Shown piece by piece: positions 1-64,000 of a stretch of DNA of 64,000 nucleotides. The stretch comes from Actinomadura sp. WMMA1423. Its GTDB lineage: Bacteria; Actinomycetota; Actinomycetes; Streptosporangiales; Streptosporangiaceae. The DNA lies in contig NZ_CP041244.1 in assembly GCF_006547145.1 (NCBI RefSeq), positions 2,232,001-2,296,000 on the forward strand, given 5' to 3'. Within the stretch, counting starts at the first letter, position 1. Each line of letters starts with the position of its first letter. The translations under genes and the position numbers were made by a program. The notes below the pieces were generated by a model. The model did not search any database. It was not told where the DNA came from and worked only from the letters and a program-made list of their open reading frames with translations.

Positions 1-1395
1 CTGCTCGATCGACAGCGTGTAGGACACGACGTCCCCCCACTTGTCGGCGACGACGAGGTGGGTGGTCTGCGGGCCCTCGAACGCCAGCGCCCTGGTCTGG
101 GTGCCCGCCGGGACGCACGGCTCGTAGCGCCCGTCGGGCGAACCGGGGGCGACCGGCGCGGCGGCGGCCTGGTCCGGCTTGATCTGGCAGGCGCGCTCGC
201 GGGCGAACCCGGGGGAGAGCAGCTCCTCCAGCGGCACGTCGACCTTGTCGGCGTCGCCGACGTAGCGGCCGCGGTCGGCGTAGGCGAGCTTGGACGCCTC
301 CAGGTAGTAGTGCAGGGCCGTCACCGGGTCGCGCGGGTCGAGCCGGAAGTTGCCGAGGATGTTGAGGGCCTCCCCGACCGTGGAGCCTCCGGACGACGAC
401 GGCGGCATGCCGTACACGTCCGCTCCCCGGTAGGAGACGTGGGTGGGCTTGCGGGGCACCGCCCGGTAGGCGGCGAGGTCGCCGCGCTCCATCAGGCCGG
501 GGCGCACGTTCCGGGTCGCCTTCGGGTCCACCGGCGGCCTGGCCACCGTCCGGGCGATCTCCTCGCCGAGCCCGCCCCGGTAGAACCAGTCCGGGCCGCG
601 CCTCGCCAGCTGCCGGTAGGTGCCGGCGAGGTCGGGGTTGCGGAACACCGAGCCGACCTCGGGCACCTTCCCGCCGGGCAGGAACAGCTCGCGGGTCGGG
701 GCGATGTCGCGGAAGCGCGCCTCGTTCACCGCGGTCTGGTCGTGGAACTCCTGGTCGACGACGAAGCCCCGGTCGGCCACCCTGATCGCCGGACGCAGCA
801 GGGTGCCGAGGTCGCGGGTGCCGAAGCTGCGCAGCGCGAGGTCCCACTGGGCGAGGGTGCCGGGCACGCCGACGCTCAGCCCGCTGGTGACGGCCTGGTC
901 GAACGGCAGCGGCTTGCCGGTCGCCGGGTCGACGAAGGAGTCGGGCCGCATCCGCTTCGGCGCGAACTCGCGGCCGTCGAAGGTGTGGACGCGGCGCGTC
1001 CTCGCGTCGTAGTAGGTGATGTACCCGCCGCCGCCGATGGCCGAGACGTACGGCTCGGTGACCCCGAGCGTCGCGGCGGACGCGACCGCGGCGTCCATCG
1101 CGTTGCCGCCGCGCCTGAGGACCTCCAGGGCCGTCCGGCTGGCGTCCGGGTCGACGGTGGAGACCGCTCCGCCGAACCCGGTCGCGACCGGGTTCTTGGC
1201 CGGCGCCGGGCGCCCCGGCGCGGGCCTCGGGGCCGGCGCGGCGCCCGCGGCGACCGGGACGGTGAGGGACGCGGCGACCGTCAGCGCGGCCACGACGGCC
1301 GTGCGGCGCCGGGTCCGCGCCCGCGGCGCCGGCGTGCGGGACGGGGGCGACGCCTGCGTGGGCGACGACGCTTGCGAGGGCGACGGGGAGCGCAA
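1..1395 (-). CDS. ggt: gamma-glutamyltransferase precursor, C-terminus cut by window edge
   Basis: Reading the minus strand from 1395 gives 465 codons without a stop up to the window edge. The N-terminus is an Arg-rich stretch followed by a hydrophobic Ala/Val segment (about residues 20-45), a likely export signal. The last visible residues contain GPQTTHLVVADKWGDVVSY, matching the TTHxxxxD segment in which the first Thr becomes the catalytic nucleophile and N-terminus of the small subunit after self-cleavage; FDGREFAP upstream fits the substrate-binding Arg region of the large subunit. The enzyme hydrolyses or transfers the gamma-glutamyl group of glutathione and related peptides, here probably outside the cell. 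Start chosen at TTG 1395 because CCTCC (GGAGG on the coding strand) at 1403-1407 is 7 nt away; GTG at 1398 is the alternative. Most of the small subunit lies outside the window. Confidence 0.9.
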   Translation of the reverse strand, partial: MRSPSPSQASSPTQASPPSRTPAPRARTRRRTAVVAALTVAASLTVPVAAGAAPAPRPAPGRPAPAKNPVATGFGGAVSTVDPDASRTALEVLRRGGNAMDAAVASAATLGVTEPYVSAIGGGGYITYYDARTRRVHTFDGREFAPKRMRPDSFVDPATGKPLPFDQAVTSGLSVGVPGTLAQWDLALRSFGTRDLGTLLRPAIRVADRGFVVDQEFHDQTAVNEARFRDIAPTRELFLPGGKVPEVGSVFRNPDLAGTYRQLARRGPDWFYRGGLGEEIARTVARPPVDPKATRNVRPGLMERGDLAAYRAVPRKPTHVSYRGADVYGMPPSSSGGSTVGEALNILGNFRLDPRDPVTALHYYLEASKLAYADRGRYVGDADKVDVPLEELLSPGFARERACQIKPDQAAAAPVAPGSPDGRYEPCVPAGTQTRALAFEGPQTTHLVVADKWGDVVSYTLSIEQ

Positions 1396-1519
1396 CACCG
1401 GACCTCCAGACGAACGCGGCGTCCCTACGTTGTCATCGATCTTCGGCCCGCGCCACCGTCCGGGTCGGCCGACCCCGGTCGCGCCCCGTCCGGACGGCCC
1501 ATGCGCCCTAAAGATCATT

Positions 1520-1527
1520 AAGCGCTT
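1520..1527. promoter_or_regulatory. AAGCGCTT palindrome in divergent intergenic region
   Basis: The 380-bp gap between the ggt start (1395) and the permease start (1776) is the divergent control region and holds no gene I can see. It is less GC-rich than its surroundings and contains GGGAAAGCGCTTAATG (minus strand), whose core AAGCGCTT is a perfect palindrome resembling LacI-family operators. Assignment as an operator is only a guess. Confidence 0.2.
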
Positions 1528-1775
1528 TCCCCATTGGAAATGAGGCGTATTCGCTCGGAACGCTCCACCAGAAAGGGATTCGGCCTCCATGTGCCGAGCG
1601 TGAGGGGCCCTGCACGTCGTCGACCTGCGGTTTGGCAGGATCCGCCAACGGCTCGACTACAGGAAACACCTACAAAACGTTGCTATTTTGCCCATACTTG
1701 GTGAATTCTTAGGGGCTTCGACAAGCCGTCACCTCGCGAACAGCGGCGCGGGTTCAGGCCTTGAGGGACCCACCT

Positions 1776-3716
1776 ATGACCTTGGACATGCGCATGCGCA
1801 ACAACATGTTCCGCCGGCTGCCCGTGGAGCAGGCGACCGGCCGGCTCTACGGCGGACGGCACCGGCTCCGCGTGGTCTACCGGACCCGCGATCTCGTGGT
1901 GCTCGGACTCGGCGTCATGATCGGATCGGGCATCTTCAAGATCGCCGGCGAGCAGGCGTCCTCCACCGCCGGGCCCGGCGTGCTCGTGTCGTTCCTCATC
2001 GCGGGCGGCGTGTGCGTGCTGGCGGCGCTCGCCTTCGCCGAGCTCTCCTCGATCATCCCGGTCGCGGGCAGCGCCTACTCCTTCAGCTACGTCGCCTTCG
2101 GCGAGGTCTGGGCCTGGGTCGTCGGCTGGGCCCTGATCATGGAGCTGCTGCTGGCCGCGTCGGTGCTCGCGCGGGTCTGGTCGCTGTACGCGACGCAGGC
2201 CCTGCACGACTTCGGGGTCCCGATCCCCGGCTGGCTCGGCGAGCTGATCGGGCAGCAGAAGGGGCCGGACCTGTTCGCGCTCGGCATCCTGCTGCTGGTG
2301 GTCCTGATGCTCGCCAGCGGCAGCCGGCTGAGCCTGAAGTCCCTGTGGTTCATGGTGATGGCCAAGGTCATCGTGATCGGGCTCGTGATCGCGACCGCGC
2401 TGAAGTTCTTCCACCCCGGCAACCTCACCCCGTTCCTGCCCCCGTCCCGGCCCGCGCCCGAGGGCGGCAAGACGGTGCTGGACGCGGTGCTGGGCGCGTT
2501 CGGCGGCGGCACCCCGCACGTCTTCGGGACCTGGGGCATGCTCGCGGCGGCGCCCGCGATCGCGTTCGCCTACATCGGGTTCGACCTGATCGCGACGGCG
2601 TCGGAGGAGACCGACGACGCGCCGCGCAAGGTCCCCCGCGGGATCCTCACCGCCCTGGTCACCGCGATCGTGCTGTACGTGGCCGTCGCGTTCGCGCTGG
2701 TCGGCATGATGGGGATGGACGGCATCGCCAAGCTGAACTCCGACAAGCTGCTGCTCGCCGCGGCGTTCGACTCGGTCGGCGCCGGCGCGATGGGCAAGAT
2801 CGTCGACGTCGGCGCGATGCTCGCCCTGACCACCGTGATCCTGGTGCTGATGATCAGCCTGACCCGGGTCGTGTTCTCCATCTCGCGGGACGGCCTGCTC
2901 CCGCGCCCCCTGGCCGCGATGAGCCGCTACAAGGTGCCCTCCCGCGCCACGCTCATCGCCGGCGGCGCGGCGGTGGTGATGTCGCAGACGATCGACGTGC
3001 TCACGCTGGAGCAGCTCGTCGTGATCGGCTCGCTGTTCGCGTTCCTGTTCGTCGCGGCGGCGGTGCTGGCGCTGCGCCGCTCGCAGCCCCACCTGCACCG
3101 GCCGTTCCGGATGCCCGCGGCGCCGCTGGTCGTCCTCGTGACGATCGTCGCGGTCGGCTGGCTGATGCTGAACCTGAACGTGCGGACGTGGGGGTACTTC
3201 GCCGTCTGGATGGCGGTCGGGCTCGTCCTCTACCTCCTCTACGGGCGCCGCAAGAGCCAGATGAAGCTGCTCCTGGACGCGCCGCCCGAGCGCCCGGCCG
3301 CCGCGCGCCTCGCCCCTGCCCCGCCCCCCGGCATGGCCCCTCCCCCCGGCATGGCGCCGCCCCCCGGCGCGCGGGACCCCTTCGCCGCCCCCGGGCCGTA
3401 CGGGACGGGACCCTGGCAGGCCGAGTGGCGGGCCGGGCCGCCGGAGAGCCCCTACCCGACCGGCCGTTACTCGACGGGACGGCAGCCGGGCGGCCAGTTC
3501 GCCCGCGACCCCCGCCCCGGCGAGCCGCACCCGCCCGCTCCGGACGACCCGTACGCGCTCGACCCGGGCGTGCCGGACCCCTACTCGTCCGGCGGCCACC
3601 CCGCCGGGGGCCGCGACTCCGGCGGCCACCGGGGCGGTCCGTACGGCCCGCCCCGCGGGCCCGGCCAGGGCGGGGAGCACCACGAGCCCCCGCACGGCGG
3701 CCGGCACCGGCGCTGA
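1776..3716 (+). CDS. APC-superfamily amino acid permease with Pro/Gly-rich tail
   Basis: A 646-residue cytoplasmic-membrane transporter of the cationic amino acid/YfnA type. The first helix carries GLGVMIGSGIFKIAGE, the unwound glycine-rich substrate-binding segment of APC permeases, and about 12 hydrophobic segments follow to near residue 490 (FDLIATASEETDDAPRKVPRG is the conserved loop after TM6, here quoted in part as ASEETDDAPRKVPRG). The last ~145 residues are low-complexity Pro/Gly/Arg (PPPGMAPPPGMAPPPG), unusual for the family and probably a disordered cytoplasmic tail. ATG 1776 is preferred over TTG 1761 because GAGGG (1763-1767) sits 8 nt upstream. Monocistronic, divergent from ggt; substrate cannot be told from sequence, but linkage to ggt would suit uptake of released amino acids (inference). 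Confidence 0.85.
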   Translation: MTLDMRMRNNMFRRLPVEQATGRLYGGRHRLRVVYRTRDLVVLGLGVMIGSGIFKIAGEQASSTAGPGVLVSFLIAGGVCVLAALAFAELSSIIPVAGSAYSFSYVAFGEVWAWVVGWALIMELLLAASVLARVWSLYATQALHDFGVPIPGWLGELIGQQKGPDLFALGILLLVVLMLASGSRLSLKSLWFMVMAKVIVIGLVIATALKFFHPGNLTPFLPPSRPAPEGGKTVLDAVLGAFGGGTPHVFGTWGMLAAAPAIAFAYIGFDLIATASEETDDAPRKVPRGILTALVTAIVLYVAVAFALVGMMGMDGIAKLNSDKLLLAAAFDSVGAGAMGKIVDVGAMLALTTVILVLMISLTRVVFSISRDGLLPRPLAAMSRYKVPSRATLIAGGAAVVMSQTIDVLTLEQLVVIGSLFAFLFVAAAVLALRRSQPHLHRPFRMPAAPLVVLVTIVAVGWLMLNLNVRTWGYFAVWMAVGLVLYLLYGRRKSQMKLLLDAPPERPAAARLAPAPPPGMAPPPGMAPPPGARDPFAAPGPYGTGPWQAEWRAGPPESPYPTGRYSTGRQPGGQFARDPRPGEPHPPAPDDPYALDPGVPDPYSSGGHPAGGRDSGGHRGGPYGPPRGPGQGGEHHEPPHGGRHRR

Positions 3717-3731
3717 CGAGGCCGGACCCGA

Positions 3732-3753
3732 GAACTTCAATCTTGTGAAGTTC
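3732..3753. repeat. perfect 8-bp inverted repeat after permease stop
   Basis: GAACTTCA-6 nt-TGAAGTTC lies 15 nt after the permease stop. It is AT-richer than the surroundings. It could be an mRNA 3'-end hairpin or an operator; no T-run follows. Confidence 0.45.
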
Positions 3754-3796
3754 CGCCGAACGGCGGACCCGCCGGGCACCTGAGGACGTCTCGACC

Positions 3797-3832
3797 GAGG
3801 GCGTCGCCCCCTTCCCGGGGGGCGGCGCCCTC
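3797..3832 (+). terminator. GC-rich stem-loop, probable terminator of the permease gene
   Basis: GAGGGCGTCGCCCCC and GGGGGGCGGCGCCCTC form a ~15-bp stem with one mismatch around a TTCCC loop, followed by a weak pyrimidine-rich stretch (TCGTTCCGTCTCCC). It lies between the permease and the Nudix gene. Confidence 0.55.
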
Positions 3833-3901
3833 GTTCCGTCTCCCGCAGCGGGCTGGACAGCGGCCGCCGTCGGGGTTATGTTCTTCTCATACCGAGATGA
3901 A

Positions 3902-3921
3902 CTCAACCTGAGACTTACTCA
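3902..3921. promoter_or_regulatory. CTCA/TGAG repeated half-sites upstream of the Nudix regulator
   Basis: CTCA-ACC-TGAG-ACTTA-CTCA lies 26-45 nt before the ATG of the Nudix/winged-helix gene, giving two overlapping inverted repeats. NrtR-type regulators are known to bind palindromes upstream of the operons they control, often including their own. I infer an autoregulatory operator; no consensus was compared. Confidence 0.35.
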
Positions 3922-3946
3922 CCCCGAGATCGACGGGAGGAAGCGG

Positions 3947-4780
3947 ATGGCCCCCGAGCCGAGGCGCGACGAGAGCGAGTTCCTCGCGAACTACGATCCG
4001 CACGACTACGACCCGGTCGCCGTGACGGTGGACGTGGTCGCGCTCACCATCCGCGACGGGGCCCTCCACGTCCTGCTGGTGCGGCGGGGGCACGCCCCCT
4101 ACGAAGGGATGTGGGCGCTGCCCGGCGGGTTCGTCCAGGCGGGCGGCCCGCTCCAGGGCACCGACGCCGAGGACCTGCCCGACGCGGCCGTCCGGGAACT
4201 GGCCGAGGAGACCGGGCTCAGCGCCAAGGGCGGGATGCTCGGCCGCGTCCACCTGGAGCAGCTCGGCACCTACGGCTCCCCCGGCCGCGACCCGCGGATG
4301 CGCGTCATCTCCGTCGCCCACCTGGCGTTCGCGCCCGAACTGCCGGACCCCGAGGCGGGCGGCGACGCCGCCGACGCCGCGTGGGTCCCGGTGGACGCGC
4401 TGGGCCTGACCGAGTCCGGGGACCAGCGCCCTGGCACCACCCGCCGGCTGGCGTTCGACCACGCGCGGATCCTGTCGGACGGGCTGGAGCGGGCCCGCGG
4501 GAAGCTGGAGTACACGCCGCTCGCCACGGCGTTCTGCGGCGGCGAGTTCACCATCCCCGAACTGCGCTCGGTGTACGAGGCGGTGTGGGGCGAGGAGCTG
4601 CACGCGGGGAACTTCCACCGCAAGGTCCTGTCGGTGCCCGGGTTCGTGGAGAGCACCGGTGCGACGTCCGACCGCGGCGGCAGGCGCGGCGGCCCGCGCC
4701 CCCGCCTGTACCGCGCGGGCGACGCCCGCCTCCTGCACCCCGCCCTCCTGCGGCCCAGTCGCGAGGAGGAGATCAGATGA
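3947..4780 (+). CDS. NrtR-like Nudix domain / winged-helix transcriptional regulator
   Basis: 277 residues. Residues ~25-165 form a Nudix domain: GGFV ... RELAEETGL keeps the RExxEExG half of the Nudix box, but the first half is stretched by an insert (LQGTDAEDLPD), so catalysis is doubtful. The C-terminal third (LEYTPLATAFCGGEFTIPEL ... FHRKVLSVPGF) is the winged-helix domain of NrtR-type regulators, which sense ADP-ribose or related nucleotides and repress NAD-metabolism genes. ATG 3947 is chosen for the GGGAGG (3935-3940) 6 nt upstream; an upstream in-frame ATG (3878) lies in the promoter. Its stop overlaps (ATGA) the first ATG of the 54-bp repeat array, so it heads an operon with the J-pseudokinase, VWA and PurA-like genes. 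Its ligand is therefore a clue to the operon's job, but could be another nucleotide. Confidence 0.85.
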   Translation: MAPEPRRDESEFLANYDPHDYDPVAVTVDVVALTIRDGALHVLLVRRGHAPYEGMWALPGGFVQAGGPLQGTDAEDLPDAAVRELAEETGLSAKGGMLGRVHLEQLGTYGSPGRDPRMRVISVAHLAFAPELPDPEAGGDAADAAWVPVDALGLTESGDQRPGTTRRLAFDHARILSDGLERARGKLEYTPLATAFCGGEFTIPELRSVYEAVWGEELHAGNFHRKVLSVPGFVESTGATSDRGGRRGGPRPRLYRAGDARLLHPALLRPSREEEIR

Positions 4781-4938
4781 GCGGAGCGAACCGGGGGGCG
4801 TGGGGGGTCGCCCCCCCACAGGAGGCACAGATGAGCGGAGCGAACCGGGGGGCGTGGGGGGTCGCCCCCCCACAGGAGGCACAGATGAGCGAAGCGAACC
4901 GGGGGGCGTGGGGGGGTCGCCCCCCACAGGAGGCACAG
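4777..4938 (+). repeat. three tandem 54-bp coding repeats, each ending in SD + ATG
   Basis: Units 4777-4830, 4831-4884 and 4885-4938 are exactly 54 nt (18 codons). Units 1 and 2 are identical and translate as MSGANRGAWGVAPPQEAQ; unit 3 reads MSEANRGAWGGRPPQEAQ. Each contains a near-perfect palindrome (GTGGGGGGTCGCCCCCCCAC in unit 1) that can form a hairpin directly before CAGGAGGCACAG and the next ATG, so each unit supplies a fresh Shine-Dalgarno and start codon. ATGs at 4777, 4831, 4885 and 4939 are all in one frame; the first overlaps the Nudix stop. Two related units sit inside the MFS gene at 12723-12830. Confidence 0.95.
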
Positions 4939-5967
4939 ATGAGCGTCGGTGAGTTGGAGGAGGCGCTGGCGCGGGTCGACCGGGCGCGCGGGCCCGCGGA
5001 CCTGTTCGGCGACGACGATGCGGAGGCGGTGCGGCGCTACCGGCGGCTGGCCCGGCTCGTCCACCCCGACGCCACCGCCGGCCGGACCCGGGAGGCGTTC
5101 GTCAGGCTGACCTCGCTCTGGCGCGCCTACAACCGCGGCGACGAGACGCTGATCACCACGCGCCGCCACGCCTACCGGCTGGAGGGCGACCCCGCCGGCG
5201 GCGACCTCGCGCTGCTGTACGCGGCGCGTCCGGAGCCCGGACGCGAGGTGCTGCTGAAGATGCCGCGCGACCCGGCCGACGGCGACCTGCTCGAACGCGA
5301 GGCCGTGGCGCTGCGCCAGCTCCCCAAGGACGGCGAGGCCCGGTTCCTGCCGTACGTCCCGCGGCTGGTCGAGTCGTTCCGGCACCGGGACGCCGCCACC
5401 GGGACGCAGCGGCAGGTCAACGTGATCGAGGCGCTGGACGGCTTCCACACCCTCGCCGAGGTCCGGCGCGCCCACCCCGGCGGCGTCGACCCCCGCGACG
5501 CGGCCTGGATGTGGCGGCGGCTGCTGGCGGGCCTCGGCTTCGCCCACCGCGCGGGCGTCCTGCACGGCGCGGTGCTCCCCGACCACGTGATGATCCATCC
5601 GGAGGAGCACGGCCTGGTCCTGGTCGACTGGTGCTACTCCGTCCCCGGCTGCTACGCGCACACCGACCCCTCGGGCCGGGTCCCGGCGATGGTCGACCGG
5701 TACGCCGGCTGGTACCCGCCCGAGGTGCCGGGACGGCGGCCGGCGAGCCCGGCGACCGACATCTTCATGGCCACCCGGTGCATGACCGACCTGATGGGCG
5801 ACAAGGCCCCGAAGGCGATGCGCTCGTTCGCGCGCGGCTGCACGCTGCCGGCGCAGAACCGGCGCCCCGCCGACGCCTGGCGGCTGCTGGCCGAGCTCGA
5901 CGAGCTGCTGGAGCGGCTCTACGGCCCGCGCCGCTTCCGCCCCTTCCACCTGCCCGCCACCCGCTGA
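4939..5967 (+). CDS. J-domain pseudokinase
   Basis: 342 residues from the ATG after the repeat array (AGGAGG 5 nt upstream); translation from the repeat ATGs would add up to 54 residues. Residues ~25-65 look like a J-domain: YRRLARLVHPDA carries the HPD triad (42-44) needed to stimulate Hsp70. From ~75 to 330 the fold is protein-kinase-like: VLLKMP keeps the VAIK lysine (K107), E121 fits the helix-C Glu, but the catalytic loop reads HGAVLPDHVMI (Asp replaced by Ala211, Lys by Leu, Asn by His) and DFG is DWC (D230). It may bind nucleotide but probably does not phosphorylate. No membrane segment. Second protein of the Nudix operon, 12 nt before the VWA gene; I infer a scaffold or sensor role for the module. 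Confidence 0.75.
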   Translation: MSVGELEEALARVDRARGPADLFGDDDAEAVRRYRRLARLVHPDATAGRTREAFVRLTSLWRAYNRGDETLITTRRHAYRLEGDPAGGDLALLYAARPEPGREVLLKMPRDPADGDLLEREAVALRQLPKDGEARFLPYVPRLVESFRHRDAATGTQRQVNVIEALDGFHTLAEVRRAHPGGVDPRDAAWMWRRLLAGLGFAHRAGVLHGAVLPDHVMIHPEEHGLVLVDWCYSVPGCYAHTDPSGRVPAMVDRYAGWYPPEVPGRRPASPATDIFMATRCMTDLMGDKAPKAMRSFARGCTLPAQNRRPADAWRLLAELDELLERLYGPRRFRPFHLPATR

Positions 5968-5979
5968 AGGAGACAGATC

Positions 5980-6951
5980 ATGGGAAGCGGAAACTGGTCC
6001 ACCGACGTCTACGCCGCCCGCGCGAGCTACCGCGCGTCCACCGGCGCCAGCGCGTTCGCCTACTCCGACGGCGGCGCCACCTCCGTCCACCCCGACCTCG
6101 ACCCGCGCGGCGTGACCGCCCGGGAGAGCCGGGACTCAGGCGACCACCCCGAGTCGCTCGCGATCGGCGTGCTGTTCGACGTGACCGGCTCGATGGGCAC
6201 CGTGCCGCGGACCCTGCAGTCCAAGCTCCCCGACCTGCTCGGGCTGCTGCTGCGCAAGGGGTACGTCGAGCACCCGCACATCCTGTTCGGAGCGGTCGGC
6301 GACGCGACCTGCGACCGGGCGCCGCTGCAGATCGGGCAGTTCGAGGCCGACAACCGCATGGACGACGACCTCGGCAAGATCCTCCTCGAGGGCGGGGGCG
6401 GCGGCCAGATGCGCGAGTCCTACGAGCTGGCCATGTACTTCATGGCGCGGCACACCTCGATCGACTGCTTCGACAAGCGGGGGAAGCGCGGCTACCTGTT
6501 CATGATCGGGGACGAGCTGGCCTACCCGAAGGCGAAGCGGCGCGAGATCGCCGCGGTGATCGGCGGCGAGCCTGACGAGGACGTCCCGATCGCCGAACTC
6601 GTCCGCGAACTGCAGCGCAGGTACGACGTGTACTTCATCATCCCGGAGGGCGCCTACCATTCCGGCAGCCGCGAGCTGAAGGACTTCTGGCAGGGGCTGC
6701 TCGGCCAGAACGTGCTCTACCTGGACGACCTGGACGCGGTCTGCGAGACGATCGCGCTGACGATCGGGCTCGCCGAGGACGCCATCGACCTCGGCGAGGG
6801 CCTGGAGCACCTGGCGGAGGCCGGATCGGACGCCGGCGAGTCGGTGTCGCGGGCGCTCGCCCGGCTGGACGCCGCACGCGCCCCGGTCGCGGTCTCCTCC
6901 ACGCCGCCAGGCCTGGACTCCGCCGGCCCGTCCGCGACGACCCGCCTCTGA
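5980..6951 (+). CDS. VWA-like (von Willebrand factor A fold) protein
   Basis: 323 residues, cytoplasmic (no signal or membrane segment). After a Gly/Ser/Ala-rich N-terminus (GSGNWSTDVYAARASYR) comes LAIGVLFDVTGSMG, a DxTGS version of the metal-ion-dependent adhesion site at about residue 68-74, followed by alternating strands and helices to ~residue 265 (LFGAVGDATCD, YLFMIGDELAYP, VYFIIPEGAYH), typical of VWA domains that grip a partner through a bound Mg2+. The last 60 residues are Ala/Ser-rich. Strong AAGGAGA 12 bases before the ATG. It lies between the J-pseudokinase and the PurA-like gene (2-nt gap to the latter), so it probably assembles with them. Partner and function are unknown. Confidence 0.7.
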   Translation: MGSGNWSTDVYAARASYRASTGASAFAYSDGGATSVHPDLDPRGVTARESRDSGDHPESLAIGVLFDVTGSMGTVPRTLQSKLPDLLGLLLRKGYVEHPHILFGAVGDATCDRAPLQIGQFEADNRMDDDLGKILLEGGGGGQMRESYELAMYFMARHTSIDCFDKRGKRGYLFMIGDELAYPKAKRREIAAVIGGEPDEDVPIAELVRELQRRYDVYFIIPEGAYHSGSRELKDFWQGLLGQNVLYLDDLDAVCETIALTIGLAEDAIDLGEGLEHLAEAGSDAGESVSRALARLDAARAPVAVSSTPPGLDSAGPSATTRL

Positions 6952-6953
6952 CC

Positions 6954-8279
6954 ATGGGCTACATGATCGTCGTCGACCTCGGCTACGGCGACGCGGGCAA
7001 GGGCACGGTGGTCGACCACCTCTGCCGCACCGGCGCGCCCCCCGCGGGCCCCGGCTCGCCCGCGCCCCTCAGGGGCCGTCTCCCCATGGAGAAGGTCACG
7101 GCGGTCGTGCGGTTCAACGGCGGCGCACAGGCGGCGCACAACGTCGTCGCCCCGGACGGGCGGCACCACACCTTCGCCCAGTTCGGCTCGGGCACGTTCG
7201 TGCCGGGCGTCCGGACGCACCTGTCGCGCTTCATGCTCGTCGACCCGCTGGCGCTCGCGGCCGAGGCCGACCACCTGCGGGCGGTCGGCGTCCCGGACGC
7301 GCTCGACCGGCTCACCGTCGACCGGGACGCCCTGCTGACGACGCCCTACCACCGGGCCGCCAACCGCGCGAGGGAGTCGGCGCGCGGCGCGGCCCGGCAC
7401 GGGTCGTGCGGGATGGGCATCGGCGAGACCGCGTCCTACGCCCTGGAGCACGGCGACGCGCCGCGGGCGGGCGACTGCCTGTCGCCCGCCCGGTTGCGGC
7501 GCCGCCTCGCCGCCGTCCGCGACTGGTACCTGGCGGCGTTCCCCGGCGGCGAGGACGTCCCGGACGCCGGGGCCTGCGCCGACGCGTTCACGGCTTTCGC
7601 CGAGCGGGTGCGCATCGTCGGCCCCGGCCACCTGCGCGCCCTGCTCCGCAGCGGGAACGTGGTGTTCGAGGGCGCCCAGGGCGTGCTGCTGGACGAGTGG
7701 CACGGCTTCCACCCGTACACGACGTGGTCGACCACGACGTTCGCCAACGCCGAGACGCTGCTGGCCGAGGCCGGCGCGTCCGCGACGCGCCTCGGGGTGC
7801 TGCGCGCGTACGCGACGCGCCACGGCCCCGGCCCGTTCGTCACCGAGGACCCGGCGCTGACCGCGGACCTCCCCGATCCGCACAACGGCACGGGACGCTG
7901 GCAGGGCGCGTTCCGCGTCGGACACCTCGACGCCGTCGCCCTCCGGTACGCGCTGGAGGTGGCGGGCGGCGTGGACGGCCTGGCGGTCACGCACCTGGAT
8001 GTAGCGGGGGCACGTCCAGACCTGCGCGTCTGCCGCTCCTACGAGATGGACGGCGAACGCGTCGGGCGCCTGGAGACAGGACCGCCCGACCTGGACCGCC
8101 AGGCCGCCCTCACCCGCCGCCTCCTGGCGGCGCGCCCCGTCTACGCCCCGCTCGGCGACCCCGTGGACACGATCGAGGGCGCGCTGGGCGCGCCCGTCGT
8201 CCTGCGGTCGTACGGCCCCACCTCAGCCGACAAGAGGGCTGACCACTTCTGGACACCCATTGACCTGAGCGTTCGCTGA
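6954..8279 (+). CDS. divergent adenylosuccinate synthetase (PurA) paralogue
   Basis: 441 residues. VVDLGYGDAGKGTVVDHL (residues 6-23) corresponds to the GDEGKGK P-loop of PurA with the catalytic Asp (D13) kept; NGGAQAAHNVV keeps the catalytic His of the NAGH motif; GMGIGET resembles the IMP-binding GIGPAY loop. PurA joins IMP and aspartate using GTP. Here several motifs deviate, an extra Pro/Gly-rich stretch (TGAPPAGPGSPAPLRG) follows the P-loop, and the gene sits in a regulatory-looking operon rather than with purine genes, so a different nucleotide or amino acid substrate, or a signalling role, is likely. No good Shine-Dalgarno precedes the ATG; translation is probably coupled to the VWA gene ending 2 nt upstream. 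ATG 6963 is an alternative start. Confidence 0.75.
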   Translation: MGYMIVVDLGYGDAGKGTVVDHLCRTGAPPAGPGSPAPLRGRLPMEKVTAVVRFNGGAQAAHNVVAPDGRHHTFAQFGSGTFVPGVRTHLSRFMLVDPLALAAEADHLRAVGVPDALDRLTVDRDALLTTPYHRAANRARESARGAARHGSCGMGIGETASYALEHGDAPRAGDCLSPARLRRRLAAVRDWYLAAFPGGEDVPDAGACADAFTAFAERVRIVGPGHLRALLRSGNVVFEGAQGVLLDEWHGFHPYTTWSTTTFANAETLLAEAGASATRLGVLRAYATRHGPGPFVTEDPALTADLPDPHNGTGRWQGAFRVGHLDAVALRYALEVAGGVDGLAVTHLDVAGARPDLRVCRSYEMDGERVGRLETGPPDLDRQAALTRRLLAARPVYAPLGDPVDTIEGALGAPVVLRSYGPTSADKRADHFWTPIDLSVR

Positions 8280-8321
8280 GACCAAGATCCCGCTAACGCC
8301 GCGGATCTCCGGAGGTGGACG

Positions 8322-10289
8322 TTGCGTCTCCCCCAGCGCACCCTGTCGGCCCTCGCGGCGCTCGCCGCGTCGGCCGCGCTGCTGACCGGCCCGGCCGCCG
8401 CGCCGCCGGCCGCGGCCCAGACCGGCGACGGCTGCGACCCGATCGACCCGGCCGCGTGCCTGCTGCCGTTCCCGAACGACTGGCACACGGTCGCCGACGG
8501 CGGGACGGCCACCGGCCGCCGCGTCCACCTGACCACGACCTTGAAGAACTCGCTCGGCGTTCCCGTGTCGCCGGGCGAGTGGAACCGCTCGGACGGCTTC
8601 TCCCCCGGCTCCATGCTGCTCAGCCGGGTCCCCGGCCTCGACCTCGCCCGCACCGGCGCCGCGCCCGTCACCGACATCGGCGCCTCGCTGCGCGACGACG
8701 CCCCGATCGTCATCGTCGACACCGCGACGGGCGAGCGCTGGCCGTACTGGGCGGAACTGGACGCGAACGCGCCCGCCGACCGCCGGGCGCTGATCGTCCG
8801 CCCGGCCCGCAACTTCCGCGAGGGCCACCGCTACGCCGTCGCGCTGCGCAACCTGCGCGACGCGTCGGGGAACCCGATCGGGCCGAACGCCTCCTTCGCC
8901 AAGATCCTCGGACCGGACCTGCCGCCCGGCGACCCGCTCGCGGCGCGCCAGCGCGAGGAGAAGCGGGTCCTCTCCGCGCTCCAGGCCCGCGGGGTGGGCA
9001 GGGACGGCCTCTACCTCGCCTGGGACTTCACCGTCGCGAGCCGCCAGAGCCTCACGGGCCCCGTGCTCCACATGCGCGACGACGCGCTGCGCGGCCTCGG
9101 CGACCGCTCCCCGTCGTTCCTCGTCACGCAGGTGACCGACGACGTGGACGACAAGATCGCCCGCGAGGTGAAGGGGGTCGTCTGGGCCCCGAGCTACCTC
9201 GACCAGTACGGCGGGGTGCCCGGCTCGTCCCTGCACCGCGGCGCGGACGGCCTGCCCTCGCGGCTGCCGGGCAACTCCCAGGCGGTCCCGTTCCAGTGCG
9301 AGATCCCGCGCTCGGCGCTCACCCGGCCCGCGCGCCCCGCCCTCTACGGGCACGGGCTGCTCGGCGGCGAGGGAGAGGTCGACGCGGGCAACGTCAAGGC
9401 GATGGCCGCCGAGCACGGCTTCGTGTTCTGCGCGACCAAGTGGATCGGCATGGCGGACGAGGACGTCCCGAACGTGGTCTCCGCGCTCGCCGACCTCACC
9501 CGCTTCCGGACGGTCGCGGACCGCCTCCAGCAGAGCCTCGTGAACTTCACCTTCCTCGGGCGCGCGATGACCCGCGGGTTCGCCGGGAACAAGGCGTTCC
9601 AGAACGGCGCGGGCGCGCCCCTGATCGACACCGGGGCCGAGCTCACCTACGACGGCAACAGCCAGGGCGGCATCATGGGCGGCGCGCTCACCGCCGTCTC
9701 GCCCGACATCCGGCGCGCCGTCCTCGGCGTCCCGGCGATGAACTACAGCACGCTGCTCAACCGCAGCGCCGACTTCCCCCAGTACGCGAAGGTCCTCGAC
9801 CTGTTCTACCCGGACCGGCTCGACCAGCAGATCGGTCTCGCGCTGATCCAGATGCTGTGGGACCGCGGCGAGGCCAACGGCTACGCCTGGCACATGACCG
9901 ACGATCCGCTCCCGAACACGCCGGAGCACCGTGTCCTGATGCACGTGGCCTTCGGCGACCACCAGGTCGCCCCGGTCGCCGCCGAGGTCGAGGCGCGCAC
10001 CATCGGCGCCCGCGTCCACGCTCCCACGGTCGTCCCTGGGCGCTCCCCGGACAAGGCGCCCTACTGGGGGATCCCGACGTTCGGCTCGTCGCACGACGGA
10101 TCCGCGATGGTCGTGTGGGACAGCGGCTCGCCGGTCCCGCCGCTCACGAACACGCCTCCGACCGAGGGCCGCGACCCCCACTCGGATCCGCGCAGCAACG
10201 CCGAGGCCCGCCGGCAGAAGGCGGTGTTCCTCACGACCGGCGCCGTCGTGGACGTCTGCGGCGGGGGCCCCTGCGTGATCACGCCCTGA
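8322..10289 (+). CDS. secreted alpha/beta-hydrolase-like protein
   Basis: 655 residues. A classic Sec signal peptide (Arg, then Ala/Leu-rich, cleavage near AAA-QT about residue 32) opens the protein. YDGNSQGGIMGG near residue 445 fits the nucleophile elbow G-x-S-x-G of alpha/beta hydrolases, preceded by ALYGHGLLGG that could form the oxyanion region; DHQVAPVAAE near residue 545 may supply the acid, and the final histidine is not obvious. Four Cys near the ends suggest disulfides. Substrate unknown; a lipase/esterase is the simplest guess. TTG start chosen because GGAGGT (8311-8316) lies 5 nt upstream. Follows the PurA-like gene by 42 nt but has its own ribosome site, so may be a separate unit. 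Confidence 0.65.
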   Translation: MRLPQRTLSALAALAASAALLTGPAAAPPAAAQTGDGCDPIDPAACLLPFPNDWHTVADGGTATGRRVHLTTTLKNSLGVPVSPGEWNRSDGFSPGSMLLSRVPGLDLARTGAAPVTDIGASLRDDAPIVIVDTATGERWPYWAELDANAPADRRALIVRPARNFREGHRYAVALRNLRDASGNPIGPNASFAKILGPDLPPGDPLAARQREEKRVLSALQARGVGRDGLYLAWDFTVASRQSLTGPVLHMRDDALRGLGDRSPSFLVTQVTDDVDDKIAREVKGVVWAPSYLDQYGGVPGSSLHRGADGLPSRLPGNSQAVPFQCEIPRSALTRPARPALYGHGLLGGEGEVDAGNVKAMAAEHGFVFCATKWIGMADEDVPNVVSALADLTRFRTVADRLQQSLVNFTFLGRAMTRGFAGNKAFQNGAGAPLIDTGAELTYDGNSQGGIMGGALTAVSPDIRRAVLGVPAMNYSTLLNRSADFPQYAKVLDLFYPDRLDQQIGLALIQMLWDRGEANGYAWHMTDDPLPNTPEHRVLMHVAFGDHQVAPVAAEVEARTIGARVHAPTVVPGRSPDKAPYWGIPTFGSSHDGSAMVVWDSGSPVPPLTNTPPTEGRDPHSDPRSNAEARRQKAVFLTTGAVVDVCGGGPCVITP

Positions 10290-10301
10290 CCCGGACCTGA
10301 G

Positions 10302-11015
10302 ATGATCGGAAGCATGCTCCAGGTCTGCCCGAACGGAAGCCGGACCGACGGCGTGCCGACGTCCCCGGAGGAGATCGCCGCCGCGGTCCGGGCCGCCGCC
10401 GACGTGGGCGCGGAGGACGCCCACCTGCACCCGAAGGACGACGCGGGCGCCGACACGCTGCACGCGCCCCGCGTCGCCGAGACCGTCGCCGCCGTCCGCG
10501 CCGCCGTCCCGTCGATGCCCGTCGGCGTGACCACCGGCGCCTGGGCCGCGCCCGACCCGGTCGAGCGCGCCGCGCTGGTGCGCTCCTGGACCGTCCTCCC
10601 CGACCACGCGTCGGTGAACTTCCACGAGGAGGGCGCCGAGCTGGTCGCCGAGGCGCTCTTCGAGCGCGGCGTCGCGATCGAGGCCGGCATCTTCTCCGGC
10701 ACCGACGCGGTCGAGCGGTTCCTGGGCTGGCCGCACGCCCACCACGTGCTGCGCATCCTCGCGGAGGTCACCGACACCGACCCGGAGACGGCGACCGACA
10801 CCGCCAAGGCGCTCCTGCACGACCTCGGGTCCCGGCTGTCGCGCCCGATCCTGCTGCACGGCGAGGAGGGCGGCGCCTGGCCGGTGCTGCGGCTCGCCGC
10901 CCGGCTGAACCTCGACGTCCGCATCGGGCTGGAGGACACCCTCGAACTGCCCGACGGCTCGCCCGCCGGCGACAACGCCGTCCTGATCCAGACGGCCCGC
11001 GCCCTCATTCCCTAG
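10302..11015 (+). CDS. short BKACE (beta-keto acid cleavage, DUF849) family protein
   Basis: 237 residues, shorter than the ~270-310 usual for BKACE enzymes. MLQVCPNGSRT at the N-terminus, DAHLHPKD (His-x-His zinc ligand pair) and the late LEDT segment are family hallmarks; these zinc enzymes condense a beta-keto acid with acetyl-CoA. VNFHEEGAEL replaces the usual SVNL/E region. The start may be ATG 10302 or ATG 10314, the latter giving the conserved LQVCPNG beginning. Twelve nt after the secreted hydrolase and so possibly cotranscribed. Physiological substrate cannot be inferred. Confidence 0.75.
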   Translation: MIGSMLQVCPNGSRTDGVPTSPEEIAAAVRAAADVGAEDAHLHPKDDAGADTLHAPRVAETVAAVRAAVPSMPVGVTTGAWAAPDPVERAALVRSWTVLPDHASVNFHEEGAELVAEALFERGVAIEAGIFSGTDAVERFLGWPHAHHVLRILAEVTDTDPETATDTAKALLHDLGSRLSRPILLHGEEGGAWPVLRLAARLNLDVRIGLEDTLELPDGSPAGDNAVLIQTARALIP

Positions 11016-11030
11016 GGCCGGCGGGCGACA

Positions 11031-11642
11031 TCAGGAGCGCGGGTTGTGGCCCGCGGCGTCGAGGCGCGCCCAGTCGGCCTCCCACAACTCGTCGCGGTGC
11101 CGGTCGCAGCGGCGGCGGACGAGGGCGTACGCGCACAGGAGGGGGACCGCGCAGCCGAGCACGGTGGCGCCGCCCGCGTACGCGGCGTCGGTGACGGTGC
11201 GGCTGTGGGCGCGGGGCCGGACGGTCGGCTCGCCCTGCCGGTCCACCCAGATGGTCCGGTGCGCGCCGACCTTGGCGTTCTTCCAGCTCGGCAGCGTCCC
11301 GACGTGGAGCCGGCCGTTCGCGCCCGGCCAGCTGGCCTGGACGGTCTCGTGGATGTAGCGGTCGCCGGAGGAGCCGATGCCGCCGGTCGAGGTGACCGTG
11401 GCGACGACCTGGCGGCGCTCCGCCCGCTCGGCCTGCTCGGCGCGGGTCCCCGCGGAGTAGGACCAGGCCGCGGTCCAGGCCGCGAGCGGCGGGGCGACGG
11501 CGAGCAGGAGCAGGAGCAGGACGAGGGCCGCCAGCCGCTGGACGCGGTCGACCGGGCGGCGCAGCTCGCTGCGCTCCAGGCCGAGCCGCCGGCGCAGCCT
11601 GGTGAGCGGCGTGTCTCCCGGGCCGATGCCGGACCTGCGCAT
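11031..11642 (-). CDS. Rv1733c-like two-helix membrane protein
   Basis: 203 residues with a hydrophobic helix at ~40-62 (LAALVLLLLLLAVAPPLAAW), an extracellular stretch of ~90 residues containing TVQASWPGANGRLHVG and HRTIWVDRQGEPT, and a second helix at ~155-178, ending in a basic cytoplasmic tail. This layout and the WVD-x-G-x-P segment match the Rv1733c family of actinobacterial membrane proteins of unknown function. GGGGAGGTGA precedes the ATG. Convergent with the BKACE gene and same strand as the transporter upstream of it. Confidence 0.7.
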   Translation of the reverse strand: MRRSGIGPGDTPLTRLRRRLGLERSELRRPVDRVQRLAALVLLLLLLAVAPPLAAWTAAWSYSAGTRAEQAERAERRQVVATVTSTGGIGSSGDRYIHETVQASWPGANGRLHVGTLPSWKNAKVGAHRTIWVDRQGEPTVRPRAHSRTVTDAAYAGGATVLGCAVPLLCAYALVRRRCDRHRDELWEADWARLDAAGHNPRS

Positions 11643-11684
11643 CTGCGTTCACCTCCCCGGGTGTGCCCTCCCGGCAAGAGGCCT

Positions 11685-13412
11685 TTAGCCGTCCTTTCCC
11701 AGGATATTCCCGCGATCGTTGATCGGCACATCACCGGTGGCCGAATCATTTCCCATTTCAGGGCCGTTATAGCGGGCCGATGACCGAATCCGGCCATCGT
11801 CCCGGGGCCCGCGTTCCGGCGGTTTCCCGGTCCCGTGCGGCGCTCCGGTGGCCAGGGCGAGCAGCGCTCCCAGCAGGCACAGGCCGGCGGTGATCCAGAA
11901 AATCTCCTGGTATTCGGTCCGCAGCGCGTCCTGGAGCGCCGCATTGTAGATCTTCATCTGCCGCGCGAACTCGTCCTTGGACATCAGGAACGGCAGCGGC
12001 GGCTTCAGGTCGGCGGTGAGGGCGTGGAACCGGTGGAACCCCCACGCGGTCAGCGCGGAGATCCCGAGCAGCATCCCCATCATCCGCGCGACCACCACGG
12101 CCGCGGACGCGACGCCGTGCCGCGCCGCCGGGACGAACGCCAGCACCGCCGACGACACCGGCGCGATCACCAGGCCGAGCCCGAGGCCGGTCACCACGAG
12201 GTCGACGTCCATCCTCGGCAGCGGCCCGTACGACGCGCTCGCCAGGTCCGCGGGCCAGCCGGCGATCAGCAGGTAGCCGCCGGCGGCGACCGCCATCCCC
12301 GCGGCCATCGGCCACCGCTCCCCCACCCGGCGCGCCACCAGGCCGCCCGCCACCGCCGCGACGGGCAGCGCGACGAGGAAGCGCGTGAGCAGCAGCGCGC
12401 CGTCCGTCGCGTCCTTGTGCAGGACGGTCTGCGCGACCAGCACGACGTCCACCAGCGTCACCATCAGGGCGGCGCCCGACAGCAGGCTCACGCCGAGCGT
12501 CGCCAGCAGCGGCCCCCGCCGCACGCCCGACAGGTCGAGCAGCCGCGTCCTCGACCTGATCTCCCAGAGCACGAACAGCACCAGGACCACGGCGCCCGCG
12601 CCCAGCACCGGCAGGCCCCACGACGGCAGCGCCGCCTCCTGCGGCTCCGGGTTGTAGACGGCCACGACCAGCAGCCCGAGCCCGAGCGCCAGCAGCAGGC
12701 CGCCCACGACGTCCACACCGGGCCGCGCTTCCGGTGGGGAGTCGACCCCCCGCACCCCCCGGTTCGCTTCGCTCAGCCGCGCTTCCTGTGGGGAGTCGAC
12801 CCCCCACACCCCCCGGTTCGCTTCGCTCATCTCAGGGCCGGCCCGCCGCCCGCCCGGCACCGCGACCTGCACCGCAGCCATCGCCACCGCCACGAGCGGC
12901 AGGTTGATCCAGAAGACCGCCCGCCAGTCGAGCGCCGCCGCGATCCCCGCCCCGTACAGCGGGCCCAGCACGCTCCCCAGCTCCTGCGCCGCGCCCACCG
13001 CGCCGAGCACGACCGGCCGCTGCCGCTCCTCCCAGAGGTCGCCCGCCAGCGCCATCGTCACCGGCAGCAGCGCGCCGCCCGCCACGCCCTGCACCACCCG
13101 GCCCGCCGTCAGCACCGGGACGCCGTGCGCCAGCGCCGTCACCACCGACCCGGCCGCGAAGAGCACCAGGCAGACCTGGAGGACCGGCCGGCGCCCGAAC
13201 CTGTCCGACAGCTGCCCGAGCAGGGGCATCGCGGCCACGTACCCCAGCAGGAACCCCGTGAGGACCGGCGTCACCCGCTCCAGCCGGTTCACCGGGATGC
13301 CGAGGTCCTTGACGACCGGCAGCAGGATCGTCGTGACGACGTAGGCGTCCAGCGCGGCCAGCAGCACCACCGCGCCGCCGGCCCCGATCGCGACGCGGCG
13401 CCGCGCGCTCAC
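11685..13412 (-). CDS. P55-like MFS (DHA2) exporter
   Basis: 575 residues, 14 predicted transmembrane segments. [20 protein letters not shown] and [13 protein letters not shown] are the motif D1 and motif A of drug/H+ antiporters. Directly follows the LprG-like lipoprotein with a GTGA overlap (GTG start 13412), the arrangement of lprG-Rv1410c (p55) of mycobacteria, where the pair moves triacylglycerol and lipoglycans to the outer envelope. A long extracytoplasmic insert before the last helices ([20 protein letters not shown]) also resembles P55. Two in-frame 54-bp repeats place ~36 extra residues ([18 protein letters not shown] and a variant) in the loop after TM6. Good case for lipid or siderophore-like export rather than simple drug efflux; substrate is inferred. 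Confidence 0.8.
12723..12830 (-). repeat. two tandem 54-bp coding repeats inside the MFS gene
   Basis: Units 12777-12830 and 12723-12776 (minus strand) translate as [18 protein letters not shown] and [18 protein letters not shown]. They match the units at 4777-4938 in length (exactly 54 nt), in the AGCGAAGCGAACCGGGGGG core and in the GTGGGGGGTCGACTCCCCAC near-palindrome, but the terminal Shine-Dalgarno has decayed from AGGAGG to AGGAAG or GGAAG and the second ATG to CTG. The reading frame of the host gene is unbroken. Confidence 0.93.
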
Positions 13413-14092
13413 CGCGGCGCGCTGATCTTGTAGGGCGCGTCGAACTCCGTGAACCTGATCACCACCGCGCCCTGACCCTTCGGGAACGCCCCCCGCACCT
13501 TGAGCAGCCGGTGGTCGGCCTTGGCCACCCACACCTGGCCGTCCATGTCCTCGTCGATGCCCGGGATCAGGCCCGCGATCTGCTCCTTGGGCAGTTTCGC
13601 GGCCACCCGGTAGGCCTCCTTGCCGTCGACCTTCTCCACCGCCTCGGGCGAGGGCTCGCGCGCCGACGACAGCAGCTTCGCGATCCCCCGCTGCGGGTCC
13701 AGCACCGCCGCCGGGTCGTACACGCTCGCCGCCAGGCTCTTCGGCAGCTTGCGCCAGCCGCCCGTCCCCGCGTCCAGGTAGATGCTGTCGCCGACCGCGA
13801 CGACCTTCATCTCGACGTTCTGGCCCTGCTGCTCCACCGTCAGGGTCCCCTCGGCGTCGCCGCCGCGGAGCAGCTTCATGTCGCCGCTCTTCACCATCAC
13901 CGGCGTCTTGCCTTCGGACTCCAGGGTGAACGCGACGCTCTTCAGCGCCCCCATGGCCTGCGAGGCCTGCCGGAGCGTCTGGGCGGCGTCGAAGTCCGCC
14001 TTCTTAGCGGGCCCGCCGGACCCGCCGTCGCAGGCGCCGGCGAAGACCAGCGCCAGCAGGACGGGCACGAGAGCGAGGATGCGTCTGGACAT
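13409..14092 (-). CDS. lprG: LprG/LppX-family lipoprotein
   Basis: 227 residues. Signal sequence [16 protein letters not shown] ends in a lipobox with Cys21 for lipidation (the -3 residue is Ala, slightly atypical). The rest fits the LppX_LprAFG fold, a half-barrel with a lipid-binding cavity ([54 protein letters not shown]). Mycobacterial LprG carries triacylated lipids and hands them to the neighbouring P55 transporter; here the same partner overlaps by 4 nt. Name given by fold plus synteny, so orthology is likely but not proven. Confidence 0.75.
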
Positions 14093-14125
14093 ACGCGGGA
14101 CCCTACCGACGGGTACCGGCGCCCG

Positions 14126-15163
14126 TCACTCGGTACAGGGTTTGACTTCCTCCTCCGCCTGAAGGCGGAGGGTCCCGGTGGTCGCCCACTGGGTTTCCTG
14201 CTTCGCCGACGACCGCCCCGTCCGGGAGGAACCCCGTTGAGGTCTTACACCGTCTCCACAGGCGGACACCGCCAGCCCGGCGGCCAGGATGTTGCGCGCC
14301 GCGTTCACATCGCGGTCATGGACACTGCCGCACTCGCACGTCCATTCGCGGACGTCCAGCGGCAGCTTCGCGTGGGTCGTGCCGCAGGTTCCGCACAGCT
14401 TGGTGGAGGGGAACCAGCGGTCGACCACGACCAGGTCGCGGCCGTACCAGGCGCACTTGTACTCCAGCATGCGGCGCAGTTCCCGCCACGCCGCGTCGGA
14501 GATGGCGCGGGCCAGCGTGTGGTTCTTGAGCATGTCGCCGACGGTGAGGTCTTCGATCACGACCGTTTGGTTCTCACGGACGAGACGGGTCGACAGCTTG
14601 TGCAGGAAGTCGCGGCGCCGGTCGGCGATCCGCGCGGGTACCCGGGCAACTTTGCGGCGCGCCTTGTCCCGGTTAACCGAACCGGGGGCTTTGCGGGACA
14701 AGCTGCGCTGTGCTTTGGCCAGGCGGGCGCGGTCCCGGCGCTCGTGCCGGGGGTTGGCGATCTTCTCCCCCGTGGACAGGGTCACCAGGGAGCTGATCCC
14801 GGCGTCGGTCCCGACCGCCGCGTCCGTGAAGGCAGCGGCGGGGATGGTGTCCTGGCAAAGGATCGAGACGAACCAGCGTCCGGCGCCGTCGCACGACACC
14901 GTTACCGTGCTCGGCTCCGACCCTTCAGGCAGGGGACGCGACCAGCGGACATCCAGCGACTCGGCCATCTTGGCCAGCGTCAGCCTCCCGTCACGCCAGG
15001 TGAAGGCGCTGCGGGTGTACTCGGCCGAGCAACGCGACCGCTTGCGCGACTTGAACCGCGGGTAGGCGGCACGCTTGGCGAAGAAGTTGGTGAACGCGGT
15101 TTGAAGGTGTCTCAGCGCCCGGCGGACGCCGAAACACCCCGCCATCCCCGACCTGCTCCACAA
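14126..15163 (-). pseudogene. tnpB: IS605-family TnpB, N-terminally truncated
   Basis: 345 codons remain. RuvC-like catalytic residues are visible: GTDAGI (first Asp), VIEDL (Glu) and HDRDVNAARNI (last Asp), with a zinc finger CGTCGTTH ... CECG between the last two. RALRHLQTAFTNFFAKRAAYPRFKSRKR is the usual TnpB segment about 60 residues in (first half: ALRHLQTAFTNFFAKRA), so the N-terminal wedge residues are missing and upstream DNA is in another frame. TnpB is an RNA-guided nuclease that uses a transposon right-end RNA. No tnpA is present, so the element cannot move itself; nuclease function is doubtful without its N-terminus. Confidence 0.85.
14141..14172 (-). mobile_element. IS605-type right end with hairpin (reRNA/omega-RNA region)
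   Basis: CCTCCGCC-TGAA-GGCGGAGG (14152-14171) is a perfect 8-bp hairpin inside the last codons of tnpB, followed on the minus strand by AGGAAGTCAAA, the layout of IS605-family right ends, where the guide RNA scaffold overlaps the tnpB 3' end. The boundary near 14141 is inferred. Confidence 0.6.
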
Positions 15164-15321
15164 GAGCCCATTTCCTCCCTGCGTGGAGGCTGGGGCACTC
15201 TCGAAGAAGAACCGGTGACATCCCTCTCAGGTAGGAGATCGCGGTTCGCGGTGGCCGCCGTGAAACGCCCGCCGCTAGGATTGCAGCCGGCGGACGCCCC
15301 GGACGGTGCGGGGGACGCCTC

Positions 15322-15395
15322 GGGGCGGTAGCTCAGCTGGTCAGAGCAGGAGACTCATAATCTCCCGGTCGCGGGTTCGAGTCCCGCCCGCCCTA
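15322..15395 (+). tRNA. tRNA-Met (CAT anticodon)
   Basis: Full cloverleaf: acceptor GGGGCGG/CCGCCCT, D-arm TAGCTCAGCTGGTCAGAGCA, anticodon stem GGAGA/TCTCC around CTCATAA (anticodon 15356-15358), T-arm GCGGG-TTCGAGT-CCCGC, discriminator A. CCA is not encoded. The anticodon stem lacks the GGG/CCC of initiator tRNA, so elongator Met is favoured; a lysidine-modified Ile2 tRNA is the alternative. Confidence 0.93.
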
Positions 15396-15570
15396 CCTAC
15401 CCGGCAGCGCCACATCCGCCGGCGACCGACCTGGCCGTGCGCGGCCGGACGGTGCGCGGCGCCCGGCCGCAGGCAAGATGACGCGCTCTGGAAAAGCCGG
15501 ACCACCGAGTGACCTGCGAAAACTCCCCTACCATGGGACGTGGAGCCCGCCGATCTGCGAGGGGAGCATC

Positions 15571-16161
15571 ATGACCAACATCGATGAGCCGGGCACCGAA
15601 CAACTGCTCAATGTGGCTGCGAAGCTGCTCAGCGGCCTCGGCTACGACTCGGTCACCAACACGATGATCGCCGAGGCGTCCGGCATCGATCTCGCGGTGG
15701 TGACCGAACGGTACGGCGGTAAGCGCGACATCTACATGGCGGTCCTGCGTCGCGCCCACCGGCGGCGCATCGAGCGTATTCGAGCACTCGATGCCGTCTA
15801 CACTCCGGACCTGAACGGCCTGACCCGGCTGCTGGACGAATACCTGGATCTGTGCATGGAGACCCCCGAGCTCGGGGCCTTGTGGATGCAGCGTTGGCTG
15901 TCCGACGCCGATGACATCCCCGGACTGGACACCATGTTCGGCGGTCCCGAACTCGGCCGGACCATAGAAATGGTACGCAAGGCCATCGCCGATGATCTGG
16001 ATGCCGGGATGGTGATGCGCACACTCACCTATACCATCCTCGCTTTCTCCCAGAAAGGGATCGTTGACACCTCCGCGGTCCGCCACGAACCCACCGATCC
16101 GGCCACTTTGAAGAGATTTCGCGCGCATCTCCATCAGCTCGCCCGCCACCTCGTGGTCTGA
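15571..16161 (+). CDS. TetR-family transcriptional regulator
   Basis: 196 residues. Residues ~8-55 form the DNA-binding domain (LLNVAAKLLSGLGYDSVTNT, then IAEASGIDLAVVTERYGGKRDIYMAVL), the standard TetR helix-turn-helix with Y-x-x-K. The remainder is all-helical and would bind an effector. ATG 15571 has GGGGAG 4 nt upstream. It is less GC-rich than its neighbours and lies right after tRNA-Met, convergent with the flavoprotein/transporter operon, which is its most likely target (inference). Confidence 0.85.
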   Translation: MTNIDEPGTEQLLNVAAKLLSGLGYDSVTNTMIAEASGIDLAVVTERYGGKRDIYMAVLRRAHRRRIERIRALDAVYTPDLNGLTRLLDEYLDLCMETPELGALWMQRWLSDADDIPGLDTMFGGPELGRTIEMVRKAIADDLDAGMVMRTLTYTILAFSQKGIVDTSAVRHEPTDPATLKRFRAHLHQLARHLVV

Positions 16162-16245
16162 AGTCCGGCCGCCCACATCGGGCGCCATGCCGGTGGTGAC
16201 TCTTCGGCCCCCACCGACATGGCGGGACTCGGGCCGCTCGTACGC

Positions 16246-17445
16246 CTAGATGCGGGCCCCAGGAGGCCGGACGCCGACCCGGTAGTCGGCCACCCGCATG
16301 ATCTCCTCGGCGTCATCGAGCGGGGGGTAGATGCGTTCCCGATTCGTGGTGATCTTGCGCTTCTTGGCGACCTCGCCGGTGCTCTGGACGGTTCGCTCCC
16401 AGCCGCTTGTGAGCACCGCGCCGGCAGCGCCGAGGTCGACGCAGGTGGCATAGGGCGCCGGGGCGAAGGGTGCGAGCGGAAGGCCGAGCAGGTCGGCAGC
16501 GGCGTTGTGACCGGCGAACTTTCCCAGCGGGATCGCGTGCTGGCAGGACTGCAGCACCAACTGGCCCGGCTCGGCGACGGCGGCGGCGGTATCGCCCGCC
16601 GCGAGGATCTCTGGAGCTTCCGGGACCTGGAGGTGCTCGTTCACGTAGAGGCGGCCAAGCCTGTCGCGCCGCCCTGGGACCTCCGCCGTGAGGGGACTGG
16701 CCTGCATCCCGGCCGTCCAGACGACGGTGTCCGCCGCGATCTGGTCGCCGTCCGTGAACGACACGAGGCCTGGCTCGACCGAAGCGATGCTCTGCCCGAG
16801 CCTCACCTCGATCCCCAATCGTTCGAGTGCGGAGACGATGACCGAGCGGGGGCCGGCGCCGAGGTCCGGGCCGACCTCATCGGCCAGTTCGACCAGGACC
16901 ACTCGTGGACGATCAGCTGGTCCGGTCGAATGCGCAGCCAGCCGCCCGACGAGCTCGGTGGCCACCTCGAGTCCGGTGAAACCGGCTCCGACGACCACCG
17001 CGGTAAGGCGGCCCGGGCCTTCGGGCAAGCCTCGCAGGTGCTCGTCCAGACGGGCCGCGCTCTCGATGGTGTCGACGTCGTGGATCCGTTCGGCCCCGGG
17101 AACCCCGGCCGGGCGCAACCGGCTGCCGGCGGCCAGCACCAGTCGCTCGTACCCGAGCCTCTGTCGCCCTCCGTCTCGATCGGCCGCCGTGACCAGACCA
17201 CCGGCCACGTCGAGACCGGTCACGGTGGCCTTCACGTGCCGCACCCCGATCGGCTCCAGGATGCGGTTCAGCGGCACTCGCATCCTGGCCGGGTCGGCCT
17301 CGTACAGTCGCGGTCGGATGACCAGATCATCACCGGGCGCTATGAGCGTGATGTCCAGCTTCGAGCCTGTCTCCTTGCGTACCTTGGCCGCGGCTGCCGC
17401 GCTCCACACTCCAGCGAAACCGCCACCGATGACGAGCAGGTCCAC
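16246..17445 (-). CDS. NDH-2-like FAD-dependent NAD(P)H oxidoreductase
   Basis: 399 residues. LLVIGGGFAGVWSA binds FAD, VVVGAGFTGLEVATEL binds NAD(P)H, and ILAAGDTAAA is the ATG/GD motif near the C-terminus that closes on the flavin; TVVWTAGMQASPL is typical of type II NADH dehydrogenases and related quinone reductases. No C-terminal membrane anchor helix is evident, so it may be soluble or peripheral. GTG 17445 chosen with AAGGAA 8 nt upstream. It lies 86 nt after the MHS transporter, probably cotranscribed, suggesting oxidation or detoxification of the imported compound. Confidence 0.8.
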   Translation of the reverse strand: MDLLVIGGGFAGVWSAAAAAKVRKETGSKLDITLIAPGDDLVIRPRLYEADPARMRVPLNRILEPIGVRHVKATVTGLDVAGGLVTAADRDGGRQRLGYERLVLAAGSRLRPAGVPGAERIHDVDTIESAARLDEHLRGLPEGPGRLTAVVVGAGFTGLEVATELVGRLAAHSTGPADRPRVVLVELADEVGPDLGAGPRSVIVSALERLGIEVRLGQSIASVEPGLVSFTDGDQIAADTVVWTAGMQASPLTAEVPGRRDRLGRLYVNEHLQVPEAPEILAAGDTAAAVAEPGQLVLQSCQHAIPLGKFAGHNAAADLLGLPLAPFAPAPYATCVDLGAAGAVLTSGWERTVQSTGEVAKKRKITTNRERIYPPLDDAEEIMRVADYRVGVRPPGARI

Positions 17446-17531
17446 AATGATCGTTCCTTTCCTTGGGAGGGCCGTTCGCGGCACTGTGCGGGCTTGGCCT
17501 CCGCTGACCGCCAGGCACAGCGCGACGGGGG

Positions 17532-18890
17532 TCAAGCGGCGGATTCGGTCTCCTTCGCCAGCGGCGGAACCGGGACGCCGAGGTGCTGTCCCCCATCGAT
17601 CTTCGGCGCCAGCCGGAACAGGACCAGCGCGGCGACCACGCTGATCGCACAGATACCGACGAGATAGAGGCTGACCAGGCGCGTCGTGTTCTCGATGGCG
17701 AACAGGGCAGTGGCGATCAGGGGAGCCGTCCCGCCGATCAGCGAACCGAGTCCGAGAATGATTCCCATGCCCGAATAGCGCGTCGCCGTCGGGAAGACAT
17801 CGGCCATGATGCTGCCCTGAAGGGCATGGGAGATGGGGGTGGACAGGGCCATGCACGCGAACGCCGCGGCGGCGGCGCCGATCGTGCCGACATCGAATAC
17901 GGGGAAGTATGCGGCGGCCGCGACCAGCAGCACGACGGAGCCGAACAGGAAGACCCGGCGGCGGCCGTAGCGATCCGCGACTCGCGACCAGAAGGGGATG
18001 GAGAGCAGCCACGCCACGCTGCCGAGGGTGATGCCCACGAGGAGCGACTGACGCTCGAGCCCCAGAGTGGTCGAGCCGTACGACAACGAGAAGACGGTGA
18101 AGACGTAGGAACAGGTCGCGGCGGCCATGACCATGAGGGTCGTGGCGATGATCTTCGGCCACTCCGTCCTGAGGGCGACCACCGCGGGCACCCGGACGAT
18201 CTCGTCCCGGTCGCGCGCGTCCACGAAACTCGGTGACTCGGTGATTCGCAGTCGGACGAACAGTCCGACGAGCACGAGGATCGTGCTCGCGATGAACGGC
18301 ACCCGCCAGACCCACGCCACGAACGCCTCATCGGACGAGAACGAGGTGGCTGCGAGGTAGGCGAGATTGGCCAGTACGAGCCCGGCCGGCACTCCCATCT
18401 GCGGGAGCCCGCCGAAAAGGTTGCTGCGCCCCTTCGGCGCGTGCTCCACGGACATGAGGACCGCGCCACTGCTCTCCCCGCCGAGGGCGATCCCTTGGAC
18501 GAGTCGCAGGGTCACCAGCAGGATCGGCGCCCAGATGCCGATGGAATGGTAGGTGGGAAGCAGCCCGATCAAGGTCGAGGCCAGCCCCATCGTCACCAGC
18601 GAGATGACGAGGATGTTCTTCCGGCCCACCCGGTCGCCGAAATGGCCGAAGATGATTCCTCCGAAGGGCCGGGCGAAGAATCCGACCGCGAATGTCGCGA
18701 ATGCGGCAAGCGTTCCGGACACGGGGCTGAGAGACGAGAAGATCTCTTTGCCGAAGACCAGCGCCGCCGCGGTGCCGTAGAGATAGAAGTCGTACCACTC
18801 CAGGGTGGTGCCGACCATGCTGGCGATGGCCACACGCTTCAGAGTGGGGGGTGTGTTCGTGGATTCGCCCGGGCCGCTGTTACCGACCAT
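17532..18890 (-). CDS. MFS transporter, metabolite:H+ symporter (MHS/ShiA-like)
   Basis: 452 residues, 12 transmembrane segments. TTLEWYDFYLYGTAAALVFG is the hallmark first helix of the MHS subfamily (ShiA, ProP, KgtP), and FGHFGDRVGRKNILV is motif A; RLVQGIALGGESSGA is the conserved helix-5 signature. These proteins import organic acids, shikimate or osmolytes with protons. ATG 18890 is favoured: GGGAA is upstream and earlier in-frame starts lie in the AT-rich promoter. First gene of a probable two-gene unit with the flavoprotein. Confidence 0.85.
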   Translation of the reverse strand: MVGNSGPGESTNTPPTLKRVAIASMVGTTLEWYDFYLYGTAAALVFGKEIFSSLSPVSGTLAAFATFAVGFFARPFGGIIFGHFGDRVGRKNILVISLVTMGLASTLIGLLPTYHSIGIWAPILLVTLRLVQGIALGGESSGAVLMSVEHAPKGRSNLFGGLPQMGVPAGLVLANLAYLAATSFSSDEAFVAWVWRVPFIASTILVLVGLFVRLRITESPSFVDARDRDEIVRVPAVVALRTEWPKIIATTLMVMAAATCSYVFTVFSLSYGSTTLGLERQSLLVGITLGSVAWLLSIPFWSRVADRYGRRRVFLFGSVVLLVAAAAYFPVFDVGTIGAAAAAFACMALSTPISHALQGSIMADVFPTATRYSGMGIILGLGSLIGGTAPLIATALFAIENTTRLVSLYLVGICAISVVAALVLFRLAPKIDGGQHLGVPVPPLAKETESAA

Positions 18891-19611
18891 GACCTGTTCC
18901 CTTCGAGTTTCCGACGCCGTGGACTGGCAGTCCGCCCCTTTTCGCTTGTGACCGATCTTGATGTGTGAGCAAGTGTGCGACCTGGCGGTATGATGGTCAA
19001 ATAACAAATTTCCTTATACCTATACCGATGCTGTTATATCTCACGGAACGACTCCGGCGGTGAAGGCCGAGCGAGGCGACCCTGGAGCCGCCGCCTGCGG
19101 CGGCCCGCGATGACGATCTTTCACGGGAGGCGCCACGGCGGTGGGATCGGAGACGCGACGGCCCGCAGGTGCTCGCGATACGGGTCGCCGGGTCAGGCCG
19201 CTTCGGCGCAGGGCACCGGCATCAGAACCGAAGCGATATCGCTGCCGCCGGCGTGTGCGTTCGCCACCCTCGGCGTCGCCCGTGTCGAATTGTGAGACCG
19301 ACGCCCGCAACCACCGCTCCAGCCGTGCTCTGGCGCAACTCGGCATTCCTTTGAGAGGGGTTGCGCGCATGGGCCGATATTGCGGGCCACGGCGAGTAAG
19401 GCCAGCTCCGCGGCTCGCGGCGTATTCACGGTGGGCGCTGCCGAACGGCCTGTCGTCAGACTGAACCGCAAGCTCGTCGAGCGCGGCCTAATTCAGGGTT
19501 TGCAGGATGCGGCTCTGGATGTCAAGCGGCGAGTTCATGATTGTTCGCCATGATGACTGGCGGAATTCGCAGGGGATATTGCGGCTCCCCCCGCCGGGGA
19601 AGAGCACGAGG
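18891..19611. other. 720-bp region without a recognisable gene
   Basis: The right side of the MHS gene is AT-rich (18980-19045, with TATACC repeats TTATACCTATACC), probably its promoter: on the minus strand TTGACC (19000-18995) and CACACT (18977-18972) are 17 nt apart, a weak match. From ~19040 to 19600 the DNA has mixed composition and only short reading frames; NTPRAAELALLAVARNI on the minus strand (~19420) faintly recalls hydroxyacid dehydrogenases but the frame breaks soon after. I see decayed coding DNA at best. Confidence 0.4.
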
Positions 19612-20382
19612 CTAAGCGGGCCAGTCCGGGTGGCGCTTCTCCAGGAACGCCGTCATGCCCTCCTGCGCCTCCGGGGTCTGGCTGGAGGCGGCCATGACCT
19701 CGACCGCGTAGGCGTAGGCGTCCTGCTCGGGACGGTCGAACTGGGCGTACATCGCCTGCTTGCCGAGGGCCTTGCTGCGCGGACTGCCCTGGGTGGCGCG
19801 CCGCAGGAGGTCGTGGACGGCCTTGTCGAGCTCCTCGTCCGGCACCGCGTAGTTGATCAGGCCCCACTCGGCGGCCGTGGCGGCGTCGACGACCTCGCCG
19901 GTGAGGGCCATCTCGGCGGCGCGCTTGCGGCCGACGTTGCGGGAGATCGCCACCAGGGGCGTGTGGCAGAACCACCCGCCCTTCCCGCCGGGCGCGGCGA
20001 AGCCCGCGCTCCGCGCGGCGACGGCCAGGTCGCAGCTCGCCACGAGCTGGCAGCCGGCGGCGGTCGCGAGGCCGTGCACCCGCGCCACCACCACCTGCGG
20101 GACGGACTGGATCGTCCGCATCAGCTCGGTGCACACCCGCAGCAGGTCGCGGACGTCGGCGTGGGACGCCCCGGCCATGTCGGCGAAGTCGTGCCCGGCG
20201 GAGAAGACGGGACCGTTCGCGGCGAGGACGAGCCCGCGGGCGTCGGTGGCCCCGGCCTCCCGGAACGCCTCGGTGAGCCGGACGAGGAAGGCGCGGGAGA
20301 GCGCGTTGCGGCGGCGCGGCCGGTTCATCGTGATCGTGGTGAAGGGACCGTCGCGGTGCAGCAGGACGTCGTCGTCGCTCAT
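19612..20382 (-). CDS. crotonase-fold (enoyl-CoA hydratase-like) protein lacking both catalytic Glu
   Basis: 256 residues. FSAGHDFADMAG and VHGLATAAGCQLVASCDLAV give the two oxyanion-hole segments that bind acyl-CoA thioesters. The two glutamates of classical hydratases are not kept: GCELA is GCQLV, and the second Glu region reads AAPGGKGGWF. The protein resembles the ECHDC3 branch of uncertain activity, so hydratase annotation would be unsafe; isomerase, hydrolase or non-enzymatic roles are open. ATG 20382 has GGAAG upstream. Divergent from the next small gene (63 nt between starts). Confidence 0.8.
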   Translation of the reverse strand: MSDDDVLLHRDGPFTTITMNRPRRRNALSRAFLVRLTEAFREAGATDARGLVLAANGPVFSAGHDFADMAGASHADVRDLLRVCTELMRTIQSVPQVVVARVHGLATAAGCQLVASCDLAVAARSAGFAAPGGKGGWFCHTPLVAISRNVGRKRAAEMALTGEVVDAATAAEWGLINYAVPDEELDKAVHDLLRRATQGSPRSKALGKQAMYAQFDRPEQDAYAYAVEVMAASSQTPEAQEGMTAFLEKRHPDWPA

Positions 20383-20445
20383 GCTTCCGACGTTACGTCA
20401 GACCCTCGTCGTACGGTGGGCGGGCGTCCACGAGCCGAGGGGGGC

Positions 20446-20838
20446 ATGGCCTTGAAACTTCTCACCGCCACCAACTCCAGCCAGGGATTCCGCGGCAACG
20501 ACTTCGACTGGTGCATCGAAGGCGAGCTGGTCCACATCGGCACGGTCTGCGCCCGCGACCGCGACGACCCCGACGGCGGCTGCGGGTGCGGCCGCTCGTT
20601 CGCGGGGCTCAACTCCCACCGCGCCACGACCACCGCGATGGTCCGCGAGGTCCCCGGTTTCACCGACGCCGACTACGTGCTGGCGATCCGCTCCAGCCTG
20701 GAGCAGCAGGGCTGCGACGCCTCCTTCGCCGAGCACGAGGCGGCGCTGCTGCGCTGCCTCGTGCGCGACTGGCCGGTGGGGGTGGTCGTCGAGCGGCGGC
20801 TGGATGAGATCGTGGTACGGCAGGTCGTCCAGCCCTAG
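20446..20838 (+). CDS. conserved hypothetical protein (DUF7715-like)
   Basis: 130 residues, soluble. [25 protein letters not shown] opens it (core: [16 protein letters not shown]), followed by a Cys-rich segment [22 protein letters not shown] that could bind a metal, and a helical C-terminus. I recall this as an actinobacterial domain of unknown function. GAGGGGGG lies just before ATG 20446. 17 nt upstream of the thiamine-binding gene and probably cotranscribed. Confidence 0.65.
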
Positions 20839-20855
20839 ATCTCGGGAGGTGCGCG

Positions 20856-21146
20856 ATGCTCGTCGCGTTCTCGGTCACCCCGCTCGGCGCGGGCGAGGAG
20901 GTCGGCGAGCTCGTCGCCGAGGCGGTCCGGGTGGTGCGGGCGAGCGGCCTGCCCAACCGGACCGACGCCATGTTCACCACGATCGAGGGCGAGTGGGACG
21001 AGGTCATGGCCGTGGTGAAGGCCGCCACCGACGCGGTCGCCGCCCGCGCGCCGCGGGTGAGCCTCGTCGTCAAGGCCGACATCCGGCCCGGCGTGACCGG
21101 CGCGCTCGACGCCAAGGTCGAGTCGGTGGAGCGCCGCCTCAGGTGA
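20856..21146 (+). CDS. MTH1187/YqgV-family thiamine-binding-like protein
   Basis: 96 residues, the full length of the family. [21 protein letters not shown] and [19 protein letters not shown] fit the ferredoxin-like fold of MTH1187/YkoF-type proteins, which bind thiamine or its pyrimidine in the cytosol and form tetramers. GGGAGG is 7 nt before ATG. The last 8 nt overlap the 3' end of the convergent metallopeptidase gene. Confidence 0.8.
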
Positions 21147-21885
21147 AGCAGGCCCGCACGCCGTTCTCGCCGCCGCGCGAGAAGCTGCGCAGCCGCTGCA
21201 CGGCCGAGCCGTGGTCGCCGGGCTTGGTCCACGGCGCCTTGTCGCCGATGACCTTGAAGGCCTCCACGAGCTCCTGCTCGTCGCCGTCCTCGAACTTCAG
21301 CGTCCCGTCGTCGGACGACCCGTAGAGGACCGCGCCCGCGAGGCAGTCGGCCTGGAGCTCGGCGGCGGGCGACACCAGCCCGCGGCGGAGCCGGTTCTGG
21401 ATCGCGTGGCCCCACTCGTGGGAGATCACCAGGTAGACCCACGCGTCGCCGCGCGCGTACCCCGACCGCATCAGGTGGGCGTCCCAGGCGACGAAGTCCC
21501 CGGCCGGGCAGTAGGCCGCGTTGTCGGGTTCGAGCCGCTCGCGGCCGCACACCGGCGCCGAGGCGGGGTCGCGGCCGTCGTAGAGGCCGGCGACCCGGGG
21601 TGAGCCGTACTCGCCGGTGAACAGGCGGTCCCAGTGCCGCCGCCAGTAGTCGTCGGTGATCGTCACCGCGGACTCCATGTCCTCCTTGAACTCGGCCTCG
21701 TCGATCCTGGCGGGGGTCCGCGCGGCGGGCGCGCCGGACGCGGCCGGGGCGCCCTGCGCGGCGGGCCGGGACGCGCCCACCTGGGCGGGGTCGAACTCGC
21801 AGGCTCCCGTGAGCGCGGCGGCCAGCGCGAGCGCGCCGGCGAGAGCGGCGGGCCGCCGCGAACGGTTCCGTGCCGTCTGCCTCAT
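21139..21885 (-). CDS. neutral zinc metallopeptidase lipoprotein (YpfJ-like)
   Basis: 248 residues. A signal peptide ends in the lipobox LTGAC (Cys29), so the protein should be anchored outside the membrane. [14 protein letters not shown] carries the HExxH zinc-binding motif, and [13 protein letters not shown] the downstream Glu/Asp ligand segment, as in the putative neutral zinc peptidase family; [23 protein letters not shown] is the conserved region before the active site (core: [14 protein letters not shown]). Substrate unknown. No strong ribosome site before ATG 21885. Confidence 0.85.
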
Positions 21886-22069
21886 GACGGGTCATACGCG
21901 CCTGGGCCCCCGGAAGGACGAACATCCGCCCGAATCGGCCCGCACTGTGCTCCCCGCACAACCCGAACGATGTTCGATTGGACGCCCGCCACGTCTTGCC
22001 CGCGGCCCGTGGACGCAGGTCGGGGCCCCGTGCTGGGGTGCCGGTCACACGAGTCTTCTGGAGGGGCGC

Positions 22070-22870
22070 ATGGCGAACGGGACCCTCGCGGTCCGTGGGC
22101 TGTCGGTGAGCTACGGGCGGGCGGTGCGGGCCCTGCGCGAGGTCTCGCTGGACGTCCCGGCGGGATCGGTCACGGCCGTCCTCGGCGCGAACGGGGCCGG
22201 CAAGACGACGCTGCTCCGCGCGATCTCGGGCACGCTGCCGTTCCACCGCGGCGCGGTGGACGCGGGCACGGTGAAACTCGGCGCGCGGCCCCTCGTGGGG
22301 CTGCACCCCGCCACCGTCGTCGCGGCCGGGGTGGTGCAGGTACCGGAGGGCCGGAGGGTGTTCGGCCGGCTCAGCGTCGAGGAGAACCTGCGGGCGGGCG
22401 CGCTCGGCGCGCCGAGCCGGTCCGACGCGGCCAAGGCCCGCGCGCGGGTGCTCAAGCTGTTCCCGCTGCTGGCGGAGCGGGCGCGCCAGCGCGCCGGGCT
22501 GCTGTCGGGCGGCGAGCAGCAGATGCTCGCGATCGGGCGGGCGCTCATGGCGTGCCCGGCCGTCCTGCTGCTGGACGAGCCGACGCTCGGCCTCGCGCCG
22601 CTGATGGCCGAGCGGATCGCCGAGACCGTCCGGGAGATCAACCTGCAGGGCACCGCGATCCTGCTGATCGAGCAGAACGCGGCGCTGGCGCTGGAGCTGT
22701 CGTCCTCGGCGCACGTGCTGGAGGTCGGCGCGGTGACGCTGCACGGCCCGTCGGCGGAGCTGGCGGCGAGCGACGAGGTGAGGCGCCGCTACCTCGGCGT
22801 CGGCGGCGAGGACGCGGGCGCGCCCGGCCGTGAGGACGGCCCCTCGCTGGAGCGGTGGTCCGCCGGATGA
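22070..22870 (+). CDS. livF: branched-chain amino acid ABC transporter ATP-binding protein LivF
   Basis: 266 residues. GANGAGKTTLL is Walker A, LSGGEQQMLAIGRALM the ABC signature and LLLDEPTLGLAP Walker B; the tight LivF spacing and the VPEGRRVFGRLSVEENL Q-loop region identify the F subunit. It energises import together with LivG. GGAGGGG is 4 nt before ATG 22070. First gene of a five-gene operon with overlapping ends (F-G-H-M-K order). Confidence 0.9.
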   Translation: MANGTLAVRGLSVSYGRAVRALREVSLDVPAGSVTAVLGANGAGKTTLLRAISGTLPFHRGAVDAGTVKLGARPLVGLHPATVVAAGVVQVPEGRRVFGRLSVEENLRAGALGAPSRSDAAKARARVLKLFPLLAERARQRAGLLSGGEQQMLAIGRALMACPAVLLLDEPTLGLAPLMAERIAETVREINLQGTAILLIEQNAALALELSSSAHVLEVGAVTLHGPSAELAASDEVRRRYLGVGGEDAGAPGREDGPSLERWSAG

Positions 22871-23718
22871 GCGGGGGCGGATCGGAGGCGGGCGGATCCG
22901 AAACGGCCGGGCCGGACGCGGGCGAGCTGCGCGTCAGCGGGCTGACGGTGCGGTTCGCGGGGCTGACGGCGCTGGACGGGGTGGGCTTCACCGTCGCGCC
23001 CGGCAGCATCCACGCGATCATCGGGCCGAACGGCGCGGGCAAGTCGACGTGCTTCAACGTCCTGTCCGGCGTCTACCGGGCGAGCGGGGGCAGCGTGCGG
23101 TTCGCGGGCGCGGAGCTGACCGCGCTGCCGCCGCACCGGATCGCGGCCCTCGGCGTCGCCCGGACGTTCCAGAACATCGCGCTGTCGCGGCACCTGTCCG
23201 TCGAGGACAACCTGATGCTCGGGCGGCACCGCCTCACCCGGGCCGGGTTCGTTTCGGCGGGCCTGCGGATGCCCTGGGCGCGCCGCGAGGACGCCCGGCA
23301 CCGGGCCCGGGTCCGCGACATCGCCGGGTTCGTCGGCGTCGGCGAGCACCTGGCGGCGCCCGTCGGGCTGCTGCCCTACGGCGTGCGCAAGCGGGTCGAG
23401 CTGGCCCGCGCGCTCGCCATGGAACCCCGGCTGCTGCTCCTGGACGAGCCGGTGGCCGGGATGAACGGAGCGGAGCGGCGGCGAATGGCCGGGGTCGTCT
23501 CCCGCGCCCGCGCCGACCTCGGCCTGTCGGTCCTGCTGGTCGAGCACGACATGGGGATGGTCATGCGGCTGGCCGACGAGGTCACGGTCCTGGACTTCGG
23601 CAGGCGCATCGCGGGCGGCACGCCCGCGCGGGTGCAACGCGACCCGGCCGTGCTCCGCGCCTATCTCGGCGCCGCGCACGAGCCCGCGGCCGCCCCCGAT
23701 TCGGAGGGAAATCCTTGA
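22867..23718 (+). CDS. livG: branched-chain amino acid ABC transporter ATP-binding protein LivG
   Basis: 283 residues. IIGPNGAGKSTCFN is Walker A, RTFQNIALSRHLSVEDN the Q-loop segment typical of LivG, LLPYGVRKRVELARAL the degenerate signature and LLLDEPVAGMN Walker B. Start ATG 22867 overlaps the livF stop (ATGA). The N-terminal ~20 residues are a Gly/Ser linker-like extension. Works as heterodimer with LivF. Confidence 0.9.
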   Translation: MSGGGSEAGGSETAGPDAGELRVSGLTVRFAGLTALDGVGFTVAPGSIHAIIGPNGAGKSTCFNVLSGVYRASGGSVRFAGAELTALPPHRIAALGVARTFQNIALSRHLSVEDNLMLGRHRLTRAGFVSAGLRMPWARREDARHRARVRDIAGFVGVGEHLAAPVGLLPYGVRKRVELARALAMEPRLLLLDEPVAGMNGAERRRMAGVVSRARADLGLSVLLVEHDMGMVMRLADEVTVLDFGRRIAGGTPARVQRDPAVLRAYLGAAHEPAAAPDSEGNP

Positions 23719-24605
23719 GCACGTTCATCGAGCTGGTGGTCAACGGGGTCTCGGCGGGATCGGTGTACGCGCTGATCGCCCTCGGCTTCGTGATCATCTT
23801 CAAGGCCACCGAGGTGGTCAACTTCGCGCACGCGTCGCTGCTGCTCGCGGGCGGCTACGTCACGGCCGTGCTGCACGACGACATCGGGTTCCTGCCGGCG
23901 CTCGGCGCGGGCGTCGCCGCGGCGGCCGCCGCGGGGGCGCTGGTGGAGCTGCTGGTGCTGCGGCGCGCCCGGGTCGAGGACCACTCGGTGCTGGCGATCG
24001 TCACGATCGGCGTCGACATCGTGTTGACCACGGCGCTGACCCGCGAGATCGGCACGCAGGTCCTGTCGCTGGGCGATCCGTGGGGCGACCGGATCGTCCA
24101 CGTCGGGGGCGTCGGCATCGCGCAGACGCGCATCGCCGCCTTCGTGACCGCGGCCGTCCTGATCGGCGCGTTCCTGCTGGCGTTCCGCTTCACGCCGTGG
24201 GGCGTGGCGATGCGGGCGGCGGCCGAGGACGGCGAGACGGCCGCGCTCATGGGCGTCCGGCTGACCCGCGTCTCGCTCGCCGCGTGGGCGGTCGCGGGCG
24301 CGCTCGCGGCGGTGGCGGCGCTGTTCCTGACCGTGTTCCCCACCCCGGGCCTGGACCGGGCCACCTCGTTCGCCGCGATGAAGGCGTTCCCGGCCGCGAT
24401 CCTCGGCGGCCTGGACTCCACGACGGGCGCGCTCGTCGGCGGCCTCGCCGTGGGGCTCACCGAGTCGCTGGTGACCGGCTACCAGGGCGACCTCGCGTTC
24501 CTCGGGCGCGGCATCGGCGACGTGGCGCCGTTCCTGGTGATGCTCGCGGTGCTGCTCGTCCGCCCCGCCGGGCTGTTCGGGACGAGGGAGCTGTCGCGTG
24601 TCTGA
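23715..24605 (+). CDS. livH: branched-chain amino acid ABC permease LivH
   Basis: 296 residues, ~8 membrane segments. FIELVVNGVSAGSVYALIAL and GFVIIFKATEVVNFAHASL are the conserved LivH opening, and AAAEDGETAALMGV is the EAA-like loop that docks on the ATPases. TTG 23715 overlaps the livG stop (TTGA) with GGAGGGAA 4 nt upstream. Confidence 0.9.
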   Translation: MSTFIELVVNGVSAGSVYALIALGFVIIFKATEVVNFAHASLLLAGGYVTAVLHDDIGFLPALGAGVAAAAAAGALVELLVLRRARVEDHSVLAIVTIGVDIVLTTALTREIGTQVLSLGDPWGDRIVHVGGVGIAQTRIAAFVTAAVLIGAFLLAFRFTPWGVAMRAAAEDGETAALMGVRLTRVSLAAWAVAGALAAVAALFLTVFPTPGLDRATSFAAMKAFPAAILGGLDSTTGALVGGLAVGLTESLVTGYQGDLAFLGRGIGDVAPFLVMLAVLLVRPAGLFGTRELSRV

Positions 24606-25698
24606 CCTCCGGATCCGCCTGGCGGCCGCCGCCGCGGGCACCCTCGTCCTGCTCGCCCTGCCCTTCTACCTGGACGCGTTCTGGCTCCAGACGGGCCTGT
24701 TCGCGATGTCGGCGGCGGTCGGCGCGATCGGCCTGAACCTGCTGACCGGCGCCACCGGGCAGCTGTCGATGGGGCACGCCTTCTTCCTGGCGGTCGGCGC
24801 GTACGGGTACGTCTACCTGGCGTCGGACTCCGGGCCGCGGCTGGCCGGGCTCGGGCTGCCGACCCCGCTGGCGTTCGCCGGCGCGGTCGTCCTCGCGGGC
24901 GTCGCGGGCGGGCTGTTCAGCCCCATCGCCGGGCGGCTGCGCGGCACCTACCTCGGCATCGCCTCCCTCGCGCTGATCTTCATCGGGCAGCACCTGCTGT
25001 TCAACGCCGAGAGCGTCACCGGCGGGTTCAACGGGCGGGACGTCCCGCCGCTGGAGATCGCCGGGTTCCGCTTCGACGACGCGCCCGGACTGGTGGTGTT
25101 CGCCGTGCCGCTGGGCGCGCTGGAGCGGCTGTGGTTCCTCGCCGTCGCGCTGCTCGTCCCCGCCGTGTGGATCGCGCGCGGCATCCTGCGCGGCCGCCCG
25201 GGACGGGCCATGAACACCATCCGCGACCACGAGACCGCGGCGGCGGTGATGGGCGTCCCGGTGGCGCGCTACCGGGCCGGCGTGTTCGTGCTGTCGTCGA
25301 TGTACGCGGGCGCGGCCGGGGCGCTGCTGGCGCTGGCGTTCCGGCGGACCGTGCCCGACTACTTCGGCGTCTTCCTGTCCCTGGACTACCTCGCCATGAT
25401 CGTCATCGGCGGGCTCGGCAGCGCGGCCGGGGCCGTCGCGGGCGCGGTGTTCGTCTCCGTCCTGCCCCAGCTCCTCACCCGCTTCGGCGACGACCTGCCG
25501 CTCGTCGCCGCGCCGGGCTCGGGCGGCGTCTCCCCCGCCGAGGCCGCCCGGATCCTCTACGGCGCCGCCGTCGTCGCCGTCGTGCTGTTCCTGCCCGGCG
25601 GCCTGACCGGGGCCTGGACGCGGCTGCGCGCCGCAGCGGTCCGGCGCCGGGCCGCCCGTCCCCTCACCCGATTCGAGCAAGAGGAGCAACCGGTATGA
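24598..25698 (+). CDS. livM: branched-chain amino acid ABC permease LivM
   Basis: 366 residues, ~10 membrane segments. NLLTGATGQLSMGHAFFLAV is the LivM signature and IRDHETAAAVMGVPVARY the ATPase-docking loop. GTG 24598 overlaps livH by 8 nt. The C-terminus after ~residue 335 is a basic cytoplasmic tail. Confidence 0.9.
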   Translation: MSDLRIRLAAAAAGTLVLLALPFYLDAFWLQTGLFAMSAAVGAIGLNLLTGATGQLSMGHAFFLAVGAYGYVYLASDSGPRLAGLGLPTPLAFAGAVVLAGVAGGLFSPIAGRLRGTYLGIASLALIFIGQHLLFNAESVTGGFNGRDVPPLEIAGFRFDDAPGLVVFAVPLGALERLWFLAVALLVPAVWIARGILRGRPGRAMNTIRDHETAAAVMGVPVARYRAGVFVLSSMYAGAAGALLALAFRRTVPDYFGVFLSLDYLAMIVIGGLGSAAGAVAGAVFVSVLPQLLTRFGDDLPLVAAPGSGGVSPAEAARILYGAAVVAVVLFLPGGLTGAWTRLRAAAVRRRAARPLTRFEQEEQPV

Positions 25699-26975
25699 AA
25701 CGCATGACAAGGCCCTGCGCGGCCCGGCTCGTCGCGGCGGCACTGGCCGCGGCGCTGCCGCTGGCCATGGCGGCGGGCTGCAGCGGCAAGGCGTCCGGCG
25801 GGTCGGGCGGCACGGGCGAGGACGGCGTCAGGACCGGCCCCGGAGTCACCGACGACACGATCCGCGTCGGCGCGGAGACCGACCTGACCGGCGTGTACGC
25901 GCCGCTCGGCAAGAGCCTCACCCAGGCGCAGCAGATGTACTTCGAGCAGCTGAACGCCCAGGGCGGCGTCTGCGGCCGCAAGATCGAGCTGGTCGTCCGC
26001 GACCACGGCTACGACGTGCAGAAGGCCGTCGCCGGGTACAGCGAGATGCAGTCGAGCGTCATCGGCCTCGCCCAGTTCGTCGGCTCGCCGATGGTGACGG
26101 CCCTCAAGGGGCGCATCACCGCCGACAAGATGCTCGTCATCCCGAACGCCTGGTCGACGACGCTGCTCGGCAGCAGGTCCATCCAGGTCACCGGGACCAC
26201 CTACGACATCGACATGATCAACGCGCTGGACTTCCTGACCCGGGAGAAGGGCATCGCGAAGGGCGACAAGGTCGGGCACGTGTACTTCGAGGGCGACTAC
26301 GGCGAGAGCGCGCTCGCCGGGTCCAAGTACGCGGCGGGCGAGCTCGGCCTGACCCTGGTCGAGCAGAAGATCAAGGCGACCGACAACGACATGTCCGCCC
26401 AGGTCGCGGCGCTGAAGAGCGCGGGCGTCAAGGCGATCCTCATGAGCGCCGGGCCGCGGCAGTCTGCGTCGCTGGCGGGCCTCGCCCGCGCCAAGGGCAT
26501 GACGGCGCCGATCGTGGCGAGCAACTCGGGGTTCTCGCCGCAGCTCCTGCAGACCGCCGCGGCGCCCGCCCTGCTCAAGGACTTCTACCTGGCCAGCGCC
26601 GGGGCGCCCATCTCCTCCGACCTGGCGCCGATCAGGAAGCTGGCGGACGACTACGGCAGGAAGTACCCGGGACAACCGCGCGACAGCGCGGTCGTCAACG
26701 GCTACACGGGCGCGGTGATCTTCGCGGACGCGCTGAAGAAGGCGTGCGCGGCCAAGGACCTCACCCGCGAGGGCCTGATCAACGCGCACCGCTCCACCAC
26801 CGCCCACGACGGCGGCTACGGAACTCCCATGGACTTCTCGAAGGTGGACGAGCCCGGCACCCGCAAGACCTACATCCTGCGGACCGACGCCAAGGCCCTC
26901 GGCGGCCTGGTCGTCGAGCGGCAGCCCATGGAGTCGGAGGCCGCCGAGACCTACAAGGTCCCCGCGGGCTCCTGA
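25695..26975 (+). CDS. livK: branched-chain amino acid/amide ABC substrate-binding lipoprotein LivK-like
   Basis: 426 residues. A signal peptide with lipobox LAMAAGC (Cys29) is followed by a Gly/Ser linker, then a type I periplasmic-binding fold (DDTIRVGAETDLTGVYAPLG ... KIELVVRDHGYD). It captures the ligand outside the membrane and delivers it to LivHM. ATG 25695 overlaps livM (ATGA). Ligand could be branched-chain amino acids, amides or urea-like compounds; the sequence alone does not decide. Confidence 0.88.
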   Translation: MKRMTRPCAARLVAAALAAALPLAMAAGCSGKASGGSGGTGEDGVRTGPGVTDDTIRVGAETDLTGVYAPLGKSLTQAQQMYFEQLNAQGGVCGRKIELVVRDHGYDVQKAVAGYSEMQSSVIGLAQFVGSPMVTALKGRITADKMLVIPNAWSTTLLGSRSIQVTGTTYDIDMINALDFLTREKGIAKGDKVGHVYFEGDYGESALAGSKYAAGELGLTLVEQKIKATDNDMSAQVAALKSAGVKAILMSAGPRQSASLAGLARAKGMTAPIVASNSGFSPQLLQTAAAPALLKDFYLASAGAPISSDLAPIRKLADDYGRKYPGQPRDSAVVNGYTGAVIFADALKKACAAKDLTREGLINAHRSTTAHDGGYGTPMDFSKVDEPGTRKTYILRTDAKALGGLVVERQPMESEAAETYKVPAGS

Positions 26976-26976
26976 G

Positions 26977-27003
26977 GACCCGGGGCGGATCCGGCCCCCG
27001 GTC
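26977..27003. terminator. stem-loop between convergent livK and marR-like genes
   Basis: GACCCGGGGC ... GGCCCCCGGTC forms a ~10-bp stem with a GGATCC-containing loop and one bulge; it overlaps the last codon of the MarR gene. No T-run; probably a shared 3'-end hairpin. Confidence 0.45.
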
Positions 27004-27442
27004 AGCCTTCGGAGACGAGACGGGCCGCGACCCGGTCGAGGACGGCGAGATCCTCGGCCGGGAGGTCGTAGAGCGAGGGGGGCGGGGTGTCCAGGATCCG
27101 CTCGGCCTCCGCCGCGGCGGCCCGCCCCGCCTCCGTCGCGGTCACGATCTTGGAGCGGCGGTCGGCGGGGTTCTCGGTCCGCTCGACCAGGCCCCGCCCG
27201 ACCAGGTCGTCCACCACCAAGGTGACGTAGGGGCGGTCGGTGAGAAGCAGCTCGGCGAGGCCGCGCAGCGTCAGCGGCTCGGACGCGGCGGCGATGTGGC
27301 GCAGCGCCTTGACCCGGAAGAAGCTCATGCCGAGCGCCTCGGTGACCTCGCGGCGCCGGTCGCCGCGCTCGAGCAGCAGGACCCGCAGGTTGTGCCACGC
27401 CCGCGCGGCGGTCTCGGCGTGCTGGACAGCGGGCTCGGTCAT
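27002..27442 (-). CDS. MarR-family transcriptional regulator
   Basis: 146 residues. The winged helix-turn-helix is visible as FFRVKALRHIAAASEPLTLR, GLAELLLTDRPYVTLVVDDL and VERTENPADRRSKIVTATEAG, the last being the wing with the conserved DRR. ATG 27442 overlaps the end of the MFS gene (ATGA). It most likely represses the exporter and itself through the palindrome at 28922-28937. Confidence 0.88.
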   Translation of the reverse strand: MTEPAVQHAETAARAWHNLRVLLLERGDRRREVTEALGMSFFRVKALRHIAAASEPLTLRGLAELLLTDRPYVTLVVDDLVGRGLVERTENPADRRSKIVTATEAGRAAAAEAERILDTPPPSLYDLPAEDLAVLDRVAARLVSEG

Positions 27443-28908
27443 CGCGCACTGGCTCCCGTCACATCGCGTGCGTCCGGCGCCGGCTCGCCGGCGCCGAACA
27501 GGTCGGCCGTGCGCGCGGCGCTGCGGGCGGCCCGCCGGCCCGTGGTGGCCGTGCCCAGCACCAGGACGGCGGCGGCGCACCCCGCGAGGACCCAGTATGC
27601 CGGACGGGCGGCGGAGACGAAGGCCGGCGCGGCGGCGCCCGCGGCGGACGTCCCTGCCGCCAGCACGGCGCCGATGACCGCGACGCCGAGCGCCTGGCCG
27701 ATCTGCCGGCTGGTGGAGGCGACGGCCGCGGCGACGCCCGCCTGGGCGCGCGGCATCCCCGACACGGCGGTGTTGGTGATCGGCGAGTTGACCATGCCGA
27801 ACCCGAGCCCGAACAGCACGTACGCGGCCAGCAGCGTGCCGTCGCGCGTCTCGGCGTCGAACGCGGCGAACAGCAGGGTGCTCGCGAGCATCGCCGCCCC
27901 CGCGATCTGGAGCGGGAGCCGCGGGCCCCGGCCGCCGACGAGCCGTCCCGACAGCGGGGCCGACACCGCGGTCATCGCCGCCATCGGCAGCAGGAACAGG
28001 CCCGCGTGCAGCGCCGACATCCCGCGCACGTTCTGCAGGTAGAGGGTGTTGAGGAAGAGGAACCCGCCGAGCGCCGCGAACCCGCTGACGGCGATGACGG
28101 TCGCGCCGGAGAACGGGACGCTGCGGAAGAAGCGCAGGTCGATCAGCGGTTCGGGGGCGCGAAGGGCGTGCACGACGAACCCGGCGAGGGACGCGGCGGC
28201 GACGAGCGCGGCGCCGTAGACCAGCGGGTCGGCCAGGCCCCGGCCGGGCGCCTCGATGATCGCGTAGGTCAGCGTGCCGAGCAGCAGGATCATGAACGCC
28301 TGGCCGAGCGGATCGGGGCGGCGCGGGCGCGGGGCGCGCGACTCGGGCACGAACAGGGCGGTCAGCACGAGCGCGGCCAGCCCGATCGGCACGTTCAGCC
28401 AGAAGATCGACCGCCAGCCGACCGAGTCGACCAGCAGCCCGCCGACGAGGGGCCCCATCGCCATGCTGAGCCCGACGACACCGCCCCAGACGCCGATGGC
28501 CCGGGCCCGCTCGCGCGGGCCGGTGAACACGTTCGTGATGATCGACATCGCGACCGGGTTGAGCATGGACCCGCCGACCGCCTGCACGACACGGGCCGCG
28601 ACGAGCAGGCCGAGGGACGGCGCGAGGCTGCACAGCACCGACCCGGCGGAGAACAGGGCGAGCCCGGTCTGGAAGACGCGGCGCCGCCCGATCCGGTCGG
28701 CGGTCGAGCCGGACAGGATCAGCAGGGACGCCAGGACGATCAGGTACGCGTCGATCGTCCACTGGAGCCCCGACAGCGAACTGCCGAAGTCGCGCTGCAG
28801 CGACGGGAGCGCGACGTTGAGGATGGTGTTGTCCAGGCTGACGATGAGGAGGCTCAGACAGCAGATGGCCAGCACCGCAAGCCGGCGCCGGGGGCTCAGT
28901 TCGGGCAC
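27439..28908 (-). CDS. DHA2-family MFS drug exporter (EmrB/QacA type)
   Basis: 489 residues, 14 transmembrane segments. SLDNTILNVALPSLQRDFG is motif D1, STADRIGRRRVFQ motif A, and GVVGLSMAMGPLVGGLL motif C of drug/proton antiporters. GTG 28908 has GGAGG 4 nt upstream; the earlier in-frame ATG 28932 lies inside the operator-like palindrome, so I prefer GTG. Cotranscribed with the MarR regulator. Confidence 0.87.
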   Translation of the reverse strand: MPELSPRRRLAVLAICCLSLLIVSLDNTILNVALPSLQRDFGSSLSGLQWTIDAYLIVLASLLILSGSTADRIGRRRVFQTGLALFSAGSVLCSLAPSLGLLVAARVVQAVGGSMLNPVAMSIITNVFTGPRERARAIGVWGGVVGLSMAMGPLVGGLLVDSVGWRSIFWLNVPIGLAALVLTALFVPESRAPRPRRPDPLGQAFMILLLGTLTYAIIEAPGRGLADPLVYGAALVAAASLAGFVVHALRAPEPLIDLRFFRSVPFSGATVIAVSGFAALGGFLFLNTLYLQNVRGMSALHAGLFLLPMAAMTAVSAPLSGRLVGGRGPRLPLQIAGAAMLASTLLFAAFDAETRDGTLLAAYVLFGLGFGMVNSPITNTAVSGMPRAQAGVAAAVASTSRQIGQALGVAVIGAVLAAGTSAAGAAAPAFVSAARPAYWVLAGCAAAVLVLGTATTGRRAARSAARTADLFGAGEPAPDARDVTGASAR

Positions 28909-28921
28909 GCCGCCTCCAATC

Positions 28922-28937
28922 GTTATAGCCATACAAC
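28922..28937. promoter_or_regulatory. MarR-type operator candidate
   Basis: GTTATA-GCCA-TACAAC is an inverted repeat with one mismatch, and a further TACAACGATT half-site follows at 28950-28957. It stands just before the MFS start in unusually AT-rich DNA. Regulator identity is inferred from the adjacent marR-like gene. Confidence 0.5.
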
Positions 28938-28998
28938 CATTAGAAGGCTACAACGATTCCCGGGGTGTCCCGTCCGGCGGGGCCCGCCCGCGGGCGCC

Positions 28999-29808
28999 TC
29001 AGTTCGGCGCGGCGATGCGGGCGCGGGCGGCGGGGACGACCAGCGGGGTCCCGGTCTCCGGGCACTCGATCACCCGGCAGGGCAGCCGGAAGACCCGTTC
29101 CACCAGCTCGGAGGTGACGACGGCGGACGGGTCGCCCTCGGCCGCGATCCGGCCGTCCCGCATCGCGATCATGTGCGTGGCGTAGCGGGCGGCGTGATTG
29201 AGGTCATGCAGGACGGCGACGACCGTCCGGCCCTCCTCGTGCAGCCGCGCGCACAGGTCGAGGACCTCGATCTGGTGCGCGATGTCCAGGAAGGTCGTCG
29301 GCTCGTCCAGGAGCAGCAGCGGCGTCTGCTGGGCGAGCACCATGGCGATCCAGACGCGCTGGCGCTGCCCGCCCGACAGCTCGTCCACGTGCCGGTCGGC
29401 GAGGTCCCCGACCCCCGTCGCGGCCATCGACTCGGCGACGACCCGCTCGTCCTCCCTCGACCACTGCCGCAGCAGGCTCTGGTGCGGGTACCGGCCGCGC
29501 GAGACGAGGTCGGCGACCGTGATGCCCTCCGGCGCGATGGACGACTGCGGCAGCAGCCCGAGCGTCCGCGCCAGCCTCTTGGCGGGCCAGTCGGCGATGG
29601 GCCGCCCGTCGAGCACGACCGTCCCGGCCGAGGGCTTGAGGATCCGCGCCAGTGCCCGCAGCAGCGTCGACTTCCCGCAGGCGTTCGGGCCCACGATCAC
29701 CGTGAACGAGCCCTCCGGGACCGCCACGTCGAGGTCCTCGGCGATGGTGCGCTTGTCGTAGCCGAGGGTGAGCCCGGTGCCGGCGAGCCGCGCGGTCGCG
29801 TCCTTCAT
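28999..29808 (-). CDS. ferric-siderophore ABC transporter ATP-binding protein (FecE/FepC-like)
   Basis: 269 residues. VGPNACGKSTLLRAL is Walker A, with the GPNACGKST variant typical of iron-siderophore ATPases; DELSGGQRQRVWIAMVLAQ is the signature and LLLLDEPTTFLDIAHQ Walker B plus D-loop. ATG 29808 overlaps the preceding permease stop. Last gene of the minus-strand import operon under the IdeR box. Confidence 0.9.
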   Translation of the reverse strand: MKDATARLAGTGLTLGYDKRTIAEDLDVAVPEGSFTVIVGPNACGKSTLLRALARILKPSAGTVVLDGRPIADWPAKRLARTLGLLPQSSIAPEGITVADLVSRGRYPHQSLLRQWSREDERVVAESMAATGVGDLADRHVDELSGGQRQRVWIAMVLAQQTPLLLLDEPTTFLDIAHQIEVLDLCARLHEEGRTVVAVLHDLNHAARYATHMIAMRDGRIAAEGDPSAVVTSELVERVFRLPCRVIECPETGTPLVVPAARARIAAPN

Positions 29809-30854
29809 CACATCCGTCCCGTCTTGCGTTCGGTCACGAGGAGCCAGACCAGGTACCCGCCGCCGAGCAGCCCGGTCACCACACCGACCGGGAGCTGGTG
29901 GCCGGGGAATCCGCGCTGCGCCGCCCAGTCGGCGGCCACCAGCAGCGCGGCGCCCATGCACGCCGCCGCGAGCAGGTTCGGGCCGGTCGTGCGGGTGAGG
30001 CGGCGGGCGAGCTGCGGCGCCGTCAGCGCGACGAACGAGACCGGCCCGGCCGCGGCCGCGGCGAGCGCGGTCAGCAGCACGGCCGCGGCGAGCAGCAGCA
30101 GCCGGACCCGCTCGATGGGGACGCCGAGCCCGTGCGCCGCGTCGTCGCCCATCTCCAGCATCCGCAGCGCCCGCCCGCACCCGGCGAGGACGAGCGGGCC
30201 GAGCACCGCGAGCGCCGCGATGACGGGCGCCGCGTCCGCCCAGTCGCGGCCGTCCAGGCTGCCGGTCAGCCACAGCACGGCGCGGGCCGCGTCGGTGATC
30301 TGCGCCTGGGTGATCAGGTAGCCGTTGACGCCGGTGAGGATCGCGGCGACGCCGATGCCGACGAGGATGAGCCGCTGCCCGTGCGCGCCGCGCCGTCCGG
30401 CGACCGCGTAGACGGCGAGGCCGGTGAGCAGGCCGCCGCCCGCCGCGCCGGCCGCGACCGCGAGGCTGCCGGCGCCGGTCAGCACGATCACAGCGAGGAC
30501 GCCGGTGGCGGCGCCCTGGGTGAAGCCGAGGATGTCGGGGCTGCCGAGCGGGTTGCGGACCAGCGACTGGAAGATCGCGCCGGCCAGCCCGAGCGCCGCG
30601 CCGACCGCCAGCCCGGCCGCCACCCGCGGCAGCCGGATCTCGTTCACGATGATCGAGTCGGCGGGCGAGCCCCGCCCGGCCAGCGTCCGGACGACGTCGG
30701 CCGGGCTCATCGGGAAGTCGCCGCTGCCGATGAGCAGCACGCCCGTCCCGAGCGCGACGGCGAGGCAGGCCCCCGCGACGGCCAGGGCGCGCGGCCGGAA
30801 CCGGAACGAGGCTCCCGGCGTCCGGACGACGGCGAAGTGCGGCCCCCTGGTCAT
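29808..30854 (-). CDS. FecCD-type iron-siderophore permease, second subunit
   Basis: 348 residues, ~9-10 membrane helices. EIRLPRVAAGLAVGAALGL, GAIFQSLVRNPLGSPDILG and the late FVALTAPQLARRLTR are FecCD hallmarks; the GxPIERVR-like loop contacts the ATPase. ATG 30854 overlaps the first permease (ATGA). Forms a heterodimeric channel with the product of 30851-31900. Confidence 0.9.
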   Translation of the reverse strand: MTRGPHFAVVRTPGASFRFRPRALAVAGACLAVALGTGVLLIGSGDFPMSPADVVRTLAGRGSPADSIIVNEIRLPRVAAGLAVGAALGLAGAIFQSLVRNPLGSPDILGFTQGAATGVLAVIVLTGAGSLAVAAGAAGGGLLTGLAVYAVAGRRGAHGQRLILVGIGVAAILTGVNGYLITQAQITDAARAVLWLTGSLDGRDWADAAPVIAALAVLGPLVLAGCGRALRMLEMGDDAAHGLGVPIERVRLLLLAAAVLLTALAAAAAGPVSFVALTAPQLARRLTRTTGPNLLAAACMGAALLVAADWAAQRGFPGHQLPVGVVTGLLGGGYLVWLLVTERKTGRM

Positions 30855-31900
30855 GAGAGCGACCTCCTCGGCCGCCGGACGAAGTAGAGGAACACCGGCC
30901 CGCCCGCGACGACCATCACGACCCCGACCTGGAGCTCCGAGGGGCGCACGACCACGCGGCCGAGGACGTCGGCGGCGAGCATCAGGGCGGGCGAGAGCAC
31001 CGCGCAGTACGGGACCAGCCGGCGCAGGTCGGGGCCGGTCAGGGCGCGGACGAGGTGCGGCACCATCAGCCCGACGAAGACGATCGGCCCGCACGCCGCC
31101 GTCGCCGCGCCGCACAGCAGGGTGACGGTGACGATCGCGGCGATCCGGACGCGCGCGGGGCGGGCGCCGAGCGCGCGGGCCGCGTCCTCGCCCATCGCCA
31201 TCGCGTTCAGCGGGCGCGCCAGCAGCAGCGCCGCCACCAGCCCGGCCAGGACGAACGGCGCGACGCGGACGACGGTGTAGCCCTGCGCGGCGGCGAGCGA
31301 CCCGATCGTCCAGAAGCGCATTCGGTCGAGGGACGCCGTGTCGAGCAGCTGCACCGCGTTCACGTAGGAGTAGAGCGCGGCGTTCAGCGCCGCCCCGGCG
31401 AGGGCGAGCCGGGCGGGGGTGGCGGCCCGGCCGCCGCCGACCGCGTAGAGCAGCGCGGCGACGGCCCCGGCGCCGGCGAACGCGAACCAGACGAACCCGG
31501 TGAACGAGGTGACGCCGAGGAAGGAGATGGCCGACACGACCGCGGCGGCGGCGCCCGCGTTGATGCCGAGGATGCCGGGGTCGGCGAGCGGGTTGCGGGT
31601 GAGCGACTGCATGACCGCGCCGGCGAGGCCGAGCGCCGTCCCCGCGAGCAGCCCGAGGAGGGTGCGCGGCAGGCGCATCTCGCGGACGAGCGTGTACGCG
31701 GGCGAGTCGGCGTGCAGCAGCCCGTCCCAGACCTCGCCCGGCAAGAGCGGCTTCGCGCCGACACCGAGGCTCAGTACGACGGAGGCGAGCAGGAGCAGCA
31801 GGGCGACGGCGAGTCCGGCGGCCCACCGCGCGCCCGGCGGGCGCCGCGCGGGCACCGGCTCCGCGGGCGGCGCGGCCGGCGGCGGCTTCGTCGACAACAC
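30851..31900 (-). CDS. FecCD-type iron-siderophore permease, first subunit
   Basis: 349 residues with a Pro/Ala-rich N-terminus, then ~9-10 helices. REMRLPRTLLGLLAGTALGL, GAVMQSLTRNPLADPGILG and FVGLMVPHLVRALTG are family signatures. GTG 31900 is chosen because GGAG lies 8 nt upstream; TTG 31957 is a longer alternative that nearly touches the IdeR box. First gene of the minus-strand operon. Confidence 0.88.
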   Translation of the reverse strand: MLSTKPPPAAPPAEPVPARRPPGARWAAGLAVALLLLLASVVLSLGVGAKPLLPGEVWDGLLHADSPAYTLVREMRLPRTLLGLLAGTALGLAGAVMQSLTRNPLADPGILGINAGAAAAVVSAISFLGVTSFTGFVWFAFAGAGAVAALLYAVGGGRAATPARLALAGAALNAALYSYVNAVQLLDTASLDRMRFWTIGSLAAAQGYTVVRVAPFVLAGLVAALLLARPLNAMAMGEDAARALGARPARVRIAAIVTVTLLCGAATAACGPIVFVGLMVPHLVRALTGPDLRRLVPYCAVLSPALMLAADVLGRVVVRPSELQVGVVMVVAGGPVFLYFVRRPRRSLS

Positions 31901-31961
31901 GTGGCGGGCTCCGGGGGGACGGCCGGGGACCACCGTGACGGTCCCCACTCTGGACAAGATC

Positions 31962-31980
31962 TTAGGTTAGGTTAACCTAA
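31962..31980. promoter_or_regulatory. IdeR/DtxR iron box in divergent promoter
   Basis: TTAGGTTAGGTTAACCTAA matches the 19-bp IdeR/DtxR consensus TTAGGTTAGGCTAACCTAA at 18 of 19 positions. It lies between the divergent permease operon and the substrate-binding gene, so iron-loaded IdeR should repress both. Confidence 0.92.
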
Positions 31981-32034
31981 GCTCCCATCGGCCGACCATC
32001 CGGCCGTGCACCTTGATTTGGGAGAACGTCGGAA

Positions 32035-33063
32035 ATGTCTAACATCGGGGCCCATCACCTCACCCGCCGCGGCCTGCTCGGCACGGGCGGCGCGCTCGCG
32101 CTCGGGGCGCTCATCAGCGCCTGCGGAGGGGGTGACGACGCGGGCGGGACGGCCTCGCCGGGCGGCGGCGCCTGGACGTTCACCGACGACCGCGGCACGC
32201 GGATCCGGCTCAAGGCGCGCCCGCAGCGGGTCGTGGCGTACGTCGGCGCCGCGGCCGCCCTCTACGACTTCGGCGTGGACCGGCAGCTCGTCGGCGTGTA
32301 CGGCCCGACGAAGCTCGCCGACGGCAGGCCCGACCCGCAGGCCGGGAACCTGCCCGTCGACCGCCTGCAGATCATCGGCAACGCCTACGGCGAGTTCAAC
32401 ATCGAGAAGTACGCCGCGCTGCGCCCCGAGCTGCTCGTCGACAACATGTTCGTGCCGGGCGAGCTGTTCTACGTCCCGGCCGAGAGCAAGGACAAGATCT
32501 TCGCGCTGGCGGCCTCCGCCGGCATCTCCACGGGCGCCGTCCCGCTGCCGAAGCCGATCGAGCGGACCGCCGCGCTCGCCGCGGCGCTCGGCGCGGACCT
32601 GAGGTCGGCGAAGGTGACCGCCGCCAAGGCCCGGTTCGAGAAGGCGGCCGAGTCGCTGCGCGCGGCGGCCAGGGCCAAGCCCGGGCTGAAGGTGCTGGCG
32701 GCGTCAGCGAGCCCCGACCTCTTCTACGCCTCCAGCCCGGCCAAGAACACCGACCTCATCTACTTCAAGGAGCTCGGCGTCGAACTGATCGTCCCGGAGA
32801 AGCCGGGCAAGGACGGCTACTTCGAGGAGCTGAGCTGGGAGAACGCCGACAAGTACAAGGCCGACGTCATCCTGCTCGACTCCCGCACGCAGGCGCTCCA
32901 GCCGAAGGACCTCGGCTCCAAGCCGTCCTGGAAGGACCTGCCCGCGGTGAAGGCGGGCCAGGTCATCGCCTGGCAGGCCGAGCCGCGCTTCTCCTACGAG
33001 GGCTGCGCGCCGGTCGTCGAGGCGCTCGCCGCGTCCATCCGGTCCGCGAAGAAGACGGTCTGA
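32035..33063 (+). CDS. iron-siderophore ABC transporter substrate-binding lipoprotein
   Basis: 342 residues. LTRRGLLGTGGALALG is a twin-arginine signal (R11-R12) that ends in the lipobox ALISAC (Cys30), so a folded lipoprotein may be exported by Tat. The mature part is a type III (FepB/FhuD-like) binding fold: ARPQRVVAYVGAAAALYDFG and AALRPELLVDNMF at the first lobe, VKAGQVIAWQAEP near the end. It binds a ferric siderophore outside the cell and feeds the FecCD permease. Under the IdeR box; 10 nt upstream of the reductase gene. Confidence 0.9.
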   Translation: MSNIGAHHLTRRGLLGTGGALALGALISACGGGDDAGGTASPGGGAWTFTDDRGTRIRLKARPQRVVAYVGAAAALYDFGVDRQLVGVYGPTKLADGRPDPQAGNLPVDRLQIIGNAYGEFNIEKYAALRPELLVDNMFVPGELFYVPAESKDKIFALAASAGISTGAVPLPKPIERTAALAAALGADLRSAKVTAAKARFEKAAESLRAAARAKPGLKVLAASASPDLFYASSPAKNTDLIYFKELGVELIVPEKPGKDGYFEELSWENADKYKADVILLDSRTQALQPKDLGSKPSWKDLPAVKAGQVIAWQAEPRFSYEGCAPVVEALAASIRSAKKTV

Positions 33064-33073
33064 GAGGCCTGCG

Positions 33074-33907
33074 ATGGCGAGGACCCCGGCGCACCCGTAC
33101 GCCTTCTTCGACCTGCGCGTCCTGCGGTCCGAGCGGCTCGGCCCGTCCATGGTGCGCGTGACCTTCGGGGGCGAGTCGGTGGACGGCTTCGTCACCGCGG
33201 GGCGCGACCAGCGCTTCAAGATCTTCTTGCCGCACCCGCACCAGGACGCCCCCGTGATGCCGCGCGGCCGCGGCGACGACACGTGGTTCGCCGACTGGCG
33301 GGCGCTGGACCCGGCCGAGCGCGGCATCATGCGGTCCTACACCGTCCGCGACAAGCGCCCCGGCGAGCTCGACGTGGACTTCGCGCTGCACATGGACGGC
33401 GCGTCGGGACCGGCCGCCCGCTGGGCCGCGGCGGCGGGCGCGGGCGACCGCGTCACCGTCCTCGGCCCGACCGGCCCCGACAACGGCGGCTACGACTTCC
33501 GGCCGCCGCCCGGCGCCCCCGTCGTGATGGCGGGCGACCTGACCGCGCTGCCCGCCATCGCCGGGAACCTCGCGTGGCTGCCCGCCGGGACGCCCGCGCA
33601 GGTGTGGATCGAGGTCCCGCATCCCGGCGACCGGCAGGACCTGCCCACCGCGTCCGCCGCGCGGGTCGACTGGGTCTCCCCCGGCGGCCTCCTGGAGGCC
33701 GTGCGCGCGGCGGAGGTCCCGGCCGGCGCCTACGCGTGGATCGCGGGCGAGTCCGCCGCGGTCAAGGCGCTGCGCCGGCACCTGGTGAACGAGCGCGGGC
33801 TCGACCGCCGCGCGGTCACCTTCACCGGCTACTGGAGGCGCGGCGCCACCGAGGAGGACCTGCTCGCCGAGGTCGTCGCCGGCGGCAGCCCCGCCACCGA
33901 GGAGTGA
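33074..33907 (+). CDS. siderophore-interacting protein (ferric-siderophore reductase, ViuB-like)
   Basis: 277 residues. RSYTVR (residues ~93-98) is the FAD-binding motif of the SIP family, preceded by the beta-barrel domain (LGPSMVRVTFGG) and followed by an NAD(P)H domain (GDLTALPAIAGNLAWLPAG, IAGESAAVKALRRHL). It reduces the ferric ion in imported siderophores to free iron in the cytosol. Cotranscribed with the binding protein and convergent with the Mrp operon end. Confidence 0.9.
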   Translation: MARTPAHPYAFFDLRVLRSERLGPSMVRVTFGGESVDGFVTAGRDQRFKIFLPHPHQDAPVMPRGRGDDTWFADWRALDPAERGIMRSYTVRDKRPGELDVDFALHMDGASGPAARWAAAAGAGDRVTVLGPTGPDNGGYDFRPPPGAPVVMAGDLTALPAIAGNLAWLPAGTPAQVWIEVPHPGDRQDLPTASAARVDWVSPGGLLEAVRAAEVPAGAYAWIAGESAAVKALRRHLVNERGLDRRAVTFTGYWRRGATEEDLLAEVVAGGSPATEE

Positions 33908-33919
33908 GCGGGGCGGCGC

Positions 33920-34249
33920 TCAGGGTTCGCGGCCGGTCTCGTCGATGGTGAGGACGGACCGGTCGAGGGCGCCGGCGCGGTAGGCGGCGGCGCCGATCGT
34001 CTGCGCGGCGACGGGCGCGGTGAGCAGCTGGAATATCGCGACCAGCAGCAGCGGCGCGGCGGCCGCGACGGACTCCGCCTGCGGCGCCGCGCCCGCGAGG
34101 ACCAGCACGAGCCCGATCGTCTGCGGTTTCGTCGCCGCGTGCAGGCGGGTGAGCAGGTCGGGGAAGCGCAGCACGCCGAGCGCGCCCACCGCGCAGAAGG
34201 CGGCGCCCGCGGGCATCAGGACGGCGGTGGCGACGTCGCCGGCGTTCAC
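33920..34249 (-). CDS. mrpG: Na+/H+ antiporter subunit MrpG/MnhG
   Basis: 109 residues, three membrane segments. GALGVLRFPDLLTRLHAATKPQT is the family core (LRFPDLLTRLHAATKPQT). GTG 34249 overlaps mrpF (GTGA). Last gene of the antiporter operon; the complex exchanges Na+ (or K+) for H+ at the membrane. Confidence 0.92.
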   Translation of the reverse strand: MNAGDVATAVLMPAGAAFCAVGALGVLRFPDLLTRLHAATKPQTIGLVLVLAGAAPQAESVAAAAPLLLVAIFQLLTAPVAAQTIGAAAYRAGALDRSVLTIDETGREP

Positions 34250-34512
34250 GACCCCCCCTCCCGCCGCGCCGCGAGGCGCGCGGCGGTGACCGATCCGACG
34301 AACCCCAGCAGCACGACGGCCACCAGGATCGTGGCCTGCGCGGGCTCCCCCCACACGGCCGAGTGCACCGCGATCCCGCTGACCAGCAGCACCGCGATGA
34401 CGTCCACTGCCATGATCCGGTCGAAGGACGTCGGGCCGCGGACGAGCCGGGCGGCGGTCATCAGGATCGCCGCGCCCAGCAGGGCCATGGTGACGGCGTA
34501 GACGGCGGTCAT
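34246..34512 (-). CDS. mrpF: Na+/H+ antiporter subunit MrpF/MnhF
   Basis: 88 residues, three membrane helices. ARLVRGPTSFDRIMAVDVIA is the conserved MrpF segment (GPT-x-x-DR). ATG 34512 overlaps the end of mrpE. Confidence 0.92.
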   Translation of the reverse strand: MTAVYAVTMALLGAAILMTAARLVRGPTSFDRIMAVDVIAVLLVSGIAVHSAVWGEPAQATILVAVVLLGFVGSVTAARLAARREGGS

Positions 34513-35051
34513 CGCTGTTCTCCTGTCTCCTCCGCTGTGTCCTCGGGTGTCACGAGGGCCTGCATGAGCCTGCGCTCCGTGCGCAGCACGCTGTCGCGGA
34601 CGGCGTCGGCCTCCCGCCGGTCGCGGACCGGCATGCCGTGGATGCGCAGGATCGACCGTTCCCAGTCCAGGTCGACGAGCAGGGTCCCGGGGCGCAGGGA
34701 GATGCTCGTCGTGACCGCGAGCAGGACGAGCTCCGAGCGCGTCGTGGCGCTCACCTCGATCACGGCCCCCTTGACCCGGCGGGGGGCCCGCAGCGCGTGC
34801 CAGCCGATGACGAGGCTCGACACGAGCAGGTCCCACGCGAGCTCCGCGCCGGCCTCGGCGAGGCGCAGCGGCCGGATCCGCCTGACGAGCGGGACGGCGG
34901 GCAGCCTGCTCACCGCGTAGGCGACGGCCACCGCGACGATCCCGCCGGCGACGGTCAGGGCGTCGACCTTCCCCCAAAGCAGCACCCAGACCGCGAGCAG
35001 CCACGCCGCCATGCCCAGCCGGGCGCCGATCCTGCGGAGCGCGCGGGTCAC
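34509..35051 (-). CDS. mrpE: Na+/H+ antiporter subunit MrpE/MnhE
   Basis: 180 residues. Two to three N-terminal helices are followed by SSLVIGWHALRAPRRVKGAV and the cytoplasmic domain with SISLRPGTLLVDLDWERSIL (SxSLxPGT motif) of MrpE. GTG 35051 overlaps mrpD (GTGA). Confidence 0.9.
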   Translation of the reverse strand: MTRALRRIGARLGMAAWLLAVWVLLWGKVDALTVAGGIVAVAVAYAVSRLPAVPLVRRIRPLRLAEAGAELAWDLLVSSLVIGWHALRAPRRVKGAVIEVSATTRSELVLLAVTTSISLRPGTLLVDLDWERSILRIHGMPVRDRREADAVRDSVLRTERRLMQALVTPEDTAEETGEQR

Positions 35052-36571
35052 GGCGTCCTCCCGTCGAGCACGGCCTGCCGGTAGGCGGTGGGCTCCACCA
35101 GGTCCGCGGCGGCGCGCGCGCTCCACGACGACAGCGGCCCGGCGAACAGGGCGATGAGGAGCCCGCCCGCGACCATCAGGGCGGTCACCGTCTGCATGGC
35201 CCGCACACCGCCGCGCGTGTAGGGCTCGGCGGCGGGCGGCTCGCCCGCCTCGTCCGGGCGGGGGCGCCAGAACCCGAGCGCCCAGATCCGCGCCATCGCC
35301 ATGAGCGTGAGGAGGCTCGCGAGCACCGCGAAGCCCGTGACGGCGTACGCGAGCGGCCGTCCCGACCCGAGGCCCGCCTGGAACAGCGCGAGCTTCGCGA
35401 CGAACCCGGACGTCGGCGGCACCCCGCTCACGCTCATCGCGGGGATGAAGAACAGCACGGCGATGAAGGCCGACAGGCGCGCCATGCCGCCGAGCCGGTG
35501 CAGGGACGTCTCCCCCGTGCGGGCCTGTATCAGGTCGCTGACCAGGAACAGCGTCGCCTGCACCACGATGTGGTGGACGAGGTAGAGGATCGCCCCGGTG
35601 AGCCCGGCGACGCTGAACAGCGCGAGGCCGAACAGCATGTAGCCGATGTGGCCGACGAGGGTGAACGAGAACACCCGGTGGATGTCGTCGTTGGCCAGCG
35701 CGCCGAGGGTGCCCACGAGCATCGTCCCGGCGGCGAGCAGGAGCATCACCCACGACCCGTGCTCACGGGGGAACACCAGCGTCTGGACGCGGATGAGCGA
35801 GTAGACCGCGGCCTTGGTCAGCAGCGCGGCGAACACGGCGGTGACCTTGGTGAGGGCGGCCGGGTAGCTGTCGGGCAGCCACAGGTGCATCGGCACGATC
35901 GCGCCCTTGATCCCGAACACCACGAGGAACAGCAGCCCGAGCGCCGTGCGGGTGCCCGCCGGCAGGCCCGGGACGCGCTCGGACAGGTCGGCGAGGTTCA
36001 CCGTCCCCGCCGCCGCGTAGGTGAGGCCGAGCGCGGTCAGGAACAGGATCGAGGACGTGAGGCTGACGACCGTGTAGGTCATGCTCGCCCGGAGGCGCTC
36101 GGCCGTCGGCTGGAGCGTCATGAGCACGTAGCTCGACGCGAGCATCACCTCGAAGGCGACGAACAGGTTGAACAGGTCCCCGGCGAGGAACACCAGGCTG
36201 ACCCCGGCGGTCAGCGCGAGGTAGGCGGGATGGAACACCCCCGGCTCGGTCCGGCGCTCCAGCGCGCCCGCGCCCTCCGCCACCGCGTGCAGCATGATCG
36301 CCAGCAGCACGGTACTGGACACCACGAGCAGCAGCGCCGAGAGCCGGTCGGCGACGAGCGTGATCCCGAGCGGGGCCGCCCAGCCCCCGGCCTGGACGGC
36401 GACGACGCCCTCGCGCGCCACGCCGACCAGCACCGCCACGCTGGCCGCGACCACGCCCGCCCCGACGAGCGGCGCGAGGATCCGCAGCCAGGACCGGCGC
36501 CGGCGGCTGGCCATCGCGAGGGCCGCGCCCAGCAGCGGCAGCGCGAACGGCAGGGGGAGCAGGACGTTCAT
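35048..36571 (-). CDS. mrpD: Na+/H+ antiporter subunit MrpD/MnhD
   Basis: 507 residues, ~14 helices, homologous to NuoN/NuoM of complex I. LFNLFVAFEVMLASSYVLMT carries the conserved Glu in helix 5 and KGAIVPMHLWLPDSYPAAL the conserved Lys and HxWLPDAHP-like motif of the proton path. ATG 36571 overlaps mrpC. Confidence 0.92.
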   Translation of the reverse strand: MNVLLPLPFALPLLGAALAMASRRRRSWLRILAPLVGAGVVAASVAVLVGVAREGVVAVQAGGWAAPLGITLVADRLSALLLVVSSTVLLAIMLHAVAEGAGALERRTEPGVFHPAYLALTAGVSLVFLAGDLFNLFVAFEVMLASSYVLMTLQPTAERLRASMTYTVVSLTSSILFLTALGLTYAAAGTVNLADLSERVPGLPAGTRTALGLLFLVVFGIKGAIVPMHLWLPDSYPAALTKVTAVFAALLTKAAVYSLIRVQTLVFPREHGSWVMLLLAAGTMLVGTLGALANDDIHRVFSFTLVGHIGYMLFGLALFSVAGLTGAILYLVHHIVVQATLFLVSDLIQARTGETSLHRLGGMARLSAFIAVLFFIPAMSVSGVPPTSGFVAKLALFQAGLGSGRPLAYAVTGFAVLASLLTLMAMARIWALGFWRPRPDEAGEPPAAEPYTRGGVRAMQTVTALMVAGGLLIALFAGPLSSWSARAAADLVEPTAYRQAVLDGRTP

Positions 36572-36990
36572 CCGCTCTCGTCCTCCTCCAGGGGGTCGTG
36601 CGCTTCGGGCGGGGCGTCCCATGACGCGCGGCGGCGCTCGGCGCAGATCCGGCGGTCCTCGACGTCGTCCTGCACCTCGTCCTCGCCGAGCAGCCGCCGG
36701 CTCCGGTAGGCGAGCGCCAGCAGGAACGCGGTGACGCCGAACGTGATCACGATGGCGGTGAGCGCCATGGCCTGCGGCAGCGGGTCGGCCATCGCGCGCT
36801 CGGCTCTCCCGCCGAGCAGCGGCGGCGCCCCGGCGGCGCCGCCCGCCAGCAGCAGGACGAGGTTGGCGCCGTGCCCGAGCAGCATGAAGCCGACCACGAC
36901 GCGGATGAGGGACCGCTGCATCAGCAGGTCGAATCCGGCCGCGAACAGCACGGCGACCGCCAGCACGAGGACGAGCGCGGGCCCGGTCAT
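36568..36990 (-). CDS. mrpC: Na+/H+ antiporter subunit MrpC/MnhC
   Basis: 140 residues, NuoK-like with three helices (FMLLGHGANLVLLLAGG, DPLPQAMALTAIVITFGVTA). The acidic C-terminal ~40 residues (EDEVQDDVEDRR) are an extension. ATG 36990 has GGAGGAG upstream and overlaps the mrpA stop. Confidence 0.92.
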   Translation of the reverse strand: MTGPALVLVLAVAVLFAAGFDLLMQRSLIRVVVGFMLLGHGANLVLLLAGGAAGAPPLLGGRAERAMADPLPQAMALTAIVITFGVTAFLLALAYRSRRLLGEDEVQDDVEDRRICAERRRASWDAPPEAHDPLEEDESG

Positions 36991-39791
36991 GCCGTCTCCT
37001 CCTCTTCGCCTTCGTCTTCCTCCTCCAGGCTCGCGCCGAGCGTGGTGAGGATCGTCAGGACCAGTCCGAGCACCAGCAGGTAGACGCCGATGTCGAAGAA
37101 CAGGCTGGTGGGCACCTTCACCTCACCGAGGACCGGCGGTGACGCGCGCCAGACCTCGCCCTCGAGGAACTCCCCGTGCGGGAACCCGCCGGCCGCCCAG
37201 CCGGCCGCGCCCGTGGCGACCGCCAGTCCCAGCCCGCCGCCGATCAGCACGCTCGGCCGCACCGGAAGGGCGCTCGCCAGCTCCCGCCGTCCGCCCGGCA
37301 GGTAGCGCAGGACGAACGCCATGCCCGCCACGAGCCCGCCCACGAACCCGCCCCCCGGGTGGTCGTGGCCCGCGGCGAGCAGGTAGAGGGAGAACACCAG
37401 CGTCGTCGGGCCGATCAGCCGCGCCGCCGCCTCCAGGACCACCGAGGAACCGCCCAGCGGGGGCCGCCCCGGCGCCGCCAGCCAGCGGCTCTTCGCCTCC
37501 TCGGGCCCGCGCTCGCCGCCGGACGCGCTCGGCAGCCGCCGCCCGCTGGTCACCAGGCCGACGACGCCCATCGCCGCGACGCCCAGCACCGCGATCTCGC
37601 CGAGGGTGTCCAGCGCCCGCATCTCGACCAGGATCGCGTTCACGATGTTCTCGGCCCCCTCCTCGGCCGCGAGCCGGGCGTATCCGGCCCCGGTCGGCGG
37701 GGTGTTCCGGCTGAACGCCGCCACCACGAGGAACAGCCCGACGAATCCGCCCAGGCACACGCTGATCAGTCCCGCCGCCGCCCTGGCCGGACCCGTGCGG
37801 CGCCGCGGCGGGTAGCGGACGGGCAGCCGCCGCAGCACCAGCACCAGCATGATCAGCGACAGCGTCTCCACGACGAAGAGCGTCAGCGCGAGGTCGAGCC
37901 CGCCCTGCGCCACGAACAGCCCGCCGACCGCGTAGCCCGTCCCCGCCAGCAGCAGCGCCGCCGTCAGCCTGCGGCGGGCCCGCAGCGCCGCGAGCGCGCA
38001 GACGATCACGACGATCGCGAGGACGACCTGCGCGGGATCGTCCCAGGCGCGGAGCCGGTCGACCGGGATGCCCGGCCACGTGCCCCGGGCCAGGCCCGCA
38101 ACCAGCGCCGAGCCGGGCACGACCAGCACCATGGCCCCGATCGCACCGAGGTAGACGGGCAGCGAGCCGATCTGCACGCGCACGGTGAGCGCGTGCGCCC
38201 CGGCGAGGATCCCCTCCACCGCGGCGTCGTAGCCGCGCTGCGCGTCCAGGATCCGCCACCGCGCCCGCCTGACGGGGAACGTCCGGCCGAACAGGAAGAA
38301 CACCACGGCGCCCAGCACGAGCGCGAGCATGGACAGGGCGATCGGCAGTGCGATCCCGTGCCACAGGGCGAGCTTGTACTCGCCGTCGCCCGGCAGCGTG
38401 TCCGCGTACGGCCCGACGAGCTTCTGCATCACCCCGGGGACGAACCCCAGGACGAACCCGGCCACGGCCAGGACCACGACGGGCCCCACCAGCCCCCAGC
38501 GCTCCCTGGGCGACAGGTCCGCCCGCCCACCGAAGGCACCGAACAGGAACCGCACACCGTAAGCCACGGTCAGCGCTGACCCGGCCACCACCCCGGCAAG
38601 GACGACCGCGTCCCAACCGCCATGCGCGAAGGCCTCCATGGCGGCCTCTTTCGCCACGAACCCCAGGAAGGGCGGCAACCCGATCATGGAGGCCGTGGCC
38701 GCCGTCGCCGCGACCGCCAGCACCGGCAGCCGTCCCCACGCCCCCGAGAGCCGGTCGGCGCGCCGCGTGCCCGTCTCGTGCTCCAGCGCGCCGACCGTCA
38801 GGAACAGCGGCGCCTTGAACAGGCCATGCGCCAGAAGCAGCGCGGTGCCCGCGAGCGCCGCGATCCGCGTACCGTCCCCCAGCAGGACCATGAGGAAGCC
38901 CAGCTGGCTCACCGTCCCGTAGGCGAGCAGCCGTTTCAGATCATGCTGCCGCAGCGCGAGGACGCCGCCCGTCAGCAGGGTCAGCAGCCCCACGCTCACC
39001 ACCAGCGGGCGCCACACCCCGGCGTCGGCGAAGGCGGGCGCCAGGCGCGCGACCAGGTAGACGCCTGCCTTCACCATCGCCGCGGCGTGCAGGTAGGCGC
39101 TGACCGGGGTGGGCGCCACCATCGCGGCGGGGAGCCACGCGTGCAGCGGCACCTGCGCCGACTTGGCGAACGCGCCGAGCAGGACCAGCACCACCCCCGC
39201 GGTCGCCAGGCCGCCGCCCGGCGGATCGGCCACCATCTCCGATATCCGGTACGTCCCGGCGGTCTGCCCGAGCAGCACGAACCCGGCGAGCATGACGAGC
39301 CCGAACGCGGTGGTCGTGAGCAGCGCCTGCGCGGCGGCCCGCCGGTCCTCCGCCCGCTCCGGCCGCGGCGCGCCGATGAGCACGAACGAGCTGAGCGTGG
39401 TCAGCTCCCAGAACACGTACAGGACCAGCAGGTTGTCCGACAGCACCAGCCCCGTCATCGCCCCCGCGAACGCGACGAGCGTCCCGATCATCAGCCTCTC
39501 GGACCGCTCGAAGTACCACCCCGCGTAGCAGAGGACGAGGGCCCCGACCCCGCCGATCAGCAGCAGCATGACGATGGAGAGGGCGTCCAGCCGGAAGTCG
39601 AACACCAGCCCCAGATCCGGCGCCCAGTCCAGCGTCGCCGTGAGCTCTCCCCGCCCGACCCGCGCGGCGGCCCACCCGGCGGTGGCCGCCGGGAGCACCG
39701 CGGCGGCGCACGCCATCACACGCCGATGCCGCCCGAGCGCCCAGGGCACCACGACCGCGACGACGGCATAGGCCAGAACCAGCGCGAGCAT
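36987..39791 (-). CDS. mrpA: fused Na+/H+ antiporter subunit MrpA-MrpB
   Basis: 934 residues. Residues 1-~600 are the NuoL-like antiporter domain (DNLLVLYVFWELTTLSSFVL with the key Glu; KSAQVPLHAWLPAAMVAPTP with the key Lys; LAYGTVSQLGFLM). About 610-760 fit the MbhE/DUF4040 segment of MrpA, and from ~800 the MrpB domain follows (LIGPTTLVFSLYLLAAGHDHPGGGF, core AAGHDHPGGGFVGGLVAG), which is a separate gene in Bacillus. Start ATG 39791. First gene of a six-gene operon (A/B, C, D, E, F, G), used in Na+ and alkali tolerance and pH homeostasis. Confidence 0.93.
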   Translation of the reverse strand: MLALVLAYAVVAVVVPWALGRHRRVMACAAAVLPAATAGWAAARVGRGELTATLDWAPDLGLVFDFRLDALSIVMLLLIGGVGALVLCYAGWYFERSERLMIGTLVAFAGAMTGLVLSDNLLVLYVFWELTTLSSFVLIGAPRPERAEDRRAAAQALLTTTAFGLVMLAGFVLLGQTAGTYRISEMVADPPGGGLATAGVVLVLLGAFAKSAQVPLHAWLPAAMVAPTPVSAYLHAAAMVKAGVYLVARLAPAFADAGVWRPLVVSVGLLTLLTGGVLALRQHDLKRLLAYGTVSQLGFLMVLLGDGTRIAALAGTALLLAHGLFKAPLFLTVGALEHETGTRRADRLSGAWGRLPVLAVAATAATASMIGLPPFLGFVAKEAAMEAFAHGGWDAVVLAGVVAGSALTVAYGVRFLFGAFGGRADLSPRERWGLVGPVVVLAVAGFVLGFVPGVMQKLVGPYADTLPGDGEYKLALWHGIALPIALSMLALVLGAVVFFLFGRTFPVRRARWRILDAQRGYDAAVEGILAGAHALTVRVQIGSLPVYLGAIGAMVLVVPGSALVAGLARGTWPGIPVDRLRAWDDPAQVVLAIVVIVCALAALRARRRLTAALLLAGTGYAVGGLFVAQGGLDLALTLFVVETLSLIMLVLVLRRLPVRYPPRRRTGPARAAAGLISVCLGGFVGLFLVVAAFSRNTPPTGAGYARLAAEEGAENIVNAILVEMRALDTLGEIAVLGVAAMGVVGLVTSGRRLPSASGGERGPEEAKSRWLAAPGRPPLGGSSVVLEAAARLIGPTTLVFSLYLLAAGHDHPGGGFVGGLVAGMAFVLRYLPGGRRELASALPVRPSVLIGGGLGLAVATGAAGWAAGGFPHGEFLEGEVWRASPPVLGEVKVPTSLFFDIGVYLLVLGLVLTILTTLGASLEEEDEGEEEETA

Positions 39792-39910
39792 GCCGCCGCA
39801 GCCCCCCTCCGCAAGGCACGTCGCTCCCCATCTACCCGATCATCACCCCCGAAACGACCATCCAGCCGTATGAGAAGGCCGCGAAGCGCCCAACAGCACC
39901 GACACACAAA

Positions 39911-39942
39911 GAGCGCCCGACCCGCACACGGGCCAGGCGCTC
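39911..39942 (-). terminator. intrinsic terminator after the DUF397 gene
   Basis: GAGCGCC ... GGCGCTC with an inner CCCG/CGGG pairing forms a stem on the minus strand, followed by CTTTGTGTG. It lies 20 nt past the DUF397 stop. The rest of 39792-39962 is the mrpA upstream region, with no clear promoter match. Confidence 0.6.
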
Positions 39943-39962
39943 CAACACCGAGCGAGGGGACG

Positions 39963-40148
39963 TCAGCGCTTCAACTCAGCGATCAGCGCCCCGAAGCTCT
40001 CGGGGGTGACGACGAGGTGCCCCCCAACGGGGTCCTTCGAGTCTCGGAGACCGATGCCCTCGCCGAGGTCGGCCACTTCTACGCACTCGCCTCCGGTAGA
40101 GGTCGAACGGCTCGACTTCCGCCAGATGACGATCTTGCCTGCTTCCAC
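39963..40148 (-). CDS. DUF397 protein
   Basis: 61 residues. IVIWRKSSRSTSTGGECVEVADLG and GIGLRDSKDPVGGHLVV (cores WRKSSRS, CVEVA, RDSKDP) are the DUF397 signature. Such proteins are partnered with an XRE/DUF5753 regulator in actinomycetes, where pairs of the WhiJ/BldB type affect development; recent work treats several as regulator-antagonist pairs. GTG 40148 lies inside the end of the XRE gene (70-nt overlap), so translation is coupled. Confidence 0.88.
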   Translation of the reverse strand: MEAGKIVIWRKSSRSTSTGGECVEVADLGEGIGLRDSKDPVGGHLVVTPESFGALIAELKR

Positions 40149-40948
40149 GTCTGCGCCTTCCTGCGGATCTCGTCCAGAGATTGCGCCACGGGGAGCGCCA
40201 GCCCCTGAACCTGCCGCAGCGCCCTTCCGAAGGCTACAAGGTCAGCTGGTTCTGCCATCGTGAATCCACGCGCCACCGTCTCGACGTAAGCGACCTGCTG
40301 CATGTCCTCCAGCGTCGCGATGGTGAACGAGTGGGTGTTCCCCAGATGCGTCCCATCGGACGAGATGATCTGGATCTGCATCCCTTCCTCAATCCTCGCG
40401 GCAAGGTGGTCGAGCTGCTCGATCATGACGTCCGGGTTCCCCACCGGGCGAACAAGCGTCTGCGCATCCAGTAGGAACGAGGCGTCCGGTGGGGGCGGGT
40501 CGGAGCGAGTGAAGATCGCCTGCCGGGACATGCGAGCCGTCACCGCGTCCTTATCCCCATGAAGGATCGCTTCTGCGTAGGAGGGCACCTGAAGCAGCCC
40601 ATGGACCACGGACAGGCTGTAGGACGAGAGGACGATCGCGTCGCCTTCGACAGCCACCCAGTCGAACCATGCGGGAAACACAGAGTCCATGGCGAGGTCG
40701 TGCCACAGGCTGATCAACTCGCCGCGAGCCCCCAGCAGTTCGTCCATCTCGGCGGCGAACTTCTCGGTGCACCTGGCCCGGCCGTTCTCGATGGCTCCGA
40801 TGTACTGGGGCTTCACCCCCGCCCCTCCGTGCGCTCGCGAAGCAACACTCTCCTGGGTCCACTCCTTGGCTTCTCGGAAGCGCCTGAAGCGCCGCCCGAA
40901 CGCCACCAGCGTCGGACTCGTCGTGCTTCGTCTGCGGCGTGTCGCCAT
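40079..40948 (-). CDS. XRE/DUF5753 (Scr1-like) transcriptional regulator
   Basis: 289 residues from ATG 40948 (GGGAG 5 nt upstream). LVAFGRRFRRFREAKEWTQE and YIGAIENGRARC are the N-terminal XRE helix-turn-helix; the rest is DUF5753, a helical domain (SYSLSVVHGLLQVPSYAEAI, IQIISSDGTHLGN). DNA-binding protein whose activity is probably modulated by the overlapping DUF397 partner. The last ~20 residues are read in the overlap with DUF397 and look unlike the family, probably a by-product of that overlap. Confidence 0.88.
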   Translation of the reverse strand: MATRRRRSTTSPTLVAFGRRFRRFREAKEWTQESVASRAHGGAGVKPQYIGAIENGRARCTEKFAAEMDELLGARGELISLWHDLAMDSVFPAWFDWVAVEGDAIVLSSYSLSVVHGLLQVPSYAEAILHGDKDAVTARMSRQAIFTRSDPPPPDASFLLDAQTLVRPVGNPDVMIEQLDHLAARIEEGMQIQIISSDGTHLGNTHSFTIATLEDMQQVAYVETVARGFTMAEPADLVAFGRALRQVQGLALPVAQSLDEIRRKAQTWKQARSSSGGSRAVRPLPEASA

Positions 40949-41117
40949 CTGGGCTCCCGGGGGGTGCATGCCACACAAGCGCGACTCAACCGGACACAAC
41001 CAAGAGGGGCTCGCACCTGCGACTTGTGGCCAGGACTCTTCTGCTTTGTTACGCACCGTACAGCCCTAGTGGCTGAATGTGCCGTACCAATCGGAGACGT
41101 TTCAGAAGGTCGTACTG

Positions 41118-41519
41118 ATGACTGCGACAGCGCCATCGCCCGAGAACCCGATACTCGTCCTGGACCCCACCGCCACCGCGCCCCGCCTCGCACGAGAGTT
41201 CCTCGCCAAGTGCTTCGCCGACTGGGGGATCACCGACGACCATCTGGGCCGACTGATCGTCTGCGAGCTCGTCACCAATGCCTACCGGCACGGGGAGGGG
41301 CCGATCGTCGTCCGCCTCCCCCGTGACGCACAGGACGGGCATCTCGTGATCGAAGTGTGGGACGCAGGCGAGGGGCGCCCCGCCGTCCGTCCGCAGAATG
41401 CCACCGCCATCTCGGGCCGGGGTCTGCAACTGGTCGCCGAGTACGTCGACAACTGCTGGGGCGTCCGCCCTCTGGTTGAGGGCGGAAAGGTCGTCTGGGC
41501 GAAGCTGCCCGCCACCTGA
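41118..41519 (+). CDS. RsbW-like ATP-binding (HATPase_c_2) protein
   Basis: 133 residues. CELVTNAYRHGEGPIVV is the N-box (E-x-x-x-N-A) and VWDAGEGRP the G1 box of GHKL kinases, as in anti-sigma factors of the RsbW/SpoIIAB type. ATG 41118 has AGAAGG 8 nt upstream. Divergent from the XRE gene; such ATPases are commonly found beside XRE/DUF397 pairs in actinomycetes. Could phosphorylate an anti-anti-sigma factor or act only by binding; the target is not in the window. Confidence 0.85.
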   Translation: MTATAPSPENPILVLDPTATAPRLAREFLAKCFADWGITDDHLGRLIVCELVTNAYRHGEGPIVVRLPRDAQDGHLVIEVWDAGEGRPAVRPQNATAISGRGLQLVAEYVDNCWGVRPLVEGGKVVWAKLPAT

Positions 41520-41527
41520 ACCGCACG

Positions 41528-41553
41528 GGCCCCGGTGCGACAGGAACGGGGCC
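41528..41553 (+). terminator. hairpin between ATPase and small gene
   Basis: GGCCCCG ... CGGGGCC (7-bp stem, 12-nt loop) lies 8 nt after the ATPase stop and before the ribosome site of the next gene; it may attenuate rather than end transcription. Confidence 0.4.
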
Positions 41554-41571
41554 TCTGCTTGCGAGGAGACA

Positions 41572-41814
41572 ATGAGCGTCACGTTGCTGCTGCTTCAACA
41601 CCTCTTCCCCGGGTGGTCGATCACGGTGGACCGCGAGGGGGTGTGGAGGGCGTCCGGGCGAGTCCTGATCTCGTCCAGCACCGTCGAGGGGCTGTGCGAC
41701 CTCATTCGCGCCGCCGATCCCGCGGCCGTGGAACGCGCCGTTCGACTGCTTGAAGAGTCCCCGCAGTCCGCCTCAGCCCCCGGCCACCTCACGACTTCGA
41801 GTTCTTGGATCTGA
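41572..41814 (+). CDS. small hypothetical protein of the XRE/DUF397 locus
   Basis: 80 residues with GGAG about 6 nt before ATG 41572. LLLQHLFPGWSITVDREGVWRASGRVL then a helical ALEALCDLI-like part (SSTVEGLCDLIRAAD; sequence core WSITVDREGVWRAS). Small proteins of this layout often follow the ATPase gene in actinomycete WhiJ-like loci; function unknown. Its 3' end overlaps the convergent TetR gene by 26 nt. Confidence 0.6.
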   Translation: MSVTLLLLQHLFPGWSITVDREGVWRASGRVLISSSTVEGLCDLIRAADPAAVERAVRLLEESPQSASAPGHLTTSSSWI

Positions 41815-42325
41815 GGCCGTCCAGCATCACGCGGGTGACGGCGTCGCCTGCCTGGGCGCCTGGTCGGCAGACGGCGGTGCTGAGGATCTCGACGGCCTCG
41901 GACGGGCTGATGTCGTCGCGCATCGTGCCCTCTTTCTGCACCTCTCGGACGAGCTCCAGGAGGAGTCCGTCGACTTCGCCTTGCAGGGCGAGCCGCTCCT
42001 TGGGGATCTCGTCCTCTTCGGCGACGGACTTCACGAGGGCCAAGGGCTGGCCCGCGCAGAAGGCGACCACCTCGGCCAGCACGTCCCAGCGCGGAAGCCT
42101 CTGCTCGCGGAGCAGGCGTATCTCCGAACCGAGGCTCTGGAGGGCGGTGCGCGCGATCTCCTCGACAAGCGCTCTCCGGTCCGGGAAGTGCCGGTACAGA
42201 GTGCCCACGCCTAGGCCGGCGGCCCGCGCGATCTCCTCCATGCCGGCGCCGGGCCCCCGCTCCACGAACAGTTCGAGGGCGCAGCTGACGATCCGCTCGC
42301 GGTTGCGCTTCGCGTCGGCCCGCAT
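41789..42325 (-). CDS. TetR-family transcriptional regulator
   Basis: 178 residues. RIVSCALELFVERGPGAGME and IARAAGLGVGTLYRHFPDRRALVE are the canonical helix-turn-helix; the C-terminal ligand domain resembles the SbtR-like branch (LALVKSVAEEDEIPKERLAL). Divergent from the LLM oxidoreductase, 89 nt between starts, with an inverted repeat between them, so it very likely controls that gene. Confidence 0.9.
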   Translation of the reverse strand: MRADAKRNRERIVSCALELFVERGPGAGMEEIARAAGLGVGTLYRHFPDRRALVEEIARTALQSLGSEIRLLREQRLPRWDVLAEVVAFCAGQPLALVKSVAEEDEIPKERLALQGEVDGLLLELVREVQKEGTMRDDISPSEAVEILSTAVCRPGAQAGDAVTRVMLDGLRSKNSKS

Positions 42326-42341
42326 CGTCCTCCTCCAGCGG

Positions 42342-42366
42342 TAACCGGAACAAGAGATTCAGGTTA
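42342..42366. promoter_or_regulatory. TAACC-N15-GGTTA inverted repeat, TetR operator candidate
   Basis: TAACC (42342-42346) and GGTTA (42362-42366) are inverted and about two helical turns apart in the TetR/LLM divergent promoter. Confidence 0.4.
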
Positions 42367-42414
42367 TCCTGCACAACCAGAACCGGAAGATCCGATTCAC
42401 CTTTGGAGCGGCTC

Positions 42415-43305
42415 ATGCGCATCGGACTGTTCGCCATCGCCGGAGCGGCGCCCCTGGACGATCTCGTCGCCCAGGTCCGCCTCGCCCGCGACACCGGCCT
42501 CGACAGCGTCTTCTTCGGGCACACGGCGTCGTGGGACGCCCTCATGACCGCGGCGGTCGCCGGACGCGAGGTCCCCGGCATCGAGGTGGGCACCGCGATC
42601 GTCCCGACCTACCCGCGCCACCCCCTCGCGCTGGCGAGCCAGGCGCTCACCGCGCAGGCGATGACGGGCGGCCGCTTCACCCTGGGCGTCGGGCCGAGTC
42701 ACCCGCAGGTCATCGAGGGTTCGCACGGCATCGCCTACGAGCGCCCGGCGCGGCACGTCCGCGAATACCTGTCCGCCCTGCGTCCACTGCTGCGCGGTGA
42801 GGACGTCGACTACCGCGGCGAGACGCTGACCGCGGTAGGAGCCGTGGACGCGCCCGGCACGACCCCACCCCCCGTGCTCGTGTCGGCGCTGGGCCCGGCG
42901 ATGCTGCGGATCGCCGGGGAACTCGCCGACGGCACCGTGACGACCTGGGTGGGCGCCGACGCGATCGCCGACCACATCGTCCCGTCGATCACCAAGGCCG
43001 CCGAGGCGGCGGGACGCCCCGCGCCGCGCGTGCTGGCGGGCGCGGTGGTCGCCCTCACCCGCGACCCGGACGGCGTCCGCCGCGAACTGGCCGGCCTCTT
43101 CGGCCCGGCGTCGGACTTCCCCGCCTACCGCGCGGTCCTCGACCGCCAGGGCCTGTCCGGCGTCCACGAGACGGTCATCGCGGGAGACGAGGAAACGGTC
43201 GCCCGCCACCTGCGCCGCTTCGCCGACGCCGGCGCCACGGACCTATTGATCAGCCCCTACGGCGACCCAGCCCGCCTGATGGAGTTCGCCGCCTCCTTGC
43301 GCTGA
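42415..43305 (+). CDS. LLM-class F420-dependent oxidoreductase
   Basis: 296 residues. GLFAIAGAAPLDDLVAQVRL, GTAIVPTYPRHPLALASQAL and GRFTLGVGPSHPQVIEGSHG show the luciferase-like TIM barrel of the actinobacterial F420 branch (TIGR03564-like). These enzymes use coenzyme F420H2 to reduce or oxidise small molecules in the cytosol; substrate unknown. ATG 42415 with GGAG 6 nt upstream. Confidence 0.88.
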   Translation: MRIGLFAIAGAAPLDDLVAQVRLARDTGLDSVFFGHTASWDALMTAAVAGREVPGIEVGTAIVPTYPRHPLALASQALTAQAMTGGRFTLGVGPSHPQVIEGSHGIAYERPARHVREYLSALRPLLRGEDVDYRGETLTAVGAVDAPGTTPPPVLVSALGPAMLRIAGELADGTVTTWVGADAIADHIVPSITKAAEAAGRPAPRVLAGAVVALTRDPDGVRRELAGLFGPASDFPAYRAVLDRQGLSGVHETVIAGDEETVARHLRRFADAGATDLLISPYGDPARLMEFAASLR

Positions 43306-43341
43306 CCGGCTCGCGTCAGGAGGCGGCGGTGAAGTGCCCCG

Positions 43342-43542
43342 TCACCTCCGGTCGTTCCACCAGTCCAGCAACTCTTTGGCCAGTTTCACGATGTCCGCCA
43401 CCGACATCGCGATGTCCTTGACGACCTTGAGTCTCCTGGCCCAGTCCTCGAGCGAGGACCGCGTGCGCGCGATCTCCCTCTGCTCGCTCGCGCTGTAGCG
43501 ATCCAGCTCCTTGCGGATCATGTTCTCTTCGGAGCCCGCCAT
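43342..43542 (-). CDS. small helical protein paired with GTPase
   Basis: 66 residues, almost wholly helical and charged (ELDRYSASEQREIARTRSSL; VKDIAMSVADIVKLAKELL), ending LDWWNDRR. The amphipathic second helix could contact a membrane or a partner. AAGGGG precedes ATG 43542 (GTG 43548 alternative). 89 nt downstream of the GTPase gene on the same strand. No known family recognised. Confidence 0.6.
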   Translation of the reverse strand: MAGSEENMIRKELDRYSASEQREIARTRSSLEDWARRLKVVKDIAMSVADIVKLAKELLDWWNDRR

Positions 43543-43631
43543 TTTCACCCCTTATAACTCCGTCGGCGGCGGATCTCCACCGTGGAGCCTCCGCAACCAC
43601 CCCGTCAAAGAAAGACTGCCGAAGCGGCGTC

Positions 43632-44444
43632 TCACCACTTTCCTTGGAAGAGCTTCAGCAGCGACGCCCACTTACTGGAACTCCCAGCCCCGCCCGAGCC
43701 CCTCATGACCTTTCCCCGATACTTCTCCGGGACCCAGTCCCCCGCGGTGAACGCCTTGACGCCCGAGAATATCCAGGCGCGCTCGTCGGGGGCCCTTTCC
43801 AGGAGAGCCGAGAAGAGGGGCTGGAGGTTGTATCTCCTGCCGGCGGAGACGGGCACGAACTCCACCGTCGATCCGATCGTCGCCGAGAATCTTTCTGACC
43901 TGTCCCGGCAGATCTCCTGAATGTTCTTGCGTTGCTCGCCGGAGGGAAGGTTCACCTCGGTGTTCCAGTCGAGGGGATCGACCAGGTCGACCTGGCTGAG
44001 ACCGAAGACGATCCGGTCGTTCACACCGACGAGCTCCGCGAGGTACTGCTGCTCCAGGGCGATCGCCCGGTTCCTCGCGGCACTGAGCCAGAGCACGACA
44101 TCGCACTTCGGAAGCTCGCGCCGGTACATCTCCAGGTAACCGGGGTCCTGCTCGACGCTCTCCCCCAGCCCCGGCGCGTCGACCACCCTCAGCTTCGCCC
44201 GGTACCCCTCGACGACCCCGCCCCGCACGGTGATGCTGACGTCCTGGCTCTCGAATTCCCTCGTACAGGCCACCGTGGGGCTCGTCGGCAGATCGGTTTT
44301 GCACATGGTGTTCACCAGAGTGGATTTCCCGACCCCGGAAACACCGACCACGCCGATCGTCAGCGGCTTACGCCGAAGTTCCTCCTGGAGTTCCGCGAGG
44401 ATCTTCCGCCGCATTTCTTGATCTTCTTTGCTCCCCATATTCAT
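43632..44444 (-). CDS. P-loop GTPase (Era/dynamin-like TRAFAC)
   Basis: 270 residues. GVSGVGKST (34-42) is G1, a Thr-rich segment (TSPTVACTREF) serves as G2, VVDAPGLGE is G3 (DxxG), and FGLSQVDLV is a G4 variant with SQVD in place of NKxD. The N-terminus is a charged helix and the last ~60 residues hold a Lys/Gly/Ser-rich tail. No transmembrane segment. Related free-standing GTPases of bacteria are seen in defence and membrane-remodelling modules. ATG 44444 has GGAG 5 nt upstream. In the AT-richer accessory block; likely operon with the small helical protein. Confidence 0.78.
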   Translation of the reverse strand: MNMGSKEDQEMRRKILAELQEELRRKPLTIGVVGVSGVGKSTLVNTMCKTDLPTSPTVACTREFESQDVSITVRGGVVEGYRAKLRVVDAPGLGESVEQDPGYLEMYRRELPKCDVVLWLSAARNRAIALEQQYLAELVGVNDRIVFGLSQVDLVDPLDWNTEVNLPSGEQRKNIQEICRDRSERFSATIGSTVEFVPVSAGRRYNLQPLFSALLERAPDERAWIFSGVKAFTAGDWVPEKYRGKVMRGSGGAGSSSKWASLLKLFQGKW

Positions 44445-44711
44445 CCGCACTCCGCAAGCCACTCCACTCAGGGACTCTCAGTAGCCTGCCACACACGCTA
44501 CTCGCGGAAACTCCAACCGCACTGAGGGACGACGTCCGCATTCGGCCATAAGATCCGCAGGCCCGAATGGGCGTCACCGTGGAAACACCGCCCCCGTTTC
44601 ACCAGGCCACCGCTTCGAATTAGCCCCCGACTGCCGTTCAGCCGTACCGGGCCCCGGCATATCAGATCATTGAAAGCACCGTGCAAGCCCCGGGTCGGTG
44701 ACGCGGGAACG

Positions 44712-46478
44712 TCAGCCGATGCCGAGGAGCCAGCGCAGCCGGCCGGCCTGCTCGGCACCGAGCACCGTCTCGGCCATGTCGATCAGCTGTCCGAGGCGCA
44801 GCGCCGTCTCCTCGGACGGCATGCGGTACGCGGTGGCGGCCCCGCGGCGTGACCACTCGATCAGGTCGGTACGCGCGCGACCGCCGAGTTCCGCGTCCCG
44901 GGCGGCCAGGAGGTGGAGGTCGACTTGGACGCGGGTCCAGGTGTCCATGCCGCGCAGTTGCTCGTAAGCCCCCAGGCGGACGTGCGGCGGCGAGTCGGCG
45001 GCCAGCAGATCCCACAGGCGGGAGGCGGGCACCGCATCGGGCTCGCCCCGCAGTGCCCGCTTGACCGCTCGGACGACCACCGGGGCGGGATCGGCGAGCA
45101 TGCCGACGATCGGAGCGGAGGGGCCGCCCAGGCGGCGCACGGCCCGCACCGCTTCGGCCCGCACCCGGGGACTCGCGTCCTCCAGGAAGGGCAGGAGCAC
45201 ATCCGCATCCTGGCGCGTGCCGCACTCCCCGAGCCCGGCGACCAGCGCGCGGACCCGGCCGGGCGCCCGCTCCGAAGCCAGGGCGTCGCGGTAGATCGCG
45301 GCGGGAACGCGACCGGCGCGACGCGCGGCCCATTGCGCGGTGGCGCGCATCATCGCCGACCGATCCGCCAGGTGAGCCACACCCGCTTCGGGACGGCCGA
45401 GTTCCACCAGTGCGGTGAGCGCCTCGACACCGGACCTCGCGCTGCCTCGGCTCAGCAGCTTCTCCAGTACGTCGGCACGCCGGTGCCGGAGGGCATCGGA
45501 CACCAGCCACTCCGCACACTGCATCTGGCAGACCACATCCCGCTCACCCAAAGCAGCGCGCAGGACCTCCTCGTACCGGGTGCGGCCCGACGCCAACCAC
45601 GATCGGTACGCCAGCCGCCGCACCCCCGCGTCCCGGTGCCCTCGAACTGACGCCAGCACCTCGTCCGGCGCCGCGCGCAGCGCCCCGGCGACGGCCTCCA
45701 GAGCAGGTCCGCCGCGTTCCCACGACGCGATCGCCACCGCCGCACCGGCCGCCGCCGACAACGCCGCGGCACCCGCCGACTGCAACGCCACGGCCAGCGA
45801 CCGGCGCGCAGGCTCGCGCACCTGCGGCACCCAGTCGGCGGTCCGCAGCACCAGAGCGGGCAGCAGCACCTCATCGGCGCGCATCACCGGGTCCGCGACC
45901 GCCGACTGCCGGCGGCGGCCGTCCGGGGAGCAGGCCGCCACGAGCCGCGAAAGCCGCTCGTCCTCCACCAGCCCGACTTTCGCCATGGCAGCGCTCTCGC
46001 CGTACTCCACCTCAGGAGAGCGCAGCGCCCGGTCGAGTCCGATCCACGTCGCCGCGGACGCGACCGCCAACATCGCCGTGACCTCGTCCGGGGGCCGCCG
46101 GCCCGCGGCCGCCTCCATGACCTGTATCGCCAGCCCGACGTAGCCGGGGTGGAACTCGCGGACGACACGGATCGGCCCGGCGAGATGCGCGTTGAACTCC
46201 TCCAGTTCCTCCGCCGGCACCCACAGCTCCAGGATGCTCCGCCCGCCGGCCTGCCGGACGGGGTAGCGGCGCGCGAAGCCCGCGTCCAGCTCGAACCGCG
46301 TCACGAAACCGGCGCCCGACGCCGGGACGTTCCAATCCCGAGCGATCTTCACCGCGTAGGCCTCGTTCAGCACCGGATAGAAGATCGGCTGATCCGGCAG
46401 CCGGGGCGGCCAGGCCCGCCACCCCGACGCACGCAGCAACGACAGTTCCGCGGGACCGACAGGACGCCACAACGTCAC
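44712..46478 (-). CDS. ADP-ribosylation/crystallin-J1-like domain fused to HEAT repeats
   Basis: 588 residues from GTG 46478; ATGs at 46520 and 46571 would add 14-31. Residues 1-~125 (TLWRPVGPAELSLLRASGW, DQPIFYPVLNEAYAVKIARD, ELWVPAEELEEFNAHLAGPI) match a small domain that actinobacterial genomes label ADP-ribosylation/crystallin J1. From ~130 to the end there are repeated helical hairpins with HEAT-like D-x-x-x-x-V-R-x-x-A-x-x-A-L patterns (LLPFLEDASPRVRAEAVRAV, ADPAPVVVRAVKRALRG). Cytoplasmic scaffold-like protein; whether the N-terminal part is an active ADP-ribose enzyme is unknown. Confidence 0.65.
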   Translation of the reverse strand: MTLWRPVGPAELSLLRASGWRAWPPRLPDQPIFYPVLNEAYAVKIARDWNVPASGAGFVTRFELDAGFARRYPVRQAGGRSILELWVPAEELEEFNAHLAGPIRVVREFHPGYVGLAIQVMEAAAGRRPPDEVTAMLAVASAATWIGLDRALRSPEVEYGESAAMAKVGLVEDERLSRLVAACSPDGRRRQSAVADPVMRADEVLLPALVLRTADWVPQVREPARRSLAVALQSAGAAALSAAAGAAVAIASWERGGPALEAVAGALRAAPDEVLASVRGHRDAGVRRLAYRSWLASGRTRYEEVLRAALGERDVVCQMQCAEWLVSDALRHRRADVLEKLLSRGSARSGVEALTALVELGRPEAGVAHLADRSAMMRATAQWAARRAGRVPAAIYRDALASERAPGRVRALVAGLGECGTRQDADVLLPFLEDASPRVRAEAVRAVRRLGGPSAPIVGMLADPAPVVVRAVKRALRGEPDAVPASRLWDLLAADSPPHVRLGAYEQLRGMDTWTRVQVDLHLLAARDAELGGRARTDLIEWSRRGAATAYRMPSEETALRLGQLIDMAETVLGAEQAGRLRWLLGIG

Positions 46479-46791
46479 CGTCCCCCGCCCGCCCGTACGG
46501 ACCCCACCGCGCACGTCCATCACGAGAGCGAGTCTGGTCCCCCGCCCGAACGGCGACAAACGAAAATACATCCCCCGGCCACGCTGACCGGCATGGGTAT
46601 GCCGCCTGGAGCACGCCGCCCTGCCTGCCGAATGCGGCAGGCAGGACGCGAGTAGCGCGCTTCCGCCCGGCCGCCTCCCAGGGGTGCTCTGGGCCTGCCA
46701 CAAAGCTCAGCATGAAGCCCCCCGGCCGCGGCCGGGGGGCTTCAGGTGGCATGACCGCCGCGAAGGCAGCGGTCATGCGGGCGCGACCTGG
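46479..46791. other. non-coding interval with two strong hairpins
   Basis: Contains CCTGCCTGCCG-AATG-CGGCAGGCAGG (46620-46645, perfect 11-bp stem) and the longer palindrome at 46713-46744. I see no gene; the first hairpin would sit in the 5' leader of the HEAT gene if transcription starts upstream of it. Confidence 0.6.
46713..46744. terminator. 32-bp perfect palindrome, likely bidirectional terminator
   Basis: TGAAGCCCCCCGGCC followed by its exact reverse complement makes a 16-bp stem with no loop bases. It is placed 48 nt past the stop of the 46792 gene (minus strand). No T-run. Confidence 0.6.
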
Positions 46792-47277
46792 TCAGGTACA
46801 CCACGGTTCGGCCCAGATCACCGACTCTTCATCGGCGATGCGGTAACCCCACCTGCCCCTGCTGAGCATGTTGACGATCTCCACCATTGTCGTGGCGACC
46901 GACTGCTCCTCACCGGGGACGGCGCGGCTCAGTTTCTCCTCGGAAAGGCGAAAGGGCATGGTGACCACGAGCCGCCACACCTCGGACACCTCGTCTTGCT
47001 TGCGCAGGACGACGGACGCCAGGGTAGGCAGTTCGTTACGCGGTCCGAACGCGAGTTCCACCAGCGCCGCAGCGATCGATGCTCCGAAGATCGCGGCCAT
47101 GTCGGTCCAGGCCATCTTCGGGAAGTCCAAGGCTTCGGTAGCCTCCAGCAGGAACGTGATGTTCCTTCGCCACAGCCCATCGGCGGGGGCTTCCAGGCGC
47201 GCGAGTTCGGTGAACTCGCCGTCGCCGCGCCCAGAGATCCCGTTCACTTTCATGCCGTTCGAGCATGATTCGAGCAT
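46792..47277 (-). CDS. hypothetical protein
   Basis: 161 residues if started at ATG 47277; ATG 47253 (MKVNGISGRGDG) is equally possible, neither with a good ribosome site. LARLEAPADGLWRRNITFLLE, ALDFPKMAWTDMAAIFG and RRGRWGYRIADEESVIWAE-like C-terminus (RGRWGYRIADEE). Mixed alpha/beta, soluble, no known family recognised. GC is lower than in the core genes around it. Confidence 0.5.
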   Translation of the reverse strand: MLESCSNGMKVNGISGRGDGEFTELARLEAPADGLWRRNITFLLEATEALDFPKMAWTDMAAIFGASIAAALVELAFGPRNELPTLASVVLRKQDEVSEVWRLVVTMPFRLSEEKLSRAVPGEEQSVATTMVEIVNMLSRGRWGYRIADEESVIWAEPWCT

Positions 47278-47528
47278 GACAGATCCGCCCGCCGGGGGCC
47301 CGGGGTCGTCCCCCTGGGCCGGCACTCAGGCGTGACGTCTCGTTCATCACCGATCGATCGACCGTCATGAGGTCGTTGACACCGGAGTACCCAACAAGGT
47401 CGGTCAAGCTGTGACCAGCGACGAAGCAAAAATGAAGCAGATCTGAAGCCTCCGACTGCTTAACTCGCATTGTTGGCGGCCAAGGACTGCCAATGCATCA
47501 CAATGTTGCCTATAAAGGAGAGATTCAT

Positions 47529-47615
47529 ATGACGTGCAGCAATTGCGGCGGACGCTTGATCGGCAAGAAGGACGACAACGGCAACACCATTTGGGTGTGC
47601 CCCAAGTGCGACTGA
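47529..47615 (+). CDS. 28-residue zinc-ribbon microprotein
   Basis: ATG 47529 follows AAAGGAGAG by 6 nt. The product starts MTCSNCGGRL and ends WVCPKCD: two CxxC knuckles (C3/C6 and C24/C27) 17 residues apart, the ligand spacing of a zinc ribbon. A strong terminator follows 28 nt after the stop, and the upstream DNA is AT-rich, so this is a compact single-gene transcription unit. Function unknown; too short for enzymes, so probably a binding or regulatory peptide. Confidence 0.7.
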   Translation: MTCSNCGGRLIGKKDDNGNTIWVCPKCD

Positions 47616-47643
47616 TTGACGATTGAGTTTTTTGATTGATCGG

Positions 47644-47682
47644 CCGGCCCTCGCGCGTGTGCGCGGGGGCCGGTCTTTGTTT
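47644..47682 (+). terminator. Rho-independent terminator of the zinc-ribbon gene
   Basis: CCGGCCCTCGCGC-GTGT-GCGCGGGGGCCGG (13-bp stem, one wobble) followed by TCTTTGTTT. The next ~300 nt to 47984 hold nothing I recognise. Confidence 0.88.
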
Positions 47683-47984
47683 CCCAGATCTCATTGAGCA
47701 GCCGCTGGGCGGGCGTAACGGTCCCTGCCGGACCATGACGTTACGGAAGCTGGATGGTTCCGGACTTGCGGGGGCCTCGTAACCTGGACCGGCGGACGGG
47801 CTGGCGCTGCTCCCTGCCCGCACCGGCCCGTCGTGAGGCCCCGCGCGGAGTCCCCGCGCAAGTCGGGAACCGGCCAGCGGAACGGGCGTGGTCAGCTCGG
47901 CCCCGTGACCGATCTCCGTCTTCGTGCGGCCCCGTGACCTCTGCTGTTCTTCGCGCCTGCCGTGGCATATGACCGTGCGGGAAG

Positions 47985-48235
47985 GACCTCTGGGCAACTC
48001 TCTCTCAGCCACTTGCCCCGGAAGCGCTGCTGTTCCCCGGTGAGACCGGCGGCGTGCGGGGGGGATGACCGTTCAGCGAGCGTTCCGCTGGGAGGTCATC
48101 GCGCCGACGGGGATGGACCCGGACGCCTGGACGCCCCGTGAGCTGCGGCACAGCTTCGTCTGCCTGCTGTCGGACGGCGGGATGATGCTCGACAAGATCG
48201 CACTGCTGGTGGGCCACAGCCCAATAGGCGTCTGA
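47985..48235 (+). pseudogene. tyrosine recombinase (phage-type integrase) remnant
   Basis: Two frames carry the pieces: 47985-48068 (ATLSQPLAPEALLFPGETGG) and 48065-48235 (RAFRWEVIAPTGMDPDAW, then WTPRELRHSFVCLLSDGG and LVGHSPIGV-stop). R-H-x-x-x and the GH-S motif are the catalytic Arg/His residues of tyrosine integrases; the protein stops three residues after GHS, before the catalytic Tyr, and is frameshifted. It lies 87 nt from the 3' end of tRNA-Asn, the usual target for such enzymes. Confidence 0.85.
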
Positions 48236-48322
48236 TACTCGGCTCGGTACTCATTAGACGAGTCGGGCCCGCTTCTCACACGGGAAGCGGGCCTGAGCTG
48301 GGGTATCGCTGAGGTAAGGAAG

Positions 48323-48395
48323 CTCCCGCGATTGGACTCGAACCAATAACCTGCCGGTTAACAGCCGGCTGCTCTGCCGATTGAGCTACGCGGGA
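48323..48395 (-). tRNA. tRNA-Asn (GTT anticodon)
   Basis: Minus-strand cloverleaf: acceptor TCCCGCG/CGCGGGA, D-arm TAGCTCAATCGGCAGAGCA, anticodon stem GCCGG/CCGGC around CTGTTAA, T-arm ATTGG-TTCGAGT-CCAAT, discriminator G, no encoded CCA. A GGCCCGCTTC/GAAGCGGGCC hairpin lies downstream at 48266-48293. Confidence 0.95.
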
Positions 48396-48536
48396 CCGTG
48401 CGTCCGTGAGGGCCGTGGCCCCTGGCGGCGGGTCTAGGTTAGCGCATGTCCGGGGCTGTTCGCGCACGCGCGGGGATTGAGGCCGCGATGGCGGGTATAG
48501 GGGGTGTCACGATTCCGCCGTCAGTAGGAGTTGGAC

Positions 48537-48800
48537 ATGAAGGCTCGCACGATGTTCATCACAGGCGCCGCGATCGGCTACGTCTTCGGGACGAAGGCCG
48601 GGCGCGAGCGGTACGAGCAGCTCAAGCAGCTGTCCAAGCAGGTCTCGGAGAACCCGAACGTGCAGGAGGCCGCCGGGAAGCTGCGCACGAAGGGCGAGAC
48701 GTTCGCCGGGGCCGCGCGCGACAAGGCGGGCCACCTGAAGGACCGGGTGCCCGAGCAGGTCACGGGCGGCCGCAAGGAGGAGCAGCCGTACCCCGGCTAG
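48537..48800 (+). CDS. YtxH-like small protein
   Basis: 87 residues. A short hydrophobic start MFITGAAIGYVFGTKAGRER with the G-Y-x-x-G-x-x-A-G-R-E-R pattern is typical of YtxH-type stress proteins, followed by a charged helical tail (QLSKQVSENPNVQEAAGKL). TAGGAG is 6 nt before ATG 48537. Probably membrane-associated; 4-nt overlap with the convergent gene. Confidence 0.75.
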   Translation: MKARTMFITGAAIGYVFGTKAGRERYEQLKQLSKQVSENPNVQEAAGKLRTKGETFAGAARDKAGHLKDRVPEQVTGGRKEEQPYPG

Positions 48801-49291
48801 AGGCCGGTCTGACGGCGCAGCTCTTCGAGGACCTGTTCGGCCTGGGCCCGCAGGCCCGGGTCGGACGGGTCGAGCCCCGCATCGAAGACGAACGTCCACC
48901 GCACATCGCCGCCGGCCGCGGGGCGCCGGCCGGCGATGCGCACTTTCCCGCCCCCGGGCAGCATCGCCTGGTGGGTGACGGCGATGGTGGCGGTGACCCG
49001 CTCCCGGACGGTCTCGGGTACCGAGCCGGGGTCGGTGAGCCGGACGTGGTGCTCGGCCCCGCCGGAGGTCTCCTTCACGTGGAGCCAGCCGTCCTTCCAG
49101 GTGGCCTGGTCCACGCGCTCCCAGGGGACGCGGGTGAAGCCGCCGGACGGGGCCGGCACGTGCAGGGCGAGGACGGTGGCGGTGACGTAGGACCCGCCGC
49201 GGGTGGGGGCCGCCGCGAGAACGCGCTCGCCGCGTTCCAGCGCGAGAGCGTCGCGGACCTCGGCGGGCAGCGGGCCCCGGTGTAGGCGCAT
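48797..49291 (-). CDS. hypothetical protein
   Basis: 164 residues. LPAEVRDALALERGERVLAA, then a beta-rich PH-like stretch (TLALHVPAPSGGFTRVPWER in outline: VLALHVPAPSGGFTRVPW), KETSGGAEHHVRLTDPGSVP and a helical end VLEELRRQTGL. The arrangement recalls small bacterial PH-like stress proteins of actinobacteria. 17 nt after the glycoside hydrolase gene and likely cotranscribed. No firm family. Confidence 0.6.
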   Translation of the reverse strand: MRLHRGPLPAEVRDALALERGERVLAAAPTRGGSYVTATVLALHVPAPSGGFTRVPWERVDQATWKDGWLHVKETSGGAEHHVRLTDPGSVPETVRERVTATIAVTHQAMLPGGGKVRIAGRRPAAGGDVRWTFVFDAGLDPSDPGLRAQAEQVLEELRRQTGL

Positions 49292-49308
49292 GCCCCCACG
49301 GTAGGCGA

Positions 49309-50628
49309 TCAGGCGGCCTTGGAGGCGCGGCGGGCCCCGAGGAGGTCCAGGACCAGCGCCGCCGACCAGGCGTAGTCGTGGCTGCCGCGCCCGGTCCCGT
49401 CGAAGGGGTCGAAGAACTCGCGGAAGCCGGACTGGCGGACGAGCCGCATGGTGGAGCCGTAGAGCAGGTCGGCGACGACGGGCAGGCCGTGGCCGAGGGC
49501 GCCGTACCAGACGAGCCAGTTGGTGCTGATCCAGGTGGGTCCGCGCCAGTAGCCGGCGCGGTCGAACGCGGGCGCCTGGATGTCGCAGGTCGGGACGGGG
49601 TAGCCGGCGGCTCCGGCGAAGCGCGCCGACAGCAACAGGTCGACGAGGCTCCGGACGACCGGCTCCGGGAGGTCGGGGTCGAGGAGCGGACCGAACGAGC
49701 CGGCGGTGACGACGGGGAGGAGCCGGTCGTCGCGCAGGTCGCGGGCGCGGAAGCAGCCGGTGTCGGCGTCCCAGAGCCGGTCGAGGACGGCGCGGTGGAC
49801 GCGCTGGGCGCGTTCGCGGTGCGGGACGGGGTCGGCGCCGATGATCTCGGCGATGGCGGCCAGGGCGTGCGTGGAGGCGAGGTAGACGGCGTTGACGAGC
49901 GGGTCCTCGACGGCGAAGGGGTGCGCGTCGCGGAGGTAGCCGGGCCGGTAGCCCTCGTCCCGCATGAGCGCGACGAGCCGGACGTAGCGGTCGTAGTCCT
50001 CGCCGGTCGGCAGGGTGTGCGGGCGCAGGCCGGGCGCGTAGGACGACGGCGGGAGCGGGAGCGCGCCGAGGGGGCGGTCCCAGGCGGGGCTGTTGTCGAG
50101 GCCCGACTCCCACGGGTGGCAGATGGCGACGAGGCCGCTGGAGCCGAGGTCGCGGCAGTCGGAGAGGTAGCCGTGCTGGGCGGTCAGCATCGGGTACAGG
50201 CGCGCCAGGAACGCCCTGCTGCTCTCCCTGTCGGCGGCGCACTCGTGGAGGCGGAGGGCGCTGAGGGCGTGCAGCGGCGGCTGGGTGAGTCCGGAGGTGT
50301 GCACTCCGCGCGGGGCGCCCGGCTGGCGGTCGCTGCGCCACAGCTCGGGCCCGGGGAAGAAGGCGCGCCGGTCGAGGCGCGTGTTGAACACGATGTGGGG
50401 GACCATCCCGTCCGCCCACTGGCCGCGGAACAGGGAGAGCAGCTCGGCCTCGGCCCGGTCGTGGCGGTGGCGGGCGAGGCCCATGCTGATGAAGGCCGAG
50501 TCCCAGCTCCACTGGTGCGGGTAGAGGCCGGGCGAGGCGGCGGTGGCGGTCCCCGTCCAGTTCGCGTCGAGGACCCGGGCCGCGGCCTTCCACAGCGCGG
50601 TCTCGTCGCCGGTGAGACGGGAGGTCAT
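49309..50628 (-). CDS. GH63-like (alpha/alpha)6-barrel glycosidase
   Basis: 439 residues, no signal peptide, so cytosolic. LYPHQWSWDSAFISMGLARH, WESGLDNSPAWDRPL and YWRGPTWISTNWLVWYGL-like (GYWRGPTWISTNWLVWYG) are the conserved blocks of MGH1/GH63 enzymes such as mycobacterial glucosylglycerate hydrolase, where Asp in WDSA-/DNSP and a late Glu act as catalytic acids. It may hydrolyse a glucosylated compatible solute. ATG 50628. 95 nt after the HAD gene, same strand as the Ter cluster. Confidence 0.75.
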   Translation of the reverse strand: MTSRLTGDETALWKAAARVLDANWTGTATAASPGLYPHQWSWDSAFISMGLARHRHDRAEAELLSLFRGQWADGMVPHIVFNTRLDRRAFFPGPELWRSDRQPGAPRGVHTSGLTQPPLHALSALRLHECAADRESSRAFLARLYPMLTAQHGYLSDCRDLGSSGLVAICHPWESGLDNSPAWDRPLGALPLPPSSYAPGLRPHTLPTGEDYDRYVRLVALMRDEGYRPGYLRDAHPFAVEDPLVNAVYLASTHALAAIAEIIGADPVPHRERAQRVHRAVLDRLWDADTGCFRARDLRDDRLLPVVTAGSFGPLLDPDLPEPVVRSLVDLLLSARFAGAAGYPVPTCDIQAPAFDRAGYWRGPTWISTNWLVWYGALGHGLPVVADLLYGSTMRLVRQSGFREFFDPFDGTGRGSHDYAWSAALVLDLLGARRASKAA

Positions 50629-50723
50629 GTGGTCCAGGTGGCCTCCCCTGCGCGCGAGAAGGGTGCATCTTGATTGTCGCCTCAGATGGCGGTCACGGCG
50701 ACCCCCGCGGCGGTGGCGGTTGT

Positions 50724-51560
50724 CTACCGGCCGCGGGCACGTCCCGTGAATATTTGCGGCGCCGCCGCGCGGTCCAGGAGCCACAGCGCGATCTCCTCGC
50801 CGGCGGCGATGCCCCGCGCGGCGGTGACGGCGGTGGCGGCGGCCGTCCAGCCGGTGTCGTGCAGCTCCCCGTGGGCGGGGCGGATCGACAGGTCGGCGGC
50901 CTCCAGCAGCTCGGCGTCCAGCAGCGCGTCCCCGGCGGCGATCATCGTGGACGCGCCGGCGCGGCGGGCGACCTCCCGCGCGGCGGCGGCCTTGGTCAGG
51001 CCCGCCGGCAGGCAGTAGACCTTGCGGCCCTGGAGGGACGTCCGCCAGCCGCGTTCGGCGCACCATCCGGTGAGGTCCTCGACCCAGCCGGGCGGCAGGG
51101 CGGCCCGGTCCACGACGGTGTAGGCGAACAGGTCGGACGCGGTGCGCCGCTTGAGGACGAACTCGCCGCCGCTGCCGGCGAGGTGGTGCTGGACGTCGGC
51201 GAGGGGTGCGCACCCTTCGGCGACCCGTTCCCGGACGGCCGCCGCCCAGTCCGGGTCGTCTTCACCGTCCACGAGGATGTGCCCCCCGTTCGCGCAGATG
51301 GCGTACGGAGGCGGCTTCTCCAGGAGGTGGACGCGCCGGTACTGCTCGGGGGTGCGCGTGGTCGTCGGGACGAACGCGGACGCCCTCGCGAGGGCTTCAA
51401 GTGCGCGCGCGGAGGCCTCGGTCATGTACGACAGGGGCGCGCCTTGGTAGAACTCCACGCACAGTAGGCGCGGCATGGTCTCGTCTGGGCCGTCCAAGGC
51501 GAAGGCCGCTGTCGAGTAGATGAGCGTGCGGTCCAGGTCGGAGCACACCAGGACGGTCAC
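50724..51560 (-). CDS. HAD-superfamily phosphatase of the Ter module
   Basis: 278 residues. VCSDLDRTLIYS is the DxDxT nucleophile motif of HAD hydrolases, STMIAAGDALLDAELLEAAD the GDxxxD metal-binding loop, and a Cof-type cap lies between. GTG 51560 overlaps the StiP-like gene (GTGA). In Ter loci such a phosphatase belongs to the predicted synthesis of a nucleoside-like metabolite; substrate is inferred only. Confidence 0.85.
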   Translation of the reverse strand: MTVLVCSDLDRTLIYSTAAFALDGPDETMPRLLCVEFYQGAPLSYMTEASARALEALARASAFVPTTTRTPEQYRRVHLLEKPPPYAICANGGHILVDGEDDPDWAAAVRERVAEGCAPLADVQHHLAGSGGEFVLKRRTASDLFAYTVVDRAALPPGWVEDLTGWCAERGWRTSLQGRKVYCLPAGLTKAAAAREVARRAGASTMIAAGDALLDAELLEAADLSIRPAHGELHDTGWTAAATAVTAARGIAAGEEIALWLLDRAAAPQIFTGRARGR

Positions 51561-52669
51561 TGCGCGGCCCCCTTGCCGAACCGGGGATGGATGAACCCCA
51601 TGCACGCGTAGGGGAACCTGCCTGGCTCGACCTCGTGGACGGGCACGCCCCGCTCGCGGGCGAGCAGCCTGATGTGGGCCACATCCGGCCCGGCGTCGGC
51701 GCGCACGAGCACCTTCCACGGGACGCGCCGGAGCAGCACCCGGGTGGTCTCGCCGATCCCCGGCTTGACGAGGTTCAGGTCGTCGATGCCCTCCGCGTCG
51801 GCGCAGCGCCGCACGGCATCCCATCCCGACCAGTCGGGGGCGCGGTCGGCCGCGCGGAACCCCGGCAGGTCCTCGGCGACGCGTTCGGCCACCTGACCGA
51901 ACCGCTCGCAGACCTCTGCGAGGAAGACCGCCGACACGTCGTCAGGGGCGAGCTCGGCGTAGAACTTCGCCCCGTGGAAGTCGCCGGGCCCGATGAGGGA
52001 GTCGTTCAGGACCGTCCTGCTCACAAGGCCCGACACGGTGGAGTTGAGGCAGGCGGACGGGATCAGGAAGTCGTCGCGGGTGCCGTACAGGGAGGTGCAC
52101 CGTCCCGGGTCGGCCAGCACGGCGAGGTCGGACGGGAACGGGTGGGCCGCCAGCGCGGCGGTCAGCTCCTTCGTGATGGCGCCCTTGCCCGTCCAGCCGT
52201 CCACGAACATGACGGACGCCGGGTCGTGGTGCTCGGCGAGGTACCGCAGCGCGACCGTGTCGATGCCCCGGCCGCGGACGATGCTGACCGCGTAGTGCGG
52301 GACGTCGAGGCCGTGCGCGTACCGCGCCCAGCGGCGCATCAGGACGCCGACCGGCGTCCCGGCCCGCGCCAGCGACACCAGGACGGCGTCCGGGCCGCGC
52401 TCGGCGAGGATCATCTCGGTGACCAGCCCGGTCGCGTACGCGAGCCGTTCGGCGGACGCCGCCAGGGCCTCGTGGAAGAGCTTCCGGTACTCCGGGCCCG
52501 GCTGGTACTCGACCGGGAGCGACTCGGCGTAGTGCGCCCGTCCCGACTGGATCGCCGCCTCGCGCTCCTCCGTGGGCGCCTCCAGCCGCGCCTGGGAGAG
52601 GTCCTTGAGCAGCCAGGCGACGTCCTCGGCCGGGTAGCTGCCGAAGTCAGGCCCGTACAGCGGCTTCAC
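51557..52669 (-). CDS. StiP-family PRTase with C-terminal Pelota domain
   Basis: 370 residues. VLVSLARAGTPVGVLMRRWA and SVMFVDGWTGKGAITKEL form a phosphoribosyltransferase-like core (the second is the PRPP-binding loop), once annotated as cysteine protease StiP. The last ~90 residues (VPWKVLVRADAGPDVAHIRL, PVHEVEPGRFPYACMGFIHP) are the Pelota RNA-binding-like domain. GTG 52669 overlaps the next upstream gene (GTGA). Confidence 0.85.
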   Translation of the reverse strand: MKPLYGPDFGSYPAEDVAWLLKDLSQARLEAPTEEREAAIQSGRAHYAESLPVEYQPGPEYRKLFHEALAASAERLAYATGLVTEMILAERGPDAVLVSLARAGTPVGVLMRRWARYAHGLDVPHYAVSIVRGRGIDTVALRYLAEHHDPASVMFVDGWTGKGAITKELTAALAAHPFPSDLAVLADPGRCTSLYGTRDDFLIPSACLNSTVSGLVSRTVLNDSLIGPGDFHGAKFYAELAPDDVSAVFLAEVCERFGQVAERVAEDLPGFRAADRAPDWSGWDAVRRCADAEGIDDLNLVKPGIGETTRVLLRRVPWKVLVRADAGPDVAHIRLLARERGVPVHEVEPGRFPYACMGFIHPRFGKGAAQ

Positions 52670-54024
52670 GATGCCCTCCTGTAGGACGGGACGGTGGCGA
52701 CCGTCACGGGGGCGAGCGCGCGCAGCCGTTCCAGGAGGCCCTCGGCTAGCGCCGGGGTGTCGCCTGTGTCGTCCACCACGAAGACGATCCTGTCGAAGCG
52801 GCGTTGGCCCGCCCCAGGGGCGACGTTGTAGGCGTACCGCTCCCCCGGCCCGTCGGCAGGGTCGTCATGGGAGGGGAACACGAGGCGGGTCCTGATCGCG
52901 TAGCCGGGGTCGTCCACCGCCAGCACTGGGGAACGCGTCGTCGTGGAGTAGCGGACGTCCGCGTCCGGCCGGGCATCGGCGAGCGCCTCCGCGAGGCGCA
53001 GCGGCGCGTACATCAGCTCCTCGAAGCCCAGGACGAGGACGCGGGAGGCATCAGCCCCGAGGCCCGCCGCTAGGACGTCGCCCATCCGGGCCAGTTCCTT
53101 CTCCAGCCGCGTGCGGTGCTCGGGCAGGAACCCGTGGCGCCCGCCCTCCGGCACTCCGGTCGGCCAATCCAACTCGACACGAGCGACATCGAAGCCCGAC
53201 TCGCCCTGGGGCATGGTCGGCGGGGACGAGATCCCCTCTACGAGCGCTTTCCCCGCCTCAAGGATGCCCTCCGGAAGCTCGACCCGGCCCCCGGCCAGCG
53301 CCACCGCGTCTATGCGGACCCCCAGGCGGACGGCGAGATCGTCCATGCGGGCCCGATCGGCAGGGTTCCGCAGGTCGACCAGGGCGGCCAGCACGTAGCG
53401 GCTCCTGGGACGAACGGCATGCAGGGCCTCGATGGTGTTCAGCACCGTCCGGCCTGTGGAGAGCTCGTCGTCCACCAGCACCACCGGTACGTCGCGATCG
53501 AGCGGCTCGGTGCCTGCGGGCAGCAGCAGGTGGCTCGTGGCGTGGCTGTGCTCTTCCTCGAACCCGCCGTAGGGGGTGAACCCCTCGACGGGACGCCGCG
53601 TGGAGTGCAGGTAGTAGGCCCCGCCCAGAGCGTCCGCCACTGAATGCCCCAAGGCCGTCGCGGTCTCGGCATAGCCCAGGACGACCGCGTCTACCGGGGC
53701 TTGTGGGACCCGCATGAGGTCTCGTAGCGCGGCAGCGGCGTTCGGCTCACCGCGCAGGCCGTCCGAGAGCAGCGAACCGGGACGGGACGGCTCGTCGCCC
53801 CGCAGGCGCGCGCGCACGAGCTCACCCAGCAGCAGCCCGGACCCGTACACGAGGCGCGGGTCGGTCGGCACGTGCTTGCCCAGCACCGCGGACACCAGCA
53901 GATGCGCGCGCTTCGGATTGCGGCGTACGGCCAGCCCCACGAGGGACGAGAGCCCGGCACCGGCCGGCCGCGCGCCGTCGACGAGGCGCACGCCCAGCCG
54001 CGAGCCCACCCAGGAACCGGTCAC
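52666..54024 (-). CDS. phosphoribosyltransferase with TRSP domain (Ter module)
   Basis: 452 residues. VPVVLVDDELSTGRTVLNTI is the PRPP-binding signature of type I PRTases, preceded by GYAETATALGHSVADALGG; the second half (FLPEHRTRLEKELARMGDVL, RVLVLGFEELMYAPLRLAEA) is the TRSP domain found with it in Ter loci. GTG 54024 overlaps the aldolase-like gene (GTGA). Predicted to make a ribosylated metabolite with StiP and the HAD phosphatase. Confidence 0.87.
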   Translation of the reverse strand: MTGSWVGSRLGVRLVDGARPAGAGLSSLVGLAVRRNPKRAHLLVSAVLGKHVPTDPRLVYGSGLLLGELVRARLRGDEPSRPGSLLSDGLRGEPNAAAALRDLMRVPQAPVDAVVLGYAETATALGHSVADALGGAYYLHSTRRPVEGFTPYGGFEEEHSHATSHLLLPAGTEPLDRDVPVVLVDDELSTGRTVLNTIEALHAVRPRSRYVLAALVDLRNPADRARMDDLAVRLGVRIDAVALAGGRVELPEGILEAGKALVEGISSPPTMPQGESGFDVARVELDWPTGVPEGGRHGFLPEHRTRLEKELARMGDVLAAGLGADASRVLVLGFEELMYAPLRLAEALADARPDADVRYSTTTRSPVLAVDDPGYAIRTRLVFPSHDDPADGPGERYAYNVAPGAGQRRFDRIVFVVDDTGDTPALAEGLLERLRALAPVTVATVPSYRRAS

Positions 54025-55190
54025 GGGCTGTCCGCCGCTTCCAGCAGCTCGACGAACGTGACGCCCTCGGCCGCCACCCCGAACACCCGGGCGCGCAGCA
54101 TCAGCCGCTGCGCCCACGCGCGGTGCGGCTTGGCCTCGTTCATCTTGTTGGCGTAGGAGCTCGCCATCGCCCCGCCCCCGGCGAGGCCGAGGATGTCGGC
54201 GGCGTCGCTGTACTCCTCGTGCGTCACCACCGACAGGGCGTGGACGGCCGCGACGTGGCTCGGATGGATGACGGTCTTGCCGGTGAGCCCGTTGGCCTTG
54301 TCGAGGTGCACCTCCCGGATCAGCCCGTCCAGGTCGGAGGTGATGAGGCGCTGCCGCAGCGGGGCCGCGTGCTGCCGCTCGAACGGCGACTGGCGCAGCT
54401 GCGGCTTGAACATCCGCTCGCCCTGCGCGAAGTACTCCCACACGGGCCCGGTCACCACGTGGCCGGTGCCGTCGGCGCGGCCGAGGATGTTGACCACGTC
54501 GCAGATCACGCCCGCGACGGGCCGGATGTCGTAGATCGTGAGGTCGGGCGGGCGGCGCAGCCCGTACGCGGCGGACATGTCGGTCGCCCCCAGCCGGACG
54601 GCGAGGATCCGCGACCGGTGCTTGGCGAGGAGCCGGGCGATGTCGTGCAGCATCTCCGAGCGGGTCTCGGCGTACACGGCCTCCGGGCTCTCGATGACCG
54701 GCATCGCCAGCAGCCGCAGGCCGGAGGCGTCGGAGGCGTCGGCCAGCGCGTCCAGGAACGCTCCACCGGCGGGCGCGGTGAACTTGGGCAGCACGAACCC
54801 GCTGACGAGCTCGGCCGCGTCGCCGAGCCGGCCGACCAGGTCGCCGATCTGCCGGGGGTCGCGGACGCGGACGAACAGCAGCGGGCCCTCCACGTCGCGC
54901 GGACCGGAGCAGCCGTGCAGCGTCCGCAGCTGCGCCACGAGGTTGGCCTCCCCGGCCTCGACCTCGTCGTCGCCGATCGCGTCCTCCAGGCACACCACCA
55001 TGCTCATCACGCCCCGCCTCGCCGCGCGCTCGATGTCGGCGGCGAGGAGGGGGCGCGTGGCGGGGCAGTACAGCGTCGCGCCGAGCGCGACCGCCAGCAC
55101 GGCCGGGTCGTCGTGCCGGCCGAACGGGCGCGGATGCCGGTAGAACAGGTGCTTGCGACGCGCGGCGTCGATGTGGTCGAAATGCCGCAT
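54021..55190 (-). CDS. HpcH/HpaI (CitE-like) aldolase/lyase family protein
   Basis: 389 residues. MSMVVCLEDAIGDDEVEAGE, LLFVRVRDP and VLPKFTAPAGG follow the CitE TIM barrel with its acidic metal ligand (E in VCLEDAI); LGATDMSAAYGLRRPPDLTI is the Ter-associated variant. May split or join a C-C or thioester bond in making the module's metabolite. ATG 55190 with GGGGGG upstream. Opens the four-gene overlapping biosynthetic run. Confidence 0.85.
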   Translation of the reverse strand: MRHFDHIDAARRKHLFYRHPRPFGRHDDPAVLAVALGATLYCPATRPLLAADIERAARRGVMSMVVCLEDAIGDDEVEAGEANLVAQLRTLHGCSGPRDVEGPLLFVRVRDPRQIGDLVGRLGDAAELVSGFVLPKFTAPAGGAFLDALADASDASGLRLLAMPVIESPEAVYAETRSEMLHDIARLLAKHRSRILAVRLGATDMSAAYGLRRPPDLTIYDIRPVAGVICDVVNILGRADGTGHVVTGPVWEYFAQGERMFKPQLRQSPFERQHAAPLRQRLITSDLDGLIREVHLDKANGLTGKTVIHPSHVAAVHALSVVTHEEYSDAADILGLAGGGAMASSYANKMNEAKPHRAWAQRLMLRARVFGVAAEGVTFVELLEAADSP

Positions 55191-55262
55191 GAACCCCCCG
55201 TCAGACGGTGCTTTCGGCCGGGAGCGCGGGGGGTCGCGCCCGGGCGGCGGAGTCGGGCCAGG

Positions 55263-55841
55263 TCACAGGTGCGTCGCCACGGCCGGCAGCAGGTGCTGGA
55301 ACGTACGGCCGGTCGCGGTCGCGCCGATCGCCGTCATCGACCAGCCCTGGCCGTCCCGCGACACCTTGGCCATGATCTGGGCGTTGTGCTGGCCCGCGCC
55401 GCTCAGGTCGTAGCGCGCGATCTCCTGGCCGGTGCTCTCGTCCACCAGGCGGCAGAACGCGTTGGCGATCTGGGTGAAGTCCTGGCCGGTGAAGGAGTTC
55501 ACGGTGAACACCAGCTGGGTCACGTTCGCGGGGACGCTCTGCAGGTCGACGTTGATGACCTCGTCGTCGCCCTCGCCCTCGCCGGTCAGGTTGTCGCCGG
55601 TGTGCTGGACGGAGCCGTCCTTGCTGCGCAGCTGCCGGAACCACACCTGGTCGGCGAGGTTGCCGGAGGCGTCGAAGAGCAGGCACGAGGCGTCCAGGTC
55701 GATGGACTGCGCCTTGCCCTTGCCGAACAGCCCCTTCTTGGCGACGGCGTCCCAGCCGAGGCCCATCCTGACCCTGGTCAGGGTGCCCCCGCCCGGCTTG
55801 GCCAGCGAGACCTTCTGCCCCTTCTGTAGCGATATGGACAT
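55263..55841 (-). CDS. TerD-family protein (TerZ-like)
   Basis: 192 residues. MSISLQKGQKVSLAKPG, GLGWDAVAKKGLFGKGKAQS and IDLDASCLLFDASG plus EGDDEVINVDLQSVP give the calcium-binding beta-sandwich with its Asp-rich sites (NxD/DxD loops). Compared with the two TerD copies upstream it carries an insert (KKGLFGKGKAQ) and ends in HLLPAVATHL, as in TerZ. Cytosolic stress protein. Confidence 0.92.
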   Translation of the reverse strand: MSISLQKGQKVSLAKPGGGTLTRVRMGLGWDAVAKKGLFGKGKAQSIDLDASCLLFDASGNLADQVWFRQLRSKDGSVQHTGDNLTGEGEGDDEVINVDLQSVPANVTQLVFTVNSFTGQDFTQIANAFCRLVDESTGQEIARYDLSGAGQHNAQIMAKVSRDGQGWSMTAIGATATGRTFQHLLPAVATHL

Positions 55842-55892
55842 CGTCGACTCCTTCGGTGGTCGATGTGCGCCGCGGGGCGGCGGGTACGCCGG

Positions 55893-57017
55893 TCAGACCT
55901 GGGTGGAGTGCAGCGACCGGTCGCCGCCCCCGGCGGACCCGGGAGAGTCGCCGCCGTGGCTCCGGTTGCGGACCACGGAGCTGGCGAACGCGGCGATGAT
56001 CAGACCCGCGCCGAGCCCCCCGGTGATCCACTCGGGGACGTGGTGGCCGATGCTGACCAGCATGCAGACCGCGAGGGCGCCGATGGCCCAGTGCGCGCCG
56101 TGCTCCAGGTAGACGTACTCGTGCAGGGTGCCCTTGCGGACCAGGAACACCGTGAGGGACCGGATGTACATGGCGCCGATGCCGAGGCCCAGCGCGATGA
56201 CGATCGGGTCGGTGCTGATCGCGAAGGCCCCGATGACGCCGTCGAAGCTGAACGAGGCGTCCAGCACCTCCAGGTACAGGAACAGGAAGAACCCCGCCTT
56301 GCCGGTGGCGAGGGCCAGGGAGCTCGGCCCGGACCGTCCGCCGCCCTTCTCCGCTTCCGCGCCCGGCTCCTCGTCCTCGTCCTCGTCGTCGTCGCCCGCC
56401 TCGGAGAACAGCTCACCGAGCCCGTTGACCAGGATGTAGGTCACCATGCCGAGGACGCCCGCGATCATGACGCTGCCCGGGTCGTCGGCCGACAGCCAGG
56501 CCACGAACGCCAGCGAGCCGCCCGCCACCACGACCGCCAGCTGGTCGAGCTTGCCGATGCGGGCCAGCGGGCGCTCCAGCCACGGCAGCCACTTGTCGGC
56601 GCGCTCCTCGAACACGAAGTCCAGGAACAGCATCATCAGGAACATGCCGCCGAACGCCGCGATCATCGGGTAGGCGCCGGTCATCAGCTCGTGGTAGCGG
56701 TGCGAGTCGTTGAGCGCCAGGTCGACCGCCTCGACGGGGTTCAGCTTGGCGGTGATCCCCACGATCAGCAGGGGGAAGACCAGCCGCATGCCGAACACCG
56801 CGATCGCGATGCCGACGGTGAGGAAGATCTTCCGCCAGAAGTCGCTCATCCGGTCGAGCACCTTGGCGTTGACCACGGCGTTGTCGAACGACAGCGAGAC
56901 CTCGAGGATGGCCAGCACGGCGACCAGCGCGAGCCCGGTCGGCCCGTCGTAGAGAAAGGCGATGAGCAGGCCGACGACCGTGACGCCGAAGGACCACCCG
57001 AAGGTGCGAAGAATCAT
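55893..57017 (-). CDS. TerC-like DUF475 integral membrane protein
   Basis: 374 residues, ~9 helices. EVSLSFDNAVVNAKVLDRMS and LEVLDASFSFDGVIGAFAI are the paired SFDN/SFDG metal-site motifs of the TerC/DUF475 families; a cytoplasmic acidic loop (DDDEDEDEEPGAEAEKGGG) lies mid-protein. Thought to work with TerD proteins in metal or envelope stress. ATG 57017. Confidence 0.9.
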   Translation of the reverse strand: MILRTFGWSFGVTVVGLLIAFLYDGPTGLALVAVLAILEVSLSFDNAVVNAKVLDRMSDFWRKIFLTVGIAIAVFGMRLVFPLLIVGITAKLNPVEAVDLALNDSHRYHELMTGAYPMIAAFGGMFLMMLFLDFVFEERADKWLPWLERPLARIGKLDQLAVVVAGGSLAFVAWLSADDPGSVMIAGVLGMVTYILVNGLGELFSEAGDDDEDEDEEPGAEAEKGGGRSGPSSLALATGKAGFFLFLYLEVLDASFSFDGVIGAFAISTDPIVIALGLGIGAMYIRSLTVFLVRKGTLHEYVYLEHGAHWAIGALAVCMLVSIGHHVPEWITGGLGAGLIIAAFASSVVRNRSHGGDSPGSAGGGDRSLHSTQV

Positions 57018-57079
57018 GCGCGTATTTCTGCTAGAGAGGGCGGCCGGGCGGTGCGGCCGGGGTGCGGGGTCGCCGGCTG

Positions 57080-57658
57080 TCAGCCGACGTTGACGCCGAA
57101 GTCCATGGCGATGCCCGCCAAGCCGGAGGCGTACCCCTGGCCGACGGCCCTGAACTTCCATTCGCCGCTGTGCCGGTAGAGCTCACCGAAGACCATCGCC
57201 GTCTCGGTGGAGGCGTCCTCGGTGAGGTCGAAGCGGGCGAGCTCGTTGCCGTCGGTCCGGTTGACGATCCGGATGAAGGCGTTGCGCACCTGCCCGAAGC
57301 TCTGCTGCCGGTTGTCGGCGTCGTAGATCGAGACGGGGAAGACGATGCGGTCGCACTCGGGCGGCACCGCGCGGAGGTCGACGTTGATCGACTCGTCGTC
57401 GCCCTCGCCCTCACCGGTCAGGTTGTCGCCGGTGTGCTCCACCGAGCCGTCCGGGCTGCGCAGGTTGTTGAAGAACACGAAGTGCTGGTCCGACATGACC
57501 TTGCCGGTGCTCGCCAGCATCAGCGCGGAGGCGTCCAGGTCGAAGTCGGCGCCGGTGGTGGCGCGCACGTCCCAGCCGAGGCCGACGGTGACCGCGGTGA
57601 GGTTCGGCGCGGCCTTCGTCAGCGAGACGTTGCCGCCCTTGGCGAGTGAAACCCCCAT
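57080..57658 (-). CDS. terD: TerD-family protein
   Basis: 192 residues. [33 protein letters not shown] and [20 protein letters not shown] are TerD hallmarks; the Asp clusters bind Ca2+. [20 protein letters not shown] is the canonical core. ATG 57658. 83% or so identical by eye to the neighbour below, a tandem duplication. Confidence 0.93.
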
Positions 57659-57716
57659 GTGCGGGCTGCTCCCTTCCTGTCTGATCTGCTCGGGCTGTCC
57701 GGACTGCTCGGACTGC

Positions 57717-58292
57717 TCAGATGTTGACGCCGAAGTCGGCCGCGATGCCGGCCAGGCCGGACGCGTACCCCTGGCCCACCGCCCTGAACTTCCATTCCGT
57801 CCCGTTGCGGTACAGCTCACCGAACACCATCGCTGTCTCCATCGACGCGTCCTCGGTCAGGTCGTAGCGGGCCATCTCCGCCCCGTCGGCCTGGTTCACG
57901 ACCCGGATGAAGGCGTTGCGCACCTGCCCGAAGTTCTGCCCGCGGCTGTCGGCGTCGTAGATCGACACCGCGAACGCGACCCGTTCGGCCGTGGCGGGCA
58001 TCGCCCCGAAGTTGACCTTGAGCTGCTCGTCGTCGCCCTCGCCCGCACCGGTGGTGTTGTCGCCGGTGTGCTCGACCGCGCCGTCCGGCGTGCGCAGGTT
58101 GTTGAAGAAGACGAAGTGCTGGTCGGTGATGATCTTTCCGGAGGCGTCCAGGACCATCGCGGAGGCGTCCAGGTCGAAGTCGGTCCCGGTCGTCGTGCGC
58201 AGGTCCCAGCCGAGACCGACGATCACCGCGGACAGGCCGGGGGCCTGCTTGGTGAGCGAGACGTTGCCGCCTTTGCTCAGGCTGACGGGCAC
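57717..58292 (-). CDS. terD: TerD-family protein
   Basis: 191 residues. [53 protein letters not shown] and the ending [16 protein letters not shown] 58292 has GGAGG 7 nt upstream. Promoter-proximal gene of the Ter operon. Confidence 0.93.
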
Positions 58293-58373
58293 GATGAGCC
58301 TCCAAGATCGCATGCCGGATCGGACGCCGAACCGGCGCCCAGCCTTATCGACGTAGCAGTGATGCTATCCGTT

Positions 58374-58394
58374 CCATCCTTTATGAAGGGATGG
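58374..58394. promoter_or_regulatory. CCATCC-N9-GGATGG inverted repeat in terD divergent promoter
   Basis: Lies in an AT-richer interval between terD and the divergent coiled-coil gene (58293-58501). Perfect 6-bp arms. Operator role is inferred. Confidence 0.35.
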
Positions 58395-58501
58395 CGACAA
58401 TCTTTGTGATTCGCTCGCCGCCCCGGCCCGGCAGGCCTTCGCCGATGGACGAAACCCGGGCGGGTTGCGCCAGACTGGGGGGCGGACGAAGGGAGGCTGC
58501 G

Positions 58502-59752
58502 TTGCGGGGACCGGGCGACCAGCGCCGCCGGGGCGGCCGCGGTGCACAGGCGGCGGCCGGCGCCGTCGAGGCGAGGGAGGCGGCCGCGGCCGCCTTCTAC
58601 GACATGGACCAGGCGCAGAAGTACATCGACGGCCGGGTCACCGTGTTCGAGGACCTGGACGCGAGGGCCGCCGAGCCCGCCCGCCGGGAGTTCACCCGGC
58701 TCTCCGAGGCCGCCGACGCCGCCTCGATCGCCTACATCTCCGTCCTGGACGCCCACGACCTCGATGACCAGGACCGGTCACCGGCCGAGTACGACGCCGC
58801 GCGGCGCGCGTTCGTGGCCTCCACCGAGCGGCTCCAGCACATCACCCGCGACCTGAACGGCTTCGCCGAGCGCCTCGCCCCGCGGATGGCCCGGCTGGAG
58901 TCCGCTCTCGACCAGCTCCCGCCCCGGCTCACCGCCGCCCGCGACGCCGTGGCCGCCGCCGACGCGGCCGTGGCGGAGGCGAAGGCCGCCGGGATGGACG
59001 CCTCCGAGCCGGAGGCGGAGCTCGGCCGCGCCCGGCAGGTGCTGGCGCAGCTCGGCTCGCAGGGGCTCGGTGGGCTCGGCCTGGACGGCGCCATCCGCAA
59101 GGCCGAGGAGGTCCGCGGCATCGCCGAGCGGGCGCTGGAGGCGGCCGCGGAGCTGCCCCTGCTGGCGCAGAAGGTCCGCAACTCGCTCTCCTCCGTCCGG
59201 ACGCGGGCCGACGCCGTCGCGAACCGCGTGGGGCCCGTCCAGGAGGCGATGCGCGTCCTCGTGCGCGGCTACTCGCAGGCGTGCTGGCAGGACCTCAAGG
59301 GCGCCCCCGAGTCGATCGAGGCGGGCGTCACGCGGGCCCGCGAGCGGCTGAACGAGGCGTCCGCCCACGCGGGCCGCACCGAGTGGCAGCAGGCGCAGCA
59401 GGCGCTCACCGCGGCGCGCACCGAGCTGAACGCCGCCGACCGGCGCGCCGGTCAGGTCACCGGGCGGGTCGACGAGCTGCGGGCCGTCGCCGAGGATCCG
59501 GCGGGGCCCGCCGAGAGCGTCCGGTTCGCGGTGCGCGACGCACAGCGGCTCGCCATGGCGCAGCCCGGCGGGGCCCCGCCCCAGCACGCCCGCGTGCTCG
59601 ACTCGCTCGTCGAGCGGCTGGAGAGGGCGCCGCAGCGGCTCACGGGCGCCCATCCCGACTACTGGGCCTACCTCCAGGAACTGGAGGCCATCAAGACGGC
59701 CGCGGGCGACGTCGTCACGCGGATCCGCGCGGAGCGCGGCCAGCAGCGCTAG
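58502..59752 (+). CDS. long coiled-coil protein divergent from the Ter operon
   Basis: 416 residues from TTG 58502 (GGGAGG 6 nt upstream). Almost entirely helical, Ala/Glu/Arg-rich heptads (AAADAAVAEAKAAGMDASEP; VTRARERLNEASAHAGRTEW; LTAARTELNAADRRAGQVTG) after a disordered N-terminus. No membrane segment. Coiled-coil proteins accompany TerD genes in actinomycetes; may be a scaffold for them. No catalytic domain seen. Confidence 0.7.
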   Translation: MRGPGDQRRRGGRGAQAAAGAVEAREAAAAAFYDMDQAQKYIDGRVTVFEDLDARAAEPARREFTRLSEAADAASIAYISVLDAHDLDDQDRSPAEYDAARRAFVASTERLQHITRDLNGFAERLAPRMARLESALDQLPPRLTAARDAVAAADAAVAEAKAAGMDASEPEAELGRARQVLAQLGSQGLGGLGLDGAIRKAEEVRGIAERALEAAAELPLLAQKVRNSLSSVRTRADAVANRVGPVQEAMRVLVRGYSQACWQDLKGAPESIEAGVTRARERLNEASAHAGRTEWQQAQQALTAARTELNAADRRAGQVTGRVDELRAVAEDPAGPAESVRFAVRDAQRLAMAQPGGAPPQHARVLDSLVERLERAPQRLTGAHPDYWAYLQELEAIKTAAGDVVTRIRAERGQQR

Positions 59753-59814
59753 CCGGTGCCGCGCCGCTCACGGCGAGCGGTCCCTGCCCGGGTCCCGGCG
59801 GCCGGGGTCGGGCT

Positions 59815-60627
59815 TCACTGCGAGGGCGCGGCAGGGGCGGCGTCCGGCGTCTCGAGTTCGTCCCCCGTGAAGGAGTAGGGAGGCCACGGGCCGAGGAAGC
59901 GCACGCGGACGGCCGGGTGGCTCTCCTGCAGTTCGGAGAGGATGAGCCCCACGTCCTCGACATCGTCGTCGTGCACCAGCAGCGCGAGGGAGAGCACCTC
60001 GGTCTCCTCGGGACGGCGCGTCGCGGCCCGGCGGTCGGCCAGGTCCTCGGCGACGGCGCCGAGCCGCCGCCGGGCGTCGGCGTGCAGTTCGTCGGCGAGG
60101 GACTCCGCCGCCGCCCTGCGCTTGGCCTCCAGCTGCTTGCCCAGCAGCCGCCGCATGCCCGGCGGGCTGTCGCGCATGCGCTCCTCGATCTCCCGCACCG
60201 AGTCGTCGCCGGCGGGCACGGCCGCGGACTCCAGGACGATCTCCACGCGGTACTCGGCGCGCCCGCGCAGCCGGTCGAGGCGGGCGTGCAGGTCGTCGCG
60301 GTTCTGCCGCAGCCAGGAGCGCAGGCGGCTCGCGGCGTCGCCGTCCGGGCCGGGGGCGACCAGCACGTTGAAGGTCATCGGCAGCACGCCGCCCACCTCG
60401 CGGCGCATGGCCTCCACAGCGTCGTCATGGGCGCGGATCCACCGGCGGACATCGTCGTCCGGTCCCTGGTAGGGGTGCGCCGGGGCCTCGTGGACGAGGG
60501 CGGCCAGCCCGCAGTCCCCGGCGCGGACGAGCCGCAGCGGCGCGCCGTCGATCCCCTCGCCGGGCGGCTCCGCGCCCGCCGGGGGATCGGCGACCAGCCC
60601 GTACACGTACAGCGCTTCGCGGGTCAC
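59815..60627 (-). CDS. gas vesicle protein GvpL/GvpF family
   Basis: 270 residues. EALYVYGLVADPPAGAEPPG, GDCGLAALVHEAP, VGGVLPMTFNVLV and WPPYSFTGDE give the two-lobed GvpL/F fold that helps assemble or cap gas vesicles. GTG 60627 overlaps gvpK (GTGA). Confidence 0.87.
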   Translation of the reverse strand: MTREALYVYGLVADPPAGAEPPGEGIDGAPLRLVRAGDCGLAALVHEAPAHPYQGPDDDVRRWIRAHDDAVEAMRREVGGVLPMTFNVLVAPGPDGDAASRLRSWLRQNRDDLHARLDRLRGRAEYRVEIVLESAAVPAGDDSVREIEERMRDSPPGMRRLLGKQLEAKRRAAAESLADELHADARRRLGAVAEDLADRRAATRRPEETEVLSLALLVHDDDVEDVGLILSELQESHPAVRVRFLGPWPPYSFTGDELETPDAAPAAPSQ

Positions 60628-60953
60628 CGCCGCTCACCCCCGCCCTCGACCTCCTCGGCCCAGCGCCTGGGGTTGGACAGCCGGTCGACGACCTCGTCGA
60701 CGACCTCGTCCAGGCCGCGGTGCAGGTCGGCCACCGAGGCGGTGATGCCGTGCTCGGACTTGATCTCCTTCATGGCCTCGTCCAGTTCCAGCAGGGCGTC
60801 GCCCAGCCGGTTCAGCTCCTCGGTGGTGAGGTCGCCGCCCTCCATCCGGCGCACGGCCTGCCGCTCCAGCGCCTCCTGGATCACCTCGACCAGGGTGACG
60901 ACGAGCGTGAGCACGCCGTTCTTCAGGCTGTTCTCGTCAACGGTGATGGCCAT
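60624..60953 (-). CDS. gvpK: gas vesicle protein GvpK
   Basis: 109 residues. NGVLTLVVTLVEVIQEALER, RRMEGGDLTTEELNRLGDAL and LLELDEAMKEIK are the GvpK helices (MExG-x-L motif). ATG 60953 with GGAGG 4 nt upstream; 17-nt overlap with the gene before it. Confidence 0.9.
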   Translation of the reverse strand: MAITVDENSLKNGVLTLVVTLVEVIQEALERQAVRRMEGGDLTTEELNRLGDALLELDEAMKEIKSEHGITASVADLHRGLDEVVDEVVDRLSNPRRWAEEVEGGGERR

Positions 60954-61911
60954 GGGCCTCCTTCCGGTCACGGTCGGCGCCGGCCGCCGGGGCGCTCGGG
61001 GCCAGGGCCCGCCTCCAGCGCGACGCCTTCTCGACGGCCAGCACGATCCGCTCTCCCGGAGTCTCCACGACCAGGCGGTCCAGGCCGCCGGACGGGGTGG
61101 AGCCGGGTTCGAGCCGCACATCGCTGATCCGACCGGTGTCGAGGACGATCGCCGGGCGCCCGTCGGTCGGCGACTGCCAGGTCAGGCGGCCCTTCTCCAC
61201 GCGGGCCCGGCCGCCGCGCCACGTCGCGCCGCCCCGGCGCGGTTCGTGGTACCACACGTGGCCCTCGCACTCGGGGGCGTCGTCCCCGGAGGCGAGGGGC
61301 CGGGGCTCGCGGGACCGGACGTGCGGGGCGAGCCGGCGCAGGCTCTCGTCGAACTCCTCGGGCTTCGCGGCGGACAGGAGAGCGCCGCCCCCGTCGGCCA
61401 GTTCCACGCGCACCCGCAGCCTCTCCTCGCCCCCCAGCGTCCGCTCGCTCTGCAGCCGGGTGGCGGCGACGTCCTCCAACCGGGCCTCCCAGAGCGCCTC
61501 GCGCGGCTCCCGCCGGTAGACCAGGATGCGCCGGTCGGTGAGGAAGAGGGTGCCGGGCCGCCAGATGTGGGCCGAGCCGCGGTCGTCGTAGTGGCCGCCG
61601 AACGACCGGATCACCACCCGCTCGCCCTCCTCCAGGTCGGGCGTCGCGGCGGTGGCCCGCTCGGCCCAGGCGCGCGTGTCGGCGTCCCACTGCTTCAGCA
61701 GCCCGTACTCCAGCATGGTCTCCATGCCGGCGATGGCGGCCCGGAGGTTGACCCCGATCAGCGGGATGTCGGCGACCGCGATGATGAGGTCCAGGTGCAG
61801 CACCGCGCCCTTGTTCAGGACGACCTCCAGCAGGTCGTCCAGGGTGACCTGCGGGTCGCGGGTGGGGCGCAGGGGCGCCGACGGCCGGCCCATCGGAGGT
61901 CCAGATCGCAT
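60937..61911 (-). CDS. GvpA-like domain fused to PH/GRAM-like domains
   Basis: 324 residues. Residues ~22-75 are a GvpA/J/M-type vesicle shell domain (LDDLLEVVLNKGAVLHLDLI, VADIPLIGVNLRAAIAG). From ~90 a beta-rich PH/GRAM-like domain follows (GTLFLTDRRILVYRREPREA; LEDVAATRLQSERTLG), and a second similar unit from ~225 (ARVEKGRLTWQSP, DRLVVETPGERIVLAVEKAS). Canonical shell proteins are ~70-130 residues, so this is a large extension. One nt after the preceding gene. A membrane- or lipid-recognising vesicle-like protein is possible (inference). Confidence 0.75.
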   Translation of the reverse strand: MRSGPPMGRPSAPLRPTRDPQVTLDDLLEVVLNKGAVLHLDLIIAVADIPLIGVNLRAAIAGMETMLEYGLLKQWDADTRAWAERATAATPDLEEGERVVIRSFGGHYDDRGSAHIWRPGTLFLTDRRILVYRREPREALWEARLEDVAATRLQSERTLGGEERLRVRVELADGGGALLSAAKPEEFDESLRRLAPHVRSREPRPLASGDDAPECEGHVWYHEPRRGGATWRGGRARVEKGRLTWQSPTDGRPAIVLDTGRISDVRLEPGSTPSGGLDRLVVETPGERIVLAVEKASRWRRALAPSAPAAGADRDRKEAHGHHR

Positions 61912-61912
61912 C

Positions 61913-62446
61913 TCAGCCGGCTTCGCCGTCCCGCCGCGCGTCGTCCTCGCGGCCCGCGCGCGCGGCCTCGGTCAGTGCCTTGGCGCTGCGCCAGCCGCAC
62001 CACGGGCAGTACTCCTCGAGCAGCTGCTTGGTGGGAGACCGCTTGTTGCACTCGGGGCAGGTCTCCTTCGGGTCCTCGGTCTCCTTCCAGGCGGCCGTCT
62101 CCAGGTTCGTCCCCGAGGGGAACTCCAGGCCGTAGCGCGCCGCGGTCTCGAAGGAGGCGAGCGCCGCCCGCAGCCGGATCCCGAGCAGTTCCACGCCGGC
62201 GACCGACACCATGATGTCGGCGTTGATCACCAGCCCCTTGTCCAGCAGGACCTCCACCACGTGGGCCAGTCCGCCGTCACCGGCGCGCTGCGGCTCCATC
62301 GGGCGCCGCATGCCGATCGGGCGCCCGCTCAGATCCCGTGCGGACACGGCCGAGGCGGGGCGCGCGCGCTCGACCGAGGTGGGGCGGACCACCTCGTCGC
62401 CCTGGCCCGGGCGCCGCGTCTCCGCGGGCTGCCTGTCTTCGTCCAT
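61913..62446 (-). CDS. GvpJ/A-like protein with C-terminal zinc ribbon
   Basis: 177 residues from ATG 62446. A disordered charged N-terminus (~65 residues) is followed by the vesicle domain (LAHVVEVLLDKGLVINADIM, VAGVELLGIRLRAALASFET) and a zinc ribbon ETCPECNKRSPT ... YCPWCGWR (two CxxC pairs). The zinc ribbon is not part of classical GvpJ/A. First gene seen of the vesicle-like cluster on this strand. Confidence 0.78.
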   Translation of the reverse strand: MDEDRQPAETRRPGQGDEVVRPTSVERARPASAVSARDLSGRPIGMRRPMEPQRAGDGGLAHVVEVLLDKGLVINADIMVSVAGVELLGIRLRAALASFETAARYGLEFPSGTNLETAAWKETEDPKETCPECNKRSPTKQLLEEYCPWCGWRSAKALTEAARAGREDDARRDGEAG

Positions 62447-62611
62447 CACGTCCTCGTCCGGTTCACGGTGCGCAGTCGTCGCACGCGGAATCTCCACGCC
62501 GACACAAAACATATGCCGTCTTATCCACTGGAAAGCGGCTCAATCACCCGGACTTGGTAACGGCGTTCCCCGCCCCGGTCCGCGGGGCGGAAAAGCGGGG
62601 CCGGCGCGGGC

Positions 62612-63865
62612 TCAGGCCTGGCGGCCGAAGAGGGTGTCGCCCCAGTACCCGCCCTCCCGCACGCCCGGCGGGCACGCGTAGACGCCGGACCCGACGTGCT
62701 GGATGTACTCGTTCAGGGCGTCGGTGGCCAGGGACTTCTGGACGCGGATGAAGCCCGTCCGCGGGTCGCGCTGGAAGGCGACGAAGAACAGGCCCGCGTC
62801 CAGCCGCCCGAGGCCGTCCGACCCGTCGGTGAACGAGTAGCCGCGCCGCAGGATGCGCGTCCCCTGGTTGGAGTCGGGGTGCGCGAGCCGGACGTGCGCG
62901 TCCGGCTTCATCTCGGAGAGGACGGGCTTGTCGCGCTCCTTCTTCAGCCCGGCCGGGGCGCCCTCGCCCTTGTCGCGTCCGAAGATGTCCTCCTGCTCGC
63001 GCAGCGACGTCCTGTCCCAGGTCTCGATGTGCATCCGGATGCGGCGGGCGACGAGGTAGGAGCCGCCCGCCATCCAGTCGGCGCCGTCGCCCCCGGCCGC
63101 CCACACGTGCCGGTCGAGCAGCGCCCCCTCGGTCCCGGCGATGTTCTCGGTGCCGTCCTTGAACCCGAAGAGGTTGCGCGGGGTCTGCGCGTCCGGCGTC
63201 GTCGAGGACGTCTTGCCGAACCCGAGCTGGGACCAGCGGACCGCGACCACGCCGAACCCGATGCGCGCGAGGTTGCGGATGGCGTGCACGGCCACCTGCG
63301 GGTCGTCGGCGCAGGCCTGCACGGCGATGTCGCCGCCGCTGCGGTTCGGGTCGAGGTTGTCGCCCGGGAAGTGCGGCAGGTCGACGAGGGCGGCGGGGCG
63401 GCGCGACCTGATGCCGAACCGGTCCTCGCCGTCCTTGTCGAACAGCGACGGGCCGAACCCGATCGTCAGCGTGAGCCGGGACGGCGGCAGCCCGAGCGCC
63501 TCGCCGGTGTCGTCGGGCGGCGCCACCGCGGGGCCGCCGACCGCGCCGTCGCCGACCGGCCGGCCCGCGGTCATGGCGGCCGCCGCGGCGGTCCACTCCT
63601 TCAGCATCCGCACGAGCCGCTCGCGGTCGCCCGTCGTCACGTCGAACGCCGCGAAGTGCAGCCGGTCCTGCACGGGGGTGGCGATGCCCGCCTGGTGCGC
63701 GCCGTGGAAGGCGATCGCGGCGGCCGCGCCGTCGTCCTCCTGCGCGGCGGCGACCCGGTCGATGCCGGCCCCGGCGGCGGCCCCGGCGAGCAGGCTCGCA
63801 CCCGAGAACCCGAGCATCCGCCGGCGGGACATGCCGGGCCGCTCCTGCGTTCCTTCGCCGGTCAT
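62612..63865 (-). CDS. efeB: EfeB-like Dyp-type peroxidase / deferrochelatase
   Basis: 417 residues. SRRRMLGFSGASLLAG is a twin-arginine signal. NLFGFKDGTEN carries the GxxDG motif of Dyp peroxidases with the distal Asp; HVRLAHPDSNQ supplies the region of the proximal heme His and RRGYSFTDG the later conserved Arg. Secreted heme enzyme, which in Efe systems oxidises Fe2+ for uptake or acts on heme. EfeO is encoded just upstream on the same strand. ATG 63865; ATG 63832 gives MSRRRML as an alternative. Confidence 0.9.
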   Translation of the reverse strand: MTGEGTQERPGMSRRRMLGFSGASLLAGAAAGAGIDRVAAAQEDDGAAAAIAFHGAHQAGIATPVQDRLHFAAFDVTTGDRERLVRMLKEWTAAAAAMTAGRPVGDGAVGGPAVAPPDDTGEALGLPPSRLTLTIGFGPSLFDKDGEDRFGIRSRRPAALVDLPHFPGDNLDPNRSGGDIAVQACADDPQVAVHAIRNLARIGFGVVAVRWSQLGFGKTSSTTPDAQTPRNLFGFKDGTENIAGTEGALLDRHVWAAGGDGADWMAGGSYLVARRIRMHIETWDRTSLREQEDIFGRDKGEGAPAGLKKERDKPVLSEMKPDAHVRLAHPDSNQGTRILRRGYSFTDGSDGLGRLDAGLFFVAFQRDPRTGFIRVQKSLATDALNEYIQHVGSGVYACPPGVREGGYWGDTLFGRQA

Positions 63866-63901
63866 GGCGCCACGGTTCCTCTCGTCCCGATCACTTCGCG
63901 C

Positions 63902-64000
63902 TCACTTCGCGACGGCGCCGGCGAGCTTGGACAGGGGCTCGCCCAGCGCGTTCACCGCGTCGGCCAGCTCCTTGCGCTCGCTCTCGCCCACCTTGTCGTA
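63902..64000 (-). CDS. efeO: EfeO iron-uptake lipoprotein, C-terminal 32 residues only
   Basis: The reading frame enters from the window edge and ends at 63902: YDKVGESERKELADAVNALG then EPLSKLAGAVAK. This matches the final helix of EfeO, the M75 peptidase-like partner of EfeB. 36 nt before efeB and so cotranscribed. Confidence 0.75.
   Translation of the reverse strand, partial: YDKVGESERKELADAVNALGEPLSKLAGAVAK

Follow-up and report, generated by a model that had tools for sequence, protein, structure and literature searches.

A PurA paralogue, a VWA protein and a J-domain pseudokinase kept together in Actinomadura and in phages

What brings a PurA paralogue, a MIDAS-type VWA protein, a J-domain pseudokinase and a Nudix/winged-helix regulator together in one operon? 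The four genes lie on the + strand at 3947-8279 of the window, by which we mean the whole 64,000-nt stretch of Actinomadura sp. WMMA1423 that was analysed (NZ_CP041244.1, 2,232,001-2,296,000, forward strand; GCF_006547145.1). The identities given to them in the original prediction are borne out by Pfam for the first and fourth genes and by family profiles and fold matches for the second and third (Table 1), and its pseudokinase claim was right, since all 79 bacterial orthologues have Ala where the HRD Asp would stand. Its further idea, that the operon may make or sense a modified adenylate and relay the signal via the J-kinase/VWA pair, is a conjecture. The phage-borne core, the predicted operator and the missing aspartate loop, described below, were not part of it. 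It knew of no named pathway with this gene set. Our search of the open-access literature likewise found no description of the set, and no described system that combines a neofunctionalised PurA with a J-domain pseudokinase and a VWA family lacking both Pfam matches (45 members) and relatives by sequence in solved structures; no biochemical data on any cassette member were found.

Table 1. Features of the operon and its upstream region (positions in the window)
Feature	Position	Strand	Description	Basis
Promoter (predicted)	3854..3882	+	sigma-70-type; TGGACA 3854-3859, 17-bp spacer, TATGTT 3877-3882	sequence reading
Operator (predicted)	3886..3929	+	three CTCA-N4-GAGA boxes at 3886, 3902 and 3918, 16 bp start-to-start	survey of orthologues
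Nudix regulator	3947..4780	+	Nudix domain and NrtR-type winged helix, 277 aa; predicted ligand-controlled repressor	Pfam, alignment
Tandem repeats	4774..4945	+	three 54-bp repeats, AGGAGG and ATG in each	sequence reading
J-domain pseudokinase	4939..5967	+	J-domain and pseudokinase, 342 aa counted from 4939	motifs, AlphaFold, fold match
VWA protein	5980..6951	+	323 aa, MIDAS D67/T69/S71/D178, N-terminal Met-Gly	alignment, fold match
PurA paralogue	6954..8279	+	441 aa, D13/H62 present, without TTGRxRR aspartate loop and TKLD lysine	Pfam, alignment, tree

Conservation of the gene set in bacteria and viruses

If the four genes form a system, as the original prediction proposed, they should be conserved together, and a survey of co-occurrence indicates that they are. 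All four are present in 75 of 80 bacterial loci (the best 80 of 212 matching stretches), far beyond chance. The VWA gene was found in 88 of 200 genomes sampled within the order; the PurA paralogue (E <= 1e-100) occurs in 86 of these 88 and in none of the other genomes. In one of the two remaining VWA genomes the Nudix, VWA and PurA genes are fragmented and adjoin an open kinase frame; the other has only Nudix and VWA within the 11 kb read. In a sample of 296 genomes from the phylum the VWA gene was found in two, and these two also carry the kinase family, with scores of 501 and 426 bits against 60 bits for the next kinase match listed. VWA without PurA was seen in Rhodovulum (L089) and in G468.

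Many large phages carry the core as well, and the cassette is common on viral contigs, where 295 matching stretches were found. Among the best 80 of these, PurA accompanies VWA in 78 (the exceptions being L121 and L160) and the pseudokinase is present in 66; no kinase was detected by profile in the other 14, some of which are clipped by contig ends. Some of the viral contigs may be proviruses, or bacterial contigs that were misbinned; this concerns L097, L099 and L100 in particular, which adjoin bacterial rows in the tree. The recurrent gene families near the viral loci gave no functional lead, the widest occurring in 14 of the 80, and no fusions among the four families were found in the bacterial and viral loci examined. 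As judged from these counts, VWA and the PurA paralogue are a nearly obligate gene pair, with the J-domain pseudokinase usually beside them.

The place of the Nudix gene is different, as it is the variable member of the set. In bacteria it lies upstream, downstream or divergent, and a Nudix match was found in just four of the 80 viral loci, so that it is better seen as a controller than as part of the core. Could the four genes be chance neighbours or hitch-hikers after all? The flanking genes, which are transport and metabolic genes with no evident defence island, are also conserved within Actinomadura. The four genes or the three-gene core stay together, however, in genera, plasmids and phages with differing flanks, and the joint gain and loss of VWA and the PurA paralogue refutes this explanation, which we consider to have practically no chance of being correct. 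The bacterial operon is most likely a phage-type module in a copy that has come under regulation.

What the three core proteins keep and what they have lost

Is the PurA-like protein simply a second adenylosuccinate synthetase, with bystander genes around it? It matches the Pfam Adenylsucc_synt model at 221 bits (cut-off 27), as an ordinary PurA would, but it scores 135 against a purA equivalog cut-off of 396 (NCBIfam), and a canonical PurA of 612 bits is encoded elsewhere in the same genome. In the tree the paralogues form a clade of their own (support 100/99), in which the bacterial members are nested among the viral ones. In PurA, Asp13, His41 and Gln224 (E. coli numbering) activate the 6-oxo group of the purine nucleotide. 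Asp13 is kept in 162 of 164 paralogue rows, the remaining two being gaps, and His41 in just as many, with Arg in one of the other two rows and a gap in the second. The aspartate loop T[TS]GRxR, by contrast, is found in none of 42 paralogues (nor in any of 18) versus 21 of 25 canonical PurA proteins, and the GTP-site TKLD in none of the 42 versus 24 of 25; at the latter position the Lys has mostly become His or Cys, while the Asp is kept in most rows. The 42 rows, 10 bacterial and 32 viral, were hand-picked. To judge by these alignments, the paralogue keeps the residues that activate the 6-oxo group, Gln224 included, but not the loop by which PurA binds free aspartate, so it is not a canonical PurA. 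This pattern, together with the near-strict pairing with VWA, makes an ordinary synthetase among bystanders a most improbable account.

A second possibility is a pathway to precursors of modified bases or nucleotides, on the pattern of PurZ. The paralogue would supply phage DNA or RNA with an N6-substituted purine nucleotide, and VWA and the kinase would serve as assembly factors. PHROGs and several phage records label it '2-aminooxy adenylosuccinate synthetase', the label that PurZ of phiVC8 also carries, and there is a distant match to the PurZ model (E 5e-7). Like PurZ and PurZ0 of the Z-DNA phages (PMC8342488, PMC12884076), it is a divergent PurA homologue borne by phages. All of 147 phage PurZ proteins have Ser in place of Asp13 (PMC12884076), however, and PurZ of phiVC8 and S-2L show this Ser in our alignment, whereas no Ser stands at that position in the 164 paralogue rows. 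The paralogue clade is separate from PurZ at 100/99 support in a tree holding two PurZ rows only. Unlike PurZ and PurZ0, the paralogue is carried by bacterial chromosomes as well, and has VWA and usually the pseudokinase alongside. Membership in PurZ is ruled out by the kept Asp13 and the separate clade, and a PurZ-like role seems to us unlikely. The Asp13 result also suggests that the label is wrong for these phage genes.

The VWA protein escapes sequence-based classification. The best Pfam match of the window's protein is at chance level (E 0.23), no Pfam match at E 0.01 was found among 45 members, and the family profile gave none at E 1 against PDB sequences. Its phage family is phrog_2971, to which PHROGs assigns no function, and PADLOC has no match for either the VWA or the PurA-like protein. 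The AlphaFold model nevertheless matches integrin beta I/VWA domains (Z 15.7, rmsd 3.0, 192 residues). A MIDAS motif of the DxSxS type is present, with Thr standing for the first Ser: D67 and D178 are found in 169 of 169 rows, and T69 and S71 each in 168. Position 2 is Gly in all 169 rows, preceded by Met in 166; these counts come from the whole-ORF alignment, as viral starts in one other alignment had been picked by their MG pattern. Residues 1-7 are coil in the model, at moderate confidence (pLDDT 73 over residues 1-10).

The kinase protein of the window matches the Pfam models DnaJ (E 0.0072) and Pkinase (E 0.0016) below their cut-offs. DnaJ was found at E 0.01 or better in 21 of 41 family members (best 2.2e-25), a set whose 30 viral rows had been preselected for HPD. 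The AlphaFold model (pLDDT 94.6) matches PknB (Z 24.8, rmsd 2.1, 227 residues), and HPD 42-44 is flanked in it by helices 27-41 and 50-66. Because of that preselection we drew the HPD counts from unselected rows, in which the motif is kept by 76 of 79 kinases from bacteria and 60 of 66 from viruses. Searched for as a plain string, it turned up within the first 260 residues in only 95 of 152 stop-to-stop ORFs, but upstream extension spoils this measure. The catalytic Asp of HRD is found in none of the 79 bacterial kinases, in none of seven isolate-phage and plasmid kinases, in at most two of the 66 viral ones, and in one of the 41 aligned members. By its aligned motifs the protein is a kinase homologue without its catalytic Asp that has kept a J-domain HPD, which sets it apart from the active protein kinases. 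The TerY-P triad consists of VWA, an active kinase and a PP2C phosphatase; here the catalytic Asp is lost and no PP2C was found in a scan of seven proteins, so that the cassette does not belong to that group.

Possible roles of the cassette

How might these proteins work together? We tentatively favour, as quite possible, a system of phage type, domesticated under a Nudix repressor, in which a neofunctionalised ligase related to PurA has a dedicated VWA/DnaK-recruiting partner. Using an NTP, the ligase would activate a purine-type nucleotide and attach it to some acceptor that is not free aspartate. VWA would be the dedicated partner of the PurA-like protein and would hold on to an acidic residue, either in that enzyme or in the acceptor, and the J-pseudokinase would recruit host DnaK, which may load, remodel or activate the complex, in a manner that we liken to MoxR motors serving other VWA partners. 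Repression by the Nudix protein would last until a ligand resembling NAD or ADP-ribose builds up, for example during stress or infection. Most phages would run the core without this Nudix switch. Since the kinase went undetected in 14 of the 80 viral loci, recruitment of DnaK may not be needed everywhere, and the J-domain may have another mode of action or be vestigial. Should the favoured model hold, phage genes annotated as hypothetical protein or as 2-aminooxy adenylosuccinate synthetase would gain their first function. The predicted operator, the near-obligate enzyme-partner pair and a phage able to grow on a laboratory strain make the system directly testable.

Known systems offer partial parallels. 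VWA co-chaperones grip client peptides via MIDAS, according to the excerpted text of PMC7159879. The MoxR-VWA systems (VMAP and the other ternary systems of that text; RavA-ViaA) likewise encode a MIDAS VWA next to a client or effector and to a partner that is driven by ATP or linked to chaperones. In our case no MoxR AAA+ gene was found among the four proteins and three neighbours scanned, which argues against membership; a J-domain pseudokinase stands in the motor's place, and the PurA-like ligase is the candidate client. Rki, a J-domain protein of phage RB43, acts on host DnaK as we propose here, though the abstract that describes it mentions neither a pseudokinase nor such an operon (PMC3486835).

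What would the acceptor be? One specific idea is that the PurA-like enzyme joins the activated purine nucleotide, through its 6-oxo position, to the free N-terminal Gly of VWA, or of a client held by VWA and DnaK. The invariant Gly2, the loss of the free-aspartate site with retention of the activating residues, and the near-obligate VWA-PurA pairing would all fit. We regard this as a long shot; a purine-linked protein would be a post-translational modification without precedent to our knowledge.

A different reading is that the module serves in an infection conflict over NAD+ and ADP-ribose, the phage core withstanding host NADases or ADP-ribosylation and Actinobacteria having domesticated it as an ADP-ribose-induced infection response. 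The NrtR-type regulator in bacteria would suit this, as would two phage operons that hold a Nudix regulator together with NadV, in the orders Nudix, VWA, NMNAT-Nudix, NadV, PurA, kinase (L110, the NMNAT being named by reading) and Nudix, NadV, VWA, PurA, kinase (L116). The kinase, too, has MkoA as its best match in the defence library (E 7.5e-13) and MAD6 in NCBIfam (5e-8). Yet among the 43 records of at least 85 kb, out of the 83 phage records behind the loci, NadV is found in 5 and NADAR in 12, not above the published background in medium and jumbo phages (22-33% and 48% in the excerpted PMC9503650), so that NAD salvage as a general role is rejected. NADAR does lie nearer VWA than chance over its 12 records (Fisher p 4e-4; 1e-3 with two related records dropped), and NadV in its five (p 0.035), too few to use. 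Early phage genes cluster, however, so that such nearness can be misleading; nor are the records independent of one another. One NADAR is 143 kb distant, and the Actinomadura flanks described above do not look like a defence island. The ARG-centred ADP-ribose systems share with our operon a Nudix-HTH regulator and VWA in one neighbourhood, as far as the excerpts of PMC9503650 describe them, but no ARG domain was found in the scan of seven proteins, which sets the cassette apart from them, and a PurA-like enzyme and a J-pseudokinase stand here instead. The link to NAD metabolism is only suggestive, and we consider the infection-conflict reading rather unlikely.

The Nudix regulator and its predicted operator

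The Nudix protein has the NrtR domain layout (Pfam NUDIX, 66 bits; NrtR_WHD, 44 bits, cut-off 27) and scores 105.8 bits against the NCBIfam NtrR equivalog, whose cut-off is 400. Its family suggests an ADP-ribose-like ligand; one NrtR relative senses arabinose, according to the excerpted PMC4666351. When the regions upstream of 42 orthologous operons are aligned, their consensus shows the promoter elements as tGgac and TAtGTT, and the predicted operator sits directly downstream of the -10. Two CTC[ACG]-N4-GAG boxes exactly 16 bp apart occur upstream of 65 of 78 orthologous operons, the window included, and in none of the Nudix coding stretches used as control. At the Rhodococcus, Tsukamurella, alphaproteobacterial, L110 and L116 copies no paired boxes of the actinobacterial type were found, only other palindromes or none. 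In this order, then, the added bacterial Nudix/wHTH gene appears to sit behind a promoter with repeated 12-bp palindromes.

The arrangement is like that of MsNrtR (PMC6800001), with Nudix and winged-helix domains, a palindromic operator and an autoregulatory position, but it differs in having no NAD gene in the operon, and in an operator of CTCA-N4-GAG every 16 bp in place of the GTTTTCGA-N7-TCGAAAAC of MsNrtR (PMC6800001). Control of NAD-metabolism genes was not found: none is among the seven scanned proteins, and in the genome paired CTCA-N4-GAG boxes without mismatch stand at this operon alone, one further site having two mismatches.

The gene junctions are tight or overlapping, as the spacing survey has it, apart from a single gap of 1335 bp; four strongly negative values in the survey reflect the choice of start. 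Gene-order counts were left unused because stop-to-stop ORFs distort them. In the window, the gap between the Nudix and kinase genes holds three in-frame 54-bp tandem repeats. The ATG of the first, at 4777, overlaps the Nudix stop and is a second possible in-frame start for the kinase gene. The 54-bp units are also dispersed over the rest of the genome.

Conservation and distribution of the four-gene set

Four co-directional genes of the Actinomadura genome encode a Nudix/winged-helix regulator, a J-domain pseudokinase (hereafter the kinase), a VWA protein of the MIDAS type and a PurA paralogue. The proteins were scanned against Pfam, NCBIfam, PADLOC and PHROGs, and in PHROGs the kinase, VWA and PurA-like proteins matched phage families: phrog_3043 for the kinase (2.5e-46), phrog_2971, of unknown function, for the VWA protein (3.5e-64) and phrog_1211 for the PurA-like protein (1.2e-75). 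A second, canonical PurA is encoded elsewhere in the genome (9.53 Mb, one contig), with a Pfam family score of 612 bits versus 210 for the paralogue.

Features of the cassette, with positions in the window
Feature	Position	Strand	Remark
Predicted promoter, TGGACA-17-TATGTT		+	upstream of the Nudix gene; from sequence
Predicted operator, CTCA-N4-GAGA boxes	3886, 3902, 3918	+	after the promoter
Nudix/winged-helix gene	3947-4780	+	first gene
J-domain pseudokinase gene	4939-5967	+	second gene
VWA gene	5980-6951	+	third gene
PurA paralogue gene	6954-8279	+	fourth gene

Do these genes travel together? The original prediction had named a gene-neighbourhood survey among its checks, and the set proves to be conserved as a unit. 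A scan of genome contigs with the VWA protein gave 212 stretches encoding a relative, and among the best 80 the complete set is present in 75; four of the remaining five end at contig edges, and the fifth, L041, is without the kinase. Junctions are tight, the commonest distance being -4 nt for genes 1-2 and for genes 3-4. Flanking genes at the 80 loci include an amino-acid permease (34), an esterase-like gene (26), BKACE (24) and MFS (21), nearly all in Actinomadura; in the other genera represented the four genes are constant while the flanks differ. Of 200 genomes sampled from the order, 88 encode the VWA protein and 86 the paralogue (E <=1e-100), every one of the latter among the 88. In G366, one of the two VWA genomes with no paralogue match at this cut-off, the Nudix, VWA and PurA genes are fragmentary beside an open kinase frame (236 bits), reflecting either decay or poor assembly; in G468, the other of the two, Nudix and VWA are present, and kinase and PurA were not found in the 11 kb read. 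In a sample of 296 genomes from the phylum, VWA occurs in two. The kinase family is confined to these same two genomes, where it scores 501 and 426 bits; the match listed after them reaches 60 bits, as ordinary kinases would give.

The earlier statement, that its author knew of no named pathway with this gene set, agrees with the open-access literature, where we found no description, most subscription papers being outside that search. A jumbo-phage survey (PMC7824862) mentions DnaJ proteins and MoxR-VWA pairs, and its text contains neither 'adenylosuccinate' nor 'PurA'; a passage of the Pinkcreek announcement (PMC9476963) lists the kinase and the PurA-like gene by name only.

Phages carry the core of the cassette as well. 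A search of 50,697 phage records at E 1e-5 gave VWA in 207, of which 188 are listed under Mycobacterium, ten under Rhizobium, six under Vibrio and three under others, and the PurA-like protein matches 227 records, a count that includes other PurA homologues. Mycobacteriophage Gizmo gp267-270 are kinase, VWA, a small ORF and PurA, in that order; in Vibrio phage pv27 and Rhizobium phage RHph_TM61 VWA is followed by PurA, and the kinase was not detected by profile at these two loci. The best 80 of 295 IMG/VR stretches encoding VWA include PurA in 78, the kinase in 66 and a Nudix match in four (two strong); in two, L121 and L160, VWA and kinase are present and PurA was not found.

VWA also lies on 21 plasmids, six of whose loci were read. 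The Nudix gene is downstream in Rhodococcus and Tsukamurella and divergent in Agrobacterium, Rhodovulum and Acetobacter, the Acetobacter frame being broken; none was found at the Variovorax locus. At the Rhodovulum locus Nudix, VWA and kinase are present and no PurA was found, so that this locus and that of G468 are both Nudix-VWA cassettes lacking a detected PurA, of which only the Rhodovulum one keeps the kinase. Immediately after the Agrobacterium vitis cassette, at L088:10316-16711, are genes for an AAA ATPase, DUF5682 and DUF4132, perhaps another conflict-type operon.

Descent and active site of the PurA paralogue

A tree was built from 76 PurA-type proteins picked for spread (25 canonical, two of the phage homologue PurZ and, from the cassette, 14 bacterial and 35 viral ones). 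The cassette paralogues form a single group (support 100/99), separate from canonical PurA (97/98) and from PurZ (100/100, only two rows). Bacterial cassette members are placed among viral ones at two or more positions, of which the simplest reading is that the cassette passed from phages to bacteria at least twice, a direction we infer from a midpoint root.

What chemistry might the paralogue carry out? Aligned with E. coli PurA, whose structure is solved, and with the canonical PurA of this genome, the paralogue retains equivalents of D13, H41, Q224 and T239 (E. coli numbering). Gln stands in place of N38, T129 has mostly become Cys or Val and K331 mostly His or Cys, and R143 is His in the paralogue of the window. 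The loop TTGRxRR, which in PurA holds aspartate, is missing from all 42 paralogues compared; its place is occupied by a conserved N....WQG.FR.G..D stretch, with the core WQGxFR in 32 of the 42. The arginines of the PurA aspartate site are the subject of reference 20 in PMC8342488. The paralogue thus seems to have preserved the activating chemistry and remodelled the site of the acceptor.

Identity with PurZ was ruled out by the Ser criterion of PMC12884076, Asp13 being present in 162 of 164 paralogue rows and the other two being gaps. The label '2-aminooxy adenylosuccinate synthetase' is carried alike by phiVC8 PurZ and by cassette phage proteins that keep Asp13, and therefore probably over-annotates the latter.

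The kinase, the VWA protein and a possible mechanism

The HRD Asp of the kinase is Ala in all 79 bacterial members, and among 66 viral ones the position is Ala in 31, Gly in 27, Ser in four and Asn in two. The beta-3 Lys and alpha-C Glu are kept in every bacterial kinase, and in 38 and 36, respectively, of the 66 viral kinases; the HPD of the J-domain is mostly retained in both. The predicted kinase model (pLDDT 94.6) matches, in its kinase part, the fold of PknB (Z 24.8), and that of the VWA protein (pLDDT 89.7) resembles integrin beta I domains (Z 15.7). Position 2 of the VWA protein is Gly in 169 of 169 rows, preceded by Met in 166, and in the model this N-terminal stretch is coil ahead of the first helix.

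The pair rarely separated is the PurA-like enzyme and the VWA protein. For MoxR-VWA machines it has been proposed that the VWA part captures a client peptide (PMC7159879). By analogy, the cassette VWA protein could be a partner dedicated to the rebuilt PurA ligase, and this ligase would join a purine nucleotide to an acceptor other than free aspartate; the J-pseudokinase would be a helper able to bring DnaK, and the Nudix gene the switch of the operon. We put this forward tentatively, as a possibility somewhat short of even; everything beyond a near-obligate partnership is inferred.

Regulation, the NAD link and a repeat

Box pairs exactly 16 bp apart lie upstream of 65 of 78 operons, against 0 in coding controls, and within the Actinomadura genome mismatch-free pairs occur at this operon only, one other site having two mismatches. 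On the Rhodococcus and Tsukamurella plasmids, by contrast, long palindromes built on the core TAGTC-N5-GACTA lie directly upstream of the kinase gene, possibly another operator type; these are at L086:5904-5930 and L091:5868-5894, in operons whose Nudix gene is last. MsNrtR of M. smegmatis is an auto-repressor released by ADP-ribose (PMC6800001), and its operator is unlike that of the cassette regulator. In 75 of the 78 regulators from bacterial loci the R-E-x-x-E-E portion of the Nudix box is intact, so that hydrolysis may be possible.

A link to NAD metabolism is suggestive. In phage operons L110 and L116 the core is accompanied by NadV and by a Nudix gene of the NrtR type, and in L122 a NadV fragment is immediately upstream of VWA. 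Of 43 phage records of at least 85 kb, NadV is in five and NADAR in 12, not above the large-phage frequencies published in PMC9503650; in the records having it, NADAR lies nearer VWA than chance (p 4e-4). One large phage contig (L171:7846-18796) has kinase, VWA, PurA, NADAR, NadA, NadK, NMNAT-Nudix and NadV inside 11 kb. NadV and NADAR of L110 and L171 were confirmed by Pfam models, and NadA (an apparent quinolinate synthase), NadK and NMNAT were named by reading and similarity.

A 54-bp tandem repeat at 4774-4945, each unit with its own AGGAGG and ATG, is in frame with the kinase gene, and two more in-frame copies are on the minus strand near 12.7-12.9 kb of the window. Its 20-mer core has 42 genome copies at up to two mismatches (reversed control, 0), often in tandem at a spacing of 51-57 bp, and at several of nine sampled genomic sites the repeat immediately precedes a gene start or coincides with it.
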